This document shows, piece by piece, positions 1 to 64,000 of a stretch of DNA of 64,000 bases. The translations under genes and the position numbers were made by a program. This DNA is from Sanyastnella coralliicola (GTDB lineage: Bacteria; Bacteroidota; Bacteroidia; Flavobacteriales_D; Sanyastnellaceae): positions 885,501 to 949,500 of the forward strand of contig NZ_CP132543.1 in the NCBI RefSeq assembly GCF_030845195.1, read 5' to 3'. The first letter of the stretch is position 1. Every line of letters begins with the position of its first letter. The notes beneath the pieces are model-generated. The model worked only from the letters and a program-made list of their open reading frames with translations. It made no database searches and was not told where the DNA came from.

Positions 1-1
1 C

Positions 2-109
2 ATCGAATCCATCACTTGGTTGCCAAATCTGACCAGTTTTGAAGCATACCATACAGCGATTGTGGAGGAGGAGTTGAGGGCTATTTACGCTTATGTAGGA
101 AGGCGTTAG
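2..109 (+). CDS. C-terminal fragment of an unidentified protein
   Basis: The window opens inside a reading frame that gives 35 residues, ends in GRR, and stops with TAG at 107-109. It is too short to assign a family. The tail is acidic then basic (EEEL, then YVGRR), which looks like an ordinary soluble C-terminus. The stop codon lies inside the first unit of a heptamer array (GCGTTAG). Function unknown; the 5' part is outside the window. Confidence 0.5.
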   Translation: MESITWLPNLTSFEAYHTAIVEEELRAIYAYVGRR

Positions 110-123
110 GCGTTAGTCCTTAC
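103..123 (+). repeat. Heptamer array at a stop codon (GCGTTAG)
   Basis: Two exact GCGTTAG units (103-109, 110-116) are followed by a diverged third. The TAG stop of the upstream gene is the end of the first unit. Read from the stop, the units have the form TAGGCGT, the same form as the array after the GNAT gene. Confidence 0.7.
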
Positions 124-125
124 AA

Positions 126-157
126 GGCGAAATGGCGAAAAGGCAAAATGGCTAAAT
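126..157 (+). repeat. Four-copy 8-bp tandem repeat
   Basis: Four consecutive units, GGCGAAAT, GGCGAAAA, GGCAAAAT and GGCTAAAT. The period is 8, unlike the period 7 of the neighbouring arrays. It lies in the same 218-bp intergenic gap. Confidence 0.65.
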
Positions 158-191
158 GTACTTAGCCAATGCGTAGCGAGGTGGTTCTAAC

Positions 192-221
192 GGACGCCGG
201 ACGCCGGATGCCGGACGTCGG
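192..221 (+). repeat. Heptamer array (GGACGCC)
   Basis: Four units, GGACGCC twice, then GGATGCC and GGACGTC. The array and its left flank (GCGTAGCG...) resemble blocks in the array at 60449-60621, so the two loci carry the same repeat family about 60 kb apart. Confidence 0.75.
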
Positions 222-238
222 AAAAGCATGGTCAGTCT

Positions 239-266
239 GTCCACAGTCCACGGTCCACGGTCTACG
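239..266 (+). repeat. Heptamer array (GTCCACG)
   Basis: Four units, GTCCACA, GTCCACG, GTCCACG and GTCTACG. The reverse complement (GTGGACC type) recurs at 60449-60476. It sits just downstream of the serine hydrolase gene, whose stop is at 328-330 on the minus strand. Confidence 0.75.
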
Positions 267-327
267 ATTCTGAGTACTGCACTCCGTAAACCGAATTCCC
301 GTGCTTTCCCACGAACCAAGCTCCGTG

Positions 328-1578
328 CTAGACTTCAAATTCAAACACTTCATCTCGTATCACCCCAAAATCACCAATCGGGAGGTTGCAGAAGCCCCAC
401 GCTCCTGAATTGTCATTTGGATCAAAGTAGAGGAAGGAGAAGACTCCGATAGAACCGCCGTTGTGGAGGATCATTCCAGTGGATGAAACCGACCAGAAGA
501 GGCCCACGTTGTATTCGTCGTTGAGCGGGTGAGGGTCGCGTTCTTCAGGGAAATGACTAGCGTTGAGTTGGGGAGTGAACAGGAGTTGATATCCCGACTT
601 GCTTAAAAGTGTTCCATTGCCACGGGCACCTTTGAGCATTTCTTCGAGGTATAAGCCAAGGTCATGGGCCGAGGTTTTGATTCCTCCACTAGCGTAGGCT
701 GTGTATTCGTATCGAGGATGGCGAATCGATTCTTGAGGGTCGTCCCAATCATCTGGCATGTAGATGTGGGTGACCAATGAATCGGGGAGTTCGCGGTTGA
801 ACCATGCTGTATTGGTCATTCCTAGTGGAGTGAAGAGAATCTCCTCAGTGTATTCATGGAAAGGTTTTCCTGCTACGATTTCAACGATGACCGCTGCCAG
901 CTCAGATCCGATATTCGAGTAACTGTATTGGGTGCCTGGCTCAAAAGCCTCGTAGTTTTCTTCGCTGTACCACTTGCCTTTCACATCAAGGTAGCGTTGC
1001 AAGGTTTCTTCTTGGGATAACGGAATCCCCATGCGATAGTAAGCTAACTCTTCATTCATGAAGACTTGAATACTATCGTCTTCGTAGGTGATTTCTTCTA
1101 TGAGATTGATATCTGCTTCGCCTACTTCTTCTGGGTCGAAGGAGTCTGTGAGACCAGCGGTATGTGTTACTAGGTGGCGTAGAGTAATAGCTGTCTCTGG
1201 ATACATGGGGTGAATCACCTCAAACGGTAGTATGTCGTTAACCGGCATATCAAGGGAGAGTTTTCCTTCATCGACCAGCTTCGCCACAGAAAAACCAATC
1301 ACCGTTTTCGAAATAGATGCCACACAATTCACCGTTTGATCGGTGAAAGGAATACTGTCTTCCAAATTCTGAAAGCCGAATCCTTCGGTGTAAACCACCC
1401 TTCCATAATCAACCATTCCAACAGAAAAACCTGGAATCAGAGAATGTGTGGCAATGGAGTCCATGACCTCGGTAAGCGGAGCGTAAAGGTCAACTTCAGG
1501 TTCTTCAACTACAACGGGTGTAGTGCATTGTACGAATAGAAAGGCTAGGAGTGAAAGGAAAAGGCAGTTCTTGGTCAT
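328..1578 (-). CDS. Serine hydrolase, beta-lactamase class C-like lipoprotein
   Basis: A 416-residue protein of the serine beta-lactamase/DD-peptidase-like family, usual length. A lipoprotein signal (LLAFLFVQC) predicts lipidation at Cys18 and an envelope location. Motifs: SxxK as SISK at about residues 88-91 (nucleophile Ser88), a YSN motif near residue 220, and HNGG near the C-terminus in the place of the KTG/HxG box. The family includes esterases, D-aminopeptidases and cell-wall peptidases; the substrate cannot be told from sequence. It is monocistronic on the minus strand. Its stop faces repeat arrays rather than a recognisable terminator. Confidence 0.9.
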   Translation of the reverse strand: MTKNCLFLSLLAFLFVQCTTPVVVEEPEVDLYAPLTEVMDSIATHSLIPGFSVGMVDYGRVVYTEGFGFQNLEDSIPFTDQTVNCVASISKTVIGFSVAKLVDEGKLSLDMPVNDILPFEVIHPMYPETAITLRHLVTHTAGLTDSFDPEEVGEADINLIEEITYEDDSIQVFMNEELAYYRMGIPLSQEETLQRYLDVKGKWYSEENYEAFEPGTQYSYSNIGSELAAVIVEIVAGKPFHEYTEEILFTPLGMTNTAWFNRELPDSLVTHIYMPDDWDDPQESIRHPRYEYTAYASGGIKTSAHDLGLYLEEMLKGARGNGTLLSKSGYQLLFTPQLNASHFPEERDPHPLNDEYNVGLFWSVSSTGMILHNGGSIGVFSFLYFDPNDNSGAWGFCNLPIGDFGVIRDEVFEFEV

Positions 1579-1747
1579 GCCGGCAAGATAACTAGTTTGT
1601 AGGCAGGGAGATGTGAAATTGATTTAAACCGAATGGTAGACCGTTACTGGGTAAATACAATTTTGGCAATACAATGATTGATTTAAGAAGTGAATCGAAC
1701 CAAGCAGAATGTGCTCTAATTTCTTCGTTGAATTAAATGCAATAGCT

Positions 1748-2617
1748 ATGAATCTACTTTCCGCAAGTTTAGGATTATTACTAAGCGTTTCGCTAGGTCT
1801 CAATTGTTCTGCTCAAGTCTTCACCAATGCTGACTTTGAGGATTTTACAGATTGTCCTGAGTTCTTAGGTGAAGTGGGCAAGGCCGAAGGTTGGATTACT
1901 GTTATTACCAATGCAGACTATTATAATTGTGGGTTCACGGCCGAGGTCTTTCCATCTCCAACCGAAGCTTCTTCAGGTACCGGTTACATGGGGATGGGAA
2001 CTTATGGCAACCTAAATGGCTCCGCAGAATCCATAGGTCAAGTTTTGAGTGAACCACTCGTCGTAGGTACGACCTACTCTTTTACAGTAGACGTAAAAGA
2101 TGTAACCGGAGGATCTTTCGGTCAAGACTGTACTGGATTATGTATTTACGGATTTGTTGGTCAACCCACCGAAGGCCTGGCATTTATTCACACTCAGGAT
2201 TTAGAAGGCGCTGTGGAATTGGCTTGTTCGGATCAAGTATCTAGTTCTGAATGGACGACCGTTCCATTATCCTTTACCGCAGACCAAGCTTATGATTTCA
2301 TCGTTTTAACTCCTGGAGTAAGTCCACAATGCTACCATTATTTCTTTATCGATAATATCCAGCAGGAAGACCTAGTAAACGTTCAAGAGACATCTGCTGA
2401 ATTGAAAATAAACACCTCACTACGGCGAGGAGATCAATTGATTATCTCGGCATGGACCCCGAATTTCAACATCGGATGGTATGACCTTTCCGGCAGACTT
2501 ATTAGGCAAGGAACTCTGAATAAAGTGCCCGCTGAACTGACGTCTGGAGTTTACTTCGTGCAGGTTTCGGAATCTGGAGTTCCTGTCCATAGTCAAAGAG
2601 TCCTCATAGTGGATTAA
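1748..2617 (+). CDS. Secreted protein with type IX sorting domain
   Basis: The start at 1748 puts a good signal peptide (MNLLSASLG...CSAQ) first; an upstream in-frame ATG at 1709 would add 13 residues in front of it. The middle (about residues 20-210) looks like a beta-sandwich found in Bacteroidota secreted proteins (motifs TNADFE, FIDNI) and contains several Cys. The last ~75 residues form a T9SS type A sorting domain: WYDLSGRLI, then SGVYFVQV, then a final strand. The protein should therefore cross the outer membrane through T9SS and be attached or released there. Ligand or enzymatic activity unknown. Confidence 0.85.
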   Translation: MNLLSASLGLLLSVSLGLNCSAQVFTNADFEDFTDCPEFLGEVGKAEGWITVITNADYYNCGFTAEVFPSPTEASSGTGYMGMGTYGNLNGSAESIGQVLSEPLVVGTTYSFTVDVKDVTGGSFGQDCTGLCIYGFVGQPTEGLAFIHTQDLEGAVELACSDQVSSSEWTTVPLSFTADQAYDFIVLTPGVSPQCYHYFFIDNIQQEDLVNVQETSAELKINTSLRRGDQLIISAWTPNFNIGWYDLSGRLIRQGTLNKVPAELTSGVYFVQVSESGVPVHSQRVLIVD

Positions 2618-2641
2618 GCAGTGCTTTTGGACGGATTGGCT

Positions 2642-2649
2642 TACCTTCG
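2642..2649 (+). promoter_or_regulatory. Candidate -7 box TACCTTCG
   Basis: One mismatch from the Bacteroidota -7 consensus TAnnTTTG, 11 nt before the ATG at 2661. Confidence 0.4.
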
Positions 2650-2660
2650 GAGCGAAGTCT

Positions 2661-4481
2661 ATGAATATGTCATCCAACCCTTTTGTTTCTTGCTTCTTCG
2701 TGTTGCTTTCGGTCGCGATTTCGCTAAGCTCTAATGCTCAAGTAAATCTCAACGACAAGGAAGACCTTATCATTGAACTAATACGATCGGGAGAAACTGA
2801 CAGTGCCTTGGTGGTTGCGAATACATTCGTGAACGACGCCAAGAATCAGGAGGATAAAGCGCAGGTCGAGGCTTCTTATCTCCAAGGCATCGGTCTAATC
2901 GCTGTAGAAGAATACGATTCAGCCAGAAGCGTATTGCGTTCGGCGGAAGCCAAAGTAAACGGAGACAAATTATTGCGCTACAAGATCAAAGCACGCGTGG
3001 CCTATGCCCATCAGCAGTTGTATCAATTAGACTCCTTGAAGTTAGAACTTGACTTCCTCATGGAACATGAAGAGGAAGGAGATTCTCTTTCCAGAGCCAT
3101 GGCTTACTTCGGAATGTACCAATATTACTACCGAGGAGAAGACAAAGACATTGCGCTGAAATACATACAACGTTCAAGAGAGATTTTTGCAGCTCTTGGT
3201 GACCACAAAAGGGCCGCTACTTTTGACGCGTACATCGGTCGGATTTATGAGGAGCTAGACAACGATTCACTGGCAGAGGTGTATCAAAACAGCGCCTTAA
3301 CCTACCACTTGGAAAACGAGAATTTAGACGAAGCCTCGTATATCTACCTCGAGCGTGGTTCTTATTACAATGGGAGGGAACAATGGGATAAAGCAGAAAG
3401 CGACCTCCTAGAATGTATCCGACTTTCGAATGAAACGGGTAACCTTTCAAACTTTGCCAACGCGAATCAATTTCTAGCGTCAACCTACACCTATGTCGGA
3501 CGTTACGAGGAAGCAGAACAATGCATTGATGCGTCAATGGTGATTTGTGAAGAGTACGATATCGACATATGCCGTGTCTATGCTCACATGCATTACGCTG
3601 ATCTGTTCCTGAAATCAGGCGATTATGACCGCTCCATTTACCACGGTGAACTTCTGGTTTCTTTTCCGAAGGAATTCTTCCTAGATGAGGTTTATGATGG
3701 CTACGGTCTGCTAAGTCAAGCTTACGCCGCTAAAGGGAATTTCCAACGTGCTTATGAGACCATGGAAGTGGAGATGATGCTTTCCGATTCACTGTTCAAC
3801 ATTGAAAACCAGGAAGCCTTAGGTGCTTTACGCGAAGAGTATGAACGTGAGAAGAACATGGCGACGATTCGTGAACTGGAGGCTCAAGCCGAGATCGATG
3901 AGCTCAAGCAAAACGGACTCATTGGGGGCATTGCCATCGTAGTCATCATGTCGTTGATTACCCTGAACCGTGAGATCAAACGCCGTAAGAATGCACGGAA
4001 GCTACATCAATTAGAGATTGAGCTGAAGGAAGCTGAAGAAGAAAGACTCAAGGAAGAGCTCAGAAACAAAAACCGTGAGTTGACAGCAAAAGCATTACAA
4101 ATTGCCCAAAAGAATGAAGTGCTTTCTTCACTTCAGAAGCAATTAGAAGATTTGGCTCAAAGCAATGATGAAGGAGGTGTTCGCTCGGTTGTAAACTCCT
4201 TGAAACTAGAGAAAGCCATTGACGGAAACTGGGAGCAATTCACGCAACAGTTCACCGAGCTAAACCCGAACTTCTATCAGGACTTGATCCAAACAAGTCC
4301 GAAGCTTTCTAAGAACGATCTTCGCTTGGCAGCCCTCTTACGTATGAACTTAAGTTCGAAGGAAATTGCTCGAATTCTGAATATCTCAGACGAGGGTGTC
4401 AAGAAGGCAAGACAACGATTCCGTAAGAAACTGGAGTTGAATACAGAAGATAGTCTTGAAGCCTATGTATTGTCTATATAG
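2661..4481 (+). CDS. TPR membrane regulator with C-terminal LuxR-like helix-turn-helix
   Basis: 606 residues. A signal peptide (to SSNAQ) is followed by about 370 residues of tetratricopeptide repeats, one membrane helix near residues 419-434, a charged coiled coil, and a C-terminal HTH (SSKEIARILNIS, then a basic recognition helix near 570-590). This architecture is common in Bacteroidota orphan regulators: periplasmic TPRs should sense a partner and the cytoplasmic HTH should act on DNA. There is no receiver or kinase domain, so the signalling mechanism is unknown. It is a single gene with a likely promoter directly upstream. The target genes cannot be inferred. Confidence 0.88.
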   Translation: MNMSSNPFVSCFFVLLSVAISLSSNAQVNLNDKEDLIIELIRSGETDSALVVANTFVNDAKNQEDKAQVEASYLQGIGLIAVEEYDSARSVLRSAEAKVNGDKLLRYKIKARVAYAHQQLYQLDSLKLELDFLMEHEEEGDSLSRAMAYFGMYQYYYRGEDKDIALKYIQRSREIFAALGDHKRAATFDAYIGRIYEELDNDSLAEVYQNSALTYHLENENLDEASYIYLERGSYYNGREQWDKAESDLLECIRLSNETGNLSNFANANQFLASTYTYVGRYEEAEQCIDASMVICEEYDIDICRVYAHMHYADLFLKSGDYDRSIYHGELLVSFPKEFFLDEVYDGYGLLSQAYAAKGNFQRAYETMEVEMMLSDSLFNIENQEALGALREEYEREKNMATIRELEAQAEIDELKQNGLIGGIAIVVIMSLITLNREIKRRKNARKLHQLEIELKEAEEERLKEELRNKNRELTAKALQIAQKNEVLSSLQKQLEDLAQSNDEGGVRSVVNSLKLEKAIDGNWEQFTQQFTELNPNFYQDLIQTSPKLSKNDLRLAALLRMNLSSKEIARILNISDEGVKKARQRFRKKLELNTEDSLEAYVLSI

Positions 4482-4648
4482 TTGATAATCAGTCGTTAGA
4501 CGGTTTATTGGTGCGGCTTGTCCACCGTTTGTCCCCGTAGGGTTTTGTAGCTGTCCACCTTTCGTATACCCTGTTTTTTTGCCGCTCTTTTGGTGTCGGT
4601 AGATGTTTGTGCCACAAATCTTTTCAATCACAAAAACATCTATCAATC

Positions 4649-5482
4649 ATGAAAAAGTTTTTCATCTATTCACTCCTCGCTCTCGGGTTATTCGCATGTA
4701 AGAAGGAGGAAGTTCAACCAGAAACAAACAACGCACCAGCAGGATCTAGCTTGCCAGAAGAGTACCAAGCGTTCGCAGGTATTTTTGACGGGGAAGGAGT
4801 AGGAGCAGCATTCAATCTCACGGAAGATATTCTGGTACTAATCAATACTGATGGTGACCGCTATGCTTGGTTTGAAGATCGCGAGATCAAGTTCGTCAAC
4901 GATACAGATGCTTCTGACAGCCCATTCTACAACTGTTACTTTCATCTAATTGGTGCTGGGACAAAAAGTACCTCAGAACGTTTGTACTTGTACGATGATG
5001 ATGGAGCGTTCTACACCACAGGCACGTTTAACCCTGAAGATGTTTCTGGTTCATGGGATAATCCAGATCTTTTTGAATGGTGGGATAGCCAAAATGCGAC
5101 GAACTACTGGGGCCCAGATAATACGATTGTCTTCAACAGTATTACAGCGATGATCACAGTGAGTGATCCGGGATCAGACTGCTACGACGCCGAAGAAACC
5201 TACGAATACATGTGGATGGCGGATGCCAACGGAGACGAGCTTGTGAAATGGGGAATCAGTGATTTCTACTGGCCAAATGAGCAAGTAGACGTAGAAGACT
5301 TTACTGCAGAGAACAACTGCGGCGGGCCTGATGGAATCATGCCTTTTGAAAGCATTGGTGCATGTTGTCGCTACATCCTTCCAAATCAGATTCAGGATAT
5401 CTTCTTCAGTGAAGATGGAACAGAGTTCTGCTACTACATCGTATCAGTAGGAGAGTTCTCGCCAATCTACAAGCTTTACTAA
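4649..5482 (+). CDS. Hypothetical lipoprotein
   Basis: 277 residues from the ATG at 4649, which gives a clear lipoprotein signal (MKKFFIYSLLALGLFAC, lipidated Cys17). An upstream in-frame ATG at 4607 would bury the signal. The mature protein is acidic and rich in aromatic residues (WDNPDLFEWWD) with several paired Cys, suggesting a disulfide-stabilised beta fold in the envelope. I recognise no family. It stands alone between a regulator and a convergent gene. Confidence 0.75.
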   Translation: MKKFFIYSLLALGLFACKKEEVQPETNNAPAGSSLPEEYQAFAGIFDGEGVGAAFNLTEDILVLINTDGDRYAWFEDREIKFVNDTDASDSPFYNCYFHLIGAGTKSTSERLYLYDDDGAFYTTGTFNPEDVSGSWDNPDLFEWWDSQNATNYWGPDNTIVFNSITAMITVSDPGSDCYDAEETYEYMWMADANGDELVKWGISDFYWPNEQVDVEDFTAENNCGGPDGIMPFESIGACCRYILPNQIQDIFFSEDGTEFCYYIVSVGEFSPIYKLY

Positions 5483-5509
5483 TCCAAGCTTAAAGAGACG
5501 AAACGATCT

Positions 5510-5529
5510 CTTGGTTCCTCGGGACCAAG
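5510..5529. terminator. Hairpin between convergent genes
   Basis: A 9-bp stem with one G-T pair (CTTGGTTCC / GGGACCAAG) and a 2-nt loop, 28 bp after the lipoprotein stop and 50 bp before the convergent gene's stop. There is no clear T-run, so termination is only a suggestion. Confidence 0.35.
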
Positions 5530-5578
5530 GTGATTGAAAGATGGAGGGGATGTCCAAAGGATGTCCCTTCTTCTTGTC

Positions 5579-6490
5579 TTAATACTTGGCGACCTTGTAT
5601 TTTCCTCTAACCAACAATTTCCGGTCTTCTTCGAGGAGTTCATTTCTCCAACCAATCATGTATTCATTCAAAGTACTCACATCGAGACTATCGATGGAAC
5701 GATGAGCAAAGGCCATGATTTCATTTGGGAAGCGCTCCATAGCAACTTGCTTGCGCTTACGACTGGCCTTCCCTCGATCAAAGGGTGAAATGTACAGGTC
5801 GATAGCACCGAAGAGGTGAAGGTATTCGTGAGCGATTGTACCAGGGTTCTTGTACGAAACGATCGCGTATTCTGGAGTTGACGTTGCAGAAGTATGCATC
5901 GCCAGCGAAATCTCGTTAGTGTAGTAGTTGTTGATGAAATACACTAGCCCCACATTGTCGCACCCATGGATATCGCGTAACCGCGCAATGAGCTTATCGC
6001 GGTCTTTTGGTTTCAGCTTAGTTGCTGCCAAGTCTATCGTGTCAGGACCATAGGTCTTCAGAGCGTCCTTGGCGATTTTATCTGCCCACTTATCGAGCAG
6101 ACGAGGGCCATTCCTGCTGAACAATGTTGCTGACAAGGTTTTCCGTGTGAAATTAGATTCGAGAGGAAGGGTCCCGTCGTCATTGTGAAAGTCAATCACG
6201 ACATCTAAGTTGACCCCCCGTTGTCGGGCCTGATCTTCGATCCAAGTCATGGCTTTTTGGACCGAATCCATAGTAGAAGTAATATCGTAATCGGTCCAAG
6301 TGTTCGTGTATTTCGAATCGACGAAAATGCCGTAGAAGACGACTTTCTCCTTAAGTTTCTTACACACGTTGTTGTTCACGTTTGCGAAATGAACGGTAGC
6401 GTTTTTGGGAATCCGCAGTCGGTAAACACGGCATGTCAACATCGAGCAGGAGAAGAGTAATACGAAGGCAAGGGCAATGCGTGAGCGCAT
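5579..6490 (-). CDS. Metzincin-like zinc metalloprotease lipoprotein (putative)
   Basis: 303 residues from the ATG at 6490; an earlier in-frame ATG at 6544 would put 18 residues before the signal peptide. Signal: MRSRIALAFVLLFSCSMLTC, lipidation at the Cys of LTC. The motif HEYLHLFGAID fits HExxHxxGxxD, the metzincin zinc-binding pattern with Asp as third ligand. The rest has no family I recognise. Expected to be membrane-anchored in the envelope, acting on proteins or peptides. The zinc-motif assignment rests on the motif alone. Confidence 0.65.
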   Translation of the reverse strand: MRSRIALAFVLLFSCSMLTCRVYRLRIPKNATVHFANVNNNVCKKLKEKVVFYGIFVDSKYTNTWTDYDITSTMDSVQKAMTWIEDQARQRGVNLDVVIDFHNDDGTLPLESNFTRKTLSATLFSRNGPRLLDKWADKIAKDALKTYGPDTIDLAATKLKPKDRDKLIARLRDIHGCDNVGLVYFINNYYTNEISLAMHTSATSTPEYAIVSYKNPGTIAHEYLHLFGAIDLYISPFDRGKASRKRKQVAMERFPNEIMAFAHRSIDSLDVSTLNEYMIGWRNELLEEDRKLLVRGKYKVAKY

Positions 6491-6560
6491 ACTGTTAGTG
6501 TTTAGTTTGATGGTAGACAGGCAAGAGTCATACCAATATCGCAACTAAACAGGAGAAATT

Positions 6561-7133
6561 CTACTTGACGATCAGCACTAGCGTCATCATTACGCGCAAA
6601 CCATTCACGCTGGTCCATTTTGGAATCTCACCCAATTCGAACCTTGGGTCATTTTTGATGGCATCAAAGATTTCAGCATCAATCAGGAATCGATCACTTT
6701 CATCCGGTAAGTTGTACCACCCATCTCCGATGGATTTGATAGAATCTTCCACACCGAAAATGCAGTTCGTGCGAATGAAGATGCTTCCCCCTGAGCGACA
6801 CACCCGCACCAACTGATCGAGCATCTGGTCAAAATGCCTTCGATCCTTTGCAAAATGCAATACAGCATTGCAAATGACATGGTCCACCGAATTACTTTTC
6901 AACGATAGCTCAGAAAGCTCTTCAGTCATCCATCGATACTTCGCCTCAGGATATTTCTCCTGCACCTGAAGCTCCCGCTCGGGATCAATATCTTGAATGA
7001 TCACCTCAAACCCCTCCTGCAAAAACCACTTGAGGTTTCGTCCGCCACCACCTCCAGCATCCAAAATGGTCTCACCTGGAGTGTAACGATCTTTGAGAAT
7101 TTGGTCGATGAGGTAGATGTCGATGCCTTTCAT
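6561..7133 (-). CDS. Class I SAM-dependent methyltransferase
   Basis: 190 residues with a Rossmann-type SAM-binding motif (ILDAGGGGGRNLKWF, about residues 18-32), an acidic end of strand 2 (IQDIDPE), and a motif IV-like stretch (VICNAVLHF). Soluble, no signal. The substrate is not evident. Its start is 11 bp from a long heptamer array that occupies the upstream region, and I see no good promoter there. Confidence 0.8.
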   Translation of the reverse strand: MKGIDIYLIDQILKDRYTPGETILDAGGGGGRNLKWFLQEGFEVIIQDIDPERELQVQEKYPEAKYRWMTEELSELSLKSNSVDHVICNAVLHFAKDRRHFDQMLDQLVRVCRSGGSIFIRTNCIFGVEDSIKSIGDGWYNLPDESDRFLIDAEIFDAIKNDPRFELGEIPKWTSVNGLRVMMTLVLIVK

Positions 7134-7143
7134 GGATGTTTTT

Positions 7144-7234
7144 AGTCAAGAGTCTAGGGTCTAGAGACGAGAGTCATTAAACGATAGACTATGATCGATA
7201 AACTATAACATGAACCAAGTAACGATAAATCATG
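7144..7234. repeat. Thirteen-unit period-7 array
   Basis: In-register heptamers with drifting sequence: AGTCAAG, AGTCTAG, GGTCTAG, AGACGAG, AGTCATT, AAACGAT, AGACTAT, GATCGAT, AAACTAT and weaker units. The order (AGTCTAG type then AAACGAT type) is the same as in the array at 7363-7425. It separates the small ORF at 7245-7325 from the methyltransferase gene. Confidence 0.7.
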
Positions 7235-7244
7235 ATATGTGCCT

Positions 7245-7325
7245 TCAGCTGAAAGCAATGATCATGAAAACCGTGGTTAGATATGTCCAAAGGATGATGA
7301 ATATGACATGGATGGTCGATTCCAT
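7245..7325 (-). CDS. Small hydrophobic 26-residue ORF (putative membrane peptide)
   Basis: Reading on the minus strand from the ATG at 7325 gives a 26-residue peptide: a short polar start (MESTIH), then one continuous hydrophobic stretch (VIFIILWTYLTTVFMIIAF) and Ser-stop. That is enough for one membrane span. A purine-rich GGAGAGG lies about 8 nt before the ATG. It sits between two heptamer arrays. It could be a real small membrane protein or chance; no homologue is recognised. Confidence 0.4.
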   Translation of the reverse strand: MESTIHVIFIILWTYLTTVFMIIAFS

Positions 7326-7362
7326 TGTTTTTCCTCTCCAGAGTTTTGGGCTGTAGAGATGG

Positions 7363-7425
7363 AGTCGAGAGACAAGTGTCGAGGGTCGAAAGTCTAGAAA
7401 CTATAAACGATAAACGTTAACGAGT
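7363..7425. repeat. Nine-unit period-7 array
   Basis: Units AGTCGAG, AGACAAG, TGTCGAG, GGTCGAA, AGTCTAG, AAACTAT, AAACGAT, AAACGTT and AACGAGT, in one register. Same motif succession and orientation as 7144-7234. It ends 38 nt upstream of the small ORF start. Confidence 0.75.
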
Positions 7426-7448
7426 ATATCGTTGTAATTGAAACTAAC

Positions 7449-7476
7449 GCCTATAGCCTATAGCCTAAAGCCTATG
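7449..7476 (-). repeat. Heptamer array at the GNAT stop codon (GCCTATA)
   Basis: Plus-strand units GCCTATA, GCCTATA, GCCTAAA and GCCTATG. Read on the minus strand from the gene they are TAGGCNN units beginning with the TAG stop codon at 7472-7474. Confidence 0.8.
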
Positions 7477-7759
7477 AAAGCACGTCTCTAATCGATTCAT
7501 CTTTATCAAACCTACTCTTCGCGAACGGACAAAGCGGCAAGATCTTAAACCCTTCCTTTCGTGCTTTCTCTACAATCGCATTGAGCATAATTCTTCCTAC
7601 ACCTTTGCCTTGGAAACCGTCCATGACGTCGGTGTGATCGATGATGATGAGTTCAGGGCCAGCTACCGAATAAGTCATTTCTCCAGCCTTGGTCCCTTCC
7701 GATTCCGCGATAGCGAAACCTTTCGTCTCACGTTGAATGATACGTACTGAAATATCCAT
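7472..7759 (-). CDS. GNAT-family N-acetyltransferase, YjdJ-like short form
   Basis: 95 residues from the ATG at 7759 (a TTG two codons earlier is less likely). Contains the GNAT acetyl-CoA-binding loop, seen here as GFQGKGVGRIMLNAIVEKAR (about residues 46-65), and ends with LCPFAKSRFDKDES, as in short single-domain GNATs of the YjdJ/YidJ group. The acceptor is unknown. The gene contains one copy of the 13-mer motif at 7703-7715, where the protein reads AIAES. Confidence 0.85.
   Translation of the reverse strand: MDISVRIIQRETKGFAIAESEGTKAGEMTYSVAGPELIIIDHTDVMDGFQGKGVGRIMLNAIVEKARKEGFKILPLCPFAKSRFDKDESIRDVLS
7703..7715 (+). repeat. 13-mer TTCCGCGATAGCG
   Basis: Exact copy inside the GNAT gene, A variant. 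The gene reads the complement as A-I-A-E. Confidence 0.8.
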
Positions 7760-7818
7760 GGTCAAATTTAACCAGGATGTGGAGGGGTGGGATTGTTGTA
7801 GGTTAAGAAAAATTTAAG

Positions 7819-7849
7819 AGGCGTATGGCCTATGGCTTAAGGCATAGGC
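7819..7849 (+). repeat. Heptamer array (TATGGCY type), arm of an inverted pair
   Basis: Units AGGCGTA, TGGCCTA, TGGCTTA and AGGCATA. It is complementary over about 17 bp (one G-T pair) to the array at 7888-7929, so the two could fold as one long hairpin between the DUF5916 and GNAT genes. Confidence 0.7.
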
Positions 7850-7887
7850 GGGTCGATTGTCATGGTATTCCCATGTTATAACAAGTT

Positions 7888-7929
7888 CAACTTAAGCCTT
7901 AGGCCTTAAGCCATAAGCCTGAAGAGTTA
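7888..7929 (-). repeat. Heptamer array at the DUF5916 stop codon
   Basis: Plus-strand units CAACTTA, AGCCTTA, GGCCTTA, AGCCATA, AGCCTGA and AGAGTTA. On the minus strand the array begins with the TAA stop at 7927-7929 and continues as TAAGGCN-type units. Confidence 0.8.
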
Positions 7930-10407
7930 GTTTTCAATAAACTTCCCTTTCCTCGTGAAATTCAGATAGTCAATAAAGTACAGCAGTCGAATAGAGATAC
8001 TGTTTCCTTGAGGGAGCTCGAACAAACGATCAACGTTGCTCTCGAATGAGCTTGGGATGAATTGATCAGCGTCTTCAATTTGGTTCTTCCAAACGATACG
8101 GAGCTCTGAACCAGGGGAGAAGACCCAAGTGTAAATCATATCGATATTGAAGGCGTTGTAGCTCAAATCACGGGTGGTACCGATGTCTTGAATCCCTTGT
8201 GGGTTTTCACTTGTGGCATCCCACTCCACGATGTCTCCGTGGAGGTCACCATCACGACCAAGTTGCATGAAGCTGTCGTAGGCAACCGTACGCCAGTAGT
8301 GACGAAGTCGGAATGACAGTCCCATTCGATTGGTGAAGATGTAGTTCATCGTCAAGACATTCGTGCGGGTGACCACGTCACGCTGACCGAAGATGATGTC
8401 TCCATTGTCTGCGATGTCTGTGAAGCCCTGCTCGTTAATAGCGTTTTGATGACTGTAGACATAGATAAACTGAAGCTTGTCACTCACACGGTAACGCGGA
8501 CTAACACGCCAGTTGAAGTTGTACCAGTCCATGTTAGGACGACGAGTGTTCCATGTTCCTATATCCAAGGCTACTTTCCGACGATAGTCAGAAGAAATCC
8601 AACCACCGAAGAAGTAGTTTTCCGGACGATTAAAGAACCAACCATCTGTTCTAGGCTCGAAGTAATCAACGTTTCCTACCGGGTCGTAACTGAATTCTAA
8701 TCCGAAGGCATCAAATGACTTTGTAGAGAAACCGACGTCAGCATAAGCGCTGGCACCGGTAAATGCATTCGGTTGATGCAGGTGGCTGTAGTTCAAATAG
8801 AGACTTGACCACATGCGATTGAACCACCAAAATGGCTCGTAAATATTGTAACTCGCCCATGCACCACCCCACACTTCGTTGGCATTCGTCAAGAAGCCTA
8901 AGTCATTGTGATCATAGTGTTTGGTCATGATCGAATGATCCGCACCAAAATTGAAGTTTCCGCTGATTTTAGATACCCCTAGGCTGTAACGGTATCCGTC
9001 ATCGGTATTTTCATCGAAGTTGAACTTCTTGCTGTATGCACCACCTCCGGTAAAGCTCACAGCGTTGTTCTTGTCACGAATATCAAATTCAACGGCCGTT
9101 ACGTTAGCATCGTAGGTATCCCCAGCGCGCATAACGTTGGTGTTAATGATGGTTGCGTAACTGTTGTTGCCTAAGTTTTGATCGGCAACAAGCACACTGT
9201 AATTGGTGAGCGGAGAGATTTCTACCTCGCGTTCTTCGCCTGTTTCGGTATCTCGAAGCGTTGCATTTGTCTCAGCAGCCACCGCATTGAAAACCCCTAG
9301 TCCAAGTCCGCTTGGCGTTCTACCAGAAATCTTAGTGGCATTCAGAAGTCTTGTCTCAATGGGAAGATCTACGATTTCTTCCGTCTCTCGTTGTTCGTCA
9401 TAAACACGTCCGAAGTTGATTGGGAAACCACCCACACGACGTGAATAGAAGAGACCTCCTTTATTGAAGAGTTCGGTTCCTTCGGTGAAGAATTGCCGTT
9501 GTTCAGCAAAGAAGACCTCAAAAGGAGAGAGGTTCAAGACACGGTTATCGGATCGAGCTTGTCCAAAGTCAGGGATCAAGGTCATGTCCAATGTGAAGGC
9601 ATCACTAATCCCATACTTCACATCCATACCTCCATTCAGGCGCGTTCCAACTTCTGTCTCGCCGTCTGCGTTTCGGTTGACTTCAGCGTAACCGATAGCG
9701 TAAGGGTAGAAGAAAAGACGAATTGGCGGCTTAATATTTTGAAGATCATTCAGCACACCACTTTGATTGGCTGTTCCGGCAACTGTAGGATCTACGAATT
9801 GCCAAAAGCTCTGCTCACGTAGTCGGCGAATGCGACGGAAGAAGTTGATATCCCAGCTTTGATTTTCTTTATCAGGGAATCGAATAGCGCTGTATGGAAT
9901 CTTGAATTCAGCGATCCATCCGTCAGCTACTTTTTGTGTGTTACACTGCCAAACGGCATTCCAGTTGCTGTCTTCTCCGAAAGCTGAGATCTGAGCATCA
10001 AATTGAACCCCATCCGGAGTAACGATGAACTCGAAAGCATTAATACCATCTTGGAAAGTACTGATCCAGAAGCCGAAGAAGTCGGTATTTCCTAAATCAT
10101 CGCGCTCAGTGAGCTGAGAGAGAATGGAATCTGGATTGTCATACATGTAAGCACCGACATAAATCGACTCATCATCGTACAGGATACGTACTTCTGATTT
10201 CGCAGAGGCGGGGTCGCCAGGATTCGGACGGTTTTGGATAAAACCAGTGGCGATTTCAGCATTCTCCCATACAGGTTCATCAAGAAGACCATCAACCTTG
10301 ATACTTTCCTCTAGTCTGAAAGCAGTCAGGGCTTTCTTCGTGGTTGGTCCTCCCGCAAACGCCTGTATCGAGAAGAAGATACAGATGACAGCGAACAGTC
10401 TTGGCAT
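7927..10407 (-). CDS. DUF5916 outer-membrane protein with N-terminal CBM9-like domain
   Basis: 826 residues. Signal peptide (to QAFAG), then a CBM9-like/DOMON-type sandwich (about 28-210; DGLLDEPVWENA, YVGAYMYD), then a DUF5916 region predicted to form a transmembrane beta barrel (alternating aromatic strands, terminal aromatic strand YFIDYLNF). Length fits the family. Members are thought to be outer-membrane proteins, often near peptidases or uptake systems, but the function is not established. Its promoter region is shared with a divergent EEP gene and carries the inverted repeat at 10456-10470. Confidence 0.88.
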   Translation of the reverse strand: MPRLFAVICIFFSIQAFAGGPTTKKALTAFRLEESIKVDGLLDEPVWENAEIATGFIQNRPNPGDPASAKSEVRILYDDESIYVGAYMYDNPDSILSQLTERDDLGNTDFFGFWISTFQDGINAFEFIVTPDGVQFDAQISAFGEDSNWNAVWQCNTQKVADGWIAEFKIPYSAIRFPDKENQSWDINFFRRIRRLREQSFWQFVDPTVAGTANQSGVLNDLQNIKPPIRLFFYPYAIGYAEVNRNADGETEVGTRLNGGMDVKYGISDAFTLDMTLIPDFGQARSDNRVLNLSPFEVFFAEQRQFFTEGTELFNKGGLFYSRRVGGFPINFGRVYDEQRETEEIVDLPIETRLLNATKISGRTPSGLGLGVFNAVAAETNATLRDTETGEEREVEISPLTNYSVLVADQNLGNNSYATIINTNVMRAGDTYDANVTAVEFDIRDKNNAVSFTGGGAYSKKFNFDENTDDGYRYSLGVSKISGNFNFGADHSIMTKHYDHNDLGFLTNANEVWGGAWASYNIYEPFWWFNRMWSSLYLNYSHLHQPNAFTGASAYADVGFSTKSFDAFGLEFSYDPVGNVDYFEPRTDGWFFNRPENYFFGGWISSDYRRKVALDIGTWNTRRPNMDWYNFNWRVSPRYRVSDKLQFIYVYSHQNAINEQGFTDIADNGDIIFGQRDVVTRTNVLTMNYIFTNRMGLSFRLRHYWRTVAYDSFMQLGRDGDLHGDIVEWDATSENPQGIQDIGTTRDLSYNAFNIDMIYTWVFSPGSELRIVWKNQIEDADQFIPSSFESNVDRLFELPQGNSISIRLLYFIDYLNFTRKGKFIEN

Positions 10408-10455
10408 TCAGTTCCGGCTTTGCGGCAAGCTAAATTTTCCCTTCAACTCAGTTTG

Positions 10456-10470
10456 TTAACGGGCCGTTAA
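10456..10470. promoter_or_regulatory. Inverted repeat TTAACGG-g-CCGTTAA
   Basis: A perfect 7-bp inverted repeat with one central base, in the 144-bp divergent region between the DUF5916 and EEP genes. It could be an operator for either gene. No regulator is recognisable next to it. Confidence 0.4.
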
Positions 10471-10521
10471 TTCCTGTTAATGTACCTGAGGTTTTCTTGT
10501 CGAGAAAGCTTGTCACTTTCG

Positions 10522-10529
10522 TAATTTCG
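10522..10529 (+). promoter_or_regulatory. Candidate -7 box TAATTTCG
   Basis: One mismatch from TAnnTTTG, with a TTG at 10497-10499 as possible -33 element. Serves the EEP gene at 10552. Confidence 0.4.
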
Positions 10530-10551
10530 CCGCAAAGTTACGACCATTCCC

Positions 10552-11571
10552 ATGCAACGTCTGATCTTACTCGCAGTTTTTATTTGTTCATTCTTGGCTT
10601 GCTCAGACGTTCGTCCGACGGCAATCAACGAAGATGATAGCTCTATCAGTCTGATGTTCTACAACGTAGAGAACCTTTTCGATACCGTTGATGACCCAGA
10701 TACATACGATGAAGAATTCACGCCAACAGGTTCTAAAGAGTGGACGGAAGAGCGTTACCAACATAAGTTGAGTCAGCTTGGTAAGGTTATCGCTAGCGCG
10801 GATTCGCACATGCCTGATATCCTCGGGTTATGTGAGGTAGAGAACGCTACGGTAGTTCAAGACTTAATTGAATCTGCCTGGTTCAAAAAAGCAGGCTATG
10901 ATTTCCTTCACGTTGATTCTCCTGATGGAAGAGGTATCGACGTCGCACTGATCTACAATCCAGACCGAATTGAGTTGAGCCTGGCAAGCACGATTCAGTC
11001 GAAGCTACCTGTGGGTGATCGTCCGAACACGCGATTGGTCATGCACGCTGAAGGTGAGTTTGAAGGGAAGGCACTGCATGTATTTGTCAACCATTGGCCT
11101 TCGCGTCACGGAGGGCAAGAGCATTCGGAGCCAAACCGACTCACGGTCGCTTACAATGTGCGACAGAAAATTGATGAGATTTTGGAAAAGGACCCTGAAG
11201 CCCAGATCGTTATGATGGGAGATTTCAACGATCACCCGAACAATAAAAGCCTCATGGAGGTGCTAAGTGCAGGAAAAAAAGGAGACAGAAAACTACTCGT
11301 GAATCTCATGTGGGAGAAGCACAAGTCTGGACTTGGTTCATACAACTACAAAGGCGATTGGGGTGCGCTTGATCAATTCATCGTTTCACAGAACCTCGTT
11401 GATGGCGAAGGAGCTGATGTGGATGAATCAACCGTAGAATTCGTTAAACACGATTGGATGATGTATGTGAACGACAAAGGTGAAGCCTACCCAAGCAGAA
11501 CCTACGGAGGTAAGAACTACTATGCAGGGTTCTCAGATCACCTTCCGATCTTCATGAAAATCAATCGTTAG
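10552..11571 (+). CDS. Endonuclease/exonuclease/phosphatase-family lipoprotein
   Basis: 339 residues. Lipoprotein signal (AVFICSFLAC). EEP fold motifs: FYNVENLFD (N-terminal Asn), LCEVENA (catalytic Glu), RGIDVALIY, FVNHWPSR, MGDFNDHP (metal-binding Asp/Asn) and SDHLPIF (C-terminal Asp-His). All the metal-dependent phosphodiesterase residues appear present. Its envelope location suggests hydrolysis of extracellular or periplasmic nucleic acid or phosphodiesters; substrate unknown. A paralogue without signal peptide is at 18177. The 3' end overlaps the convergent PPK2 gene by 11 bp. Confidence 0.9.
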   Translation: MQRLILLAVFICSFLACSDVRPTAINEDDSSISLMFYNVENLFDTVDDPDTYDEEFTPTGSKEWTEERYQHKLSQLGKVIASADSHMPDILGLCEVENATVVQDLIESAWFKKAGYDFLHVDSPDGRGIDVALIYNPDRIELSLASTIQSKLPVGDRPNTRLVMHAEGEFEGKALHVFVNHWPSRHGGQEHSEPNRLTVAYNVRQKIDEILEKDPEAQIVMMGDFNDHPNNKSLMEVLSAGKKGDRKLLVNLMWEKHKSGLGSYNYKGDWGALDQFIVSQNLVDGEGADVDESTVEFVKHDWMMYVNDKGEAYPSRTYGGKNYYAGFSDHLPIFMKINR

Positions 11572-12448
11572 TCTCGGCGTCAAGCATACGTCTACCTTCT
11601 GCAATCTCTTCTGCAATGTTCGGAGCCGTTGCAGGGTAGTCTAAGTTGAGCTTTTCCATTTCCTGGCGCACGATGGTGGTTACCGCCGCTCTCATATAGT
11701 CTTTGTCGTCAGCCGGAATGATGAACCACGGCGCGTGTGGACGAGCAGTCTCATCAATGGCTTCTTCATAGGCATCCATATAAGCGGGCCAGTGGGCTCT
11801 TTCTTTGATGTCTCCAAGATTGAATTTCCAGTGCTTATCTGGACGATCCATTCGCTTTAAGAGGCGTTTCTTTTGTTCGTCTTTAGATACGTTCAAGAAG
11901 AATTTCAAGATGCGCGTTCCGCTATTCGCAAGGTGTTGTTCCCATTCACGAATCGCTTCGTAACGTCCTTCCCAGAAATCTTTATCGAGTGATTCAACGG
12001 TGTCTTTCCCAGGAATTCCCTGGTATACCACATATTCCGGATGAACCTTACATACCAATACCTCTTCATAGTGGCTGCGGTTGAAGAGACCTATCATTCC
12101 TTTCGCGGGCAGCTTTTTGGCTACGCGCCAAAGAAAATCGTGAGAGATTTCTTCTGGAGTTGGCTTTTTGAAATTGCTGATCATGCAGCCTTGAGGATTG
12201 ATTCCACTGAGCAAACGACGAAGTGTTCCATCCTTCCCTGCAGCGTCCATTGCTTGAAAGACAATGAGCAAGGCATGAGAAGAGCTAGCGTAGAGCTTCT
12301 CTTGCATTTCAGCCATAGCACGCACATTTTCAGCAATGATAGGAAGCGCTTCTTCTTCCTTCATGCGGTCTTTTGGTTCCGTGTCGTGGTGCTTCAGTTT
12401 GAATTTACCTTCACCCTCGTAGCGGTGCTTTTCAACGTTCAATTCCAT
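11561..12448 (-). CDS. Polyphosphate kinase 2 family protein
   Basis: 295 residues of the PPK2 family, which transfers phosphate between polyphosphate and nucleotides. Walker A-like loop AMDAAGKDGT (about residues 66-75), a following RRLLSGINP, a Walker B/lid region FNRSHYEEVLV, a lid RLLKRMDRPDKHWKF, and PHAPWFIIPADDK near the C-terminus. Cytoplasmic. Whether it prefers AMP, ADP or GDP cannot be read reliably. It diverges from the GltB-like gene, with both promoters in the 83-bp gap. The TACCTTGC just upstream is a near -7 box. Confidence 0.92.
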   Translation of the reverse strand: MELNVEKHRYEGEGKFKLKHHDTEPKDRMKEEEALPIIAENVRAMAEMQEKLYASSSHALLIVFQAMDAAGKDGTLRRLLSGINPQGCMISNFKKPTPEEISHDFLWRVAKKLPAKGMIGLFNRSHYEEVLVCKVHPEYVVYQGIPGKDTVESLDKDFWEGRYEAIREWEQHLANSGTRILKFFLNVSKDEQKKRLLKRMDRPDKHWKFNLGDIKERAHWPAYMDAYEEAIDETARPHAPWFIIPADDKDYMRAAVTTIVRQEMEKLNLDYPATAPNIAEEIAEGRRMLDAETND

Positions 12449-12531
12449 ATCCGCAAGGTAATTGTTCTTGGCAATTGTAAGTCCTTGCTGCTCTGCTTAC
12501 CTTTACGCAACTTAATACTTTGCCTCCGCCC

Positions 12532-14106
12532 ATGGCACCCTCACTTTTTGCGCTTTTTACCGTTGCCGGTTTCACTATTACATGGTGGATGATTTTGCTC
12601 TTTTTGATCTTAATCGTCTTCATTCATGACGTCTTCATCAACCGCAAACACACGATCCTGCGCAATTTTCCTGTGGTAGGACATATTCGTTATCTCCTAG
12701 AAAGAGTGGGGCCTGAGTTACGTCAGTACATCGTCGCGAATAACCGAGAAGAGCTTCCGTTTAACCGTTCTCAACGCAGCTGGATTTACGCTAGTGCGAA
12801 GAAGGAGAATAACTATGAAGGCTTTGGTTCAGACCAAGATCAATCAGCTACGAATTACCTTTTTGTTAAGCCTGATCTCTTTCCTTACGCTATCGCGGAA
12901 GGGCACCCGAACAAAAAGGAGAAGGATTTCCTTCCTTGTGCGAAAGTGATCGGACCAAAGCGTAAGCGTCCGTTTCGTCCGCGTTCAGTCATTAATATTT
13001 CGGCGATGAGCTACGGTAGCCTTTCGGCGCCAGCCATAGAATCTCTCAACCGTGGAGCTGGAATTGCGGGATGCTATCACAACACGGGTGAAGGAGGATT
13101 ATCGCCCTATCACTCTACAGGGAGCGATGTATGCTTCCATTTCGGAACAGGGTACTTCGGTGTACGAACAGAAGACGGAAACTTCTCCATGGAGAAGATG
13201 AAGCAATTGGTGACGGATAACCCGTTCGTTCGCATGATCGAAGTCAAACTCAGCCAGGGAGCCAAGCCGGGAAAAGGTGGAGTACTACCAGGCAAAAAGA
13301 TTGATGCAGAAATTGCAGCGATTCGAGGAGTGGAGATGGGAAAAGATGTCATTTCTCCGGCCTATCATAAAGCCTTTGAAGGCGTTCAGGGTTTGATTGA
13401 CTTCGTAGAAAAGATCGCAGAAGAAACCGGACTACCTGTTGGTATCAAAAGCGCTGTAGGAAAGCTTGAAATGTGGGATGAACTTGCTCGTCTCATGGTA
13501 GAACAAGGAAAAGGCCCAGACTTCATTTCAATAGATGGAGGAGAAGGAGGAACAGGAGCGGCACCTCCAGCATTTGCTCACCACGTGAGCTTGCCTTTCC
13601 TCTATGCCTTCAGTGAGATCTACAGAATCTTCCAAGAACATGGATTGGAGAAAGATGTTGTCTTCATTGGTTCAGGAAAACTGGGCTTTCCAAGTAAGGC
13701 AGCAATGGCCTTTGCATTGGGAGTAGACATGATTCACGTAGCTCGCGAAGCTATGCTGAGCATCGGATGCATCCAAGCACAGAAATGCCACGACAATTCT
13801 TGTCCGGCGGGCGTAGCCACTCAGAAGAAATGGTTGCAACGCGGCTTGGATGTGAATGACAAGTCGCACCGTGCGGCGAACTATTTTATGGTGTTTAGAA
13901 AAGAGCTATTGGAGATTACTCATGCCGCAGGATATGAGCACCCAGCCCAGTTCACGATGCAAGACATTAAGATGAACACCAGTGACTACTACCAGTCAAA
14001 AAATCTTAACGAGATATTCGGGTACCAGAAAACTAGTGTACCTTTCAGTAGTATGGCGGCTCTTCAGGCATGTGAGCATTTAGGAGCTGCAAAAAAAGAA
14101 GTGTAA
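12532..14106 (+). CDS. Membrane-anchored FMN-binding glutamate synthase-like protein
   Basis: 524 residues from the ATG at 12532; a TTG at 12520 is unlikely. An N-terminal membrane helix (WWMILLFLILIVFIH) precedes a GltB central/FMN domain: MSYGSLSAPAIESLNRGA, GEGGLSPYH, SQGAKPGKGGVLPG, DGGEGGTGAAP and a 3Fe-4S cluster motif CIQAQKCHDNSC. It lacks the amidotransferase domain and the alpha-helical GXGXG domain of full glutamate synthase. The family is widespread as stand-alone FMN oxidoreductases; the reaction is not known. First gene of a tight run: its stop overlaps the next start (TAATG). Contains a 13-mer motif at 12888. Confidence 0.9.
   Translation: MAPSLFALFTVAGFTITWWMILLFLILIVFIHDVFINRKHTILRNFPVVGHIRYLLERVGPELRQYIVANNREELPFNRSQRSWIYASAKKENNYEGFGSDQDQSATNYLFVKPDLFPYAIAEGHPNKKEKDFLPCAKVIGPKRKRPFRPRSVINISAMSYGSLSAPAIESLNRGAGIAGCYHNTGEGGLSPYHSTGSDVCFHFGTGYFGVRTEDGNFSMEKMKQLVTDNPFVRMIEVKLSQGAKPGKGGVLPGKKIDAEIAAIRGVEMGKDVISPAYHKAFEGVQGLIDFVEKIAEETGLPVGIKSAVGKLEMWDELARLMVEQGKGPDFISIDGGEGGTGAAPPAFAHHVSLPFLYAFSEIYRIFQEHGLEKDVVFIGSGKLGFPSKAAMAFALGVDMIHVAREAMLSIGCIQAQKCHDNSCPAGVATQKKWLQRGLDVNDKSHRAANYFMVFRKELLEITHAAGYEHPAQFTMQDIKMNTSDYYQSKNLNEIFGYQKTSVPFSSMAALQACEHLGAAKKEV
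12888..12900 (-). repeat. 13-mer TTCCGCGATAGCG
   Basis: Exact copy on the minus strand, inside the GltB-like gene (reads A-I-A-E). Confidence 0.8.
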
Positions 14107-14840
14107 TGGAGACAATTGGAATGGACCAATTCGGAATGATATTAGGAGCTTTCAGCGGAGGTTATATGGGCCTTTACCTAATTGGTATTGTATTCGCAGT
14201 AATCAGCATGTTCGTGAGTAATAGGCTGAAGTCTAAATTCCGCAAATACAGCCAGATGCCGCTTGCATCAGGCATGTCTGGAAAGGAAGTAGCAGAGAAG
14301 ATGCTTGCTGATAATGGAATCTTCGATGTGAAAGTAATTAGCGTGGCAGGTCAGTTGACTGATCACTACAACCCAATGAAGAAGACCGTTAACCTGAGTG
14401 AGGCTGTTTATATGCAACGCAATGCAGCGGCTGCAGCAGTAGCTGCGCACGAAGTGGGGCACGCAGTGCAGCACGCCTATGGATATGCTTGGTTGCAAAT
14501 GCGCTCACGTCTGGTACCAATTATCAGTGTAACATCACGCTTCCAGAACTACGTTCTACTCGCAGGCTTCATTTTGATCGGAAGTTTTCCAAGTTTATTA
14601 TGGATTGGAATTGGGATGTTTGCCATGACTACTTTGTTCAGTATCATCACATTACCTGTAGAATATGATGCCTCTAATCGTGCCTTGGCATGGATTGATG
14701 AAAAAAATATTGTGACCCAAACCGAGTATGCTGCGTCAAAAGATGCGTTGAAGTGGGCCGCGCGTACCTACCTCGTTTCGGCGATAGCCAGTATAGCGAC
14801 CTTACTCTACCTTATTGCAGCAGCAATGAGTCGAAGATAA
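14106..14840 (+). CDS. YugP-like zinc metallopeptidase (Zn_peptidase_2)
   Basis: 244 residues with membrane helices at the N-terminus (LIGIVFAVISMF), the middle and the C-terminus (VSAIASIATLLYLIAA). Zinc motif HEVGH in AAHEVGHAVQH (about residues 115-120), followed by an acidic helix (PVEYDASNRAL) that fits the third ligand region of the family. An integral membrane peptidase of unknown substrate. It starts on the last base of the upstream stop codon, so it is probably translationally coupled to the GltB-like gene. Confidence 0.88.
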   Translation: METIGMDQFGMILGAFSGGYMGLYLIGIVFAVISMFVSNRLKSKFRKYSQMPLASGMSGKEVAEKMLADNGIFDVKVISVAGQLTDHYNPMKKTVNLSEAVYMQRNAAAAAVAAHEVGHAVQHAYGYAWLQMRSRLVPIISVTSRFQNYVLLAGFILIGSFPSLLWIGIGMFAMTTLFSIITLPVEYDASNRALAWIDEKNIVTQTEYAASKDALKWAARTYLVSAIASIATLLYLIAAAMSRR

Positions 14841-14858
14841 CTTGTAAATAACCACTCA

Positions 14859-15077
14859 ATGAGAACTGTTAAATACCTATTACTACTCCCAATGTTTGCG
14901 CTATTCATCGCGTGTGGTGGAGAGGAAGATGCAGCTGATGCAGCATCGGCCGTAACGGAAGAAGTTTCTGCTGAAGCAGAGAAGGCAGCCGAAGCGGTAG
15001 CAACTGAACTAGAAAATGCAGTCGAAAAAATCGACGAAACTGAAGCTCAACTAGACGAACTTCTAAACGACCTTTAA
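14859..15077 (+). CDS. Small Ala/Glu-rich lipoprotein
   Basis: 72 residues. Lipoprotein signal (LLLPMFALFIAC, Cys19), then an acidic, alanine-rich helix (EEVSAEAEKAAEAVATELE). Expected to be a periplasmic or outer-membrane-facing helical peptide. No family recognised. 18 bp after the zinc peptidase, 4 bp before the next gene. Confidence 0.75.
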   Translation: MRTVKYLLLLPMFALFIACGGEEDAADAASAVTEEVSAEAEKAAEAVATELENAVEKIDETEAQLDELLNDL

Positions 15078-15081
15078 TCAG

Positions 15082-15798
15082 ATGAGAGTACTACTACTTA
15101 CCCTGTGCCTAGCCATCGGAACCGTTGGATTCGCACAATCGAAAGACGCTGCCAACTTGAAAAACTCTGCAAAACAAACAGAGAAAACAGCGAAAGGTCA
15201 AGCTGACAAAGCACAAAAAGATGCTGAAAAAGAAGCGATGAAAGTCGGGTCTGAAGCTGAACGTGCAGCTAAAGCAGCAGAAAAAGAAGCGGAAAAAGCG
15301 GCAGCGGCGGCAGAACGCGCCGGTGACAAAGCAAACCGTGAAATCGATCGCACCATGGATCAAGCTGAACGCGAAATGGACAAAGCCGAAGACAAGGCTG
15401 ATAAAGCGATGGATGAAGCACGAATGGCTGCCGAAAAAGAACGCGAAGAAGTTGCAAAGAGATACGGAACTGAACTTGGTAAGACCAAGGAAGAGATGGA
15501 TCGTATCATGGACATGTCAAAAGACGAAGTACACAACCTTCCGGCGGTTGAGCGTAGCGAAGCAATGCAAGCACGAGCAGCGGCGCGTATGGCTCAAACA
15601 AATTCGAAAATCGAAAATGCTCGCACAAAAATCCGTGCCGCTGAAGTGAAACTTCTAGAAGATATCGATGCCGGAACTATTACTGATGAAGAAGTAGAAG
15701 AAAAGAAGAAGCGTATTGAGAAAGCAAAGCAGTTGCTTGCGAAACTCGAAGCAGAAGCGGCGAACGTGAAAGATAGTCTGCAAAACGCTAACAAATAA
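15082..15798 (+). CDS. Secreted Ala/Lys/Glu-rich coiled-coil protein
   Basis: 238 residues. Signal peptide (to GFAQ), then about 160 residues of charged, alanine-rich helix with short recurring units (AEKEAEKAA, AEREMDKAEDKADKA). These are likely a long coiled coil in the periplasm. Similar low-complexity sequence occurs in the small lipoprotein upstream and in the tail of the AsmA protein at 50131. Function unknown; low-complexity homology searches will be misleading. Confidence 0.75.
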   Translation: MRVLLLTLCLAIGTVGFAQSKDAANLKNSAKQTEKTAKGQADKAQKDAEKEAMKVGSEAERAAKAAEKEAEKAAAAAERAGDKANREIDRTMDQAEREMDKAEDKADKAMDEARMAAEKEREEVAKRYGTELGKTKEEMDRIMDMSKDEVHNLPAVERSEAMQARAAARMAQTNSKIENARTKIRAAEVKLLEDIDAGTITDEEVEEKKKRIEKAKQLLAKLEAEAANVKDSLQNANK

Positions 15799-15815
15799 TT
15801 ACAATCTTTACGACC

Positions 15816-16259
15816 ATGATCGACGATCTATTAAACTCACTTAAAGGCCAAGTTGGTGACGCTATTTCAGGCGAAGGACTTGGTATGGATAAACTTGATG
15901 ACGTACTTAAGCTTTCTGGAGATTCTGTGAAAGACGGAGTAATGTCAGAAGTAACAGGTGGAAACCTTGACGGAGTGATGAGCCTTTTCAAGGGTGATTC
16001 AGATACTTCATCATCAAACCCAATTGTTTCGGGTATCGTTTCCAACCTCACTGGAAAACTCACTTCTTCTCTCGGACTTGGAGATGGTGTTGCTGGATCT
16101 ATCGCAGATAAGGTAGTTCCAATGATCATCAGCGCCGTAGTAAGTAAGTTCTCTGGTTCAGATAATGACGCTAGCGCGGAAGGAATTGCTTCATTCTTTG
16201 GAGGAGGTGACGGACTTCTTGACCAAGCAAAAGGGATGCTAGGCGGACTTTTTAGTTAA
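15816..16259 (+). CDS. DUF937/YidB-like small protein
   Basis: 147 residues, Gly/Ser-rich, cytoplasmic by lack of signal. Regularly spaced hydrophobic segments (LLNSLKGQVG, MSLFKGD, IVSGIVSNLTGK) and a Gly-rich C-terminus (GLLDQAKGMLGGLF) look like DUF937/YidB-type proteins, whose function is not settled. Contains a 13-mer motif at 16169. Confidence 0.6.
   Translation: MIDDLLNSLKGQVGDAISGEGLGMDKLDDVLKLSGDSVKDGVMSEVTGGNLDGVMSLFKGDSDTSSSNPIVSGIVSNLTGKLTSSLGLGDGVAGSIADKVVPMIISAVVSKFSGSDNDASAEGIASFFGGGDGLLDQAKGMLGGLFS
16169..16181 (-). repeat. 13-mer TTCCGCGCTAGCG
   Basis: Exact copy on the minus strand, C variant, inside the DUF937-like gene; here the gene reads it as A-S-A-E, not A-L-A. Confidence 0.8.
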
Positions 16260-16285
16260 TTTGAAAACCACAAAATCAATTTACA

Positions 16286-16546
16286 ATGGGATACTACAAA
16301 ACAATCGACGGTAAGAAGTACGATGGTGAGATCATCGAACTTGCAGAAAAATTGACTTCAGGAGCTGGTGACGGACGCATCTCTAAGGATGACGCTGCAC
16401 AGCTACTAGACGCAGTGAAAGACGGTGATTCTTACACTGATATCGAAAAGGATACTATGGCTTACGTTCGCGAAAACTTTAAGTGGACTGAGGCTGCTGA
16501 CGAGTGGTTCCGTACAGAGATCCGCAAGTGGGCTGCTTCTAAGTAA
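16286..16546 (+). CDS. Conserved small acidic protein
   Basis: 86 residues with the pattern KTIDGKKYD, GDGRISKDDA, YTDIEKDTMAYVR and EWFRTEIRKWAA. It closely resembles a small conserved hypothetical protein found in diverse bacteria. The DGRISKDDA stretch recalls an EF-hand-like loop, but this is only a resemblance. Last gene before the terminator at 16563, so it ends the transcription unit beginning at 12532. Confidence 0.75.
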   Translation: MGYYKTIDGKKYDGEIIELAEKLTSGAGDGRISKDDAAQLLDAVKDGDSYTDIEKDTMAYVRENFKWTEAADEWFRTEIRKWAASK

Positions 16547-16562
16547 GCAATCGCTTTGAACT

Positions 16563-16591
16563 AAAAAACCCCGGGCCTTCCGGGGTTTTTT
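16563..16591 (+). terminator. Rho-independent terminator
   Basis: A perfect 12-bp stem (six A, CCCCGG / CCGGGG, six T) with loop GCCTT, followed by T-rich sequence, 17 bp after the last stop. It is the strongest intrinsic terminator in the window. Confidence 0.95.
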
Positions 16592-16635
16592 GTTGCTTGA
16601 ATTCCCGAAATTGCATCGCATTCATTCCAAGACCC

Positions 16636-18177
16636 ATGTCGAATAAAGAAGCATTCGCACAACATATCATTGAAGGAAACACCTTCAAAAGAGACAGCCT
16701 GCTACTCGGTGTAGCTATGCTTGATGGAGAACCTGTAGAAGGCGCTCAAGTAAAGATACCATTGAAGACCCTAAACCGTCACGGTCTGATCGCTGGAGCT
16801 ACTGGTACCGGTAAGACGAAAACATTACAGGTTATGGCTGAACGCCTCTCCTTAAAAGGAATTCCATGTCTATTGATGGACCTTAAGGGAGACCTTTCTG
16901 GACTCGCTCAGCCAGGAGAAAACAATGACCACATTGTTTGGCGCCAAGGAGCAATTGGTGAGGAATATGAACCCGGAGCGATGCCCATCGAACTCCTTTC
17001 CATTTCCGGAGAGCCCGGGGCAAGAATGCGCGCTACCGTCTCTGAATTCGGACCGGTTCTGTTCTCGAAGATCCTGGACCTGAATGACACACAGTCTGGG
17101 GTTATGGCAGTCGTCTTCAAATATTGCGACGACAACAACATGCCACTGGTTGACCTCAAAGACGTCAAGCAAACGCTCAAGTATGTCATGGAGGATGGTA
17201 AGAAGGAATTCACCTCTGAATACGGATTCATTTCTCCGGCCTCTATCGGCGCCATCAGCCGAAAGATCGTCGAGATCGAGCAACAGGGAGCAGATACTTT
17301 CTTCGGGGAACGTTCATTTGAGGTCAAAGACCTTTGTCGTAAAGCTGGCGATCGCGGCATGATCTCCATCTTGCGATTGACAGATATTCAAGATCGTCCG
17401 AAACTGTTCTCGACCTTCATGTTGAGCTTGTTGGCTGAAGTGTACAATACATTCCCTGAACAAGGAGATAAAGACGAGCCAGAACTCTGCATCTTCATTG
17501 ATGAGGCTCACTTAGTATTCAAAGAAGCGAGTGACGCACTCTTGGAGCAAATCGAAGCGATCATCAAGCTGATTCGTTCAAAAGGCGTGGGGGTGTACTT
17601 CTGTACACAAGACCCAACAGACATTCCAGACGCTGTTCTCGGACAGCTCGGTTTGAAGGTGCAACACGCACTTCGTGCATTCACGGCGAAAGACCGCAAA
17701 GCCATCAAGAAAACAGCGGAGAATTACCCTGTTTCTGATTTTTACAACACGGACGAAACGCTGACTTCTCTGGGTATTGGAGAAGCTTTCATTACGGCAT
17801 TGAATGAAAAGGGTATTCCTACACCACTGGCTGCAACGCTTTTATGTGCACCAAAAACGAGAATGGATGTCTTGACCAAGACTGAAATCAAAGACATCGT
17901 CAATAGCTCCGATATCATTCGCTACTACAACGAGGAAATCGACAAAGAATCGGCCTACGAGATCTTGACAGAAAAGATGAAGAAGGCGGCAGAAAAAGCG
18001 AAAGAAGAAGAGGTAAGAGAGGAAGAAGAACGCAAGTCTGGAGGTTCCAGTCGCCGCAGCAGTAAGAAGGAGAAGAGCTTCGTAGAAGAAATGTCAAAGA
18101 ACACCATGGTACGCCAGCTTGGTCGTACCATTGTTCGTGAAATTACGCGAGGACTCCTCGGAATTCTGAAGAAGTAA
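16636..18177 (+). CDS. HerA/DUF853-type ATPase (YjgR-like)
   Basis: 513 residues from the ATG at 16636; an in-frame TTG at 16597 is unlikely. Walker A GATGTGKTKT (about residue 58-67) and Walker B FIDEAHLVF (about 290-300), with a sensor-like FCTQDP. These match the HerA-helicase-like DUF853 family, usually about 500 residues; its role in the cell is not established. The C-terminal 60 residues are charged and low-complexity (KEEEVREEEERK). The stop overlaps the start of the EEP gene, so the two are probably coupled. Confidence 0.9.
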   Translation: MSNKEAFAQHIIEGNTFKRDSLLLGVAMLDGEPVEGAQVKIPLKTLNRHGLIAGATGTGKTKTLQVMAERLSLKGIPCLLMDLKGDLSGLAQPGENNDHIVWRQGAIGEEYEPGAMPIELLSISGEPGARMRATVSEFGPVLFSKILDLNDTQSGVMAVVFKYCDDNNMPLVDLKDVKQTLKYVMEDGKKEFTSEYGFISPASIGAISRKIVEIEQQGADTFFGERSFEVKDLCRKAGDRGMISILRLTDIQDRPKLFSTFMLSLLAEVYNTFPEQGDKDEPELCIFIDEAHLVFKEASDALLEQIEAIIKLIRSKGVGVYFCTQDPTDIPDAVLGQLGLKVQHALRAFTAKDRKAIKKTAENYPVSDFYNTDETLTSLGIGEAFITALNEKGIPTPLAATLLCAPKTRMDVLTKTEIKDIVNSSDIIRYYNEEIDKESAYEILTEKMKKAAEKAKEEEVREEEERKSGGSSRRSSKKEKSFVEEMSKNTMVRQLGRTIVREITRGLLGILKK

Positions 18178-19154
18178 TGAGCTGGGATTTCACCGTCGCT
18201 TTCTACAACGTTGAGAATTTCTTCGACGTTAAAAACGACCCTCGTAAGAATGATGAGGCGTTTACTCCGCACGGTGAAATGAAGTGGGACGAATACCGCT
18301 ATCACGATAAAATCGAAAACTTAGCGGAGGTCATCAAAGGGATGGGACTTCGCCATACACTTCCCGCATTCATTGGTTTTGCAGAAGTGGAGAACCGAAA
18401 GGTGATAGAAGACCTCCTCGAGCATCGAGATCTAGATCATGAAGAGTATGGCATCGTGCACGCAGAATCAAGAGACGTTCGCGGTATCGATGTCGCCTTG
18501 GCCTACAGCAAAAACGCATTTGAATACGGTGGACACCGAATGATCAACTTCGAACGCCTTACGGGCGAGGAGTTTAATGCTCGAGACATCATGTATGTCT
18601 GGGGAAAAATGATCAATGGCGACAAGGTGCACCTCTTCGTAAATCACTGGCCTTCTCGAAGAGCTGGAAAAGAGAAGACTGAATACAAACGTCTAGCGGC
18701 TGCAACAGCACTGCGAGAAGAGATCAACAACATTCAATACAAAGAACCTGACGCTCGCATCATCATTATGGGAGATTTCAATGATCAACCACATGATGAC
18801 AGTTTACGCCACGTACTCAAGGCAGGGGAAAACGGGCACGGAGATCAAGCGCTTGTCAATCTCGGCTGGCCTATCAGCAAGCGTCAATGGGGTAGTGTTT
18901 CCCATGAAGACGAATGGTACCTTTTTGACATGTTCATTGTGACTGGGAACCTCCTGAACAAAGGAACCCTTCAAGTGCACAAAGAGCGCATGCATCTTTT
19001 TGATGAAGGGGATACCATGAACAAGATGGGGAGAAGCAATAAGGTCAAACCCAATCGCACCTACGTAGGAAGAAGGTATGTAGGAGGGTATAGTGACCAC
19101 CTTGCTGTATTCATGCGACTTAAGGTGGAAGAACTACCGAATTCCGAGCAATAA
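18177..19154 (+). CDS. Cytoplasmic EEP-family phosphodiesterase
   Basis: 325 residues. It shares all the EEP motifs of the lipoprotein at 10552 (FYNVENFFD, AEVENRK, RGIDVALAY, FVNHWPSR, MGDFNDQP, SDHLAVF) and aligns with it through most of its length, but has no signal peptide, so it should act in the cytoplasm. Nuclease or phosphatase activity cannot be separated by sequence. Translationally coupled to the HerA-like ATPase, which suggests a role in DNA or nucleotide processing. It overlaps the convergent DUF2279 gene by 21 bp. Confidence 0.9.
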   Translation: MSWDFTVAFYNVENFFDVKNDPRKNDEAFTPHGEMKWDEYRYHDKIENLAEVIKGMGLRHTLPAFIGFAEVENRKVIEDLLEHRDLDHEEYGIVHAESRDVRGIDVALAYSKNAFEYGGHRMINFERLTGEEFNARDIMYVWGKMINGDKVHLFVNHWPSRRAGKEKTEYKRLAAATALREEINNIQYKEPDARIIIMGDFNDQPHDDSLRHVLKAGENGHGDQALVNLGWPISKRQWGSVSHEDEWYLFDMFIVTGNLLNKGTLQVHKERMHLFDEGDTMNKMGRSNKVKPNRTYVGRRYVGGYSDHLAVFMRLKVEELPNSEQ

Positions 19155-20060
19155 TTCTCCCTTCGAATTTACCCCAATTGCCGGGGCTGGAATCTTCACA
19201 AACCCAATCACTCTTCGAAACGCACGGAACCAATTGCGCTGTGCAGGAAGTTCATTTAGGTCGAGATCTAGCGATAAATAGAATTGACGTGTTCGTTGGA
19301 AGTCCGGAATAGGTTCTCCCTCTGGAATCAGCGGGAATACATTTTCAAAGCCGCCCGTCATACCATCAGCACTATATCCAAAGGCGAGGTCTAACCATTT
19401 TGGCCACCGGTCACTCACATTCCATTTTGCAGGGTTCGTCGTGATCCAATAAGCCTGACCGTTGTAGTCTTTGAGCGACTGTTCTATGAAGGAGCTACCT
19501 AAAACATTCGGACGATAGTCAGGATACTCCGTTGGGAGGAAATTATACTTCAGCTTCAAACGCTGTTCTTTCCAAATGCTCTGCTGTGCTATAAATAAAG
19601 CGCTACCTCCAACATTGGCGATCATATCTCCGGTGCTGAATCCCCAACCTGCAGAAAACCCATCCATGACTTCTACGGCTGTCAGGTAACCAACCCCTAT
19701 CGCACCGCTGGTAATGAGTGCTTTCTTTTCATTTACACCACTCCATTTGAGAGAGTGATAACTAAGTGAGCTGATGTAGTATGTCGAGATAGAATGTCCC
19801 ACTTTATCCATCTGCATCCACTCGGCGTTGTCGTTGAAGAAATGAAACTTTTGTTGCTCATAATCGCTATACCATAGCACATACAGTCCTGATAGCGAAC
19901 CAACTACCAATGATCCACCCGTTACCGCTAGCGGATAGAAGCGCTTCGGTTGAAACGAAGGTTCTTGGACGTCAAGCTGAGCACAAGTGCTATTCTGTAG
20001 TACTGTGATAAGTGCCAGCGTAAGACAAATCCGAAATGCCCTTAGATGCATGCATTTCAT
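19134..20060 (-). CDS. DUF2279 protein (YfiM-like)
   Basis: 308 residues from the ATG at 20060; an in-frame ATG nine bases later (20051) is also possible, and the longer frame from 20150 would overlap the divergent kinase. Signal peptide (to STCAQ). The motif DKVGHSISTYYISSL and later GYLTAVEVMDG, GWGFSTGDMIANV fit DUF2279, a predicted envelope protein group. Several hydrophobic segments suggest membrane association. Function unknown. Confidence 0.8.
   Translation of the reverse strand: MKCMHLRAFRICLTLALITVLQNSTCAQLDVQEPSFQPKRFYPLAVTGGSLVVGSLSGLYVLWYSDYEQQKFHFFNDNAEWMQMDKVGHSISTYYISSLSYHSLKWSGVNEKKALITSGAIGVGYLTAVEVMDGFSAGWGFSTGDMIANVGGSALFIAQQSIWKEQRLKLKYNFLPTEYPDYRPNVLGSSFIEQSLKDYNGQAYWITTNPAKWNVSDRWPKWLDLAFGYSADGMTGGFENVFPLIPEGEPIPDFQRTRQFYLSLDLDLNELPAQRNWFRAFRRVIGFVKIPAPAIGVNSKGELLLGIR
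19925..19934. promoter_or_regulatory. Palindrome CCGCTAGCGG
   Basis: 10-bp palindrome containing CGCTAGCG, inside the DUF2279 gene. It is related to the core of the 13-mer motif but does not match in full. Confidence 0.3.
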
Positions 20061-20144
20061 TGGTGTAGCCTGAATATATGAGGTACTATTGTTTTTCGAC
20101 TTCGGGGAACAAGTTACCTCGAGACTGGTGAAAAAAGAAATGTA

Positions 20145-22205
20145 ATGCAAGGCATGCTCGCCTCATATCGAAGAGCTGGTAGTGGAATTTCCTTCTACCG
20201 TATGATGAGCCTCATCGGGATCGTGATCTCCGTGATGTTCGGTGTGGTATTTCTATATATCTACCCCGGAAAGAACGAGCTGATCTGGGACCGTGCTCTG
20301 GTATTCGTTACCTCTGTGGTCATCTACCTTGCGAGCTTTAATAAGCGTCTCCGTCCGAAAGCGCTGTACATCGCAGCCGGAGGGTTGTTTTACCTTTTCA
20401 CCTTACAGATTCTCTTCGCAGCTGCCCGTCACAATCTTGAATTCAACTATGTCATTGCATTGTTCTTGACGCTTCAGGCGATTGCGATTTCATTTAGATC
20501 AGTGAAGCAGGCAATCTATTACTTGAGTTTTTCGAACTCTCTATTGATTCTGCTTTCGGCTACTATCGTTGACGAATCCGCCAACAGCGTGATGATCATC
20601 TCAGCTATCATGGGAAGTTCATTGCTGATTTTAGCGATTGTACGTTCGAAAACCGCTTTCCAGCGCAGCATGAAGTTCCAGAAGGAGTTGCTTCAAACGA
20701 TCGTGTCAAAAACAGAAGACGCCATCTTCTTGACAGATTGGGAAGGTATCATCTATGAAGCCACTGATAAAGCCGAGGAACTCTTTGGCTACACTCCAGA
20801 AGAACTTCCAGGATTAGATATTTCTGATTTCCGTAAACATCGATTGACGGAAGAGGAGGATCAAGAAGGTATTGGTCACCTCGTTCGTGATCGTTTCTGG
20901 AATGATGAGATTATCATGAAGCGAAAAGACGGAACAGAGTTCGATGCCTTCATTCAGATTAGCTACATCCATCGATTCGAGAAGGATTACCTCGTTTACC
21001 GTATTCGTGACATTTCTGACGACCTCGCAGCCAAACAAGAGTTGATTCGAGCGAAGGAAGAAGCAGAGCAAGCGGCAATCGCGAAGAGTGAGTTCTTGGC
21101 TACCATGAGTCATGAGATTCGTACACCGATGAATGGTGTGATTGGTATGACAGAACTACTCTCGCACACTCCTCTAACGAACGAGCAGTGTGAATTTGTA
21201 GATACCATTAAGACCAGCGGTGAAAACCTGTTGGTTATCATTAATGATATCCTCGATTTCTCGAAGATCGAGAGTGGTAAGGTTGAGCTCGAGCAAGAGA
21301 ATTTTGATCTCCATGAAATGGTGCGAGATGTGATGCGCATTTTGACGCCAATGGCGGAAACGAAGAACTTGAGTTTGAATAGCATCATTCGAAAAGACAT
21401 CCCTCGCTTCCTTACTGGTGACCCTACGCGAATTCGACAGGTTCTGATCAATCTCCTAGGAAACGCGGTCAAGTTCACTGAAACAGGAAGCGTCTCTCTT
21501 GAAGCCGAACTTCGAGGAAAGAGGGGGGATGTATATGACCTTCTATTCAAAGTGAAAGACACTGGAATTGGTATCGCCAACGATAAACTTGAGAAGCTAT
21601 TCGAGTCATTCTCGCAGGTGGATTCTAGTACCACAAGAAAATATGGAGGAACCGGCCTTGGACTAGCGATTTCCAAGCGATTGGTGAACTTGATGTCTGG
21701 TGACATTACCGTAAAGTCAACCGTGGGGAATGGATCAACATTCTCCTTCCAAATTTCGCTAAAAAAGGGTGAGGATACCGATTCCGCGCTAGCGAATAAC
21801 GCACCAAACAAAGTAGTCAACGTTGACCAATTGAGAGTCTTAGTGGCGGAAGACAACTTGGTGAATCAACAAGTGATTTCATTGATGCTTCAAAACTTCG
21901 GTATCAAACCATTGATGGCCAATAACGGGGTAGAAGCGCTAGAAATCTTGTCTGAAAACGAGGTAGACATCGTCTTCATGGATCTCCAAATGCCTGAAAT
22001 GGACGGACTAGAAGCAACCCGTCATATCCTCACTGGCGAGAACATTTACGGATCAATTCCGGAAGTCATTGCCATGACTGCCAACGCCTTAAAGGAAGAC
22101 GAAGAACGTTGCCTTGAAGTCGGAATGACCGGATTCATTACCAAGCCAGTCCAACTCGATATCTTGAGACAAACACTCAGCTCTCGCGTCGAAGAATCCT
22201 TGTAG
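20145..22205 (+). CDS. Hybrid sensor histidine kinase (membrane, PAS, HK, receiver)
   Basis: 686 residues. Five or six N-terminal membrane helices (about 20-165), a PAS domain (about 180-300; DWEGIIYEA, EELFGYTPEEL), HisKA with H-box MSHEIRTPMNGV (phospho-His near 323), N-box NLLGNAVKF, G1 DTGIGI, G2 GGTGLGLAI, and a receiver (about 562-680; acceptor Asp in FMDLQMPEMDG). All catalytic motifs are intact. The receiver at the C-terminus means the signal passes onward to an Hpt or regulator not seen here. Divergent from the DUF2279 gene and followed by another hybrid kinase. Contains a 13-mer motif between the kinase and receiver domains. Confidence 0.93.
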   Translation: MQGMLASYRRAGSGISFYRMMSLIGIVISVMFGVVFLYIYPGKNELIWDRALVFVTSVVIYLASFNKRLRPKALYIAAGGLFYLFTLQILFAAARHNLEFNYVIALFLTLQAIAISFRSVKQAIYYLSFSNSLLILLSATIVDESANSVMIISAIMGSSLLILAIVRSKTAFQRSMKFQKELLQTIVSKTEDAIFLTDWEGIIYEATDKAEELFGYTPEELPGLDISDFRKHRLTEEEDQEGIGHLVRDRFWNDEIIMKRKDGTEFDAFIQISYIHRFEKDYLVYRIRDISDDLAAKQELIRAKEEAEQAAIAKSEFLATMSHEIRTPMNGVIGMTELLSHTPLTNEQCEFVDTIKTSGENLLVIINDILDFSKIESGKVELEQENFDLHEMVRDVMRILTPMAETKNLSLNSIIRKDIPRFLTGDPTRIRQVLINLLGNAVKFTETGSVSLEAELRGKRGDVYDLLFKVKDTGIGIANDKLEKLFESFSQVDSSTTRKYGGTGLGLAISKRLVNLMSGDITVKSTVGNGSTFSFQISLKKGEDTDSALANNAPNKVVNVDQLRVLVAEDNLVNQQVISLMLQNFGIKPLMANNGVEALEILSENEVDIVFMDLQMPEMDGLEATRHILTGENIYGSIPEVIAMTANALKEDEERCLEVGMTGFITKPVQLDILRQTLSSRVEESL
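21782..21794 (+). repeat. 13-mer TTCCGCGCTAGCG
   Basis: Exact copy, C variant, in the linker between kinase and receiver domains; the gene reads S-A-L-A. Confidence 0.8.
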
Positions 22206-22228
22206 GTAGTAATACCGCAAAATCTCGG

Positions 22229-22236
22229 TACATTTG
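22229..22236 (+). promoter_or_regulatory. -7 box TACATTTG
   Basis: Exact TAnnTTTG, 22 nt before the ATG at 22259, so the second kinase has its own promoter. Confidence 0.6.
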
Positions 22237-22258
22237 TATTTACCGGGATTTGGAACAC

Positions 22259-24475
22259 ATGTCGCAGCGGGTTAACTATTCAAGAAACTATATACTATTT
22301 CTGTCGTCGGTCATTGTCTTGATCCTGACGTCTCAGTTGATCTTTCATAGCCACCTTTCAGATCAAGAAAACTCCGGGATGGAGATTAACATCGCCGGTA
22401 GACAGCGAACTTACGTTCAGCAAATCGCCAAGCTTTCCCTCGAAATCCGATACCAATCTGAAGCCGGAGAAGTGACTCAAGATGAGGTCAATGAACTTCG
22501 AACGGTTTCAAAACATTGGGAAGACAGTCACCGTGCACTACTTCAAGGGTCAGAGCTCTTCGACATCGACGGGGAGAACAGTACTGAAATAAAGGCGCTC
22601 TTCGATGAGGTGCGTCCGGTGTTCTTTGAGCTAAAGGACAACGTACGTACGATCCTAGACAACAATGGTCAGGAGTGTGATTCAGCCATTACCAATATCC
22701 TTCGGAAAGACGATCAGTACCAAGATCTGATGAATCGCGTGGTGTATCAATACACAAGCGAATCCGCTGGTCAGATTTCCCGATTGAGAACATTGAGTTG
22801 GACCTTGGCGATTACTACGCTGTTGGTTCTCTTCTTGGCCTTCATGTTCATTATTCGTCCGGTATTGAATAAGCTGGGAATGCAGAACGATGAACTGTTA
22901 GAGCTGAACCGAAACTTGGAAAAGGTAAGCCAGATCAAGTCTGACTTCTTGGCAAATATGAGCCACGAGGTGCGCACGCCAATGAACGGGATTCTGGGAA
23001 TGGCTGACTTGCTTGAGAATACCAAGCTTGATAAGGACCAACGCGACTACGTTCAGACCATTCGCAACAGCTCTGAGAACCTCTTAGTCATCATCAACGA
23101 TATTCTTGACTACTCGAAGATTGAGAGTGGTAAGATGGAGCTGGAGCAAGAGAACTTTGATCTTCATCACGCCATCGAAGAAGTAGTAGACTTGCTTCGT
23201 CCAACGGCATATGAGAAGAGACTTGAGCTCATGATGTACTTCGAGCCAGAAGTGCCAAACATCATTCGTGGTGATGTGACCAGATTGAAACAGGTTTTGA
23301 TTAATCTGTTGAACAACGCGATAAAGTTTACCGATAAAGGGGAGATTCTTCTGCGCGTGGAACACGTGACAACCGAGCACGACTTCATGCAGATTCAGTT
23401 CTCAGTGAAGGATACCGGCATAGGTATCGATCCAGAAAACATCAACCACCTGTTCCAGTCGTTTACGCAAGCTGATACTTCTACCACACGTCAATACGGT
23501 GGAACGGGGCTTGGACTGGCCATTTGCAAACGCATTGTGCAGTTGATGGGAGGTCGTATTTGGGTAAATAGTTCTCCAGGAAAAGGATCTACCTTCTTCT
23601 TTACGATCATTACTGAGAAAGCAGGTGAAGACGGCGCTACTTCGGAAATCGGTGGTCTACAAGGGTTGAAAGCCTTGATCGTTGATGATAACACCACGAA
23701 CCTTAAAATTCTGGTAAAACAGCTGAGCAATTGGGGAATCCAAGCCACGCCGTTCAATAGCCCAGAATTGGTACTTGAGATTCTAGACAACCTTAAGAAA
23801 TTCGACTTCTGTATTCTTGATATGCAGATGCCTGGTATCGATGGGAAACAGTTGACCAAAGAGATTCGCAAGCACTACACTCCAGAAGAATTGCCAGTGA
23901 TTGTGTTGTCTTCTATTGGCACAGGCATTCTCGATGATCAATCGGGATTGTGGAACCGCTACCTCACCAAGCCAGTGAAGCCAATGAAGTTGCTGACCAC
24001 TATCAAAAAGGTGAGCGGTTTGGCAGAGGAAGAACGGGAGATGAATACGGCCCCTCTCGCCAATACCAATGAGGTAAAAGAGGCTCCTGTGAAGGACTTG
24101 AACATCTTGGTGGCTGAAGACAATGAGATCCATCAAGCGGTTGTTTCTAGAACTCTTTCTGTTTTGGGCTACAGAGCTGAAAAGGCATACAACGGTTATG
24201 AAGTCTTAGAGAAGATTTCCGGTGGTGACTATGACATGATTTTGATGGATTTAGAAATGCCGGTCATGGATGGTCTCGAAGCAACGCGCAAGATTAAGAC
24301 GATGTTGAATCGTCGTGAAGCGCCGGTGATCATTGGGATGTCGGCTTCTTCTGATGCCAAAGAAAAGAAGTCTTGCCTTTCTGCAGGTATGGATGACTAC
24401 ATGAACAAGCCGTTGGATCCAGACAAGCTCAATGACATGATCAATGAGTGGTTCCCAAACCTCAACAGTTACTAA
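22259..24475 (+). CDS. Hybrid histidine kinase with two receivers and PilJ-like sensor
   Basis: 738 residues from the ATG at 22259. Membrane helix near residues 10-28, a PilJ-type N-terminal helical sensor (NIAGRQRTYVQQIAK), a second helix near 178-200, HisKA with H-box MSHEVRTPMNGI (His near 236), N-box LNNAIKF, G2 GGTGLGLAI. Two receivers follow: the first (about 470-590) has Asp in ILDMQMPG and Lys in LTKP; the second (about 614-735) has Asp in LMDLEMPVMDG and Lys in NKP. Both look active. Related to the upstream kinase through the HK core and probably an old duplication with a different sensor. Confidence 0.93.
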   Translation: MSQRVNYSRNYILFLSSVIVLILTSQLIFHSHLSDQENSGMEINIAGRQRTYVQQIAKLSLEIRYQSEAGEVTQDEVNELRTVSKHWEDSHRALLQGSELFDIDGENSTEIKALFDEVRPVFFELKDNVRTILDNNGQECDSAITNILRKDDQYQDLMNRVVYQYTSESAGQISRLRTLSWTLAITTLLVLFLAFMFIIRPVLNKLGMQNDELLELNRNLEKVSQIKSDFLANMSHEVRTPMNGILGMADLLENTKLDKDQRDYVQTIRNSSENLLVIINDILDYSKIESGKMELEQENFDLHHAIEEVVDLLRPTAYEKRLELMMYFEPEVPNIIRGDVTRLKQVLINLLNNAIKFTDKGEILLRVEHVTTEHDFMQIQFSVKDTGIGIDPENINHLFQSFTQADTSTTRQYGGTGLGLAICKRIVQLMGGRIWVNSSPGKGSTFFFTIITEKAGEDGATSEIGGLQGLKALIVDDNTTNLKILVKQLSNWGIQATPFNSPELVLEILDNLKKFDFCILDMQMPGIDGKQLTKEIRKHYTPEELPVIVLSSIGTGILDDQSGLWNRYLTKPVKPMKLLTTIKKVSGLAEEEREMNTAPLANTNEVKEAPVKDLNILVAEDNEIHQAVVSRTLSVLGYRAEKAYNGYEVLEKISGGDYDMILMDLEMPVMDGLEATRKIKTMLNRREAPVIIGMSASSDAKEKKSCLSAGMDDYMNKPLDPDKLNDMINEWFPNLNSY

Positions 24476-24566
24476 GGGTTTTCCCTGATTTTTCTCCTTC
24501 CTAGTTTTCGCGTAGAAATTTACCTTGCAGTTCCTTGACCTTGCACTGGTAATTTGACGGCGCGCT

Positions 24567-26504
24567 ATGACAACTAGAATCCTTCTATTTCTTCTTTTTC
24601 TTTCGCCTATCGGCGGAACGCTAATCGCTTCTGACGGAGACTTTAATAGCAAAGATCTGCAAGGGGTACAGCATTTCTTACCTGAAGGATCGTTGACACA
24701 ACTAGACGCCTTACCCGAAGATTCGGCCAAGGTAGATTTCTTGATGGACCTTGCCTATGCCTTGGAATACCCTTCACCTGATTCGGCAATTTGGTTGTAT
24801 GATCAAGCTCAGGTCTTGGCAGAGAAAGTGAATTACCAAATTGCCAAGGGAAGGTGCATGTTATACGCTGGAATCGTGAATAGTGATCAGGGGAACTATG
24901 ATGAAGCTTTCAAACGCTATGCGGAATCAAGTGCCCATTTCGAAAAGATTGGATACAGCACAGGGGTAGCGGCAGCGGCAACGAATGAAGGGGTGATCTA
25001 CAATTACCTCGGGCAATTTGACAAGGCCGCTTCGAAATATATGATTGCGATTGAGGTATATGAGAAAGACGATGACAAGCAGCGTCTGAGTTATGCCCTT
25101 GGGAACTATGCCTCTGTACTCATGGAACTTGGTCAACCAGATCAAGCGCTCATTTATTTCAAGCAAGTATATGACCTCTCGTTGGAGGTAGGTTCGGAGT
25201 CAGATGTGAGTTCGGCCTTGCTGAATGTGGGCCACGCTTACACCGTGATGGAAGGAAAGATTGATTCTGCCTTTGTAGCCTACTACGAAGCGGAACGTTT
25301 GGCAATCTCGAGTGGAAATCACAATGTACTTTACCTAAGCAACAACAACCTCGCCCAGGCATTTTTCCTTGCTGGTGAAGGCGACAGCGCCATGTTCCGA
25401 GCGCGTAAAACGCTCAATTACGCCGAACTTACAGGTAACCCCTACAATGTGGTGAATGCGAAGCAAAACCTGGGATGTCGTGAGTTGGAATTTGGGTCTC
25501 TAGACTCGGCAGAAGTATTGCTTAAATCCGCGTACGAACAGTCAGCAGAGATGAACATGCTGGAGCAAGCCAATAACGCACTGGAATGTTTGGCCGAAAC
25601 CATGGCAGGATTGGGTAAGTACGAAGAAGCCTATGAGTACAAGTTCCTTCATTTGACCTACAGAGATTCTGTGTTGAACACAGAAAAGACGCAGCAGATC
25701 AATGACTTAGAAGTAAAGTATCAAAGCGCCATCAAGGACCGAGAAATTGCAGAAACAAGGTTAGACCTCGCCTCAGAAGCACAAGGCAAGCGCCAAGCGT
25801 GGATTGGAATTGGGATCTTGTTTTTGGTCGTCATCTTCCTAGCAGTTAGCTACACCCAAAGAAAGAAACTACACGAACGAAAGGTGGCCAACCTGCGCAA
25901 TGAGCAGCAAATCGCTTCCTACAAATCGATGATCCTAGGAGAGGAAAAGGAGCGTATCCGTATCGCGAAGGACCTTCACGATGGATTGTCTGGAATGTTG
26001 GCGGCGTTAAAAATGCGGATGAGTAAAGCAGAAAGCGATGAGGGATTAATTGCCAGCGTTGATGAAGTCTCAGGAGAGGTAAGACGAATCAGTCACAACC
26101 TCATGCCCGGATCGTTGGAGCGATATGGATTGATTGATGCCTTGAATTCGTGGTTCACCGACATCAACAGCGCGAAGCAGCTAGAAGTCTCATTGGAACA
26201 CATGGGCATGGAGCAACGCTTCGAGCCGCACCTTGAACGGATGGTTTACCGCATTGTGATGGAGTTAGTCAATAACATCATTAAACACGCCCAAGCCAAA
26301 GAGACCATGGTGCAATTGGTGAGGAGAGAGGATCTGTTGACCATCACCATCGAAGATGATGGAAGAGGATTTGATACATCCAAAGAGTACGACGGTCTGG
26401 GAATGAAAAGCATTCGTAGTCGCGTTGACGCCATCAATGGTGAGATTGATATCCAGAGTCAAGAAGGACGTGGAACCTCTGTCTACATTGAGATTCAGCT
26501 GTGA
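24567..26504 (+). CDS. TPR-linked HisKA_3 sensor kinase
   Basis: 645 residues. Signal peptide (to LIASDGD), periplasmic TPRs (about 40-380; motifs AEKVNYQIAKGR, LYDQAQ), one membrane helix near 411-430, then a HisKA_3 dimerisation domain (IRIAKDLHDGLSGML; phospho-His near 470) and HATPase (ELVNNIIKHAQAKE, EDDGRGFD, GLGMKSIRSR). The DesK/NarX-like kinase class normally pairs with a NarL/LuxR-type regulator, but none is adjacent. The nearest LuxR-type HTH is the receiver-less regulator at 2661. Probably expressed from its own promoter in the 91-bp gap (TAATTTG at 24550). Confidence 0.9.
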   Translation: MTTRILLFLLFLSPIGGTLIASDGDFNSKDLQGVQHFLPEGSLTQLDALPEDSAKVDFLMDLAYALEYPSPDSAIWLYDQAQVLAEKVNYQIAKGRCMLYAGIVNSDQGNYDEAFKRYAESSAHFEKIGYSTGVAAAATNEGVIYNYLGQFDKAASKYMIAIEVYEKDDDKQRLSYALGNYASVLMELGQPDQALIYFKQVYDLSLEVGSESDVSSALLNVGHAYTVMEGKIDSAFVAYYEAERLAISSGNHNVLYLSNNNLAQAFFLAGEGDSAMFRARKTLNYAELTGNPYNVVNAKQNLGCRELEFGSLDSAEVLLKSAYEQSAEMNMLEQANNALECLAETMAGLGKYEEAYEYKFLHLTYRDSVLNTEKTQQINDLEVKYQSAIKDREIAETRLDLASEAQGKRQAWIGIGILFLVVIFLAVSYTQRKKLHERKVANLRNEQQIASYKSMILGEEKERIRIAKDLHDGLSGMLAALKMRMSKAESDEGLIASVDEVSGEVRRISHNLMPGSLERYGLIDALNSWFTDINSAKQLEVSLEHMGMEQRFEPHLERMVYRIVMELVNNIIKHAQAKETMVQLVRREDLLTITIEDDGRGFDTSKEYDGLGMKSIRSRVDAINGEIDIQSQEGRGTSVYIEIQL

Positions 26505-26506
26505 TC

Positions 26507-26522
26507 TCAGGGAATTCCCTGA
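26507..26522. promoter_or_regulatory. Perfect 16-bp palindrome TCAGGGAATTCCCTGA
   Basis: A perfect palindrome without a loop, 2 bp after the TPR-kinase stop. It could be an operator for the following gene, or a weak hairpin. No T-run follows. Confidence 0.45.
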
Positions 26523-26539
26523 AGTATTGAAATCATGGA

Positions 26540-26552
26540 TTCCGCGCTAGCG
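26540..26552 (+). repeat. 13-mer TTCCGCGCTAGCG (intergenic copy)
   Basis: The only exact copy outside a gene, 42 bp before the start of the gene at 26594. It shows the motif is kept as DNA and is not just a protein by-product. Confidence 0.8.
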
Positions 26553-26593
26553 AGATGAGAAACGCAGAGGTAGCTTGCATTAAAATTCAAGCC

Positions 26594-27505
26594 ATGACAG
26601 CAGCAAACACCTCAATCATCAGAACAATTCTTTTTCTATCCATTATCACCTTGATGCCAATGCTTATGCTCGGTCAAAGTGAACTCCAAGCTGGAGTAGT
26701 TTATCAAGGAGGTGAACGCATCAGTGTTTCACAAATTGGACTCACATTTCAAGTGCCAGCTGGCTGGATTGGCGCCTTACCTGAAGGAAGCGAAGCTTTT
26801 ATTCTTGAGCCAAGCAATGGAGGTTCAACGGCTTTCATTTTGATTGATGATTACAGCTACGAGTCATTGACCACAGATTTGAATAATCTGCTACCGATTG
26901 AAGCGTGGAGCGGGATTCAACCGAAAGGACAAGCACAACGCAAAGGGGATATGGTTTGCAATAACTTCAGCACCTACGGACTGGGAGATTTTGATGCCTA
27001 CGCAACTGCGAAACCTGGAAGCCATGGTACTGGTTTTGGTGTAGTGCTGATTGCCCCACCGGCTGCTATTCAATCGCAAATTCCTGCGATGGATCAAATG
27101 GTGGCACAAGCGCAATTGAAGGCGCCTGCAACGAACTCAACAACTTCAAATACAAACACAACAACTGGTACTGGAAGTGGAGAATGGTACAACTACATGA
27201 GAGGTCAATACCTACGTTACATGAAGACGGCGAATGGGTACTCTGAATCTTGCCACATGTGGTTATGTCCTGATGGAAGCTTCGCATACAGCGGCAGCGA
27301 TAGTTACCTCTCTGGAGGATATGCAGATTTCAGCTACGCTGGTGACTCAGGCGAGCAATACGGACAATGGACGGTGCAAGGGGCGGTGCTAACCCTCAAC
27401 TTCGAAGATGGTCGTCAATGGAACTACCAATTATCCATGGATGATGAAGGTCTCTACCTGGACGGATACCGTTGGTTTAGAGTAGATAATGAACGTTGCC
27501 AATAA
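26594..27505 (+). CDS. Hypothetical secreted protein
   Basis: 303 residues from the ATG at 26594; 26555 would add a non-signal leader. Signal peptide (MTAANTSII...LMLGQS). Region 1 (about 20-175) contains a beta-rich stretch with LTFQVPAGWIGALPEG, then a Thr/Asn-rich linker, then a C-terminal beta domain with paired Cys (SESCHMWLCPDG) and aromatic strands (WNYQLSMDDEGLYLDGY). Two secreted domains joined by a linker; no function recognised. Follows a palindrome and a 13-mer motif. Confidence 0.7.
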   Translation: MTAANTSIIRTILFLSIITLMPMLMLGQSELQAGVVYQGGERISVSQIGLTFQVPAGWIGALPEGSEAFILEPSNGGSTAFILIDDYSYESLTTDLNNLLPIEAWSGIQPKGQAQRKGDMVCNNFSTYGLGDFDAYATAKPGSHGTGFGVVLIAPPAAIQSQIPAMDQMVAQAQLKAPATNSTTSNTNTTTGTGSGEWYNYMRGQYLRYMKTANGYSESCHMWLCPDGSFAYSGSDSYLSGGYADFSYAGDSGEQYGQWTVQGAVLTLNFEDGRQWNYQLSMDDEGLYLDGYRWFRVDNERCQ

Positions 27506-27584
27506 CCGTTCATCCCTGCTCATCTTCCGTTAACAAAAATTACCCTCGTAAACACCTTGGAGTAAGGCGAAGAAAGTACCTTTA

Positions 27585-27599
27585 GGCTCAACTAGAGCC
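27585..27599 (+). promoter_or_regulatory. Start-proximal hairpin GGCTC-aacta-GAGCC
   Basis: A 5-bp stem with a 5-nt loop ending 2 nt before the ABC ATPase ATG. It would hide the initiation region in RNA. Short, so tentative. Confidence 0.3.
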
Positions 27600-27601
27600 G
27601 C

Positions 27602-28297
27602 ATGATCAACCTCCAAAACATCACCAAATCCTACAAGATGGGCAGCAATGAGCTGCAAGTTTTGAAAGGAATCGACCTCAACATTGCGGAAGGTGAATTG
27701 GTCTCGATCATGGGGTCTTCAGGTTCGGGCAAGTCAACCTTGCTGAATATCCTAGGCCTTCTCGATATCGCTGATGGAGGAACCTACACGCTCGATGGTA
27801 TTTCGATGGACAAGCTTTCAGAGACGCAGGCGGCGAAATACCGCAGTCAGTTTCTAGGCTTCGTTTTTCAGAGTTTTAACCTGATCAGTTTCAAGACAGC
27901 GGTAGAAAATGTGGCACTGCCGCTTTACTACCAAAAAGTCAATCGCAAGGAACGCAATAAGATGGCAATGGAGTACCTAGACAAGGTAGGCCTTGCCGAT
28001 TGGGCGAATCACTTGCCAAATGAGATGAGTGGTGGGCAAAAACAACGAGTGGCCATTGCGCGTTCATTGATTTCTAAACCTCGTTTGATTCTGGCCGATG
28101 AGCCCACAGGAGCACTGGATACTAAGACCAGTGAAGAGGTGATGGAAGTGCTCGATAGGGTAAACAAAGAAGGCATCACGGTAGTCATCGTGACACACGA
28201 AAATGAAATCGCAGAGTTAACCGATCGCGTGATTCGCTTACGTGATGGTTTGATCGAATCGACCGGACGTGCATCTGAAATTTTGACCAATAGTTAA
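27602..28297 (+). CDS. MacB/LolD-type ABC transporter ATP-binding protein
   Basis: 231 residues, normal length. Walker A GSSGSGKSTLL (about 39-49), Q-loop FVFQSFNL, signature MSGGQKQRVAIARSL (about 141-155), Walker B LILADEPTG with catalytic Glu, D-loop GALD and H-loop VIVTHE. Belongs to the MacB/LolD/FtsE-like group that works with FtsX-fold permeases. First gene of a four-gene operon with two permeases and an adaptor; likely exports or extracts a periplasmic substrate. Confidence 0.95.
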   Translation: MINLQNITKSYKMGSNELQVLKGIDLNIAEGELVSIMGSSGSGKSTLLNILGLLDIADGGTYTLDGISMDKLSETQAAKYRSQFLGFVFQSFNLISFKTAVENVALPLYYQKVNRKERNKMAMEYLDKVGLADWANHLPNEMSGGQKQRVAIARSLISKPRLILADEPTGALDTKTSEEVMEVLDRVNKEGITVVIVTHENEIAELTDRVIRLRDGLIESTGRASEILTNS

Positions 28298-28300
28298 GCC

Positions 28301-29527
28301 ATGTTCGATCGCGATAAATGGCTTGAAATATTCCACACCATTGTTCAGAACCCTCTGAGAACATTACTCACAGGCGTATCTGTTGCTTTGGGAATATTCA
28401 TTTTGGTCGTGATGCAAGGACTCGGTTTTGGACTGCAAAACGGAGTGTACACTCAAATTCAGGATGACGCTATCAATTCGTTATGGATTAGAAGTGGACG
28501 AACATCGCTTCCTTTCCGGGGATTGAATTCTGGTCGCCGCATTCAATATGACAATGATGACCTCAATTGGACCTTGGATAATATCGAAGGTGTCGGTGAT
28601 TATTCTGCGCGTGTGGCTTTTTGGGGAGCCTCAATGAACTATGGCCGTAAAACAATGAGTTTCCCGCTGAGAGGCATTCATCCAGGGCATCAAGAAATTG
28701 AACGGACAGACATTGCGAATGGGAGGTATATCAACGAATCAGATTTGATAGGATTCCGCAAGGTATGTGTGGTGGGTCAGGTCATCGTTGACGATCTTTT
28801 CGAAGGAGCAGACCCCATTGGGGAGTACCTCATGATTCGTGGTGTACAATTTAAAGTTGTCGGGACCTTCAACGACCCGAACAGTCGTTGGGAGAACCGA
28901 TTGGCGTATGTTCCTATTTCCTCGGCCCAAAAGCTTTTCGGTAAGAGTGAAGACATCGATATGTACATGATTTCCACTGGTACGGCCAATCTTGAGGAAT
29001 CAATTGAGATGGCCAATGAGATCGAAGCGTATTTGAAAGAGCATCACCGAGTCAATCCCAACGATAATCGTGCTGTAAGGGTTCGTAACAACAATGAAGA
29101 GTTCCGGGAATTCATGATGATATTCTTAGGAATTCGACTCTTCATCTGGGCTATTGGTAGCTTAACCTTGTTAGCCGGAATGATTGGTGTGGCGAACATC
29201 ATGTCGATCGTAGTGGCAGAACGAACCAAAGAAATTGGAATTCGAAAAGCACTAGGGGCTACACCGCGAACGATCTTAAGTTTGATTGTACAAGAGAGTA
29301 TCTTCCTTTCGCTTGTCGCAGGGTGTTGTGGATTAGTAGCGGGCATCGGCCTCCTAGAACTGATCGCCAGTTTCGTAGATCACGACTTTTTCAAGAACCC
29401 AAGCGTAGATTTCACCGTGTGTGTCATTGCCCTTGGCTTACTTGTAATTTCAGGAGCCATTTCCGGACTAATACCTGCTCTGAGAGCGGTATCCATAAAA
29501 CCCGTTGAAGCCTTAAGAGATGAGTAA
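28301..29527 (+). CDS. MacB/FtsX-fold ABC permease 1
   Basis: 408 residues with an N-terminal helix (LLTGVSVALGIFILVVM), a long periplasmic MacB-type domain (about 45-270), and three C-terminal helices (LLAGMIGVANIMSIV, then LVAGCCGLVAGIGLL, then VIALGLLVISGAISGLIPA). The motif ERTKEIGIRKALGATP is the usual coupling-helix signature. It starts MFDRDKWLEI, nearly the same as the next gene (MFDKDKWLEI), so the pair arose by tandem duplication and may form a heterodimer. Confidence 0.93.
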   Translation: MFDRDKWLEIFHTIVQNPLRTLLTGVSVALGIFILVVMQGLGFGLQNGVYTQIQDDAINSLWIRSGRTSLPFRGLNSGRRIQYDNDDLNWTLDNIEGVGDYSARVAFWGASMNYGRKTMSFPLRGIHPGHQEIERTDIANGRYINESDLIGFRKVCVVGQVIVDDLFEGADPIGEYLMIRGVQFKVVGTFNDPNSRWENRLAYVPISSAQKLFGKSEDIDMYMISTGTANLEESIEMANEIEAYLKEHHRVNPNDNRAVRVRNNNEEFREFMMIFLGIRLFIWAIGSLTLLAGMIGVANIMSIVVAERTKEIGIRKALGATPRTILSLIVQESIFLSLVAGCCGLVAGIGLLELIASFVDHDFFKNPSVDFTVCVIALGLLVISGAISGLIPALRAVSIKPVEALRDE

Positions 29528-30786
29528 TGTTCGATAAGGATAAGTGGTTAGAAATATTGCAGATCGTACTCCGGAACCCTATCCGAGCCTTTTTGTCGGG
29601 TCTTGGTGTGAGCTGGGGTATCATCATGTTGATCATTACCATCGGAAGCGTTAACGGGCTGCAAAATGGTATTCGTGCTGACTCCGCTAACAGGGCAGCG
29701 AACAGTATGTTCCTCTGGACGCAGCAGACGAGTATGCCTCATAAAGGGTTCAAGTCTGGACGTTACTTTCAGCTGAACAACAGCGACGTAGAATACTTAC
29801 GACGCAATCTGACAACGGTAGATCTCGTTTCTCCTCGCATTCAATTGGGAGGGTACAACGGATCGAATAACGTGACAAGAGGCGTTGAAACAGGGGCCTT
29901 CAACATCTATGGCGATACCCCTGACTACATTGACATTGAGCCTAACGACATCTATCAAGGACGTTACATCAATCAACGCGATATCGAAGAGGAGCGGAAG
30001 GTGTGTGTGATAGGTAAGCGAGTTTATGAAGTCTTGTTCCCTGATGGGGGTGAGGCCATAGGTGAGTATATCCGCATCAACGGAGTGAACTTCTTGGTGG
30101 TAGGGATGTACCGCTCATTTCGAACCGGGGAAGACGCGGAGGAAGCGACACAGTCGATTTTCGTTCCAATAACCACTTTCCAGAAAGCCTTTCACTTTGG
30201 TGATTACGTGGGTTGGTTATCGATTCTCATTAAGGAGGGAGTAAATGCCAATGATGGCGCCGACGAGGTTGTCGCAGCATTGAAAGCCAGAAAAAGTGTC
30301 CACCCAGATGATCCAAGGGCCTTTGGATTCTGGACGATGGCCGAGGAGCTGGAAGAGATTGAATTGGTCTTCACTGGATTCAATATTGTAGGTTTCTTCT
30401 TCGGTGGGTTGGTGTTATTGGCTGGTATTATTGGGATCGTCAACATCATGCTGATTACCGTGAAAGAACGGACCAAAGAAATTGGGATTCGAAGAGGTCT
30501 TGGAGCTACACCGTGGAAGGTGATTGAGCAAATCATCCTCGAGACCATCTTCTTAACTACGATCGCCGGATTGGGAGGTATGGTCTTCGGCGTGCTGTTG
30601 ATCGACATTGTAGCTGAAGTTCTTTCCATGTCTGGGGAGTCTGGATCATTCCGGAACCCTGGCGTTAAACTCGTGATCGTGGTATCGATCCTTGCATTTA
30701 TGATCATTATGGGGGCATTTGCGGGCTTACTACCTGCACTGCGCGCCGTAAGTATAAAACCTGTAGACGCCCTGAGGGCAGACTAA
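29527..30786 (+). CDS. MacB/FtsX-fold ABC permease 2
   Basis: 419 residues, same topology as permease 1. Its start overlaps the stop of permease 1 (TAATG). Coupling motif ERTKEIGIRRGLGATPWK and final helices ending VSIKPVDALRAD. The ATPase and both permeases form a transporter in which each half may differ in function. Confidence 0.93.
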   Translation: MFDKDKWLEILQIVLRNPIRAFLSGLGVSWGIIMLIITIGSVNGLQNGIRADSANRAANSMFLWTQQTSMPHKGFKSGRYFQLNNSDVEYLRRNLTTVDLVSPRIQLGGYNGSNNVTRGVETGAFNIYGDTPDYIDIEPNDIYQGRYINQRDIEEERKVCVIGKRVYEVLFPDGGEAIGEYIRINGVNFLVVGMYRSFRTGEDAEEATQSIFVPITTFQKAFHFGDYVGWLSILIKEGVNANDGADEVVAALKARKSVHPDDPRAFGFWTMAEELEEIELVFTGFNIVGFFFGGLVLLAGIIGIVNIMLITVKERTKEIGIRRGLGATPWKVIEQIILETIFLTTIAGLGGMVFGVLLIDIVAEVLSMSGESGSFRNPGVKLVIVVSILAFMIIMGAFAGLLPALRAVSIKPVDALRAD

Positions 30787-30798
30787 ACAATTAACAAC

Positions 30799-31905
30799 AT
30801 GAACAAAGGGTGCCTATACGTACTGATCACTTTCGTGGTCTTGATCCTCGCTGGAGCCGGAGGAACATTGTACTACCTCAAGGAGAAGGAATCGACTGGT
30901 CCTGAAACCTTTGACACCAAGAAAGCTGAGAAAACCGATATCGTTTTGAAAACGGTAGCCAATGGTTCAGTTCAGCCGCGTCAAGAGATTGAAATCAAGC
31001 CACAAATCAGTGGAATCATCAGCGAGATCTACGTCCAAGCAGGAGATATTGTGGAGGAGGGTGATCTTCTGGCGAAGGTGAAAGTGATTCCAGACATGGT
31101 AAGCATGAGTAATGCAGAAAACCGTTTGGAACGAGCACGTATTGCCCTAGATAATGCCGATATGGACTATGAGCGTAACAAACAATTGCTCGATAAAGGC
31201 GTGATTGCCCCAGCTGATTTCCAGCAGTTCGAAATTGCTCGCAGACAAGCGAACGAAGAATTTAAAGCGGCTCAAGACAACCTCCAAATTGTGCGCGAAG
31301 GTGTGGCTAAACGTTCTGGCGGTGCAACACTAACGAAAGTGCGTTCGACGATCTCAGGGATGATCCTTGATGTGCCGATTAAGAAAGGAAACTCAGTCAT
31401 TGAGGCGAACAACTTCAATGACGGTACAACCATCGCTTCTGTGGCGGCCATGGATGATTTGATTTTCCTCGGAAAGTTGGATGAATCTGAGGTAGAAAAG
31501 CTTTCTCCTGGAATGGAGTTGATTCTAACCATTGGTGCGATCGAAAACAAGACGTATAAGGCAGAACTCGAGTACATTTCACCAAAAGGAGTGGAGGAGA
31601 ATGGTGCGATTCAATTTGAGATTAAGGCAGCTGTAAAGCTTGATTCAACTGATTTCATTCGCGCAGGTTATAGCGCTAACGCGGATGTAGTCTTGGATAG
31701 AAGAGATCAAGTGATGGCAGTGCCAGAAGCAGTCATTCAGTTTGACGAAGAACAGAATACTTACGTTGAAGTTTCAGATGGAAACAGTGGCTGGACGCGC
31801 AAAGACGTTGAGCTTGGGTTGTCTGATGGAATCATGGTTGAGATCTTAAGTGGTATCACTGAAGAAGACGAGATCAAGGTCTGGAATCAACCACGCTTCG
31901 AATAA
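30799..31905 (+). CDS. MacA/HlyD-like periplasmic adaptor
   Basis: 368 residues. Signal anchor (YVLITFVVLILAGAGGTLYYL), biotinyl-lipoyl-like half-motifs split by a helical hairpin (IEIKPQISGIISEIYVQAGD; later MILDVPIKKGNSVI), a coiled-coil hairpin (about 98-160), and a beta-barrel/membrane-proximal part (VMAVPEAVIQFDE). It should link the ABC permeases to an outer-membrane channel. The only TolC in the window belongs to the other system at 32800, so the partner is not known. Confidence 0.9.
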   Translation: MNKGCLYVLITFVVLILAGAGGTLYYLKEKESTGPETFDTKKAEKTDIVLKTVANGSVQPRQEIEIKPQISGIISEIYVQAGDIVEEGDLLAKVKVIPDMVSMSNAENRLERARIALDNADMDYERNKQLLDKGVIAPADFQQFEIARRQANEEFKAAQDNLQIVREGVAKRSGGATLTKVRSTISGMILDVPIKKGNSVIEANNFNDGTTIASVAAMDDLIFLGKLDESEVEKLSPGMELILTIGAIENKTYKAELEYISPKGVEENGAIQFEIKAAVKLDSTDFIRAGYSANADVVLDRRDQVMAVPEAVIQFDEEQNTYVEVSDGNSGWTRKDVELGLSDGIMVEILSGITEEDEIKVWNQPRFE

Positions 31906-31940
31906 TTTATCCCTGAGTTAAGTACAATCACTCGAATTCC

Positions 31941-31948
31941 TACTTTTG
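31941..31948 (+). promoter_or_regulatory. -7 box TACTTTTG next to the start codon
   Basis: Exact TAnnTTTG with only 4 nt between it and the ATG at 31953, so the transcript should start at or inside the gene: a candidate leaderless mRNA. Confidence 0.6.
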
Positions 31949-31952
31949 CCGC

Positions 31953-32717
31953 ATGGCAATGGTCGAAGAATTTGAGAAGAGCGGAAACTGGCTCTTCCGT
32001 TGGAGGAGTTTTCTACCCCTCGTATTATATGTCATGGCGCTTATCGTCATGTTGTTCGGTTGGGATGATCAAATGGATCACCGCGACCTGACATGGATCC
32101 TCGTTTGTCTCGGAGTGAGCTTCCTTGGATTGATTGTACGAGCTTTCACGGTAGGATATACCCCAAAAGGAACTTCTGGAAGAAATACCGCAGAAGGACA
32201 AGTGGCTGAGGTGCTCAACACCAAAGGAATCTACTCTATGGTGCGCCACCCACTTTACCTTGGAAACTTCTTCATGTGGGTTGGAATCATCATGTACGTT
32301 GGTAACTGGTGGTTCACTGCACTTTGCACCCTCATGTTCTGGCTCTACTACGAGCGCATCATGTTCGCCGAAGAAGCTTTCTTGACTCGCAAGTTTGGGT
32401 CTAGCTACAAGAAATGGGCGGAAAAGACTCCACCATTCCTACCTCGCTTTTCGAACTACGAAGCGGCCGGTATGATGTTCTCAATGAAGAATGTACTGAA
32501 GCGCGAATACAACGGATTCTTCGCGGTGTTTATCAGCTTCCTTTTCCTCGATATCATCAAGAACTACCTTGACTTCGAACGCTTCGAACTCGACTTCTTG
32601 ATCGATCCATTCTGGATGTACACTGTTCCAGTTTCTTTCATCATCTTCATTACGCTTCGAACGCTGAAGAAGAAGACTTCAGTGCTTGACGTGAAAGGAA
32701 GAGAGTACGAGAAGTAG
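31953..32717 (+). CDS. Isoprenylcysteine carboxyl methyltransferase-like membrane protein
   Basis: 254 residues. Four to six membrane helices; the ICMT/PEMT-type core is GIYSMVRHPLYLGNF (SAM- and substrate-binding RHP motif, about residues 92-107) with an acidic helix (YERIMFAEEAFL) and a terminal segment (GSSYKKWAEKTPPFLP). The C-terminal 70 residues (FISFLFLDIIKNYL...) extend beyond the usual domain. Probably methylates a lipid or a small thiol or carboxyl group; substrate unknown. Downstream of the ABC operon but with its own promoter. Confidence 0.85.
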   Translation: MAMVEEFEKSGNWLFRWRSFLPLVLYVMALIVMLFGWDDQMDHRDLTWILVCLGVSFLGLIVRAFTVGYTPKGTSGRNTAEGQVAEVLNTKGIYSMVRHPLYLGNFFMWVGIIMYVGNWWFTALCTLMFWLYYERIMFAEEAFLTRKFGSSYKKWAEKTPPFLPRFSNYEAAGMMFSMKNVLKREYNGFFAVFISFLFLDIIKNYLDFERFELDFLIDPFWMYTVPVSFIIFITLRTLKKKTSVLDVKGREYEK

Positions 32718-32721
32718 GAGG

Positions 32722-32805
32722 TTATTGGTATTTAGTATTTAGTTCTTAGTTCTTAGTCTTTCGTTCCACGAACCACGAACCACGAACCACGAACCACCCC
32801 TAGAA
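32722..32805. repeat. Twelve-unit period-7 array with motif switch
   Basis: Units TTATTGG, TATTTAG twice, TTCTTAG twice, TCTTTCG, TTCCACG, AACCACG three times, AACCACC and CCTAGAA. The register does not break where the motif changes from TTCTTAG to AACCACG. The last unit holds the TAG stop (32800-32802) of the minus-strand TolC gene. The array fills almost the whole convergent gap. Confidence 0.85.
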
Positions 32806-34185
32806 CACCACGTTCGAAGGTTCCTCCGTCAACATCAATAGTTTCCATTCTGTAGAACGAAGCTTGAGTTGTGTCTCAATTCGCTTCAACTCAGCTTCGA
32901 TGTAGCTGTTTTCTCGACGGTTTAAGAGGAAGATGGTGCTTTCACCGATACGTAGCTTTTGCTCTTCCATAGACAGTAGTTTGCGCGCATTGACTGCGTT
33001 TTCTTCTACTAATGAAAGGCTTTGATTCAGCAACGAAGTTTGGGTTGAAAGCTGATCGTACTTTTGCATCAGGTCACGTTCTGTCTGAGACAGTTTCAAG
33101 CTAACCTGTTCCATTTTAATCTTCGTGGCGTTGAACTTAGCGCGTTCTTTTCTACTGATGATTGGCACTTTTGCGCTAACGCCGAATATGGTGCTGTTAC
33201 TAGAAATGCTCAGGTTTCTAGGATCGGAAAGCGCCTGTGCTTTGAAGTCGATTTTCGGACGAAGGTTTTCTCTAGCTAATCTGAAATCAAGATCAGCTAC
33301 ACCAGCATCAAATCGGATCATGCCCATCTTCGGGTGGAGCAACAGCTGATCGTTAGTTGGGATTTGCTGTGAAAGCGTGGCAGTCCATGTTGAGTCTGGT
33401 TGGACACCGCCACGTCTATAGGCTGGTATGAGTTGTTGATCCCAAATCATTCCGCCAACGGTGCGGTACCAGAACTCTAGTTCTGCCTGTGAAGTCACTA
33501 ACTCGACTTTTCGCTTGACTACTTGGTTATAGGCTTCAAGCGTATCCATGGCCGTAGCCGCTCCTCCATTATAGCGCTGAACGGTTTGCTTATAGCGGAG
33601 TTGAGAAAGGGTAGTAATCTGCTCACGCATGTCTACCACGTCTTCGAGTGCTTTCCAGCTCCAGTATGCTTCAGCGGCAATGATAAGCCATTCTCGCTGT
33701 GCTAATTCGAGATCTAGAATACTGCGTTCGTTGAGCAATCGAGCGCGTTGAAGGTAAGTGTTGAACTCATCTCGCAATAACCCTTGTCCGAGCGGAACCT
33801 TTAATTCCGCGAAAGCGAGACCCTCTGAAGGAGTGAAACGTTCAGGATTAATGAAGTCTCCACGATTTAGGTCGGTACCAGCCCGCAGCTGGAATCCAGG
33901 AGGGAGGTTCCATTCAATGGATGAATGATTGTAGCTGTAATAATCTTTGCCTTCAAGAACCTTATTTCCGAATTCGCCATACCAAACAGGGTCAAAGGCG
34001 GCGCGGGCACTTTCAACGTCCAATTCGGCGATAGCCACATTGCGCTCAGCCACTTGAAGCAAAGGGTAAGAGGTCAGGAACTGCTGAAGAAAGCGCTGTT
34101 CACTGATCATCAGACTATCCTGAGCATTCAAGTATGATGCCGACAGGAGACCAACTAACAGGAGTACAACGCTACTTTTTCTCAT
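32800..34185 (-). CDS. TolC-family outer-membrane efflux protein
   Basis: 461 residues. Signal peptide (to YLNAQD). Two long periplasmic helical regions and strand segments typical of TolC (FDPVWYGEFGNKV; ARLLNERSILDLELAQREWL; AKVPIISRKERAKFNATKIKMEQVSLKLSQ). Trimeric outer-membrane channel. Its start overlaps the end of the HlyD gene by 14 bp. The three-gene minus-strand operon (ABC half-exporter, HlyD, TolC) has the layout of type I secretion. Confidence 0.9.
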   Translation of the reverse strand: MRKSSVVLLLVGLLSASYLNAQDSLMISEQRFLQQFLTSYPLLQVAERNVAIAELDVESARAAFDPVWYGEFGNKVLEGKDYYSYNHSSIEWNLPPGFQLRAGTDLNRGDFINPERFTPSEGLAFAELKVPLGQGLLRDEFNTYLQRARLLNERSILDLELAQREWLIIAAEAYWSWKALEDVVDMREQITTLSQLRYKQTVQRYNGGAATAMDTLEAYNQVVKRKVELVTSQAELEFWYRTVGGMIWDQQLIPAYRRGGVQPDSTWTATLSQQIPTNDQLLLHPKMGMIRFDAGVADLDFRLARENLRPKIDFKAQALSDPRNLSISSNSTIFGVSAKVPIISRKERAKFNATKIKMEQVSLKLSQTERDLMQKYDQLSTQTSLLNQSLSLVEENAVNARKLLSMEEQKLRIGESTIFLLNRRENSYIEAELKRIETQLKLRSTEWKLLMLTEEPSNVVF

Positions 34186-35530
34186 CCCCCTCTTTCTTTT
34201 CTTCTACATCTTTCCCTTCGTAGAACTCAGGAGGGAAACCGTTGATTTGTCGCCAAAGCTCGTATCCGAGAGGTACATCTTTCAAGAGTACCATTCCGTA
34301 AACACCTGATCCAATACTTAAAGGACGAGGCCATGATTCTCCTTCTTCAGGGATAATGATCACGCGGTACTTTCCTTTGGCATTTATTACCTGATCAACA
34401 CTCACCACTTGTCCTCCAAAGGTTCCCACAGAGGCACTAGGCCAGCCTGAGAATACCAAGGCAGGCCATCCATCAAATTGGAGTCGAACATTTTCTCCTG
34501 GATGAATCAAAGGGACATCCATCGCGTTAACGTAGAGTTCTGCAGCTTCTTGGAAGTCGAGTGGTTGAATCGTGCAGACAGAAGCTCCTGCCTTGATGAT
34601 TTCCCCCACACCACCTTGCGTTGTGCTTACTACTCGTCCGCCTTGAGGAGCAAGGATCACTTGGCCTGTTTGACGTGTGCGGTAGTTTGCCAGGGTGTTT
34701 TCCAATTTGGTCTTTTCCGCGATAGCGTCTTGCTTCGCAGCACCTGTTGAAGCTTGGTCACTCTGGTTCTTCGCAATCTTATCGTTGTATTCAGCGCGTT
34801 TGCTACGAACATCTAATCGAGCCACGCTCAATTCTTGACGTGTAGTGTTTAATGTATTCTCAGCCTTGACAAATTTTGCCTGAGCCTCCTGCTTTTTCAA
34901 GATGCGAGACTCAAGGTCCGTTTGTGTAATCAAGCCATCTTCAAATAATTGATAAGCACGTTTCTCACGTTCATTGGCGATATCGCGATCAATTCTAGCC
35001 TGAACAGCTGCCGCACTGTCCGCTGCTACCTTCTGAATAGACTGCTGAATTTTGAGTTTCGCTTGTTGAATAGCCAGCTCACGACGCTCTTCTAGGATGA
35101 CTTCTTGATTAGCCAGAGCTTCCAGCTTGTTGGTGTAAAGCACGATGGCTTCTTCCTTCGCACGAACCAAAGCCAGCGTTCTAGGAATAAGATCCTCATC
35201 GAGGTACTCCGGCTTTACCTCGGTCAATGTGACAATCGTATCTCCGGCGTTGATATTTTGCCCTTCAAATGCGTACCATTTCTTGATACGGCCATCGATC
35301 AGAGAGTTGACCTGCTGCGGCTTTTTATCTGGGAATCGAGAAATTACCTCTCCAGGAGCATTCAGGTTCTGCGTCCAAGGCAAAAGCATGAGGATGACCA
35401 GGATACCGAAGCTGATTCCTAGCATACGCAGGAACTTCGTCTGTTCGCCCTTACCCTCCAGTCTTTCAAGACTCTTAGAGTGCAAGTACTTCTCGCGTTC
35501 AGGTGTTGTATTTGGACTAATGTTCAGCAT
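34172..35530 (-). CDS. HlyD-family secretion adaptor
   Basis: 452 residues. One N-terminal membrane helix (LGISFGILVILMLLP), a lipoyl half-motif (VNSLIDGRIKKWYAFEGQNI), a very long coiled coil (about 105-275), a second lipoyl motif (VILAPQGGRVVSTTQGGVGE) and beta-barrel/strand region. The C-terminus is a charged tail (KEGDEKK). It starts 6 bp after the ABC gene stop, and should bridge inner-membrane exporter and TolC. Contains a 13-mer motif at 34715. Confidence 0.9.
   Translation of the reverse strand: MLNISPNTTPEREKYLHSKSLERLEGKGEQTKFLRMLGISFGILVILMLLPWTQNLNAPGEVISRFPDKKPQQVNSLIDGRIKKWYAFEGQNINAGDTIVTLTEVKPEYLDEDLIPRTLALVRAKEEAIVLYTNKLEALANQEVILEERRELAIQQAKLKIQQSIQKVAADSAAAVQARIDRDIANEREKRAYQLFEDGLITQTDLESRILKKQEAQAKFVKAENTLNTTRQELSVARLDVRSKRAEYNDKIAKNQSDQASTGAAKQDAIAEKTKLENTLANYRTRQTGQVILAPQGGRVVSTTQGGVGEIIKAGASVCTIQPLDFQEAAELYVNAMDVPLIHPGENVRLQFDGWPALVFSGWPSASVGTFGGQVVSVDQVINAKGKYRVIIIPEEGESWPRPLSIGSGVYGMVLLKDVPLGYELWRQINGFPPEFYEGKDVEEKKEGDEKK
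34715..34727 (+). repeat. 13-mer TTCCGCGATAGCG
   Basis: Exact copy, A variant, inside the HlyD gene (reads A-I-A-E on the minus strand). Confidence 0.8.
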
Positions 35531-35536
35531 AATCTA

Positions 35537-37207
35537 TCAGCTTTCTTTACGGAGAACACCGTCGTCATATTTTAGTCGTAAATCGAAGAATTCAGATCCT
35601 GGATCCGTCTCTCCAAGGAATATTACAGCCCATGGATGGAATGGATCAAGCAGGTAATTCAACAATTGCTTCTTTCGCACAGGGTCAGATGGTAATTGCT
35701 CAGCATCGACGATCAGAATATCTGGTTCATCAACCACCATGCGGGCTAAGAGAATGCCTTTTGTCAGTGAATTTGAAAGTAGGTTTGAGAATGGCAACAC
35801 CATTGTGTTTTCTCCCTCAGGTAGGAATCGTACATCTTTGATGAGTCCCATTTCGTTCAAGACCTTGTCAACTGCCTCATCCGGAATATCGCGACCCATG
35901 CGGATGTTTTCAAACACCGTATCAGTAAAGAGGGTGTCACGCCCCCATACTTCACCTACAGAAATTCGGTACAGGTCTTTGTTGAAGGTCTTCAACGATT
36001 TCCCACGATAGTGGACATGCCCTTGGAAGTTACAATCACGTGCTGTAATTAGCTGCACCATGGTCCGGACTAAGAAGGGGTGCTCATAACTGATAAAGAC
36101 TCGATCACCTTCATTAATCTGAAGTTCTTCAATCTCTAGTCGAGAAGTGTAATTGTCTTCTTGGATAATAACATCCTCCATTTTCAGGAGCGGAGCATTC
36201 GAAGATTGGTTCTTTACACTTCCTCCTTGTTCCAGTTTCAAATCAGTAACTGAACCTACTTTCTCAAGGGCAGTGAGGACATCATACACCGTCTCAAGAT
36301 TCAAAATCACCTTCTCTACTGAAGAACTAATCAAGAGGATAACGATTTCGGCTGCTACGAACTGACCAATCCCAATTTGGTTGTTGATTACAAGCAAGGA
36401 ACCTAGAAGTAGAAGACCCGCTGCAATGATCAGTTTAAAGATGAGGAGTGCGATGTAGTGTCGAACAAGAACCTTAAAGTGCTCTGTTCGAGCATCTAGG
36501 TATTTGTCAGTTAGATTATCCGTTTGCTTTTCTGCCATAGTGGTGGCAGGTGTCATTCTAAACGACTCGAGGTTCAATGCTACTTCTTCAAGCCATCGTA
36601 CAACAGAATATTTCCAAGTACTTTCTTGAATACTCGTGTTAAGTCCTCGTCTCATGGCCATTCTAAAGAGGAAGAACATGAGGATGATGAGCGCGAAATC
36701 GAAGAGGATGAAGAAGGGATGGTACAAGCCGAGTAGGATCAATCCAAAGAAGATCTGAAGTACGGCCGTAGAAAAGTCAATGATCAACTTGCTGATCCCT
36801 TTCTGTAACGTTAAGACGTCAAAGAAACGGTTCATCAACTCGGCAGGGTTTCTCTTTTCGAGCTCTCTGAACAACAGTTTAGGAAGGCGTACAGAGAATT
36901 CAATACTCGCTTTACTGAAGATTCTTTGTTGCAGGTATTCCGTTAGCCACTGCTGTCTAATTTGAAGCCAGCCACTAAAGAAGATTCCGAGAAGAACAAA
37001 GGAGATCAGAACGATCCAAGAGGTGCTGACACGACCTGCTTGAATGAAGTTGATGATAGCCTGAATTCCGAGGGGAAGGGAGAGACCAATAAGACCTCCA
37101 AAAGCGGCGATAAGAAATATCTTACCAAGTAGTTTTCGCTCGCCGTTGAGTAGTCTCCATAAACGTTGCCAAGGAGACAGTAAAGAGTTAGTTAAGTTGT
37201 TTCTCAT
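35537..37207 (-). CDS. ABC half-exporter with degenerate nucleotide-binding domain
   Basis: 556 residues, open throughout. Residues 25-315 are an ABC type I exporter membrane domain with six helices. Residues 340-556 hold the shape of the NBD but none of its catalytic motifs: the Walker A position is ISYEHPFLVRT (about 373-383, no GxxGxGK), the signature is LSNSL instead of LSGGQ (about 477), Walker B ends VDAEQ, so Asp is followed by Ala rather than Glu, and the H-loop region is FLGETD without His. TVFENI, part of the Q-loop segment, is kept. So ATP binding and hydrolysis by this subunit look lost. There is no peptidase C39 domain. First gene of an operon with HlyD and TolC. Confidence 0.85.
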   Translation of the reverse strand: MRNNLTNSLLSPWQRLWRLLNGERKLLGKIFLIAAFGGLIGLSLPLGIQAIINFIQAGRVSTSWIVLISFVLLGIFFSGWLQIRQQWLTEYLQQRIFSKASIEFSVRLPKLLFRELEKRNPAELMNRFFDVLTLQKGISKLIIDFSTAVLQIFFGLILLGLYHPFFILFDFALIILMFFLFRMAMRRGLNTSIQESTWKYSVVRWLEEVALNLESFRMTPATTMAEKQTDNLTDKYLDARTEHFKVLVRHYIALLIFKLIIAAGLLLLGSLLVINNQIGIGQFVAAEIVILLISSSVEKVILNLETVYDVLTALEKVGSVTDLKLEQGGSVKNQSSNAPLLKMEDVIIQEDNYTSRLEIEELQINEGDRVFISYEHPFLVRTMVQLITARDCNFQGHVHYRGKSLKTFNKDLYRISVGEVWGRDTLFTDTVFENIRMGRDIPDEAVDKVLNEMGLIKDVRFLPEGENTMVLPFSNLLSNSLTKGILLARMVVDEPDILIVDAEQLPSDPVRKKQLLNYLLDPFHPWAVIFLGETDPGSEFFDLRLKYDDGVLRKES

Positions 37208-37241
37208 AAATCTGACTCTGTAGCGTGTTGCGCTTAAGCTG

Positions 37242-37249
37242 CAAATTTA
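37242..37249 (-). promoter_or_regulatory. -7 box TAAATTTG
   Basis: Exact TAnnTTTG on the minus strand, 34 nt before the ABC half-exporter start; probable promoter of the ABC-HlyD-TolC operon. Confidence 0.55.
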
Positions 37250-37295
37250 CGGTATGAAACAACATTAACGTAGAATTGTTCTAAATAAAGAGGGA

Positions 37296-38096
37296 TTAAG
37301 TGACTGCTGCTTTCCTTATAATTCGGCGCAATACACCTGGCATCCAGCGCTTTAAATAAATTGCCAAAATTTCCTTTTTTCCGATATAAGTTTCTGGCTT
37401 TCGTTTGCTGATGGCTTTAGCCATTCTTTGGGCACATTGTTCAGGGGTCAAACCCTTATCAGTAGCTTGGTCCATCGTCTCTTGTTTGGACCCGTCTCCA
37501 ACCAGTGCGTTCTTAGAGATTTCTGTGCGAATAAAGCCAGGACAAATAATCGAAACGTGAATATTGTCTTCGTGATGTTCAGCTCGGAGCGCATCAAAGA
37601 ATCCATGCAGGGCGTGCTTTGCTCCACAGTATCCTGATCTCATCGGAGAAGAGAAGACTCCCATTAAGCTTGTCACCACAGCGAAGTGTCCGCTTTGATT
37701 CTCGATAAAGTGAGGTAGGAGTGCCTTTGTGAGTGCCACTGTCCCGAAATAATCGATCTCCATTACCTTACGATCAACAGAGATGTCAGTGTCTTTTACC
37801 AAGGAACGTTGACTGATACCCCCGTTGTGTACCATGATGTCAATCTGTCCTCCAGCCATGCCGATGGCGATGGCTGCTTTTTCTGGTAGTGAATCTCCAT
37901 CTGCTAAATCAAGGGGGAGAATGCCAATTTTTTCAGGGAAGGCACATGTTTCTCTCACTTCCTTCAACGCTTCTTCACGGCGTGATGAGATAATGAGACG
38001 GGCACCGTATGCTGACAATGTCTGTGTCAGTGCTTTTCCGATTCCAGAAGAGGCACCAGTGATCCAGACGTGTTTGTTTTCGTAGAAAGACTTCAT
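37296..38096 (-). CDS. Short-chain dehydrogenase/reductase
   Basis: 266 residues of the classical SDR family. Cofactor motif TGASSGIGKAL (about 12-22), NAG-like motif as NGGIS (about 91-95), active Ser in VVTSLMG and catalytic YCGAK (Tyr near 158, Lys near 162). The residues after strand 2 (SSRREEAL) with Arg favour NADP. The C-terminus has a hydrophobic segment (ILAIYLKRWMPGVLRRII), so it may be membrane-associated, like the DltE/DHRS7-like group. Substrate unknown. Confidence 0.9.
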   Translation of the reverse strand: MKSFYENKHVWITGASSGIGKALTQTLSAYGARLIISSRREEALKEVRETCAFPEKIGILPLDLADGDSLPEKAAIAIGMAGGQIDIMVHNGGISQRSLVKDTDISVDRKVMEIDYFGTVALTKALLPHFIENQSGHFAVVTSLMGVFSSPMRSGYCGAKHALHGFFDALRAEHHEDNIHVSIICPGFIRTEISKNALVGDGSKQETMDQATDKGLTPEQCAQRMAKAISKRKPETYIGKKEILAIYLKRWMPGVLRRIIRKAAVT

Positions 38097-38117
38097 AGTG
38101 GAGGCGCAAGGTACAGC

Positions 38118-38145
38118 AAAAGAAAAAGGGCAGGAAAACCCGCCC
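38118..38145 (-). terminator. Terminator after gyrB
   Basis: On the minus strand a 7-bp stem (GGGCGGG / CCTGCCC, one G-T pair) with a TTTT loop is followed by TTTTTCTTTT. It lies 24 bp after the gyrB stop and before the SDR gene. Confidence 0.8.
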
Positions 38146-38168
38146 TTCTTCGTGAATCATTTATCGAA

Positions 38169-40229
<2,061 letters not shown>

Positions 40230-40358
40230 TCAATTCTAGCATTTTTCAACATTTTTGGCACACTTTTCCACGCTTGTGTGTAAGTCAGTGTCTGATAGTG
40301 GAGTAACTCTTGAAAAAAATGGCAAATCCAAGGTCATTTTGCCTATTTTCGAAGCGCT

Positions 40359-42323
40359 ATGCCACATCGTGAGATAAAGCATTCGGCCGAACAACTTGAG
40401 GAGCACTTAGAGGTAATTGAGTATTTCGCAGCGTCTATATTTCAGCAGAATACTGTTGATGATGTTTTATGGGACATTGCGGAGAACTGTGTACACCGTT
40501 TGGGCTTCGTTGACTGTGTGCTCTACATTGTAGATGAACAACGCGGGATGCTTGTTCAGAAGGCGGCATTCGGAAACAAGCGGCAAGATTATCGAAAGGT
40601 CTTTCAGCCGATCGAAATTCCCCTCGGAAAAGGTATTGTTGGCTCTGTTGCTTTATCAGGCGAGGCAGAACTGATTCATGATGTAAGCGAAGACGCACGT
40701 TACATCGTTGACGATGTTGCGCGTGCTTCTGAATTGGCAGTTCCGATTATTTCTGAAGGAAGGGTCATTGGGGTTATTGATAGCGAACATCCCGACCCTG
40801 GTTTCTTTACTTCACATCATGAACGTGTGGTGCGCAACATTGCGATCATTTCAGCGCAGAAAATTGCACGCAGTTTGGTGGAGGAAGAAAACCGAGAAAA
40901 CGCCAGACTTCACACTGAGAACCCGAACCCCGTTTTCAAGATTAGCTATGATGGCGAGCTTCTACTTGCCAATGATGAGTCGAAACAACTTCTCGAAGCC
41001 ATATTGGTTTCAGATGACCCAAGTCAGTTTGATAAGGTCAAGTCGTTAGTTAAAAACTCTATTGACGAGAAAGACAGAAAAGAAACGGTGATTACCGCAG
41101 GGGAGAAGCAGTATCAGGTCATCTTAGTTCCTGTTGCGGAACGAAGAGTCGTGAATGTTTATGCAACGGATGTAACCGATCTCCAAGAGGCAAAGCAACA
41201 AGCTGAGAAAGCAAACAAGGCCAAAGACGAGTTTTTGTCGGTGATGAGTCATGAGATTCGCACACCCATTCACGCAGTGGTTTCTCTTGCGCGATTGATG
41301 CAGTCAACGGAACTCAACGAGAAGCAGAAAGAGTTCATTTCTATGATCGATTTCAGTGCAAATAACCTCTTAGGTCTAGTGAACGATATTCTCGATTTCG
41401 AGAAAATTGAGGCGGAGCGATTCGCCTTTAAATCACTTCCATTTAAACTGCTTGACCAGGTTCAGAATATCAAGGCAACTCACGGGCCTAAAGCAATGGA
41501 AAAAGGAATTGACTGTGCCTGTCACATTGATTTCCCTGAAGATCTTGTTGTCATCGGTGACGAGCTTCGTTTGCAGCAGATTTTGAATAACCTGCTCAAC
41601 AACGCCCTTAAATTCACTCACCGAGGCTCGGTTGGCCTGAGTATTGGAATTGAATATTCAACAGAGGAAACGGCTCTGATACGCATGGTTGTTTCTGACA
41701 CTGGCGAGGGAATTCCACCAGAAGATTTAGATTCCATTTTTGATGCCTTTGAACAGGTGAATAGGAATGTCTATCGTCCCGAAGGAGGAACAGGATTGGG
41801 GCTTTCGATCACAAAGCGATTGGTAGAGCTTCAAGGGGGGAATATCGAAGTGGAAAGTGAAGTAGGAATGGGGGCTGTCTTCACAGTACGCATTCCTTAC
41901 AAGATTTCTAATCAAGAACTGAGTGTACCTGCCGATCAGCAGTCGCATAAGTATGACCTACAGGGAGTTGATATTCTCATCGTTGACGACAACGAGATTA
42001 ATCTCAAAGTGGCTGAAGCCTTTCTGAAACAGTGGGGAGCTAAAACACGCTCAGCAAGCAACGGAAAAGAAGCTGTAGAGGAAATCACTAAACACACACC
42101 TGGAATCGTCTTAATGGATATCCAAATGCCCTTCATGGATGGATTCGAGGCAACCCAGCACCTCAGAAATCACGGTGCCTATGATGATCTTCCAATCCTT
42201 GGATTGACTGCGGATGTTTCAGACCGTACAGAACAAAAGGCCTACGAGGTTGGAATGAACAAGATCATCACCAAGCCTTTTAAGCCTTTAGTCCTAGCGG
42301 AACTTATCCGCAGTTATCTCTAA
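40359..42323 (+). CDS. GAF-domain hybrid histidine kinase
   Basis: 654 residues, no membrane helix, so cytoplasmic. GAF domain (about 15-175; LGKGIVGSVALSGE, VPIISEGRVIGVIDSEH), a PAS-like middle (about 190-290; NPNPVFKISYDGELLLAND), HisKA H-box MSHEIRTPIHAV (His near 298), N-box LNNALKF, G1 DTGEGI, G2 GGTGLGLSI, and a receiver (about 537-654; Asp in LMDIQMPFMDG, Lys in TKPFKP). All motifs intact. Divergent from gyrB. It ends immediately before the convergent barrel gene (no gap). Confidence 0.92.
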   Translation: MPHREIKHSAEQLEEHLEVIEYFAASIFQQNTVDDVLWDIAENCVHRLGFVDCVLYIVDEQRGMLVQKAAFGNKRQDYRKVFQPIEIPLGKGIVGSVALSGEAELIHDVSEDARYIVDDVARASELAVPIISEGRVIGVIDSEHPDPGFFTSHHERVVRNIAIISAQKIARSLVEEENRENARLHTENPNPVFKISYDGELLLANDESKQLLEAILVSDDPSQFDKVKSLVKNSIDEKDRKETVITAGEKQYQVILVPVAERRVVNVYATDVTDLQEAKQQAEKANKAKDEFLSVMSHEIRTPIHAVVSLARLMQSTELNEKQKEFISMIDFSANNLLGLVNDILDFEKIEAERFAFKSLPFKLLDQVQNIKATHGPKAMEKGIDCACHIDFPEDLVVIGDELRLQQILNNLLNNALKFTHRGSVGLSIGIEYSTEETALIRMVVSDTGEGIPPEDLDSIFDAFEQVNRNVYRPEGGTGLGLSITKRLVELQGGNIEVESEVGMGAVFTVRIPYKISNQELSVPADQQSHKYDLQGVDILIVDDNEINLKVAEAFLKQWGAKTRSASNGKEAVEEITKHTPGIVLMDIQMPFMDGFEATQHLRNHGAYDDLPILGLTADVSDRTEQKAYEVGMNKIITKPFKPLVLAELIRSYL

Positions 42324-44024
42324 TTAGAATGAATAGCTCGCTCCGAGCATCGCGTTGAATCGCTGTACGTTGTACGGAGACCATTGCTGGTATCGTGCGG
42401 CGAACATATTGTTGAATCGTACCCATGCACTCAAGCGCTTCGAGTAACGGTATTCAACGCCAAGGTTCACATCAGCGTATCCTTTCAAATCAACGGTGTA
42501 GCTGCCGTCAGTTTCAAGCGTGCCATCTTGATGTTGTACAAGCGACTTCGCCTTACGCTGTCCTTCAGTGAAGATATCGAGATTCAATACCAGTTTATCT
42601 GCCAAATTGTATGAAGTCGTCACTGTAACGCGCGTTGTTGGCTGGTACCATGGGTGCTCTTCTTCCCCAGTGCTGTACAAGAAGTAATCTCCTCGTAATT
42701 GCATGTGAAGCTTTTCACCATTGTTGATACTTACTTCTCCACGAAGGTTGAATACAGTGAGATCGTCGTACAGCGTGAAGAAACGTGATCCTGGGCTGTA
42801 GGTTGAATCATTCACGAAGTACATAAAGTCTTCGAAACGTGTTGTCGATAGTCGCGCATTGAAGCTCGTTGTTGATGACAGTGTTCCGCGAATTCCTCCA
42901 AAGAGTTCGAGACGACGGTTCGTATTCTTGATTTCAATATCATTCAATACGAATGGGTTGTCATCTGTGATGCTGCGGTAGGTGTTCTGTTCTACTCGTC
43001 CTTGAACCCCAACATAAGGAATGAAAAGGTCATCCAGCAAGCTGTAGCTCGCCTCAGCAAGAGGGTAGAAGTGGAAAGGACGTTCACTCTGCGCATCGAT
43101 CCAAATACCAGCACCAACGTTCACCATGAAATTCCCAATACGTGTCTGAATTTGTGGTGCCACCTGGATCAGTACCTGATCTTGGTTGCCTTCCGTACTA
43201 TCGTTCAGATTCGTAAAGGTGTAGTCGTTGTAATTGATCGAGATATCGCCGTGGTAAGTTTCAGTTCCTTTTGTAGTTCTGAGGTGCGTGCTGACATCTA
43301 CGTTGTTTTCCACGCCGTCATCCAAATCTCTGAAGTTGCGGAACTTGATACCACCGTGGTAATTCACTTTACTTGAATCACGATGGTAGCTAATCAATTG
43401 GAGATCTCCCTGAATGTTATTGAATCGCTGTTTCGTGTCGGAGATATCTGCATCCCAGTTCAGGTAAGGATCGAAGCCGTAGTAGTTCACGACGTCACGG
43501 TCCCATTCGAAAGCTCCCTCAATAGCGTGCTTCTTCAGGAATTTACGTCCCCAAAGACGCACCGAGTTCGTTGAGAAACTATCTGGAATCGAGTCTTCAA
43601 GAGCAACCCCACCAGCACTGCTTAAGTGGTAGTAGTTCACTCCCCACACTCCGTTTCGCGAACGCCCATCCATGTAGTGGAGATCAAGAAGGGGGGTGGT
43701 ATACAAACCAAACCCAGCGCGGACATGTCCTTTGTACAGTTTTGTCAACTTCGGTTCTACCAAGACCTTTGCAGGTTCGATCAATTTCGGTTGAATTGAA
43801 ACTTGCTGTTTATTCGGAATCAAGGTGTACTTGATCGATGGAATCTCTACAACTGATTCTTTGATTTTTGGCCAAGCTTGTTGCTTGGCAGCATTCTTCA
43901 AAAAGAGTTCTTGAGTACCCGTGAAGGTAACGTCCATGCTCAAGGTATCTTCTTGAGCCCAGGCTCCTGTTCCACAAATGATGGCTAGAGCAACGGTGAG
44001 GCTATATGTGATATACTTCTTCAT
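42324..44024 (-). CDS. Outer-membrane beta-barrel, TonB-receptor-like without plug
   Basis: 566 residues from the ATG at 44024; the longer frame would overlap the upstream TPR gene. Signal peptide (to GAWAQED). Long alternating strands (GHVRAGFGLYTTPLLDLHY; YADVNLGVEYRYSKRLSAWVRFNN) and a C-terminal aromatic strand (MLGASYSF) point to a barrel like the end of TonB-dependent receptors. There is no N-terminal plug or carboxypeptidase-like domain. Starts 8 bp after the TPR gene, so the two are one operon and likely one complex. Confidence 0.85.
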   Translation of the reverse strand: MKKYITYSLTVALAIICGTGAWAQEDTLSMDVTFTGTQELFLKNAAKQQAWPKIKESVVEIPSIKYTLIPNKQQVSIQPKLIEPAKVLVEPKLTKLYKGHVRAGFGLYTTPLLDLHYMDGRSRNGVWGVNYYHLSSAGGVALEDSIPDSFSTNSVRLWGRKFLKKHAIEGAFEWDRDVVNYYGFDPYLNWDADISDTKQRFNNIQGDLQLISYHRDSSKVNYHGGIKFRNFRDLDDGVENNVDVSTHLRTTKGTETYHGDISINYNDYTFTNLNDSTEGNQDQVLIQVAPQIQTRIGNFMVNVGAGIWIDAQSERPFHFYPLAEASYSLLDDLFIPYVGVQGRVEQNTYRSITDDNPFVLNDIEIKNTNRRLELFGGIRGTLSSTTSFNARLSTTRFEDFMYFVNDSTYSPGSRFFTLYDDLTVFNLRGEVSINNGEKLHMQLRGDYFLYSTGEEEHPWYQPTTRVTVTTSYNLADKLVLNLDIFTEGQRKAKSLVQHQDGTLETDGSYTVDLKGYADVNLGVEYRYSKRLSAWVRFNNMFAARYQQWSPYNVQRFNAMLGASYSF

Positions 44025-44031
44025 GGCCGTA

Positions 44032-47000
44032 TTATTTATTGTCTTCATTGAGATCGATCTCAATTTCTTCTTCCGGTTCTTCAGCTCCTCGGGTTTCCTG
44101 GTTCTCCAGTGCTTCGAGGGCTTGTAGTTTATTCTCTGCCTCCATGACAACCCAGCTCTCAGAGACATTGTCTAGGATGGTTTCGAGTGTCACTCTAGCC
44201 TGGAATAGATCTTCCAAACCGATGTAGACATCTGATAAAAGGAGGAAGCCTTTGAACTTCCATTCCGCGTAGGCGGAGAAGTTTTCGATCAATTCAAAAA
44301 TCTCTGTTTCCGCTGCTTTATATGCTTCTTTCGCGTAAGCGATTTCAGCCATATGGAACTTCGCTTCGGCTCCTTGTTTGCCTCCACGTTTCACTACTTC
44401 TACATAGTCGTAGTATGCTTCGTCAAACTTCCCTTGCTCCTGAAGGATGCGTCCTTTCCATAGGTGAGCCGTAGTGAGAATCTCATCTGGTGTTCCTTCA
44501 TTCAGGATCACTTTCTCAGCATATTGCAGAGCGTAGTCAACTTGTCCGAGTAGGTAGTGACAGCGCATTTGACCAATCTGAGCTTCGAGTTCGTTTTTCT
44601 CGAGTGAAGCGACGCCTTCAAGTTCGATGTAGTGGTTCAACGCTTGCTGATAGTTGCGATTGTTGTAATTAATCGTTGCTGCAGCAATGAGTGATTCTTC
44701 GGTAAAGTCACTCACCGGTTGAGTGATGACATAGTTGTAACTGTTCAATGCCTGTTCAGTATTCCCTTGCTCGAAGTAGCAGCTCGCGATATAGTAATTC
44801 GCAGGTGTGGCGTAGATACCAGGCTGGTACTTTCTCAAGTACTCTTCAAGTTTTGAGATCGCTGTGGCACAATCGCCAGAAATGGCGAAGTCTGCCGCGG
44901 CATTGTATATTTTCTTCTCAATGTCAGCATCTGTCAAACCAAGGTTGTCAGGAAGCTCGTCCATCAAACCTTCTTCAAGTAGGATATTCTCCACCAAGTT
45001 GAATGCATCAATAGTCACCTCATCATTCGGATAGGTGGTCTTGATTTGATTCCAAAGCTCAACCACTTTCTGATTGTTACCCAGCTTGAGATAAACAAGA
45101 CATAAATCCAGTAGACTATTCTTCACGTAAGCACTGTTCGGGTGTTCCTGAAGAATGTTCTCAAACCAAAAGCGGGCTTCTCCTGGATTGTTAGCTTCTA
45201 GGTAGCTCTTTCCGAGTTGGTACTTCGCTGCTTCTGTGAATTTAGAATCAGTCTGCGTATCGATGATTTTCTTCAAGGTTGCGATCTCGCTTCCATTGTC
45301 GTCTTTCAAGCCGTAACAGATGGCTTTCTGATACATGGCATAGTCTTCATTAAACTGAGCTTCCGCGATAGCGCGATCATAGTATTCAATAGCCAAGTCG
45401 TACTGCTTGTTAACGTAATAGCAATCACCCACACGAAGCAAAGCGTCATTCTTACGCTTCATATCATCGCCTTTGAATTGGTCGACGTATTTTCTGAAAG
45501 AAGAAGCAGCGGATACGTATTTGCGCTGATTGAAAAGGCTGTAACCGGCACCGTAATTCGCTTCGTTGTAATACGGACTTTGGTATCCTCCAGGCTCCTT
45601 CAAGAACTGATTATATAGACCAGTAGCTTTTGTGTACGCCTTTTCATTGTATGCAATTTCTGCAAGCCAAAACATAGCTTCAGCGGTCAGCGCTGCATTC
45701 ACAGGATAGGTGTTCACCTTCGAGAAGAATGACTCCGCTTGGGTGTAGTTACCTGCTTTGAAAAGTTCCACGCCCTGATTGAAGGCTACTACTTGGTAAG
45801 CTTCTTTTGTTCGCGTGTCTTTGTTTTCAATTCGATCAAGCGACTCTAGCGCCTTAGCATACGCCTTAGTCTTCATGTAAACGTTCAATAAGAACTCGTA
45901 AGCCTCTTCACGACGAGGAGACTCAGGATATTCAACCAAGTAGGATTCAAAGGCCGTGATGGCCTCGTCAAATGGGTTGTACGAAAGCTCAAATGCGAGT
46001 TTCGCGTAGTTGAATAGGGCGTCTTCTTTAATCTCGAAGTTGTGATTCATTTCTGACGCTTCGCGGAATGCCGTTCGAGCGTAAGGCTTTTGATCAAGCT
46101 TCAAGTAACAATCCGCCATATGGTAGATCGAGCTTTGTCCGAGTTCGTCATCTTCTTTCGACGATTCATTCAAGTACTCTAGCGCTTCTTGGAATTTCCC
46201 TGTCTGATAGAAGCAGTAACCCATCTGGAAGAAATCCTCTCGGCTTTTGTCCTTCTTGTTAATCTCATTGTGATATAACTCTAGGTAAGGAATGGCTTCT
46301 TCATACTGTGATTCACGGTAGTAAGAATCTCCGATCAGTCGAGAGATTTCTGGAAGTCTCTTGGTATTCGATACGTTCGAAGAATCAAGGAAAGTAGGAG
46401 CGTAGGTCAATACTTCATCGTATCTCCCTTGCTTGTACAAAATCTGTGTGATGTAGTATGGAACGATCGGCGCGAAGTTCGGATCCTTCTCCAACTTCTT
46501 GAAGCCATCGAGTGCCGTTTCGTAATCACCTTGCTTGTATACAATGTGGCTGTAGTAGTAGGTTGCTGGAACACCAAAGTCTCCTTCTGTGTCTTTCACC
46601 TCATAGAAATCTTGACGCGCTGCCTCGAGCTGTTTTTGCTCGAAGTAAGAATGTCCGCGCTTGAACTTGAATTCCGTTTGCTTACTTGCCGGAAGTACAC
46701 GAGGATCAGTTTGCTCAAACCAGTCCAAGGCCTTTTTGTAGCGCTTTCGACGATAGTTATAGCTCGCGAGCTCGTAGTACACCTGACGAACCCAAGGACT
46801 CTCAGGGTGATCAGCTACGAAAGTTTCGAGGCGGTACTCAGCATCTTTATGAAAGAGATACATCGCACAAAGACCGGCATAGTACTCTGCATTGATTGAA
46901 CGTTCAGAATGTTCATTCGGATCGTCTGCAATGTATTGCTCAAATTTATCTTGAGCCGCTGCGTATTTCTCCTTGTCGAAGAGATCTACAGCATCCCGGT

Positions 47001-47103
47001 ACATTCGATCAGGTGCTACGTAAGTAGCCGTCTTCTGAGCGAAGGATGTCATACTAAAAAGCAGAGCGACAGTCAGTATCCCGATGGATGGATTCTTGCG
47101 CAT
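44032..47103 (-). CDS. Large secreted TPR protein
   Basis: 1023 residues from the ATG at 47103. Signal peptide (to TSFAQ). The rest is tetratricopeptide repeats with Bacteroidota-type sequences (YEEAIPYLELYHNE, AIEYYDRAIAEAQ, FDEAYYDYVEVVKRG). The C-terminus is acidic (EEPEEEIEIDL). Probably a periplasmic scaffold partnering the barrel protein next door, in a pairing that recurs in Bacteroidota. Has a perfect inverted repeat in its leader and contains a 13-mer motif at 45361. Confidence 0.88.
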   Translation of the reverse strand: MRKNPSIGILTVALLFSMTSFAQKTATYVAPDRMYRDAVDLFDKEKYAAAQDKFEQYIADDPNEHSERSINAEYYAGLCAMYLFHKDAEYRLETFVADHPESPWVRQVYYELASYNYRRKRYKKALDWFEQTDPRVLPASKQTEFKFKRGHSYFEQKQLEAARQDFYEVKDTEGDFGVPATYYYSHIVYKQGDYETALDGFKKLEKDPNFAPIVPYYITQILYKQGRYDEVLTYAPTFLDSSNVSNTKRLPEISRLIGDSYYRESQYEEAIPYLELYHNEINKKDKSREDFFQMGYCFYQTGKFQEALEYLNESSKEDDELGQSSIYHMADCYLKLDQKPYARTAFREASEMNHNFEIKEDALFNYAKLAFELSYNPFDEAITAFESYLVEYPESPRREEAYEFLLNVYMKTKAYAKALESLDRIENKDTRTKEAYQVVAFNQGVELFKAGNYTQAESFFSKVNTYPVNAALTAEAMFWLAEIAYNEKAYTKATGLYNQFLKEPGGYQSPYYNEANYGAGYSLFNQRKYVSAASSFRKYVDQFKGDDMKRKNDALLRVGDCYYVNKQYDLAIEYYDRAIAEAQFNEDYAMYQKAICYGLKDDNGSEIATLKKIIDTQTDSKFTEAAKYQLGKSYLEANNPGEARFWFENILQEHPNSAYVKNSLLDLCLVYLKLGNNQKVVELWNQIKTTYPNDEVTIDAFNLVENILLEEGLMDELPDNLGLTDADIEKKIYNAAADFAISGDCATAISKLEEYLRKYQPGIYATPANYYIASCYFEQGNTEQALNSYNYVITQPVSDFTEESLIAAATINYNNRNYQQALNHYIELEGVASLEKNELEAQIGQMRCHYLLGQVDYALQYAEKVILNEGTPDEILTTAHLWKGRILQEQGKFDEAYYDYVEVVKRGGKQGAEAKFHMAEIAYAKEAYKAAETEIFELIENFSAYAEWKFKGFLLLSDVYIGLEDLFQARVTLETILDNVSESWVVMEAENKLQALEALENQETRGAEEPEEEIEIDLNEDNK
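45361..45373 (+). repeat. 13-mer TTCCGCGATAGCG
   Basis: Exact copy, A variant, inside the TPR gene (reads A-I-A-E). Confidence 0.8.
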
Positions 47104-47133
47104 GAGGCGTTGGTTTTCAATACATAGGCAACT

Positions 47134-47154
47134 ACTGTACCAACGCGGTACAGT
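47134..47154. promoter_or_regulatory. Inverted repeat ACTGTACC-aacgc-GGTACAGT
   Basis: A perfect 8-bp inverted repeat with a 5-nt loop, 31-51 nt before the TPR gene start. It could be an operator or a 5' UTR hairpin regulating the TPR/barrel operon. Confidence 0.5.
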
Positions 47155-47287
47155 GTTCCTAAAACTATAGTTCACAGAACGTTTAAAGGTAGCGATACAG
47201 CGATGCTTGCAGGTTTCGTGGTCGCTTATTTATCAACGCTATTCTGTGGACGTTATTACACCGCAAAAACCTTGAGATAAGGGCAAT

Positions 47288-47318
47288 AAAAAAGGCTACC
47301 TAACAGGCAGCCCTTTTT
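47288..47318 (-). terminator. Terminator after DUF4920 gene
   Basis: On the minus strand a 13-bp stem (AAAAAGGGCTGCC with GGTAGCC and T-run, two G-T pairs), loop TGTTA, ending in six T. It lies 19 bp after the stop at 47337. Confidence 0.85.
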
Positions 47319-47336
47319 CGAAATATTGTGTTCAGC

Positions 47337-47996
47337 TTAGTGAGAAGCTGCTTCTCCTTCGTGGTCATGGTCGTGGTCACCTTCGTGATCGTGGTCATGC
47401 TCATGGCTCTCACCATCATGGTCATGCTCATGATCATGGTCTCCTTCCATCTCAGCTGGAGCTTCGTATCCTTCAATCACTACACCAGTAGCAGTAAATG
47501 CCATTTCGTACTTCTCTTCTGTGATCGCATCGATCTCTTCTTGAGGAGCATTGGCATCTTCTAGAAGGTGCTTTTGAAAGTCTACAGAAAGTGTGTCGTA
47601 GTAAGCATTTCCTGCGATGTAGCAGTCAAGCCCGTCAACACCTGTCTTCGGTACAAAGAACTCATGGTCACCCATGTATACCATCATTGGCTGTCCTTCA
47701 GCATCTTCTACTGACATCCAGCATCCCATTTTCTGGCAGCTCTCAACGATTTTTGCCTTGTAAACACCGTTCGTGTTTCCAGCTTCAACGTTTGATGCCA
47801 TCATAGCAACACCAGCAGCGCCAGTTGTATCGAAGTCTGCACCGTACATAGCAACTGCCATGGCTGGTGTTTCTTCCATTGTTTCTTGTTCGTGGTTGTG
47901 ATCTGCGTGATCACCGTGGTCATGACCGTCATGGTCGTGCGATCCGCCGCAAGCGTATAGTCCTGCAGCCAACGCGATAAAGAGTAACTTTTTCAT
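47337..47996 (-). CDS. DUF4920 lipoprotein with His-rich tails
   Basis: 219 residues from the ATG at 47996. Lipoprotein signal (LLFIALAAGLYAC). The mature N-terminus has HDHDGHDHGDHADHNH; the C-terminus has many His/Asp/Glu clusters (DHDHEHDHDGESHEHDHDHE). Between them is a DUF4920 domain with its KMGCWM motif and paired Cys. His/Asp tails can bind Zn, Cu, Ni or Co, so a metal-buffering or delivery role in the envelope is likely but not shown. The neighbours do not include a recognisable metal transporter. Confidence 0.85.
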   Translation of the reverse strand: MKKLLFIALAAGLYACGGSHDHDGHDHGDHADHNHEQETMEETPAMAVAMYGADFDTTGAAGVAMMASNVEAGNTNGVYKAKIVESCQKMGCWMSVEDAEGQPMMVYMGDHEFFVPKTGVDGLDCYIAGNAYYDTLSVDFQKHLLEDANAPQEEIDAITEEKYEMAFTATGVVIEGYEAPAEMEGDHDHEHDHDGESHEHDHDHEGDHDHDHEGEAASH

Positions 47997-48018
47997 TTTC
48001 GTCGCAAAAGATTTGCGG

Positions 48019-48026
48019 CAAATATA
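48019..48026 (-). promoter_or_regulatory. -7 box TATATTTG
   Basis: Exact TAnnTTTG, 22 nt before the DUF4920 lipoprotein start. Confidence 0.6.
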
Positions 48027-48065
48027 GAACAATGAACTTTCCTGAAACCTGAGGAATCGCAGGAA

Positions 48066-50102
48066 TTACATGCGGGTAATGGTGAATTCGGTTCTTCGGT
48101 TCTTCGCGCGCCCTTCTTCGGTTGAATTGTCTTCAATCGGACGGGTCTCTCCATAACCTTGGGCTGAGATTCTTTTCCCTGGAACTCCTTTCGATTCTAA
48201 GTATCCTTTGACCTCAAAGGCACGATCCATGGAAAGTGCGAGGTTATCAGCATCCCCACCTCGATCGTCGGTGTGTCCGCCAATCTCAATTGAGATGTTC
48301 GGATTCTCAATCAGGTACTGCGCAAAGGAGTCAAGAACCAGTTTAGATCCGCGGTTGATGTCTGAGCTATTCGTGGCGTAGAAAATATCAGGAATGATGA
48401 AGGGCTTGGAGCGCTTCACTTCTTCTGTTTTAACTTCCAACTTCACTACGCTTGGCGGAATCGGTTCGTCTTGATCAACCACGATGTGGGTGTTGAACGC
48501 GGCGTCTTTGGCCTTTACCTGTACCAAAACATCCTCGGCACGATCAACATTGACAATGGTAGCGTAGGCACCGTCGTCTTTATTGACTTCCACCACATCA
48601 ACTTCTTTGCTTTGTACGTAGTTGATTTCGATGCGGGCATCTTCTGGAACTCCCCCGTTTTCATCTTCGACCTTTCCTTTAAGGATGACTACTTTTTCAG
48701 GACGCGCGTCTTCAGGAAGCGGGAAGGAGTAGATATCGAGACCTCGTGAACCTCTCATTCTTCGGGAAGCAAAGTAGGCTTCTTCACCGTCTGAACTCAC
48801 AATCATCCCATGCTCATCGTCGTCAGAGTTGATCGGGGCGCCAATGTTTCTTGGTGAAGACCAGCTTCCATCGTCTTGTTGACGTGTGTACCAGATGTCA
48901 TAACCACCACCGCTCGGTTTACGATCGCTGGCAAAGTAGAGCGTATGACTATCTGAGTGCATGAAAGGAGCTTTGTCGTTGTACTCTGTGTTTATCTCAC
49001 CTTTGATTGGTTTCGCGGGTCCCCAAGAACCGTCTGGCATACGAGAGCTGTAGTAGATATCGGTGGAAGGGTTCCCGTTGCGATCAGGTTTACTATCGGC
49101 TCTCACTGTGGCGAAGTAGAGGGTCTTTCCATCACCACTTAATGACGGCTGACTTTCCCAACCGCTTTCGGTGTTGATGTTTTCTCCCAAGTCTTCTAGC
49201 GGTGCCCATTTGTAGACATTTTTACCTTGGGTTTCATCAAATGTATACTCGTATCGAGTTCTGAAAATGTCAATGTTTTCTGGGTTCCCTGGAGCAGGAT
49301 TTCGCTTCGCAATGTACAATTCACGGTTGTCAACCGAGATACTTGCACCTCCGTAGTTATCTCCCATGTTAAAGGGTTGAGGTAGCGCATCACCACCGTC
49401 AAAATCAGCATTGATGTTCGTTCGGTGACTCCAGGTGAATTCTTCCACTTGACGACTCACAAGATCACCTTTTGCCTTTTTCATGAACTTCCGTGTGTAG
49501 AACATGATTTCGCCATCTGGCGATAGGGCAGGGAGGTAATCGTCATTTACCGAAGAAACGCCATCAACGGTCATAATGTCGAGTTCTCCATCGTTTCTGT
49601 AATAATCGTTGTAGAACTGAACATACGGCAGGGCTCCTTGCACTTCCTCGTATTTCTTGTCGTAATCACGATCAAATTTCGAGGGGTCATCGTCAGGGAA
49701 GTGAATGAATCTGTCAAAGGCATCCAGGGCCTCTTCATAGCGCTGTTCGGCGTAGTAAATCGCTCCAAGGAAGTACCAAAGTTCACTGTGGTATTCATCA
49801 CAGCGTTCTTTTACTCTTTCGAAATATGATTCAGCTTGACCAAAGCTTGCGTTTCCGCGTTTAGCGATCTTAAAAGCCGATTCTCCCAAACGCATTAGAC
49901 AGGGCAGACAATTCTCGTCTTCTTCTAAGGCTTCTTCCATGAAACCTCGTCGCTTATCACTGTCGTACTTCTTTTTGTCCTGTGACTTTTCAATCAGCTT
50001 CTGGACTTTCGGTCCGGGTTCATAATCGCATTCATCTTGTCCGGAAACTCCGGTTGTGAAGAGGAAAAAGGATAGTACCAGGAAAAGTGTTGCTCTCATC
50101 AT
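48066..50102 (-). CDS. OmpA-family protein with TPR and PD40 propeller (PorE-like)
   Basis: 678 residues; start at 50102 (or 50099). Signal peptide (to GVSGQ). Order: TPRs (about 30-140), PD40/WD40-like beta propeller (about 160-470; LPALSPDGEIMFYT, GKTLYFAT, LYFASDRKP, EEAYFASRRM), a carboxypeptidase-regulatory-like domain (VILKGKVEDENGGVP), then an OmpA C-terminal peptidoglycan-binding domain (ISIEIGGHTDDRG, YGETRP, NRRTEFTITR). This matches the T9SS protein PorE (PG1058) layout, but similar proteins exist outside T9SS. No other T9SS machinery gene is nearby. Follows the AsmA gene by 28 bp. Confidence 0.9.
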   Translation of the reverse strand: MMRATLFLVLSFFLFTTGVSGQDECDYEPGPKVQKLIEKSQDKKKYDSDKRRGFMEEALEEDENCLPCLMRLGESAFKIAKRGNASFGQAESYFERVKERCDEYHSELWYFLGAIYYAEQRYEEALDAFDRFIHFPDDDPSKFDRDYDKKYEEVQGALPYVQFYNDYYRNDGELDIMTVDGVSSVNDDYLPALSPDGEIMFYTRKFMKKAKGDLVSRQVEEFTWSHRTNINADFDGGDALPQPFNMGDNYGGASISVDNRELYIAKRNPAPGNPENIDIFRTRYEYTFDETQGKNVYKWAPLEDLGENINTESGWESQPSLSGDGKTLYFATVRADSKPDRNGNPSTDIYYSSRMPDGSWGPAKPIKGEINTEYNDKAPFMHSDSHTLYFASDRKPSGGGYDIWYTRQQDDGSWSSPRNIGAPINSDDDEHGMIVSSDGEEAYFASRRMRGSRGLDIYSFPLPEDARPEKVVILKGKVEDENGGVPEDARIEINYVQSKEVDVVEVNKDDGAYATIVNVDRAEDVLVQVKAKDAAFNTHIVVDQDEPIPPSVVKLEVKTEEVKRSKPFIIPDIFYATNSSDINRGSKLVLDSFAQYLIENPNISIEIGGHTDDRGGDADNLALSMDRAFEVKGYLESKGVPGKRISAQGYGETRPIEDNSTEEGRAKNRRTEFTITRM

Positions 50103-50130
50103 CTCAAATACAAACGCAAGATTGGTGCCA

Positions 50131-52965
50131 TTACTGTGCTTCAGCAGCTGCAATTTTTGCATCTGCTTGCTCTTGGGCTTTTTGTAGAATTTCATCTGCT
50201 TTCTTCTGGGCTTCTACTATAGCTTTCGCATGTACATTGTCAGCTTCTTGGCGCAATTTATCTGCCGCGAGCTTTTTAGCCGCCTTTTCGAAAGGATTTT
50301 TTGCACTGTCTTCTACTTTTTGTGCCTCTTCGTATGCTTTTGCCTTGAGTTCGTCAGCGGTTTTTTTGGCATCGGATAAGAGCTGATCAGCTTGGGCTTG
50401 TGCATCAGCCATCAACTGGTCTGCTTCTTCTTTGGCCTTGGCAATAGCTTCTTCCTTTGCATTGTCAATTTGCTCTTCGACAGCTTCCTCCACTGCTTCA
50501 ATCACCTGTTCTTTGATCTCTTCCTTTTGCTCTTGGATTAAATCGCCGTAATTCCCTGCAACCTTTGGTTTGTCCATGGTTCCGGTAATCTTCATGCTGA
50601 CTGGAATGGTGGTGCCCACGTTGATATTACTGCCCACTTTGTCATTGATCGATTGCAGAAGATTTGACGCTTGACTCCCCAGGTTTCCGGGTAATTTATC
50701 CGCAGGGACATCCATTTTCATGCGGTAATCAAGTTCCTGTGAGAAGCTCATACTACCTTCAATCTCTGTTGGAATTCCTTCAAGTTTGATCGTAAATGGA
50801 TCAACGAAAACACGTCCGTTTTCGAAACGGTAGGAGATGTTGACATCATCAATGGTCTGTTTTGCCAAACGATCGATTCCCAATTCGCCGGCGACCTTAT
50901 TAAGTGGTTCGAATTTTTCCACGTAAACACTGGCCGTTTGCATACCTCCGCCTCCATTGATGGATTCTTCAATAGGTTCCATGGCTGCATTCAACGCACA
51001 ATCCAGGTGCATGTTGGTACTAAAGCTTCCGAGGCAGCTCTTAGCGATGGGAGCGAGTTTCTCGATGGTTCCAAAGGCCTCTGCGGTCTCCTTGATGTTG
51101 AAGTTTTGGATACCGAAGTCCATGTTCAAAAGAGCATCCGCTGGCTTTGAATCATAACTTCCATCGAGCACGACGCTTCCTCCTAGCATGTCGAGCTCAA
51201 CTCCAGACATGTAAGCTACTTGGTCCCGCAGTTTCATTTTCCCAGAACCATTCGAAATCTCGATGTCGTCATACAGTACATTGTCAAAGGCGAGATCCAA
51301 TTCAAAATCAATATTCCCAGGTAACTCAATCTTTCCAACCTCTGACTCTCCTTCTCCTTCTCCTTCTGATTCTGATTCTAATTCTTCCGTTTCTTCACTC
51401 ATGAATTCATTCAGATCCATCATGCCGGAACGGACGTCAAAATTTCCGGTGAGCATAGAGTCACGAAGCGCATAATCAAGGTAATTGGTGATCAGACCTT
51501 CGGCCTTTATGTCTGTTTTTCCCACCATGGCGTTGAAGCCACTTAACTCAATATGTTGCGGCGAGAAGTTGAAATAGGCGCTTCTAATATCCATGTCGTA
51601 TGGCAAGCTATCGCTGGAATAGGTGAGATCTAAAAAGACCATTTCTCCTGCAGCGGTGAAATCGTTGTATCGCTCTTCCTCAATGGCAGACATACGTCCT
51701 TTGAGTTGGACATCAGCGTTAATAGAACCTGTAAGTTCATCACCTTCTTCCAATGGAATAACCTCGCTTAAGGATTCGAAATTGACTTTTGCCTTTACAT
51801 CGCAATCGACCAATGGATCAGTATACGGGTTGGCCACATGAAGCTTAAGGTCTACAGGATTATTGGCCATTTCCATGTAGAATTGGTTGATGTCAACGGT
51901 GAGTGCGTCGTGATCAATCCCTTGAGTGGCATCAATGACAGCATCGATGACAATGTTTTCTACACCTTGTGGCATATCAGGGTAGTTGAAGCTTCCATCT
52001 GCTACACTCAAATTCAATCCAAACCCTGGCATAGAGGTATCACTGAGTATCCCGCGAATAAATCCATTGAGATCCATCCTTCCTGCAGCTTGAACCCCCG
52101 CCAAATCATGGGCGAAGTCTGCGGGTACCATTGATAAAAGGTGGATGATCTCAGCCCCAGGAGCCGCGAAGTCGATGTCCATCTCGATATCGTCTGTTGG
52201 CATGGCCACATATCCATCCGCTTGAAGTGTGAGCTCGTTGATTTTTAGCTCGTTCTCCTTGAAGGTGTATTTACTTTTCGCGTTGTCAATCTCCAGATCG
52301 GCCTTAAGGTCAATGGGAGCGCTGTTGATGTACCTGCTTCCGTCGTAAACAAGGTCAAGCTGTTCAATGGTTGTGTTCGTTGCCAGCGTAAATAGTACAT
52401 CGGAGAAATTTCCACTTCCTTCGTGGTCAAGGTCAACCACTTGTATATCCATTGGTAACGTATGATCTACGTATGAGATACTGCCATTTTCAATGGAGTA
52501 AGAGGTGAGCTCAAGTCCAAATCCACCATTTTCTGCAGACTCAACATCTTCGCTGTTTTCCGAATCCTCACTCGGTTTCGCAATGTCATAGTTGGCACTT
52601 CCATCGGCCATAACCAAAACATTGATTTTAGGATCGATTAGGGAGATTTCTTTGACGGCAATCGTATCTCCGAAAAGGCTCATGACATCCACCGTAGCGA
52701 TGATTTGCTTGGCATCAACCAGCTTAAGTCCTTCGAATTCATCTAATCCAGTAATGGAAAGCTCTTCGAGATCGACGGTTAGGTTCGGGAAGTCACTAAT
52801 AAGTGATAGTGAAACGTCATTAAATGCGAGCTCAGCAGTGAGATTGTCATTCGCAAGATTGATGACCTCTTCTTGGATTCGACCTTTGAAGATCATTGGT
52901 AAAGCAATGATCGCAACAATCAACAGAAGGAAGACTACCAGGACAATACGCAGGAATTTTTTCAT
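50131..52965 (-). CDS. AsmA-family protein with long coiled-coil tail
   Basis: 944 residues. N-terminal membrane helix (FLRIVLVVFLLLIVAIIAL), then an AsmA N-domain (about 25-180) and AsmA-like repeating beta region to about residue 790 (LEGIPTEIEGSMSFSQEL). AsmA-like proteins are bridge-like lipid transporters between inner and outer membranes. After this comes about 150 residues of Ala/Glu/Lys-rich helix (KEEAIAKAKEEADQLMADAQ), a tail not typical of the family. It resembles the coiled-coil gene at 15082. First gene of an operon with the OmpA protein. Confidence 0.88.
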   Translation of the reverse strand: MKKFLRIVLVVFLLLIVAIIALPMIFKGRIQEEVINLANDNLTAELAFNDVSLSLISDFPNLTVDLEELSITGLDEFEGLKLVDAKQIIATVDVMSLFGDTIAVKEISLIDPKINVLVMADGSANYDIAKPSEDSENSEDVESAENGGFGLELTSYSIENGSISYVDHTLPMDIQVVDLDHEGSGNFSDVLFTLATNTTIEQLDLVYDGSRYINSAPIDLKADLEIDNAKSKYTFKENELKINELTLQADGYVAMPTDDIEMDIDFAAPGAEIIHLLSMVPADFAHDLAGVQAAGRMDLNGFIRGILSDTSMPGFGLNLSVADGSFNYPDMPQGVENIVIDAVIDATQGIDHDALTVDINQFYMEMANNPVDLKLHVANPYTDPLVDCDVKAKVNFESLSEVIPLEEGDELTGSINADVQLKGRMSAIEEERYNDFTAAGEMVFLDLTYSSDSLPYDMDIRSAYFNFSPQHIELSGFNAMVGKTDIKAEGLITNYLDYALRDSMLTGNFDVRSGMMDLNEFMSEETEELESESEGEGEGESEVGKIELPGNIDFELDLAFDNVLYDDIEISNGSGKMKLRDQVAYMSGVELDMLGGSVVLDGSYDSKPADALLNMDFGIQNFNIKETAEAFGTIEKLAPIAKSCLGSFSTNMHLDCALNAAMEPIEESINGGGGMQTASVYVEKFEPLNKVAGELGIDRLAKQTIDDVNISYRFENGRVFVDPFTIKLEGIPTEIEGSMSFSQELDYRMKMDVPADKLPGNLGSQASNLLQSINDKVGSNINVGTTIPVSMKITGTMDKPKVAGNYGDLIQEQKEEIKEQVIEAVEEAVEEQIDNAKEEAIAKAKEEADQLMADAQAQADQLLSDAKKTADELKAKAYEEAQKVEDSAKNPFEKAAKKLAADKLRQEADNVHAKAIVEAQKKADEILQKAQEQADAKIAAAEAQ

Positions 52966-52981
52966 AGGATAGATCTTACAT

Positions 52982-52989
52982 CAAAGGTA
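52982..52989 (-). promoter_or_regulatory. -7 box TACCTTTG
   Basis: Exact TAnnTTTG, 16 nt before the AsmA start on the minus strand. Confidence 0.6.
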
Positions 52990-53140
52990 AAGTTTCGGAG
53001 AGGGATATACTTCTAAAATTCTTGAAAAAGACAAGCGAATAACAGCTGATTATAATCAGGCTTTTCTAGATGTTAAAAGCTTTTGGTAAGAAATACGTTC
53101 TTGTAGAAACCCTATATTGCAAATACCAAAAACTACGAGC

Positions 53141-55435
53141 TTGAGACATCTGATAGCTAGAGCACTTTGCCTTGTTCTTTTCTTAGGAAGCGTATTTACT
53201 TCCAACGCCCAACAAAGTTTTGAATACACCCCTCTGGTTTCCAGTGGTGAACTTCCTGAGGAGTTGATCTTGGGCTACACAGAAATTCTCGCTAAGCGAG
53301 AAGAAGCGCAAGAGGGTATTGCCGGTGAGAATCTTCGTCGTTCAACGGAGAAGTTTATTGAACGTTCGACATTTTCAACCACTTCGCTACTTGGAAGTGG
53401 ATTTGTACTATTCAACGATCCGATCTCGAACTACCTGAATGAGATTAAAGATCATTTGCTAAAGGATACCCCTGAAGATCAGGAACGAATCCAGATTTAC
53501 TTAATGCGCCAAACAGAAGCGAACGCCTTCGCAACAGAGATTGGTGCCATTTTCGTCACTACGGGTCTAGTGGCAGAAGTCGAGAATGAAGCTCAGCTTG
53601 CCTTCATTATCGCCCACGAAATCACGCACGTTAAGCGTAACCACATTGTCAACTCGTTCAAAAACGAAAATCAGAAACTGAAGCGTAGCAATCGTATCTA
53701 TACACAAGTACTAGACGAACTCTCTGCCTACAGTAAGGAGCTAGAACTTGAGTCTGACGGACTAGGTTTTGAGTTGTTTGCGAATGCCGGGTATGATTTA
53801 GAAGAAGCAGTGAACACCATGGATGTATTGCAATTCTCTTACTTGCCCTTAGACGAGGTTCCATTCCATTTGAATGACTTCGACGGAGACCTTCGTATTC
53901 CAGATATCCTGTATCCTGATTCTATTAAAGAGATTGATCTTGACGGTGACCTTGCTGATGATTCGCGTAGTACGCACCCGAACCTTTCTACTCGTCGTGA
54001 TGCTCTCTACGACTTGATGGATTACGAAGAGAATTCGAACAAAGGGGTGATCTATCAATTTGACCAAAGTCGTTTCAATGACCTTCGCTACCAAGCACGA
54101 ATGGAGTCTCTAAAGATGATGCTTGGCGACGCTCGATACACCGAGGTTTACCATGAAACGTGCGTGCTGGAAAGCATTTATGGGAATAATAAAGACATCC
54201 AGCGATTCCGAGCTAAGTCACTTTATGGAATGGCGAAGTACAAACTGCATGATTTGTGGTACACAAGCAGACTTGATTACGACGATGCACAGGGCGAACT
54301 GTCTGTTTCGGCATTCTTCTTCGATGAGATCAGTGAAGAAGCAGCTTTGAGTTTAGCGGCGTACGACATGTATAATTACATGAACGAATACCCAGATGAT
54401 GAATTCATGAAAACCCTGACTGAGGATATCATGATTGAATACCGTTTGAATGGTCCTTCGTTGGATGACGCATTGGCCTTATCTGCTTTTGATGAGCCTG
54501 AAGAGGAGGAAGAGGAAGAAGGAGAAGAAGAGGAAGAGGAGAAAGTAGAAGAAGTAGAGCGAGAGATGACCAAGTTAGAACGTCTGCGTGCGGAGCGCGA
54601 GGCCAAGCGCAGTGGAGGAGTATCAGAAGACTCAACCGGCACAAAATCTGCCGTGCTTAATGAAGAGAACTTTCACCTAGCTCTATTCGGGAGGCTTTCG
54701 CTTGATTCGGCTTTCGTCTCGTTTTATAATAGCCTCGAAGAACGTGCTAAAGAAGAAGAAGAAGAGCGCGATGATCGCGAAAACTTCTTTGAGAACGATT
54801 GGTACACCTTTAAGGCAAATCAGAATAGACAAAAGGCGAGAAAAGGTCTTCAGCGTGACCTCGAAAACCCTGTCTTTGTGAACCCATTCTTCTACAAGTA
54901 CGACAAGGATTTTGATAGCGATGCCCACAACTCTGGGGTATACGAAGAACGCGTCCACGCTTCTTACCAGCGAATGAATGATGAGTTCGGACTGAAGCAC
55001 ACGCTCCTATCAGAACATCAGATTGATTTAGATGTGACCACGATGAATCGAATCAGCCTATTGAACGACTGGTTCTTCGAAAGACTCAATCATGGAAACA
55101 TCCCTATGATTCCGTTGAATGCTGAATACGTATGGGAATATCCAGATACCTTCGAAACGGAAGCCTTTGTTTTCACTGGAGTCTTGTCTTACCGTCAACC
55201 TCAGCATATTGATCCATTGACATGGGTGTACAGTGCACTGTTGTACCCATTGCTTCCATTAACTATTCTTGCAGCTTCTCGTCCGAGATGGACCGTAGAA
55301 GTGCCTACCATGGCATTTGATCTTCGAAGCGGAGATTGTCTGCTAAATCAAAACTTCACTTACCAACAGAGACTGAATGATATTGGCGTAACCAGGATTG
55401 TTCATGACAGCATGAGTCAATTAATCGCTAAATAG
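53141..55435 (+). CDS. M48-family zinc metalloprotease, large form
   Basis: 764 residues from a TTG at 53141, which puts the signal peptide (LRHLIARALCLVLF...SNAQ) first; no ATG precedes the signal, and another TTG at 53117 overlaps a -7-like box (TATATTGC). Peptidase motif HEITH (about residue 160) with the downstream Glu in ELELESDGLGFE, which fits the third zinc ligand. Members act as BepA/LoiP-type envelope quality-control proteases. The C-terminal half is long, with a Glu-rich stretch (EEEEEEEGEEEEEE near 460) and a final domain of unknown function. Forms a unit with the next gene. Confidence 0.87.
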   Translation: MRHLIARALCLVLFLGSVFTSNAQQSFEYTPLVSSGELPEELILGYTEILAKREEAQEGIAGENLRRSTEKFIERSTFSTTSLLGSGFVLFNDPISNYLNEIKDHLLKDTPEDQERIQIYLMRQTEANAFATEIGAIFVTTGLVAEVENEAQLAFIIAHEITHVKRNHIVNSFKNENQKLKRSNRIYTQVLDELSAYSKELELESDGLGFELFANAGYDLEEAVNTMDVLQFSYLPLDEVPFHLNDFDGDLRIPDILYPDSIKEIDLDGDLADDSRSTHPNLSTRRDALYDLMDYEENSNKGVIYQFDQSRFNDLRYQARMESLKMMLGDARYTEVYHETCVLESIYGNNKDIQRFRAKSLYGMAKYKLHDLWYTSRLDYDDAQGELSVSAFFFDEISEEAALSLAAYDMYNYMNEYPDDEFMKTLTEDIMIEYRLNGPSLDDALALSAFDEPEEEEEEEGEEEEEEKVEEVEREMTKLERLRAEREAKRSGGVSEDSTGTKSAVLNEENFHLALFGRLSLDSAFVSFYNSLEERAKEEEEERDDRENFFENDWYTFKANQNRQKARKGLQRDLENPVFVNPFFYKYDKDFDSDAHNSGVYEERVHASYQRMNDEFGLKHTLLSEHQIDLDVTTMNRISLLNDWFFERLNHGNIPMIPLNAEYVWEYPDTFETEAFVFTGVLSYRQPQHIDPLTWVYSALLYPLLPLTILAASRPRWTVEVPTMAFDLRSGDCLLNQNFTYQQRLNDIGVTRIVHDSMSQLIAK

Positions 55436-55442
55436 TAGAAGG

Positions 55443-56168
55443 ATGAAAAGTGAAGAAATGAAAAGTAGGCTATTTAGGGTTGTGGCGTTGTCTGTGTTGG
55501 TATTGTCCATGGCATCTACTGCTCAGAGTCAAGTAACCGGGTATATAGGGAAGCGATTTTCGGTTGGTGTCACCGGGGCTTGGACGCCTACAGACGGAGT
55601 TAATCTCCTTGATGGTCCTACTTTACCTGTGGAACTAGATGCTGCCTATTGCATGAACAGAAGATCTGAAGTGGCAGTGTTTTACCGACGAATGAAATAT
55701 AAAACTTGGATGATTGATTTCGGGGATTTGAGAGAAGATGTTGATTCTCGTGGTCAAGATATCGGAGTGGAGATTCGAACCTATTTTTCTCGATTTAACG
55801 CGCCCATAGGTTGGGGAATCGCATACGGAATAAGTCGATTCTCAGCATCGTACCAAACGGCAAGTGGTGGGACTACAGTTGATATTAGGAGAAGTCAAGG
55901 CTTTGAATGGACTGAGTACAACCTTGAGAACATAGAATTGAAAGGAACAAGTGTTCATGCTGGATTGCATTGTTCTTTCCCTATTTCTGAACAAATATTC
56001 GCAGCTATTCGCACCATGGTTCGCCTTGACGTGAGTAACGACACCCAAATTGGCGTGCAATCCTCAGACGCTCGTGAAGTGGTGGGATCGCAATCCTTTG
56101 AATACAGCAACAACTATAGACGCGCAAACCTAGCCACTCTAGGTTTAAGTGTTCGCTACGCGTTTTAG
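55443..56168 (+). CDS. Outer-membrane beta-barrel-like protein
   Basis: 241 residues; the start at 55443 follows AGAAGG, an in-frame ATG at 55458 is also possible. Signal peptide (to STAQSQ). Alternating strands and a C-terminal aromatic residue (LATLGLSVRYAF) suggest a small barrel. 7 bp after the M48 gene, so they are coupled; it may be a client or partner of that protease. Overlaps the convergent gene by 4 bp. Confidence 0.75.
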   Translation: MKSEEMKSRLFRVVALSVLVLSMASTAQSQVTGYIGKRFSVGVTGAWTPTDGVNLLDGPTLPVELDAAYCMNRRSEVAVFYRRMKYKTWMIDFGDLREDVDSRGQDIGVEIRTYFSRFNAPIGWGIAYGISRFSASYQTASGGTTVDIRRSQGFEWTEYNLENIELKGTSVHAGLHCSFPISEQIFAAIRTMVRLDVSNDTQIGVQSSDAREVVGSQSFEYSNNYRRANLATLGLSVRYAF

Positions 56169-56581
56169 GAAAAGGAAGGAATCAAAGCACCTAGCATACT
56201 AAAGTTCCGATCAGAACCGCTGGTCTCATTCGATTTGTTCGATGAAGACTCGGCATGCAATACTGTTTCTTCTCCATTCGATTGATAGAAGGAAAGCTCC
56301 CATTCTTTCAGCACGGGTGCCTGAGCAGTCAGATGAGTGAGGTCTTGAGCTGATCGCTGATCGCCTTCACCATTGATGCTGAGTTTGTAAGCCACTTTTT
56401 GACCGACCTCTAAAATAGGAGTCACGTGTTCGCTGACCTTACCCAGTTGGATAAGCAGTGTTTTGTAAACTTGAATGTCTGGGGTGTCAGATTTGATAAA
56501 CTCTTCCAGGAACTTCTGATTTAGTTGAAACCAGCTCCAGAACTCGGCTACAGCACGACGTTTTCTTCTCTTCGCGAACAA
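56165..56581 (-). CDS. Hypothetical protein
   Basis: 138 residues from a TTG at 56581. No ATG gives a longer form. It starts very basic (MFAKRRKRRA), has a helical part with WSWFQLNQKFLEEFI, then a region with ILEVGQKVAYKLSING and WELSFYQSNGEE. No signal peptide, no recognised family; intracellular by default. It faces the barrel gene with a 4-bp overlap of stop codons. The TTG start and short length lower confidence, though the frame is open and codon use looks like the neighbours. Confidence 0.55.
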   Translation of the reverse strand: MFAKRRKRRAVAEFWSWFQLNQKFLEEFIKSDTPDIQVYKTLLIQLGKVSEHVTPILEVGQKVAYKLSINGEGDQRSAQDLTHLTAQAPVLKEWELSFYQSNGEETVLHAESSSNKSNETSGSDRNFSMLGALIPSFS

Positions 56582-56703
56582 GGCAGTTGATGTTAATGGT
56601 CAAGACTTGCGAAGTTACGAATAACAATAGGATTCTCTTTTTTGGAATTATCAACATCGCCTTCCTCGAATTTCTTGCAAAAGGAGGATTGATCTTTTCT
56701 CTC

Positions 56704-56711
56704 TAGTTTTG
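56704..56711 (+). promoter_or_regulatory. -7 box TAGTTTTG next to the start codon
   Basis: Exact TAnnTTTG with 5 nt before the ATG at 56717; second candidate leaderless gene. Confidence 0.6.
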
Positions 56712-56716
56712 CCCTC

Positions 56717-58273
56717 ATGTCTCGCGAATGCACCGTACGTCTGGCTCCAGAGCATTTGAATAATGAAGCATTGCTATTCAAGCGGGCTGCCGAATGCCTT
56801 GGGATTGAACCAGATGAAGTATCTGATGTCCACATTCGGAAGCGTTCGATTGACGCTAGAAAGAAGCCGGTGTATCAACTCCTGCTCGATGTATTTACCA
56901 ATGGAGAGAAATACGAAGCTCCCACATTCAAGGTAGACTACCCAAGTGTGGCAGAAGCACAGGAGGTACACATTATCGGAATGGGACCTGCAGGGATGTT
57001 CGCCGCGTTGCGCTTGATTGAGCTGGGCTTTAAGCCAATCATCTTGGAACGGGGAAAGCCTGTTCGTGAACGCCGTCGAGATTTGGTGAAGATCATTCGA
57101 GAACAGAAGGTTGATCCAGATTCTAACTACTGTTTTGGTGAAGGAGGGGCTGGAACTTACTCTGATGGCAAGCTCTACACGCGTTCAGGAAAAAGAGGTA
57201 GCATAAAAGATGTCTTGAGGACTTTGGTGTCACACGGTGCTGATCATGACGTCCTAGTTGATGCACATCCACATATTGGAACGAATAAGCTGCCGAAGAT
57301 TATTGAGAATATGCGAGAGCAGATCCTCGCTTCTGGGGGAGAGATTCATTTCGATACTCGTGTAGAAGATATAGTGGTAGAAGACGGGAAAGTTACCGCG
57401 CTAAAAGTCAATCAGACGTTGATGACGGCGAGTCAAGTGATTGTAGCGACTGGACATTCAGCGCGAGACATTTTTCACATGTTCCATCGCAATGGATGGA
57501 AAATTGAAGCCAAGACATTTGCATTGGGAGTGCGCATTGAACACCCTCAACCTTTAATTGATCGCATTCAGTACAAACGCGATAGAGGAGAGGTACTTCC
57601 TCCAGCATCATACTCTTTGGTTTGCCAAATCGATGGCAAAGGAGTTTACTCTTTCTGTATGTGTCCAGGGGGGATCATTGCTCCATGTGCAACAGCAGAT
57701 GGAGAAGTCGTAACCAACGGTTGGTCACCTTCTAAGCGAAACAATCCCTACGCTAACTCGGGAATGGTGGTGAGTGTAGAACCAGAAGAAATTGAAGCGC
57801 TTGGATACTTGGGAGACCTTGGTGCGCTGGAATTTCAGGCATCGGTAGAAAAAGCTTGCTGCGATGTTGCCGGAGGAAAACAGTTGGCACCAGCGCAACG
57901 CTTGATCGATTTTATTGAAGGAAAGAAGAGTAAAGACCTTCCAGATTGTTCTTATCAGCCAGGAGTGGTCTCGGTGAATTTGCGTGAAGTTCTTCCAGCT
58001 TTCATTGCTGATCGATTAGCAGAGGGGTTCAAGGAGTTTGGAAAACGAATGAAGGGTTTCATGACCAATGATGCCATCTTAGTTGGTCCGGAGAGTAGAA
58101 CCTCAAGTCCTGTGCGCATTCCGAGAGAAGAGCAAACTCTGGAGCATCCAGAAGTCACTGGCCTATTCCCTTGTGGAGAAGGCGCAGGGTATGCTGGAGG
58201 AATTGTATCTGCAGCAATAGACGGACAGCGCGTTGCTGCCGCCATTGCTGAGATCCATCAATCTTCTAAGTAA
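56717..58273 (+). CDS. FAD-dependent dehydrogenase (COG2509-like)
   Basis: 518 residues. N-terminal RNA-binding-like extension (about 1-85), then FAD-binding GxGxxG as IGMGPAGMFAALRLIE (about 92-106), ERGKPVRERR, GEGGAGTYSDGKLYTR, and a C-terminal FAD motif GLFPCGEGAGYAGGI. Matches the COG2509 group of uncharacterised FAD-dependent dehydrogenases. Cytoplasmic. The substrate is unknown. Overlaps the convergent TSP3/SPOR gene by 16 bp. Confidence 0.9.
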   Translation: MSRECTVRLAPEHLNNEALLFKRAAECLGIEPDEVSDVHIRKRSIDARKKPVYQLLLDVFTNGEKYEAPTFKVDYPSVAEAQEVHIIGMGPAGMFAALRLIELGFKPIILERGKPVRERRRDLVKIIREQKVDPDSNYCFGEGGAGTYSDGKLYTRSGKRGSIKDVLRTLVSHGADHDVLVDAHPHIGTNKLPKIIENMREQILASGGEIHFDTRVEDIVVEDGKVTALKVNQTLMTASQVIVATGHSARDIFHMFHRNGWKIEAKTFALGVRIEHPQPLIDRIQYKRDRGEVLPPASYSLVCQIDGKGVYSFCMCPGGIIAPCATADGEVVTNGWSPSKRNNPYANSGMVVSVEPEEIEALGYLGDLGALEFQASVEKACCDVAGGKQLAPAQRLIDFIEGKKSKDLPDCSYQPGVVSVNLREVLPAFIADRLAEGFKEFGKRMKGFMTNDAILVGPESRTSSPVRIPREEQTLEHPEVTGLFPCGEGAGYAGGIVSAAIDGQRVAAAIAEIHQSSK

Positions 58274-60387
58274 ACTTGGGTATCGTTATCGCCCTTCATC
58301 TTCATAGCCTCGTCTACTGTGATCAACTTGTGGTTGAATTCACCTACGAGTGTGGCTGAATTGATCCCAAGAGCAAGAGCCTTATCGAGAAGTGCATTGG
58401 CCTCTTGAAGGTCTTCACAAGGGGCGCTGAGGAAGTATGTCTTACCATCAGCTTCGCGACGTGGTTTTACGTTTCCGAATCCTAAGAGCTTATCAAGTGT
58501 CTCAGTTGGAATATCTCCCTCGAAGCTTCCCAGCTGAACAACGTACTTCACCTTTGAAACGTCGATGGAGTTGTTCTCCACATCAACCGTAACGTCTTTT
58601 GATTCATCAACTACAGTCATTCCTGCATCTGAAAGGGTGATACGATCTCCACCTTCGTAGGCGGTAATGAATGCACCGTCAAAGCCCATGAGAAGAAGCT
58701 CAACTCTTCGGTTGGCTGCTTCTTCCATGCTATCATAGCTACGGGTCATGTAGCGGGTAAGCTTGTCGCCTCCTTTCACAGCGATCACATCGCCCATATC
58801 AGCGAAGATGTTTTGATTCAACTTGTATCTAAATGCACCCACCTGAACACGGTAGTGCAAACCAAGGTCTCCATCCAATTCGCTCGCTAGTTCAGCGGCG
58901 AAATCTTCTTCAGCCTGAGCCATCATTTCGTCTGAAGGAGTGACATCTTCATATTCTCCCTGTTCTCCAGATTGTACAAGGTTGGTCTCGATGCCATCTG
59001 ACGCGAGTTGTAGTTTTCGTTGAATAGCGAGTGGCAATTCACTGAAGCTACCAATAACGAAGTATTCGCCATCAGGCCCAACAATCTCGTGGACGTCTTT
59101 GAATGACATCAGCAAATTGATTTCATCCTGTGTCATAGCTTCCACTTCTGAACGAGCAATGCGAACGCCATAAACTTTATCTCCACCTTGACTTGGGTCG
59201 CTCATGACCTTAGCGAAGTTTTCTGTCAATGGATCCGTTCCTTTCCATGCGATTGAATCGTGCCACATGAGGTAACGGTCATAAATATCATCATCGATCA
59301 TGGCCACCCCTTCACCGTCTACATAAGCGTGCGGTGAGTTTGGTTCTGCATCTCGATAATCAGGGAATCCATCGTTGTCTGAATCAACCGGACAACCGTC
59401 ACGGTCTACTTCAACACCTTCTGGAGTGCCTGGACATTTGTCGCCTACATCTGGAACTCCATCTTTGTCCGTGTCTTCAAGATTGGCAAGGAAGTTTCCA
59501 TTCTCATCCATGATGAGTGGATCAAACTGCTCTTTCTTGATTTGCATTGGGTTCAGATCGTAGTTCAATGATACTGAAGTAAACATAAAGCGATCATTGC
59601 GTTGATCACCCTGACGCACACCTGTACTCTCTGCCGTCATGTTGTCAACCAAATCGGTCATCCCGAAAGAGTAAGTAAAGGCCATCCTCGCTCGGAATCG
59701 ATCTGTCATCTTGAATTGAATTCCCGCTCCCACCGGAATTGCGAAGCTACGTTCGAGGTAGCGTCCATTGCCATCGAGATTCAACTCACGAAGGTCTGTT
59801 TCATAGACGTAATCACGCTGGAGCATGATCGCGTTTTGTGCATTCTCGGCATTCTCTGACAAGCTGCGAATGGTTCCGTCAGACCAATAGTGGTAACGGT
59901 AACCATTGGCATCGTAGAGGTCTGTTTTTGATAAGAACTCAAATGCTTCAAACCCGACCGTGACGAAGGGATCAATGTCTCGCTTCGAAGGCAAGAAGTG
60001 ATCAAAATTGTAGGAAAGTGCAAATCCACCAGTTCTGATTTGAGACTGGAGATTCATTGCACGTTCATGCGTTAATTCATTGATATTGATGGTGCCGAAT
60101 ACGCTATACAAGCGCAAGTCAAGGTAACTCGTGAGCTCATTGGTCACACTCAAGGTGTAAGCCAAATCGGCTGAACCCGGGTGGTACCCTCGGTTATCAC
60201 GACCAATATCACCAAGGAACACAAGAGTTCCCATACCCAACCCGAGTCTCGGTTTGAGTTGAATTCCTTTCGAGGAGCTGTACGCCGGAGGCGTTGGAGT
60301 CTCCTGCACAGTGGTGTCGGTTTGCGCACTAAGTGCGGTACAAACCAGGGTGGAAAGGAACACCAGTATGTACAGTAGGTATCGCAT
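58258..60387 (-). CDS. Envelope protein with TSP3 repeats and SPOR-like domains
   Basis: 709 residues from the ATG at 60387. Signal peptide (to TALSAQ). Barrel-like N-terminal half (about 30-310), then thrombospondin type 3 calcium-binding repeats (DTDKDGVPDVGDKCPGTPEG, DSDNDGFPDYRD; about 318-365), then a region with two SPOR-like segments (HYRVQVGAFRYKLN; KYVVQLGSFEGDIP). TSP3 repeats bind calcium; SPOR domains bind denuded peptidoglycan. The protein probably links outer membrane and cell wall. OmpA-like domain absent. Confidence 0.85.
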   Translation of the reverse strand: MRYLLYILVFLSTLVCTALSAQTDTTVQETPTPPAYSSSKGIQLKPRLGLGMGTLVFLGDIGRDNRGYHPGSADLAYTLSVTNELTSYLDLRLYSVFGTININELTHERAMNLQSQIRTGGFALSYNFDHFLPSKRDIDPFVTVGFEAFEFLSKTDLYDANGYRYHYWSDGTIRSLSENAENAQNAIMLQRDYVYETDLRELNLDGNGRYLERSFAIPVGAGIQFKMTDRFRARMAFTYSFGMTDLVDNMTAESTGVRQGDQRNDRFMFTSVSLNYDLNPMQIKKEQFDPLIMDENGNFLANLEDTDKDGVPDVGDKCPGTPEGVEVDRDGCPVDSDNDGFPDYRDAEPNSPHAYVDGEGVAMIDDDIYDRYLMWHDSIAWKGTDPLTENFAKVMSDPSQGGDKVYGVRIARSEVEAMTQDEINLLMSFKDVHEIVGPDGEYFVIGSFSELPLAIQRKLQLASDGIETNLVQSGEQGEYEDVTPSDEMMAQAEEDFAAELASELDGDLGLHYRVQVGAFRYKLNQNIFADMGDVIAVKGGDKLTRYMTRSYDSMEEAANRRVELLLMGFDGAFITAYEGGDRITLSDAGMTVVDESKDVTVDVENNSIDVSKVKYVVQLGSFEGDIPTETLDKLLGFGNVKPRREADGKTYFLSAPCEDLQEANALLDKALALGINSATLVGEFNHKLITVDEAMKMKGDNDTQVYLED

Positions 60388-60448
60388 GACGCGGTTTTTT
60401 CTTCTACCAGATACGGGAAATGGCGGTGAAGGTTTCATCCTTTGGGGT

Positions 60449-60621
60449 GGACCGTGGACAGTGGACGGTGGACGGAGGGGTTGTGGAATGCGGAATGCGG
60501 AATGCGGATCGCGGATCGCGGTAGCGTGTACCTACGGACGCCGGACGCCGGAATTAAGATCGCGGAACGCAGATCGCGGTAGAGTGCACCTTCGGACGCC
60601 GGATGCCGGACGCCGGGTTAA
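60449..60621. repeat. Complex heptamer-rich repeat locus
   Basis: Contains GGACCGT-type units (60449-60476), CGGAATG and CGGATCG units (60484-60518), and two GGACGCC blocks (60536-60549, 60594-60614). A larger unit, GATCGCGGTAG...GGACGCC, appears twice about 58 bp apart (60515 and 60573). On the minus strand it begins with the TAA stop of the flavoprotein gene (60618-60620). Confidence 0.85.
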
Positions 60622-61745
60622 GGTACCATCCCCGCCAACTCTTCCCCAACCAAGCTACCAATGGCAACGCCCATTCCTCCCATTCTTACACCGATGGCGC
60701 TGTGAGGGGCGAGTTGTTTGAGAATAGTGGTCTTGGTGTCTGCGACACCGAGGTAGCCGGTCCATTCCATTTCAATATTAAAAGAGGTGGGGAGAAGGTG
60801 CTGTTCCGCGATAGCGATGAGGTAATCACGAACTGCTGGAATGGTGGGCTGGTTTGGTTGATCCCAGTGTTCATCAAGATGGCGTGCGCCACCTATGAGT
60901 AGTCGGTCATGAACATTTCTGAAGTAGACATAACCTTCTTCCATGTGAAAAGTGCCGTTCCATTGAACAGCACCAGGGGTAGAGATGAGTACCAAATTTC
61001 GTGCTGGCTTGACTTCAGTAGAAGGGAGCAAGTTGGCTGCAAATCCATTGGTTGCGATGAAGAGGTGTTGGCACTCTATTTCTTGCTGATCAATGACGAA
61101 TGATGGGGTAGAACCCTCAATTGAAATAGACTGCACCTCCATTCCATGGATGACCTCGACTCCTGCTTGTTTAGCCAGATGGAGTAGTCGGTTGAACATC
61201 TTTCCGGTATGAATTGAGCCTTCTAAGTTGTTATCGATACCTGAGGTAAATCCCTGAAAATTGTATTCGGCGCTTAATTTTTCTTTCGCTAGCGCGGAAT
61301 AGGGACGATGTCCGATGGCTTCTTCTAATAAATCGTTGAGGTCAGTGATGTGTTGATGACACTTCGATTCTAACGCTTGTTGGGAAGTCGTGAAGAGCTC
61401 AACACTTCCTGTCTGCTGGTATTCGAGTGCTTCATCACCGATGATGGAGCGCAGTCTTCCCAAACCTTGCCAACGTTTTTGAATGAGCGAGATCACTTCT
61501 TCGCGCTTCATTTTGTCGAGGTCAGCAAGAATTTCTGAAGGACTCCCAAAACATGCAAACCCGGCATTTCGGGTAGATCCACCCAGTCCTAAGTAGCTTC
61601 TTTCAATGACGATCACACGTTCTTGAGGGTGTTCACGCTTCCGCGCTAGCGCACAATTGAGACCAACAATACCGCCGCCAATAATCACACTATCGAACCC
61701 TTTGAAGAAGCTTTCTCGCTCCCAGAAACTGAATGAACTTTTCAT
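60618..61745 (-). CDS. FAD-dependent oxidoreductase (DAO/glycine-oxidase-like)
   Basis: 375 residues of the DAO superfamily. FAD motif VIIGGGIVGLNCALA (about 20-34), ERSYLGLGGSTRNAGFA, and C-terminal GYLGVADTKT, GMGVAIGSLVGEEL. Similar to amino-acid or sarcosine oxidases and to the DadA/glycine oxidase group; substrate unknown. Cytoplasmic. Carries three exact 13-mer copies within 850 bp (60804, 61287, 61639), the densest cluster in the window. Confidence 0.9.
   Translation of the reverse strand: MKSSFSFWERESFFKGFDSVIIGGGIVGLNCALARKREHPQERVIVIERSYLGLGGSTRNAGFACFGSPSEILADLDKMKREEVISLIQKRWQGLGRLRSIIGDEALEYQQTGSVELFTTSQQALESKCHQHITDLNDLLEEAIGHRPYSALAKEKLSAEYNFQGFTSGIDNNLEGSIHTGKMFNRLLHLAKQAGVEVIHGMEVQSISIEGSTPSFVIDQQEIECQHLFIATNGFAANLLPSTEVKPARNLVLISTPGAVQWNGTFHMEEGYVYFRNVHDRLLIGGARHLDEHWDQPNQPTIPAVRDYLIAIAEQHLLPTSFNIEMEWTGYLGVADTKTTILKQLAPHSAIGVRMGGMGVAIGSLVGEELAGMVP
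60804..60816 (+). repeat. 13-mer TTCCGCGATAGCG
   Basis: Exact copy, A variant, in the DAO-like gene (reads A-I-A-E). Confidence 0.8.
61287..61299 (-). repeat. 13-mer TTCCGCGCTAGCG
   Basis: Exact copy, C variant, on the coding strand of the DAO-like gene (reads S-A-L-A). Confidence 0.8.
61639..61651 (+). repeat. 13-mer TTCCGCGCTAGCG
   Basis: Exact copy, C variant, in the opposite orientation to 61287 in the same gene (complement reads A-L-A-R). Confidence 0.8.
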
Positions 61746-61874
61746 AAAATGAGGTGTACAGATTGCAAGATGAGGATTTCGAAGGATTGTTAATCAGAAG
61801 CCCAAAAAGGTCGACCCATATCTTTTTGACTATTTTTACGTTAAATAGGTAAAGACCACCCAAGTCTTATTTGC

Positions 61875-64000
61875 ATGCAAGGAAAGAGAAGTTCATTCGT
61901 ATTTCTACTCGCCACACTGTTCAGTCTGTTCCTGATCACCCCGTTAGTGACTCAGGCACAAGATGGTATCCTTGATATTCATGGTGCCGTGAAAGACACG
62001 GATACGAACAAAAAGATGTCTGCCGTAACCGTGTCTATCAAGCAGAATGGATCGGCATTCGATTCATACACCACTGCCGGTAATGGTAAGTTTGAATTTG
62101 AACTGCCTCTAGGTCACAGTTACCTCATAGAGTTTGCATGCGCAGACTACGTTACCAAGAAAATTGAAATTAATACCAAGGGAATTCCGCCAGAAGATAT
62201 GGCCGGAGGATTCCAGTTGGCATTGGATATGTCGTTATTCGCCTACCAAGAAGGCTTCGACACCTCGATTACTGATCAGCCGATTGGTAAAGCATCATTT
62301 GATCCAGTTCGAAATTCAGTAGAGTTCGACTTCGCATACACCGAGCGTATGATGAAGAAGATTGAGGATGAGTTCGAGCGCCTAGAAAAAATGGCAGGCG
62401 AAATGGAACGCTTGCTGAAAGAGTTCAACGATCTCATCACCAAAGGAGATCAGAAGATGGGCCAAGAGAAATTCGCTGACGCCGTTGGTGCATACGAGAA
62501 AGCCCTAGAGATCTTCCCAGACAAAGAACCAGCACCAGAGAAACTAGCAGCAGCACAGGCGGCTCTTGATGCTCAACAAGCCGATGCAGAGAAAGAGGCT
62601 GAATACCAGCGATTGCTTTCACAAGCAAAGAACGACATTAAGAAATCACGTTGGGAAGATGCGCGCGATGCATTGAACGGTGCACTAGAAATCAAGCCTG
62701 ATGAACGCGAACCTCGTGATTTGTTGGATGAGATCGCAAAGGAGCTCGAAGCACTAGCCATGCGCGATCAATTCGATGGAATTGTAGCCCTCGCCGATAA
62801 AGAATTCGGGAAAGAGAATTGGGAAGCGGCCATCGCGAAATACGAGGAAGCGCTAGAATTGATTGGTACGGAGAAGTACCCACGAGAGCAGATTACCAAA
62901 GCGCGTGCTGAATTAGATAAGCTCAATGCGGCGGCCATGGCGGCTGAAGAATTGGAACAGCAATACCAAGATGCCATGACACTTGGTGAGCGCAATATGT
63001 CTAATGAAGATTACGAAACAGCGCTTCGTAATTTCCAGCAAGCTTCCAACTTGAAGCCTGACGAGCAAGAGCCAAAAGACAAGATTTCAGATATCGAGAA
63101 GATTCTGGCAGATCTTGCAGCTCAAGCGGAAGCTGATGCCGCTGCCAATGCTGCCAACGCGGAAGCAGAAGCATTGGAGGCTGAATACAAAGCACTCATT
63201 CAGAAAGCAGACGATGCTTTTTCAGCAGATGACCTTGAAGGTGCATTGGCTGATTATAAGGCGGCGAATAACTTGAAGCCACAAGATCAATATCCGAAAC
63301 GCAAGATTGCGACGATCAATGATCTCTTGGCTGAACGCGATGCCTTGGCTAACGCTGACGCGGAGGAAGAAGAACGTCGCCGCAGAGAAGAAGAAAGGCT
63401 TGCTGCCGAAGAAGCGGAGCGTCTTGAACGTGAGGCACGTGATGCCGAGAAAGAAGCCGAACGTCAGCGACGTTTGGAAGAAGAAGAGGCGGAGCGTGAG
63501 CGCCTTGCGCGTGAAAAAGCTGAGCGCGAAGAAGAAGAACGTCGTCGTAGTGAGGAGTTTGCTAACAATGCGAGCAGCTCAACCGAGGACGAAGCAGAGC
63601 GCTACTACAACGAAGCACGCAAGAGCGAAGAACGCGCAAAGACGAAGAGCATCGAAGCACGCAAAGAAGAGATCGCGCTCTTCCATAATACCGCAGCTGC
63701 AGACGCTGAAGATCGACGAAACGACAACCTAGAAGGTGCTCGTGAAAAGGATGACGTACTGGAGAAGATCTACCGTGATGGTGATATGGATCGCAATCAA
63801 CGTATTGCAGACTCTGAACGTAAGAAGCAACGTGCGAGCGAAGACCTAGTCGTGTACAACGGTGATGCAGACATGCGTCGCGACATGTACTCTGACCGTG
63901 TAGACAAGAAAGAAGAAATGATGGCGGCAGTAAGTTCAAATGATACTTACCGCATGAACCGTATCGATGAACAAGACCGTAAGGCAGATCGCTACGACAA
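61875..64000 (+). CDS. Large secreted coiled-coil protein, 3' end outside the window
   Basis: Open from the ATG at 61875 to the window end (708 codons, no stop). Signal peptide (MQGKRSSF...VTQAQ, about 29 residues). Then a carboxypeptidase-regulatory-like beta domain (about 34-110; DIHGAVKDTDTNKKMSAV, GNGKFEFELPLG). From about residue 150 it is nearly all helix: TPR-like units (GDQKMGQEKFADAVGAYEKA, ALEIKPDERE) followed by a very charged Glu/Arg/Ala-rich coiled coil (LAAEEAERLEREARDAEKEA) and a region with DRRND, RNQRIADSE units. It resembles long TPR/coiled-coil envelope proteins of Bacteroidota with no known role. Both shadow frames across it come from the repetitive sequence. Confidence 0.8.
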   Translation, partial: MQGKRSSFVFLLATLFSLFLITPLVTQAQDGILDIHGAVKDTDTNKKMSAVTVSIKQNGSAFDSYTTAGNGKFEFELPLGHSYLIEFACADYVTKKIEINTKGIPPEDMAGGFQLALDMSLFAYQEGFDTSITDQPIGKASFDPVRNSVEFDFAYTERMMKKIEDEFERLEKMAGEMERLLKEFNDLITKGDQKMGQEKFADAVGAYEKALEIFPDKEPAPEKLAAAQAALDAQQADAEKEAEYQRLLSQAKNDIKKSRWEDARDALNGALEIKPDEREPRDLLDEIAKELEALAMRDQFDGIVALADKEFGKENWEAAIAKYEEALELIGTEKYPREQITKARAELDKLNAAAMAAEELEQQYQDAMTLGERNMSNEDYETALRNFQQASNLKPDEQEPKDKISDIEKILADLAAQAEADAAANAANAEAEALEAEYKALIQKADDAFSADDLEGALADYKAANNLKPQDQYPKRKIATINDLLAERDALANADAEEEERRRREEERLAAEEAERLEREARDAEKEAERQRRLEEEEAERERLAREKAEREEEERRRSEEFANNASSSTEDEAERYYNEARKSEERAKTKSIEARKEEIALFHNTAAADAEDRRNDNLEGAREKDDVLEKIYRDGDMDRNQRIADSERKKQRASEDLVVYNGDADMRRDMYSDRVDKKEEMMAAVSSNDTYRMNRIDEQDRKADRYD

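Follow-up and report, generated by a model that had tools for sequence, protein, structure and literature searches.

On the sequence evidence we think it rather likely that the gene at positions 35537-37207 (minus strand) of the window, by which we mean the whole 64,000-nucleotide stretch analyzed here, encodes one component of an ATP-independent, probably ion-driven, tripartite exporter, and that it belongs to a Bacteroidota clade of ABC-derived exporters that gave up ATP hydrolysis. Several things were seen directly. Catalytic motifs are lost throughout the clade, the operon is kept, the nucleotide-binding domain (NBD) has been deleted repeatedly with the operon still in place, the deleted domain was not relocated, and purifying selection acts on what is left. 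That the whole clade switched from primary transport powered by ATP to secondary transport powered by an ion gradient, with all of the stages still living, is an idea we hold tentatively and would lean slightly away from. The living stages run from a near-intact NBD, through a dead one with Walker A, a dead one without it and an eroded one, to a transmembrane domain (TMD) alone and a TMD fused to HlyD.

The window gene and its operon

The 556-residue frame of the preliminary description is confirmed; it starts with ATG and has no internal stop. Frame, Pfam and motif alignment make it a degenerate ABC half-exporter, a TMD followed by an NBD that looks dead by its motifs. The TMD (residues 9-320; 36248-37183, minus strand) is placed by Pfam, alignment and a predicted structure. 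It had been called normal, and it does clear the Pfam ABC_membrane profile (PF00664) with 30.8 bits against a cut-off of 28. It is strongly conserved, and is the sole part remaining in the TMD-only and TMD-HlyD forms described below. The NBD (residues 331-556; 35540-36217, minus strand) is supported by Pfam, motif alignment, the predicted structure and a dN/dS of 0.025, and it falls under the ABC_tran threshold with 20.3 bits against 25.

Each motif has a replacement in the alignment, all on the minus strand. YEHPFLVRT stands for GxxGxGKST at Walker A (residues 374-382; 36062-36088), LSNSL for LSGGQ at the signature (residues 477-481; 35765-35779), ILIVDAEQ for ILILDEAT at Walker B (residues 497-504; 35696-35719), and FLGETD for IAHRL at the H-loop, where the histidine is gone (residues 530-535; 35603-35620). 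The Walker B aspartate is retained (ILIVDA) and the catalytic glutamate has become alanine. Aligned with the window genome's own canonical half-exporters, YEHPFLVRT matches the Walker A columns without an indel, and the reported loss of Walker A, signature, Walker B glutamate and H-loop is borne out by replacements that sit in the same columns as the motifs of canonical exporters. Measured against what defines an ABC exporter, the protein has an ABC_membrane domain with six TM helices and, judged by the fold of the model, an ABC-type NBD fused to it; Walker A, the Walker B glutamate, LSGGQ and the H-loop are missing.

An AlphaFold2 monomer model made from 63 family sequences has a mean pLDDT of 83 and a pTM of 0.70, with the NBD blocks mostly at 84-92. 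It places six TM helices behind an elbow helix and gives them long intracellular extensions. The closest known structures are PCAT1, HlyB of the HlyB/D complex (TM-score 0.89) and ComA. The model suggests that the NBD has retained its fold while its chemistry is gone.

Directly downstream lie a HlyD-family periplasmic adaptor of 452 aa (34172-35530, minus strand; Pfam HlyD_3, 44.7 bits) and a TolC-family outer membrane factor of 461 aa (32800-34185, minus strand; Pfam OEP, 90.7 bits). The order is ABC, a 6-nt gap, HlyD, a 14-nt overlap, TolC, so the operon is intact as had been claimed. Of 146 loci, 143 have HlyD immediately after the family gene and 137 have TolC no more than three genes downstream. 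The promoter box that had also been proposed fares less well. The sequence TAAATTTG at 37242-37249 (minus strand), read directly from the DNA, fits the Bacteroidota -7 box and is plausible as one, but it is too short to serve as evidence, and sigma-70-like matches are no more frequent than chance.

Motif loss and selection across the clade

A match to the family was found in 57 of 60 relatives, about 35 of them strong. A contig scan of genomes gave 457 loci, of which 80 were kept, nearly all from Bacteroidota, and a broad Bacteroidota sample of 393 genomes from 180 genera has the family in 101 genomes and 52 genera; these genomes are mostly drafts or MAGs, and the locus counts take in related species. 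One locus (L065), whose record is named Saccharospirillaceae (Gammaproteobacteria), has a typical Bacteroidota family member and is probably a mis-binned contig.

Not one of 147 distinct dead-clade sequences carries the full catalytic set, and because of this the catalytic loss, as read from the alignment, is clade-wide and not local to the window. Close homologues with intact Walker A, Walker B and LSGGQ, which would have meant a local loss of function, are absent from the clade (0/147), and the alignment of homologues that had been proposed as a check finds the losses, apart from that of Walker A, conserved across its Bacteroidota members. Four or more of the five LSGGQ letters survive in 3 of the 147, DE in 1 and the H-loop histidine in 1. 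Of the losses originally described, those of the signature, the glutamate and the H-loop extend to nearly the whole clade. That of Walker A does not. Apart from the window's lineage, it is seen in a small number of others (L128, L129, L106 and L116/L117), and most members keep the motif. In the window's lineage three genera share the conserved P-loop replacement Y-x-[HN]-P-[FL]-[FL]-V-R-T.

The Walker A lysine is present in 137 of the 147 sequences and a swapped ED stands at Walker B in 54, which points to a nucleotide pocket kept in the main clade. One could argue from this that the NBD binds ATP without hydrolyzing it, as an ATP-gated or structural switch, and that the window's lineage later lost even the binding. 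Motif loss is indeed no strict proof that Walker-A-keeping members have lost ATP binding or slow hydrolysis. However, the window's lineage and L128, L129, L106 and L116/L117 have no Walker A and the pocket is missing outright from the TMD-only and fusion forms, so in none of these can ATP binding be essential, and we regard this explanation as unlikely.

Maximum-likelihood analysis of the membrane domain only (88 rows) recovers the dead clade as a single branch with support of 100/100. The branch adjoining it holds Bacteroidota relatives with Walker A, DE, the H-loop, a loosened signature and an extra N-terminal domain, and a small neighboring group (L191, L195-L197) has a near-intact LSTGQ together with DE and the histidine. 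With the root placed on that group, the topology suggests that the signature was lost before Walker B and the H-loop, and Walker A last. Decay goes on inside the dead clade. The extra N-terminal domain (residues 1 to about 150-260 of L174-L193) found no Pfam match in the examples tested, and we dropped the idea that it is a C39 peptidase, there being no Pfam hit. It also occurs on the dead members L167-L172 and has been lost from the main dead clade.

Selection was measured against a homologue that is 98% identical and has the same motif substitutions as the window. The dN/dS is 0.007 for the TMD and 0.025 for the NBD (7 nonsynonymous versus 58 synonymous changes), with HlyD at about 0.037 and TolC at about 0.045. 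Purifying selection acts strongly on the window's dead NBD, which is constrained about as tightly as its HlyD and TolC partners. Other closely related pairs show a higher rate for the NBD than for the TMD, again with dN/dS far below 1. The preliminary description argued that this is no recent pseudogene, and we agree, given a frame with no stops, the NBD dN/dS and a replacement motif conserved in three genera. It further held that the domain is probably kept for structure. Retention under selection is supported by this dN/dS and the fold is predicted to be intact; the structural role itself is probable.

There are two oddities that a defender of a pseudogene, or of an assembly or annotation artifact, could point to. 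The copy at L123 (G026:C204, a draft genome) is broken into two frames, whether by sequencing error or by a real break, and the copy with 98% identity is about 12 residues short at its end. We nevertheless give this explanation next to no credence, for hardly any genome has an internal stop in the frame, dN/dS is far below 1 in both domains, the replacement motifs are shared by three genera, and the contigs are long and come from near-complete genomes.

The low dN/dS of the TMD also bears on the idea that the protein no longer transports anything and only gives HlyD and TolC a platform in the inner membrane, from which TolC could be lent, say, to a MacAB-like locus at 27602-31905. Such a locus does lie beside the operon in the window's lineage (L036, L037, L122, L123). 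However, this adjacency is rare across the rest of the clade, and no part is better conserved than the TMD (dN/dS 0.007), the TMD-only forms included, which fits a transport core better than an anchor. A platform of this kind seems unlikely to us as well.

Deletion of the NBD and the search for a partner

A complex that works without ATP, one of the two options in the preliminary description, gains support from relatives whose operons keep the gene order but lack the NBD entirely. In L161-L166 the protein stops just past TM6 and a linker, at 332-349 aa. The stop falls anywhere from 5 nt inside HlyD to 69 nt before its start, which leaves no room for an NBD, as in the TMD-only forms of 332-339 aa. 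TMD-only forms are also seen in long contigs of near-complete genomes, and in one Bacteroidota family they make up 15 of 46 carriers, in four genera, at 334-365 aa. In the window's own family the TMD is fused straight to HlyD in genus g4 and one g9 species (742-776 aa), with TolC next wherever sequence is available. Most of the 690-839 aa frames that we first read as such fusions turned out to be an N-terminal domain plus TMD plus NBD, and true fusions are few. An intermediate state is found in L116/L117 (genus g20), whose NBD of about 200 residues has eroded beyond any Pfam match. A comparison of the two gives a dN of 0.097 and a dS of 0.87, so even this remnant is still constrained.

A single clade for all NBD-less forms is rejected (p-AU 0.0099) and a single clade for both fusions is not (p 0.449). 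We therefore count at least two complete losses of the NBD, and not three. The deleted domain did not move elsewhere in the genome. Searches of NBD-less genomes found no relocated NBD above about 155 bits, whereas in two control genomes the true family NBDs reach 268-277 bits, and the top matches in the NBD-less genomes sit in ordinary half-exporters of 580-640 aa.

In the main clade a TetR-family regulator (PF00440) sits ahead of the operon at 71 of 101 loci, as at L049:9284-9958, and there is also one beside a single TMD-only locus and a single TMD-HlyD fusion locus. Since it accompanies all three forms, the linkage suggests an inducible efflux function that outlived the loss of the NBD. It is missing from all of 25 less degenerate relatives and from every locus of the window's lineage, and a search of the window genome found none.

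The other option in the preliminary description was pairing of the dead subunit with an active ABC protein from another locus; in that case two half-exporters would form a heterodimer with one degenerate site. Such heterodimers are well known (PMC7756269), and four further type-I-like half-exporters with good motif sets, one of them with DD for DE, are encoded in the window genome. Against this, those proteins are only about 21% identical to the dead one, and nearly every genome carries a single family member (102 matches in 101 genomes). Among 148 loci, just a dozen or so have another NBD gene in the vicinity, and its place varies, so no linked second half-exporter is there to complete one ATP site. 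A mixed dimer would restore no full ATP site in any case, because the window subunit offers neither the Walker A side nor the signature side, and both sites would be incomplete. We find the pairing quite improbable. The half-exporter with DD in place of DE (L204:4951-6855, plus strand; window genome C1 near 2116253) keeps LSGGQ and the histidine, and no second half-exporter was seen beside it.

Energy source and comparison with known systems

The scheme that we prefer for the ATP-independent exporter would be as follows. The subunit would form a homodimer of the type IV ABC-exporter fold and dock the HlyD adaptor and the TolC channel. Substrate would be moved, presumably outward, by alternating access of the membrane domain with no ATP turnover, and would leave through the periplasm by way of HlyD and TolC. 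A proton or other ion gradient is the most plausible driver, by analogy with SbmA. In the window's lineage the dead NBD probably holds the dimer or the intracellular loops together, or binds a partner protein. Passive or purely structural roles are compatible with the same data.

Proton coupling in particular is suggested by the analogy and not singled out by the sequence. The candidate intramembrane acid is E287 in TM6 (codon 36347-36349, minus strand, placed by alignment), which is near-invariant in the dead clade and Asn in ComA. The other conserved ionizable residues of the TMD are E90, K258 and E298/K299. However, E287 is also present in 14 of 15 relatives that keep the ATPase motifs, and most of the others are common to them too. 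Because of this E287 is ruled out as a proton-coupling residue peculiar to the dead clade.

The family is ABC-derived, resembles type I secretion systems in gene order and fold, and fails the tests for an ATPase. With the exporters of those systems (HlyB/PrtD/LssB, PCAT/ComA) it shares the gene order and the HlyD and TolC partners, which in the window give the complete set of inner-membrane ABC protein, adaptor and outer membrane factor. The fold is alike (TM-scores of 0.89 to HlyB, 8dck, and 0.88 to PCAT1, 8vow), and the window protein shows profile similarity to TIGR03375, TIGR03796 and TIGR01846. In contrast to them it has no ATPase motifs and no peptidase domain, and scores 51-77 bits where the family cut-offs are 690-850; against the LssB profile it reaches 73 bits (cut-off 693) and against HlyB 51 (cut-off 726). 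No linked substrate gene was recognised in the window operon. The heterodimeric exporters (TM287/288, TmrAB, TAP) also combine degenerate NBD motifs with a highly similar fold, but they keep one consensus site, whereas a homodimer of the window protein would have none, and the window family has no linked partner and has relatives with no NBD. EmrAB-TolC-type pumps resemble it in having a HlyD-type adaptor, TolC, often a TetR gene and an inner-membrane part presumably not driven by ATP; that part is of ABC descent here and not MFS.

The SbmA/BacA-like peptide transporters (SLiPT) offer a parallel for the energy source. SbmA is proton-driven and is inferred to have been derived from an ABC exporter by loss of the NBD (PMC13316013), so an ABC-exporter TMD works without an NBD there and probably does here too. 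The SLiPT proteins have an additional TM0 and have lost the coupling helices (PMC13316013), while the model of the window protein has no TM0 and keeps its intracellular helices. The window protein also keeps its dead NBD; L161-L166, L120 and L121 have the ABC-exporter TMD without one, as in SLiPT. As for the glutamate ladder and proton coupling of SLiPT, E90, E287 and E298 are conserved here, though shared with the ATPase-motif relatives. The Bacteroidota family differs in its origin, in its coupling to HlyD and TolC, which presumably makes it an export system, and in having dead-NBD intermediates that are still living.

To our knowledge SbmA is the case known of a secondary transporter built on an ABC-exporter TMD, and the steps that led to it have had to be inferred. 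Living intermediates within one gene family and operon make the loss of a motor with function kept directly testable, and they let one ask why the dead NBD is still kept. Labels such as ABC transporter or type I secretion ATPase, which automatic annotation probably gives these genes, would misstate their energy source. The open-access literature we searched holds no published description of the family, and this absence is no proof of novelty.

The MacAB-like locus of the window (27602-31905, plus strand) is convergent with the dead-ABC operon. It consists of an ATPase of 231 aa, two FtsX/MacB-type permeases and a MacA-like adaptor, and has no TolC of its own. The same neighborhood is repeated in L036 and L037, and an ATPase gene is similarly placed in L122 and L123.
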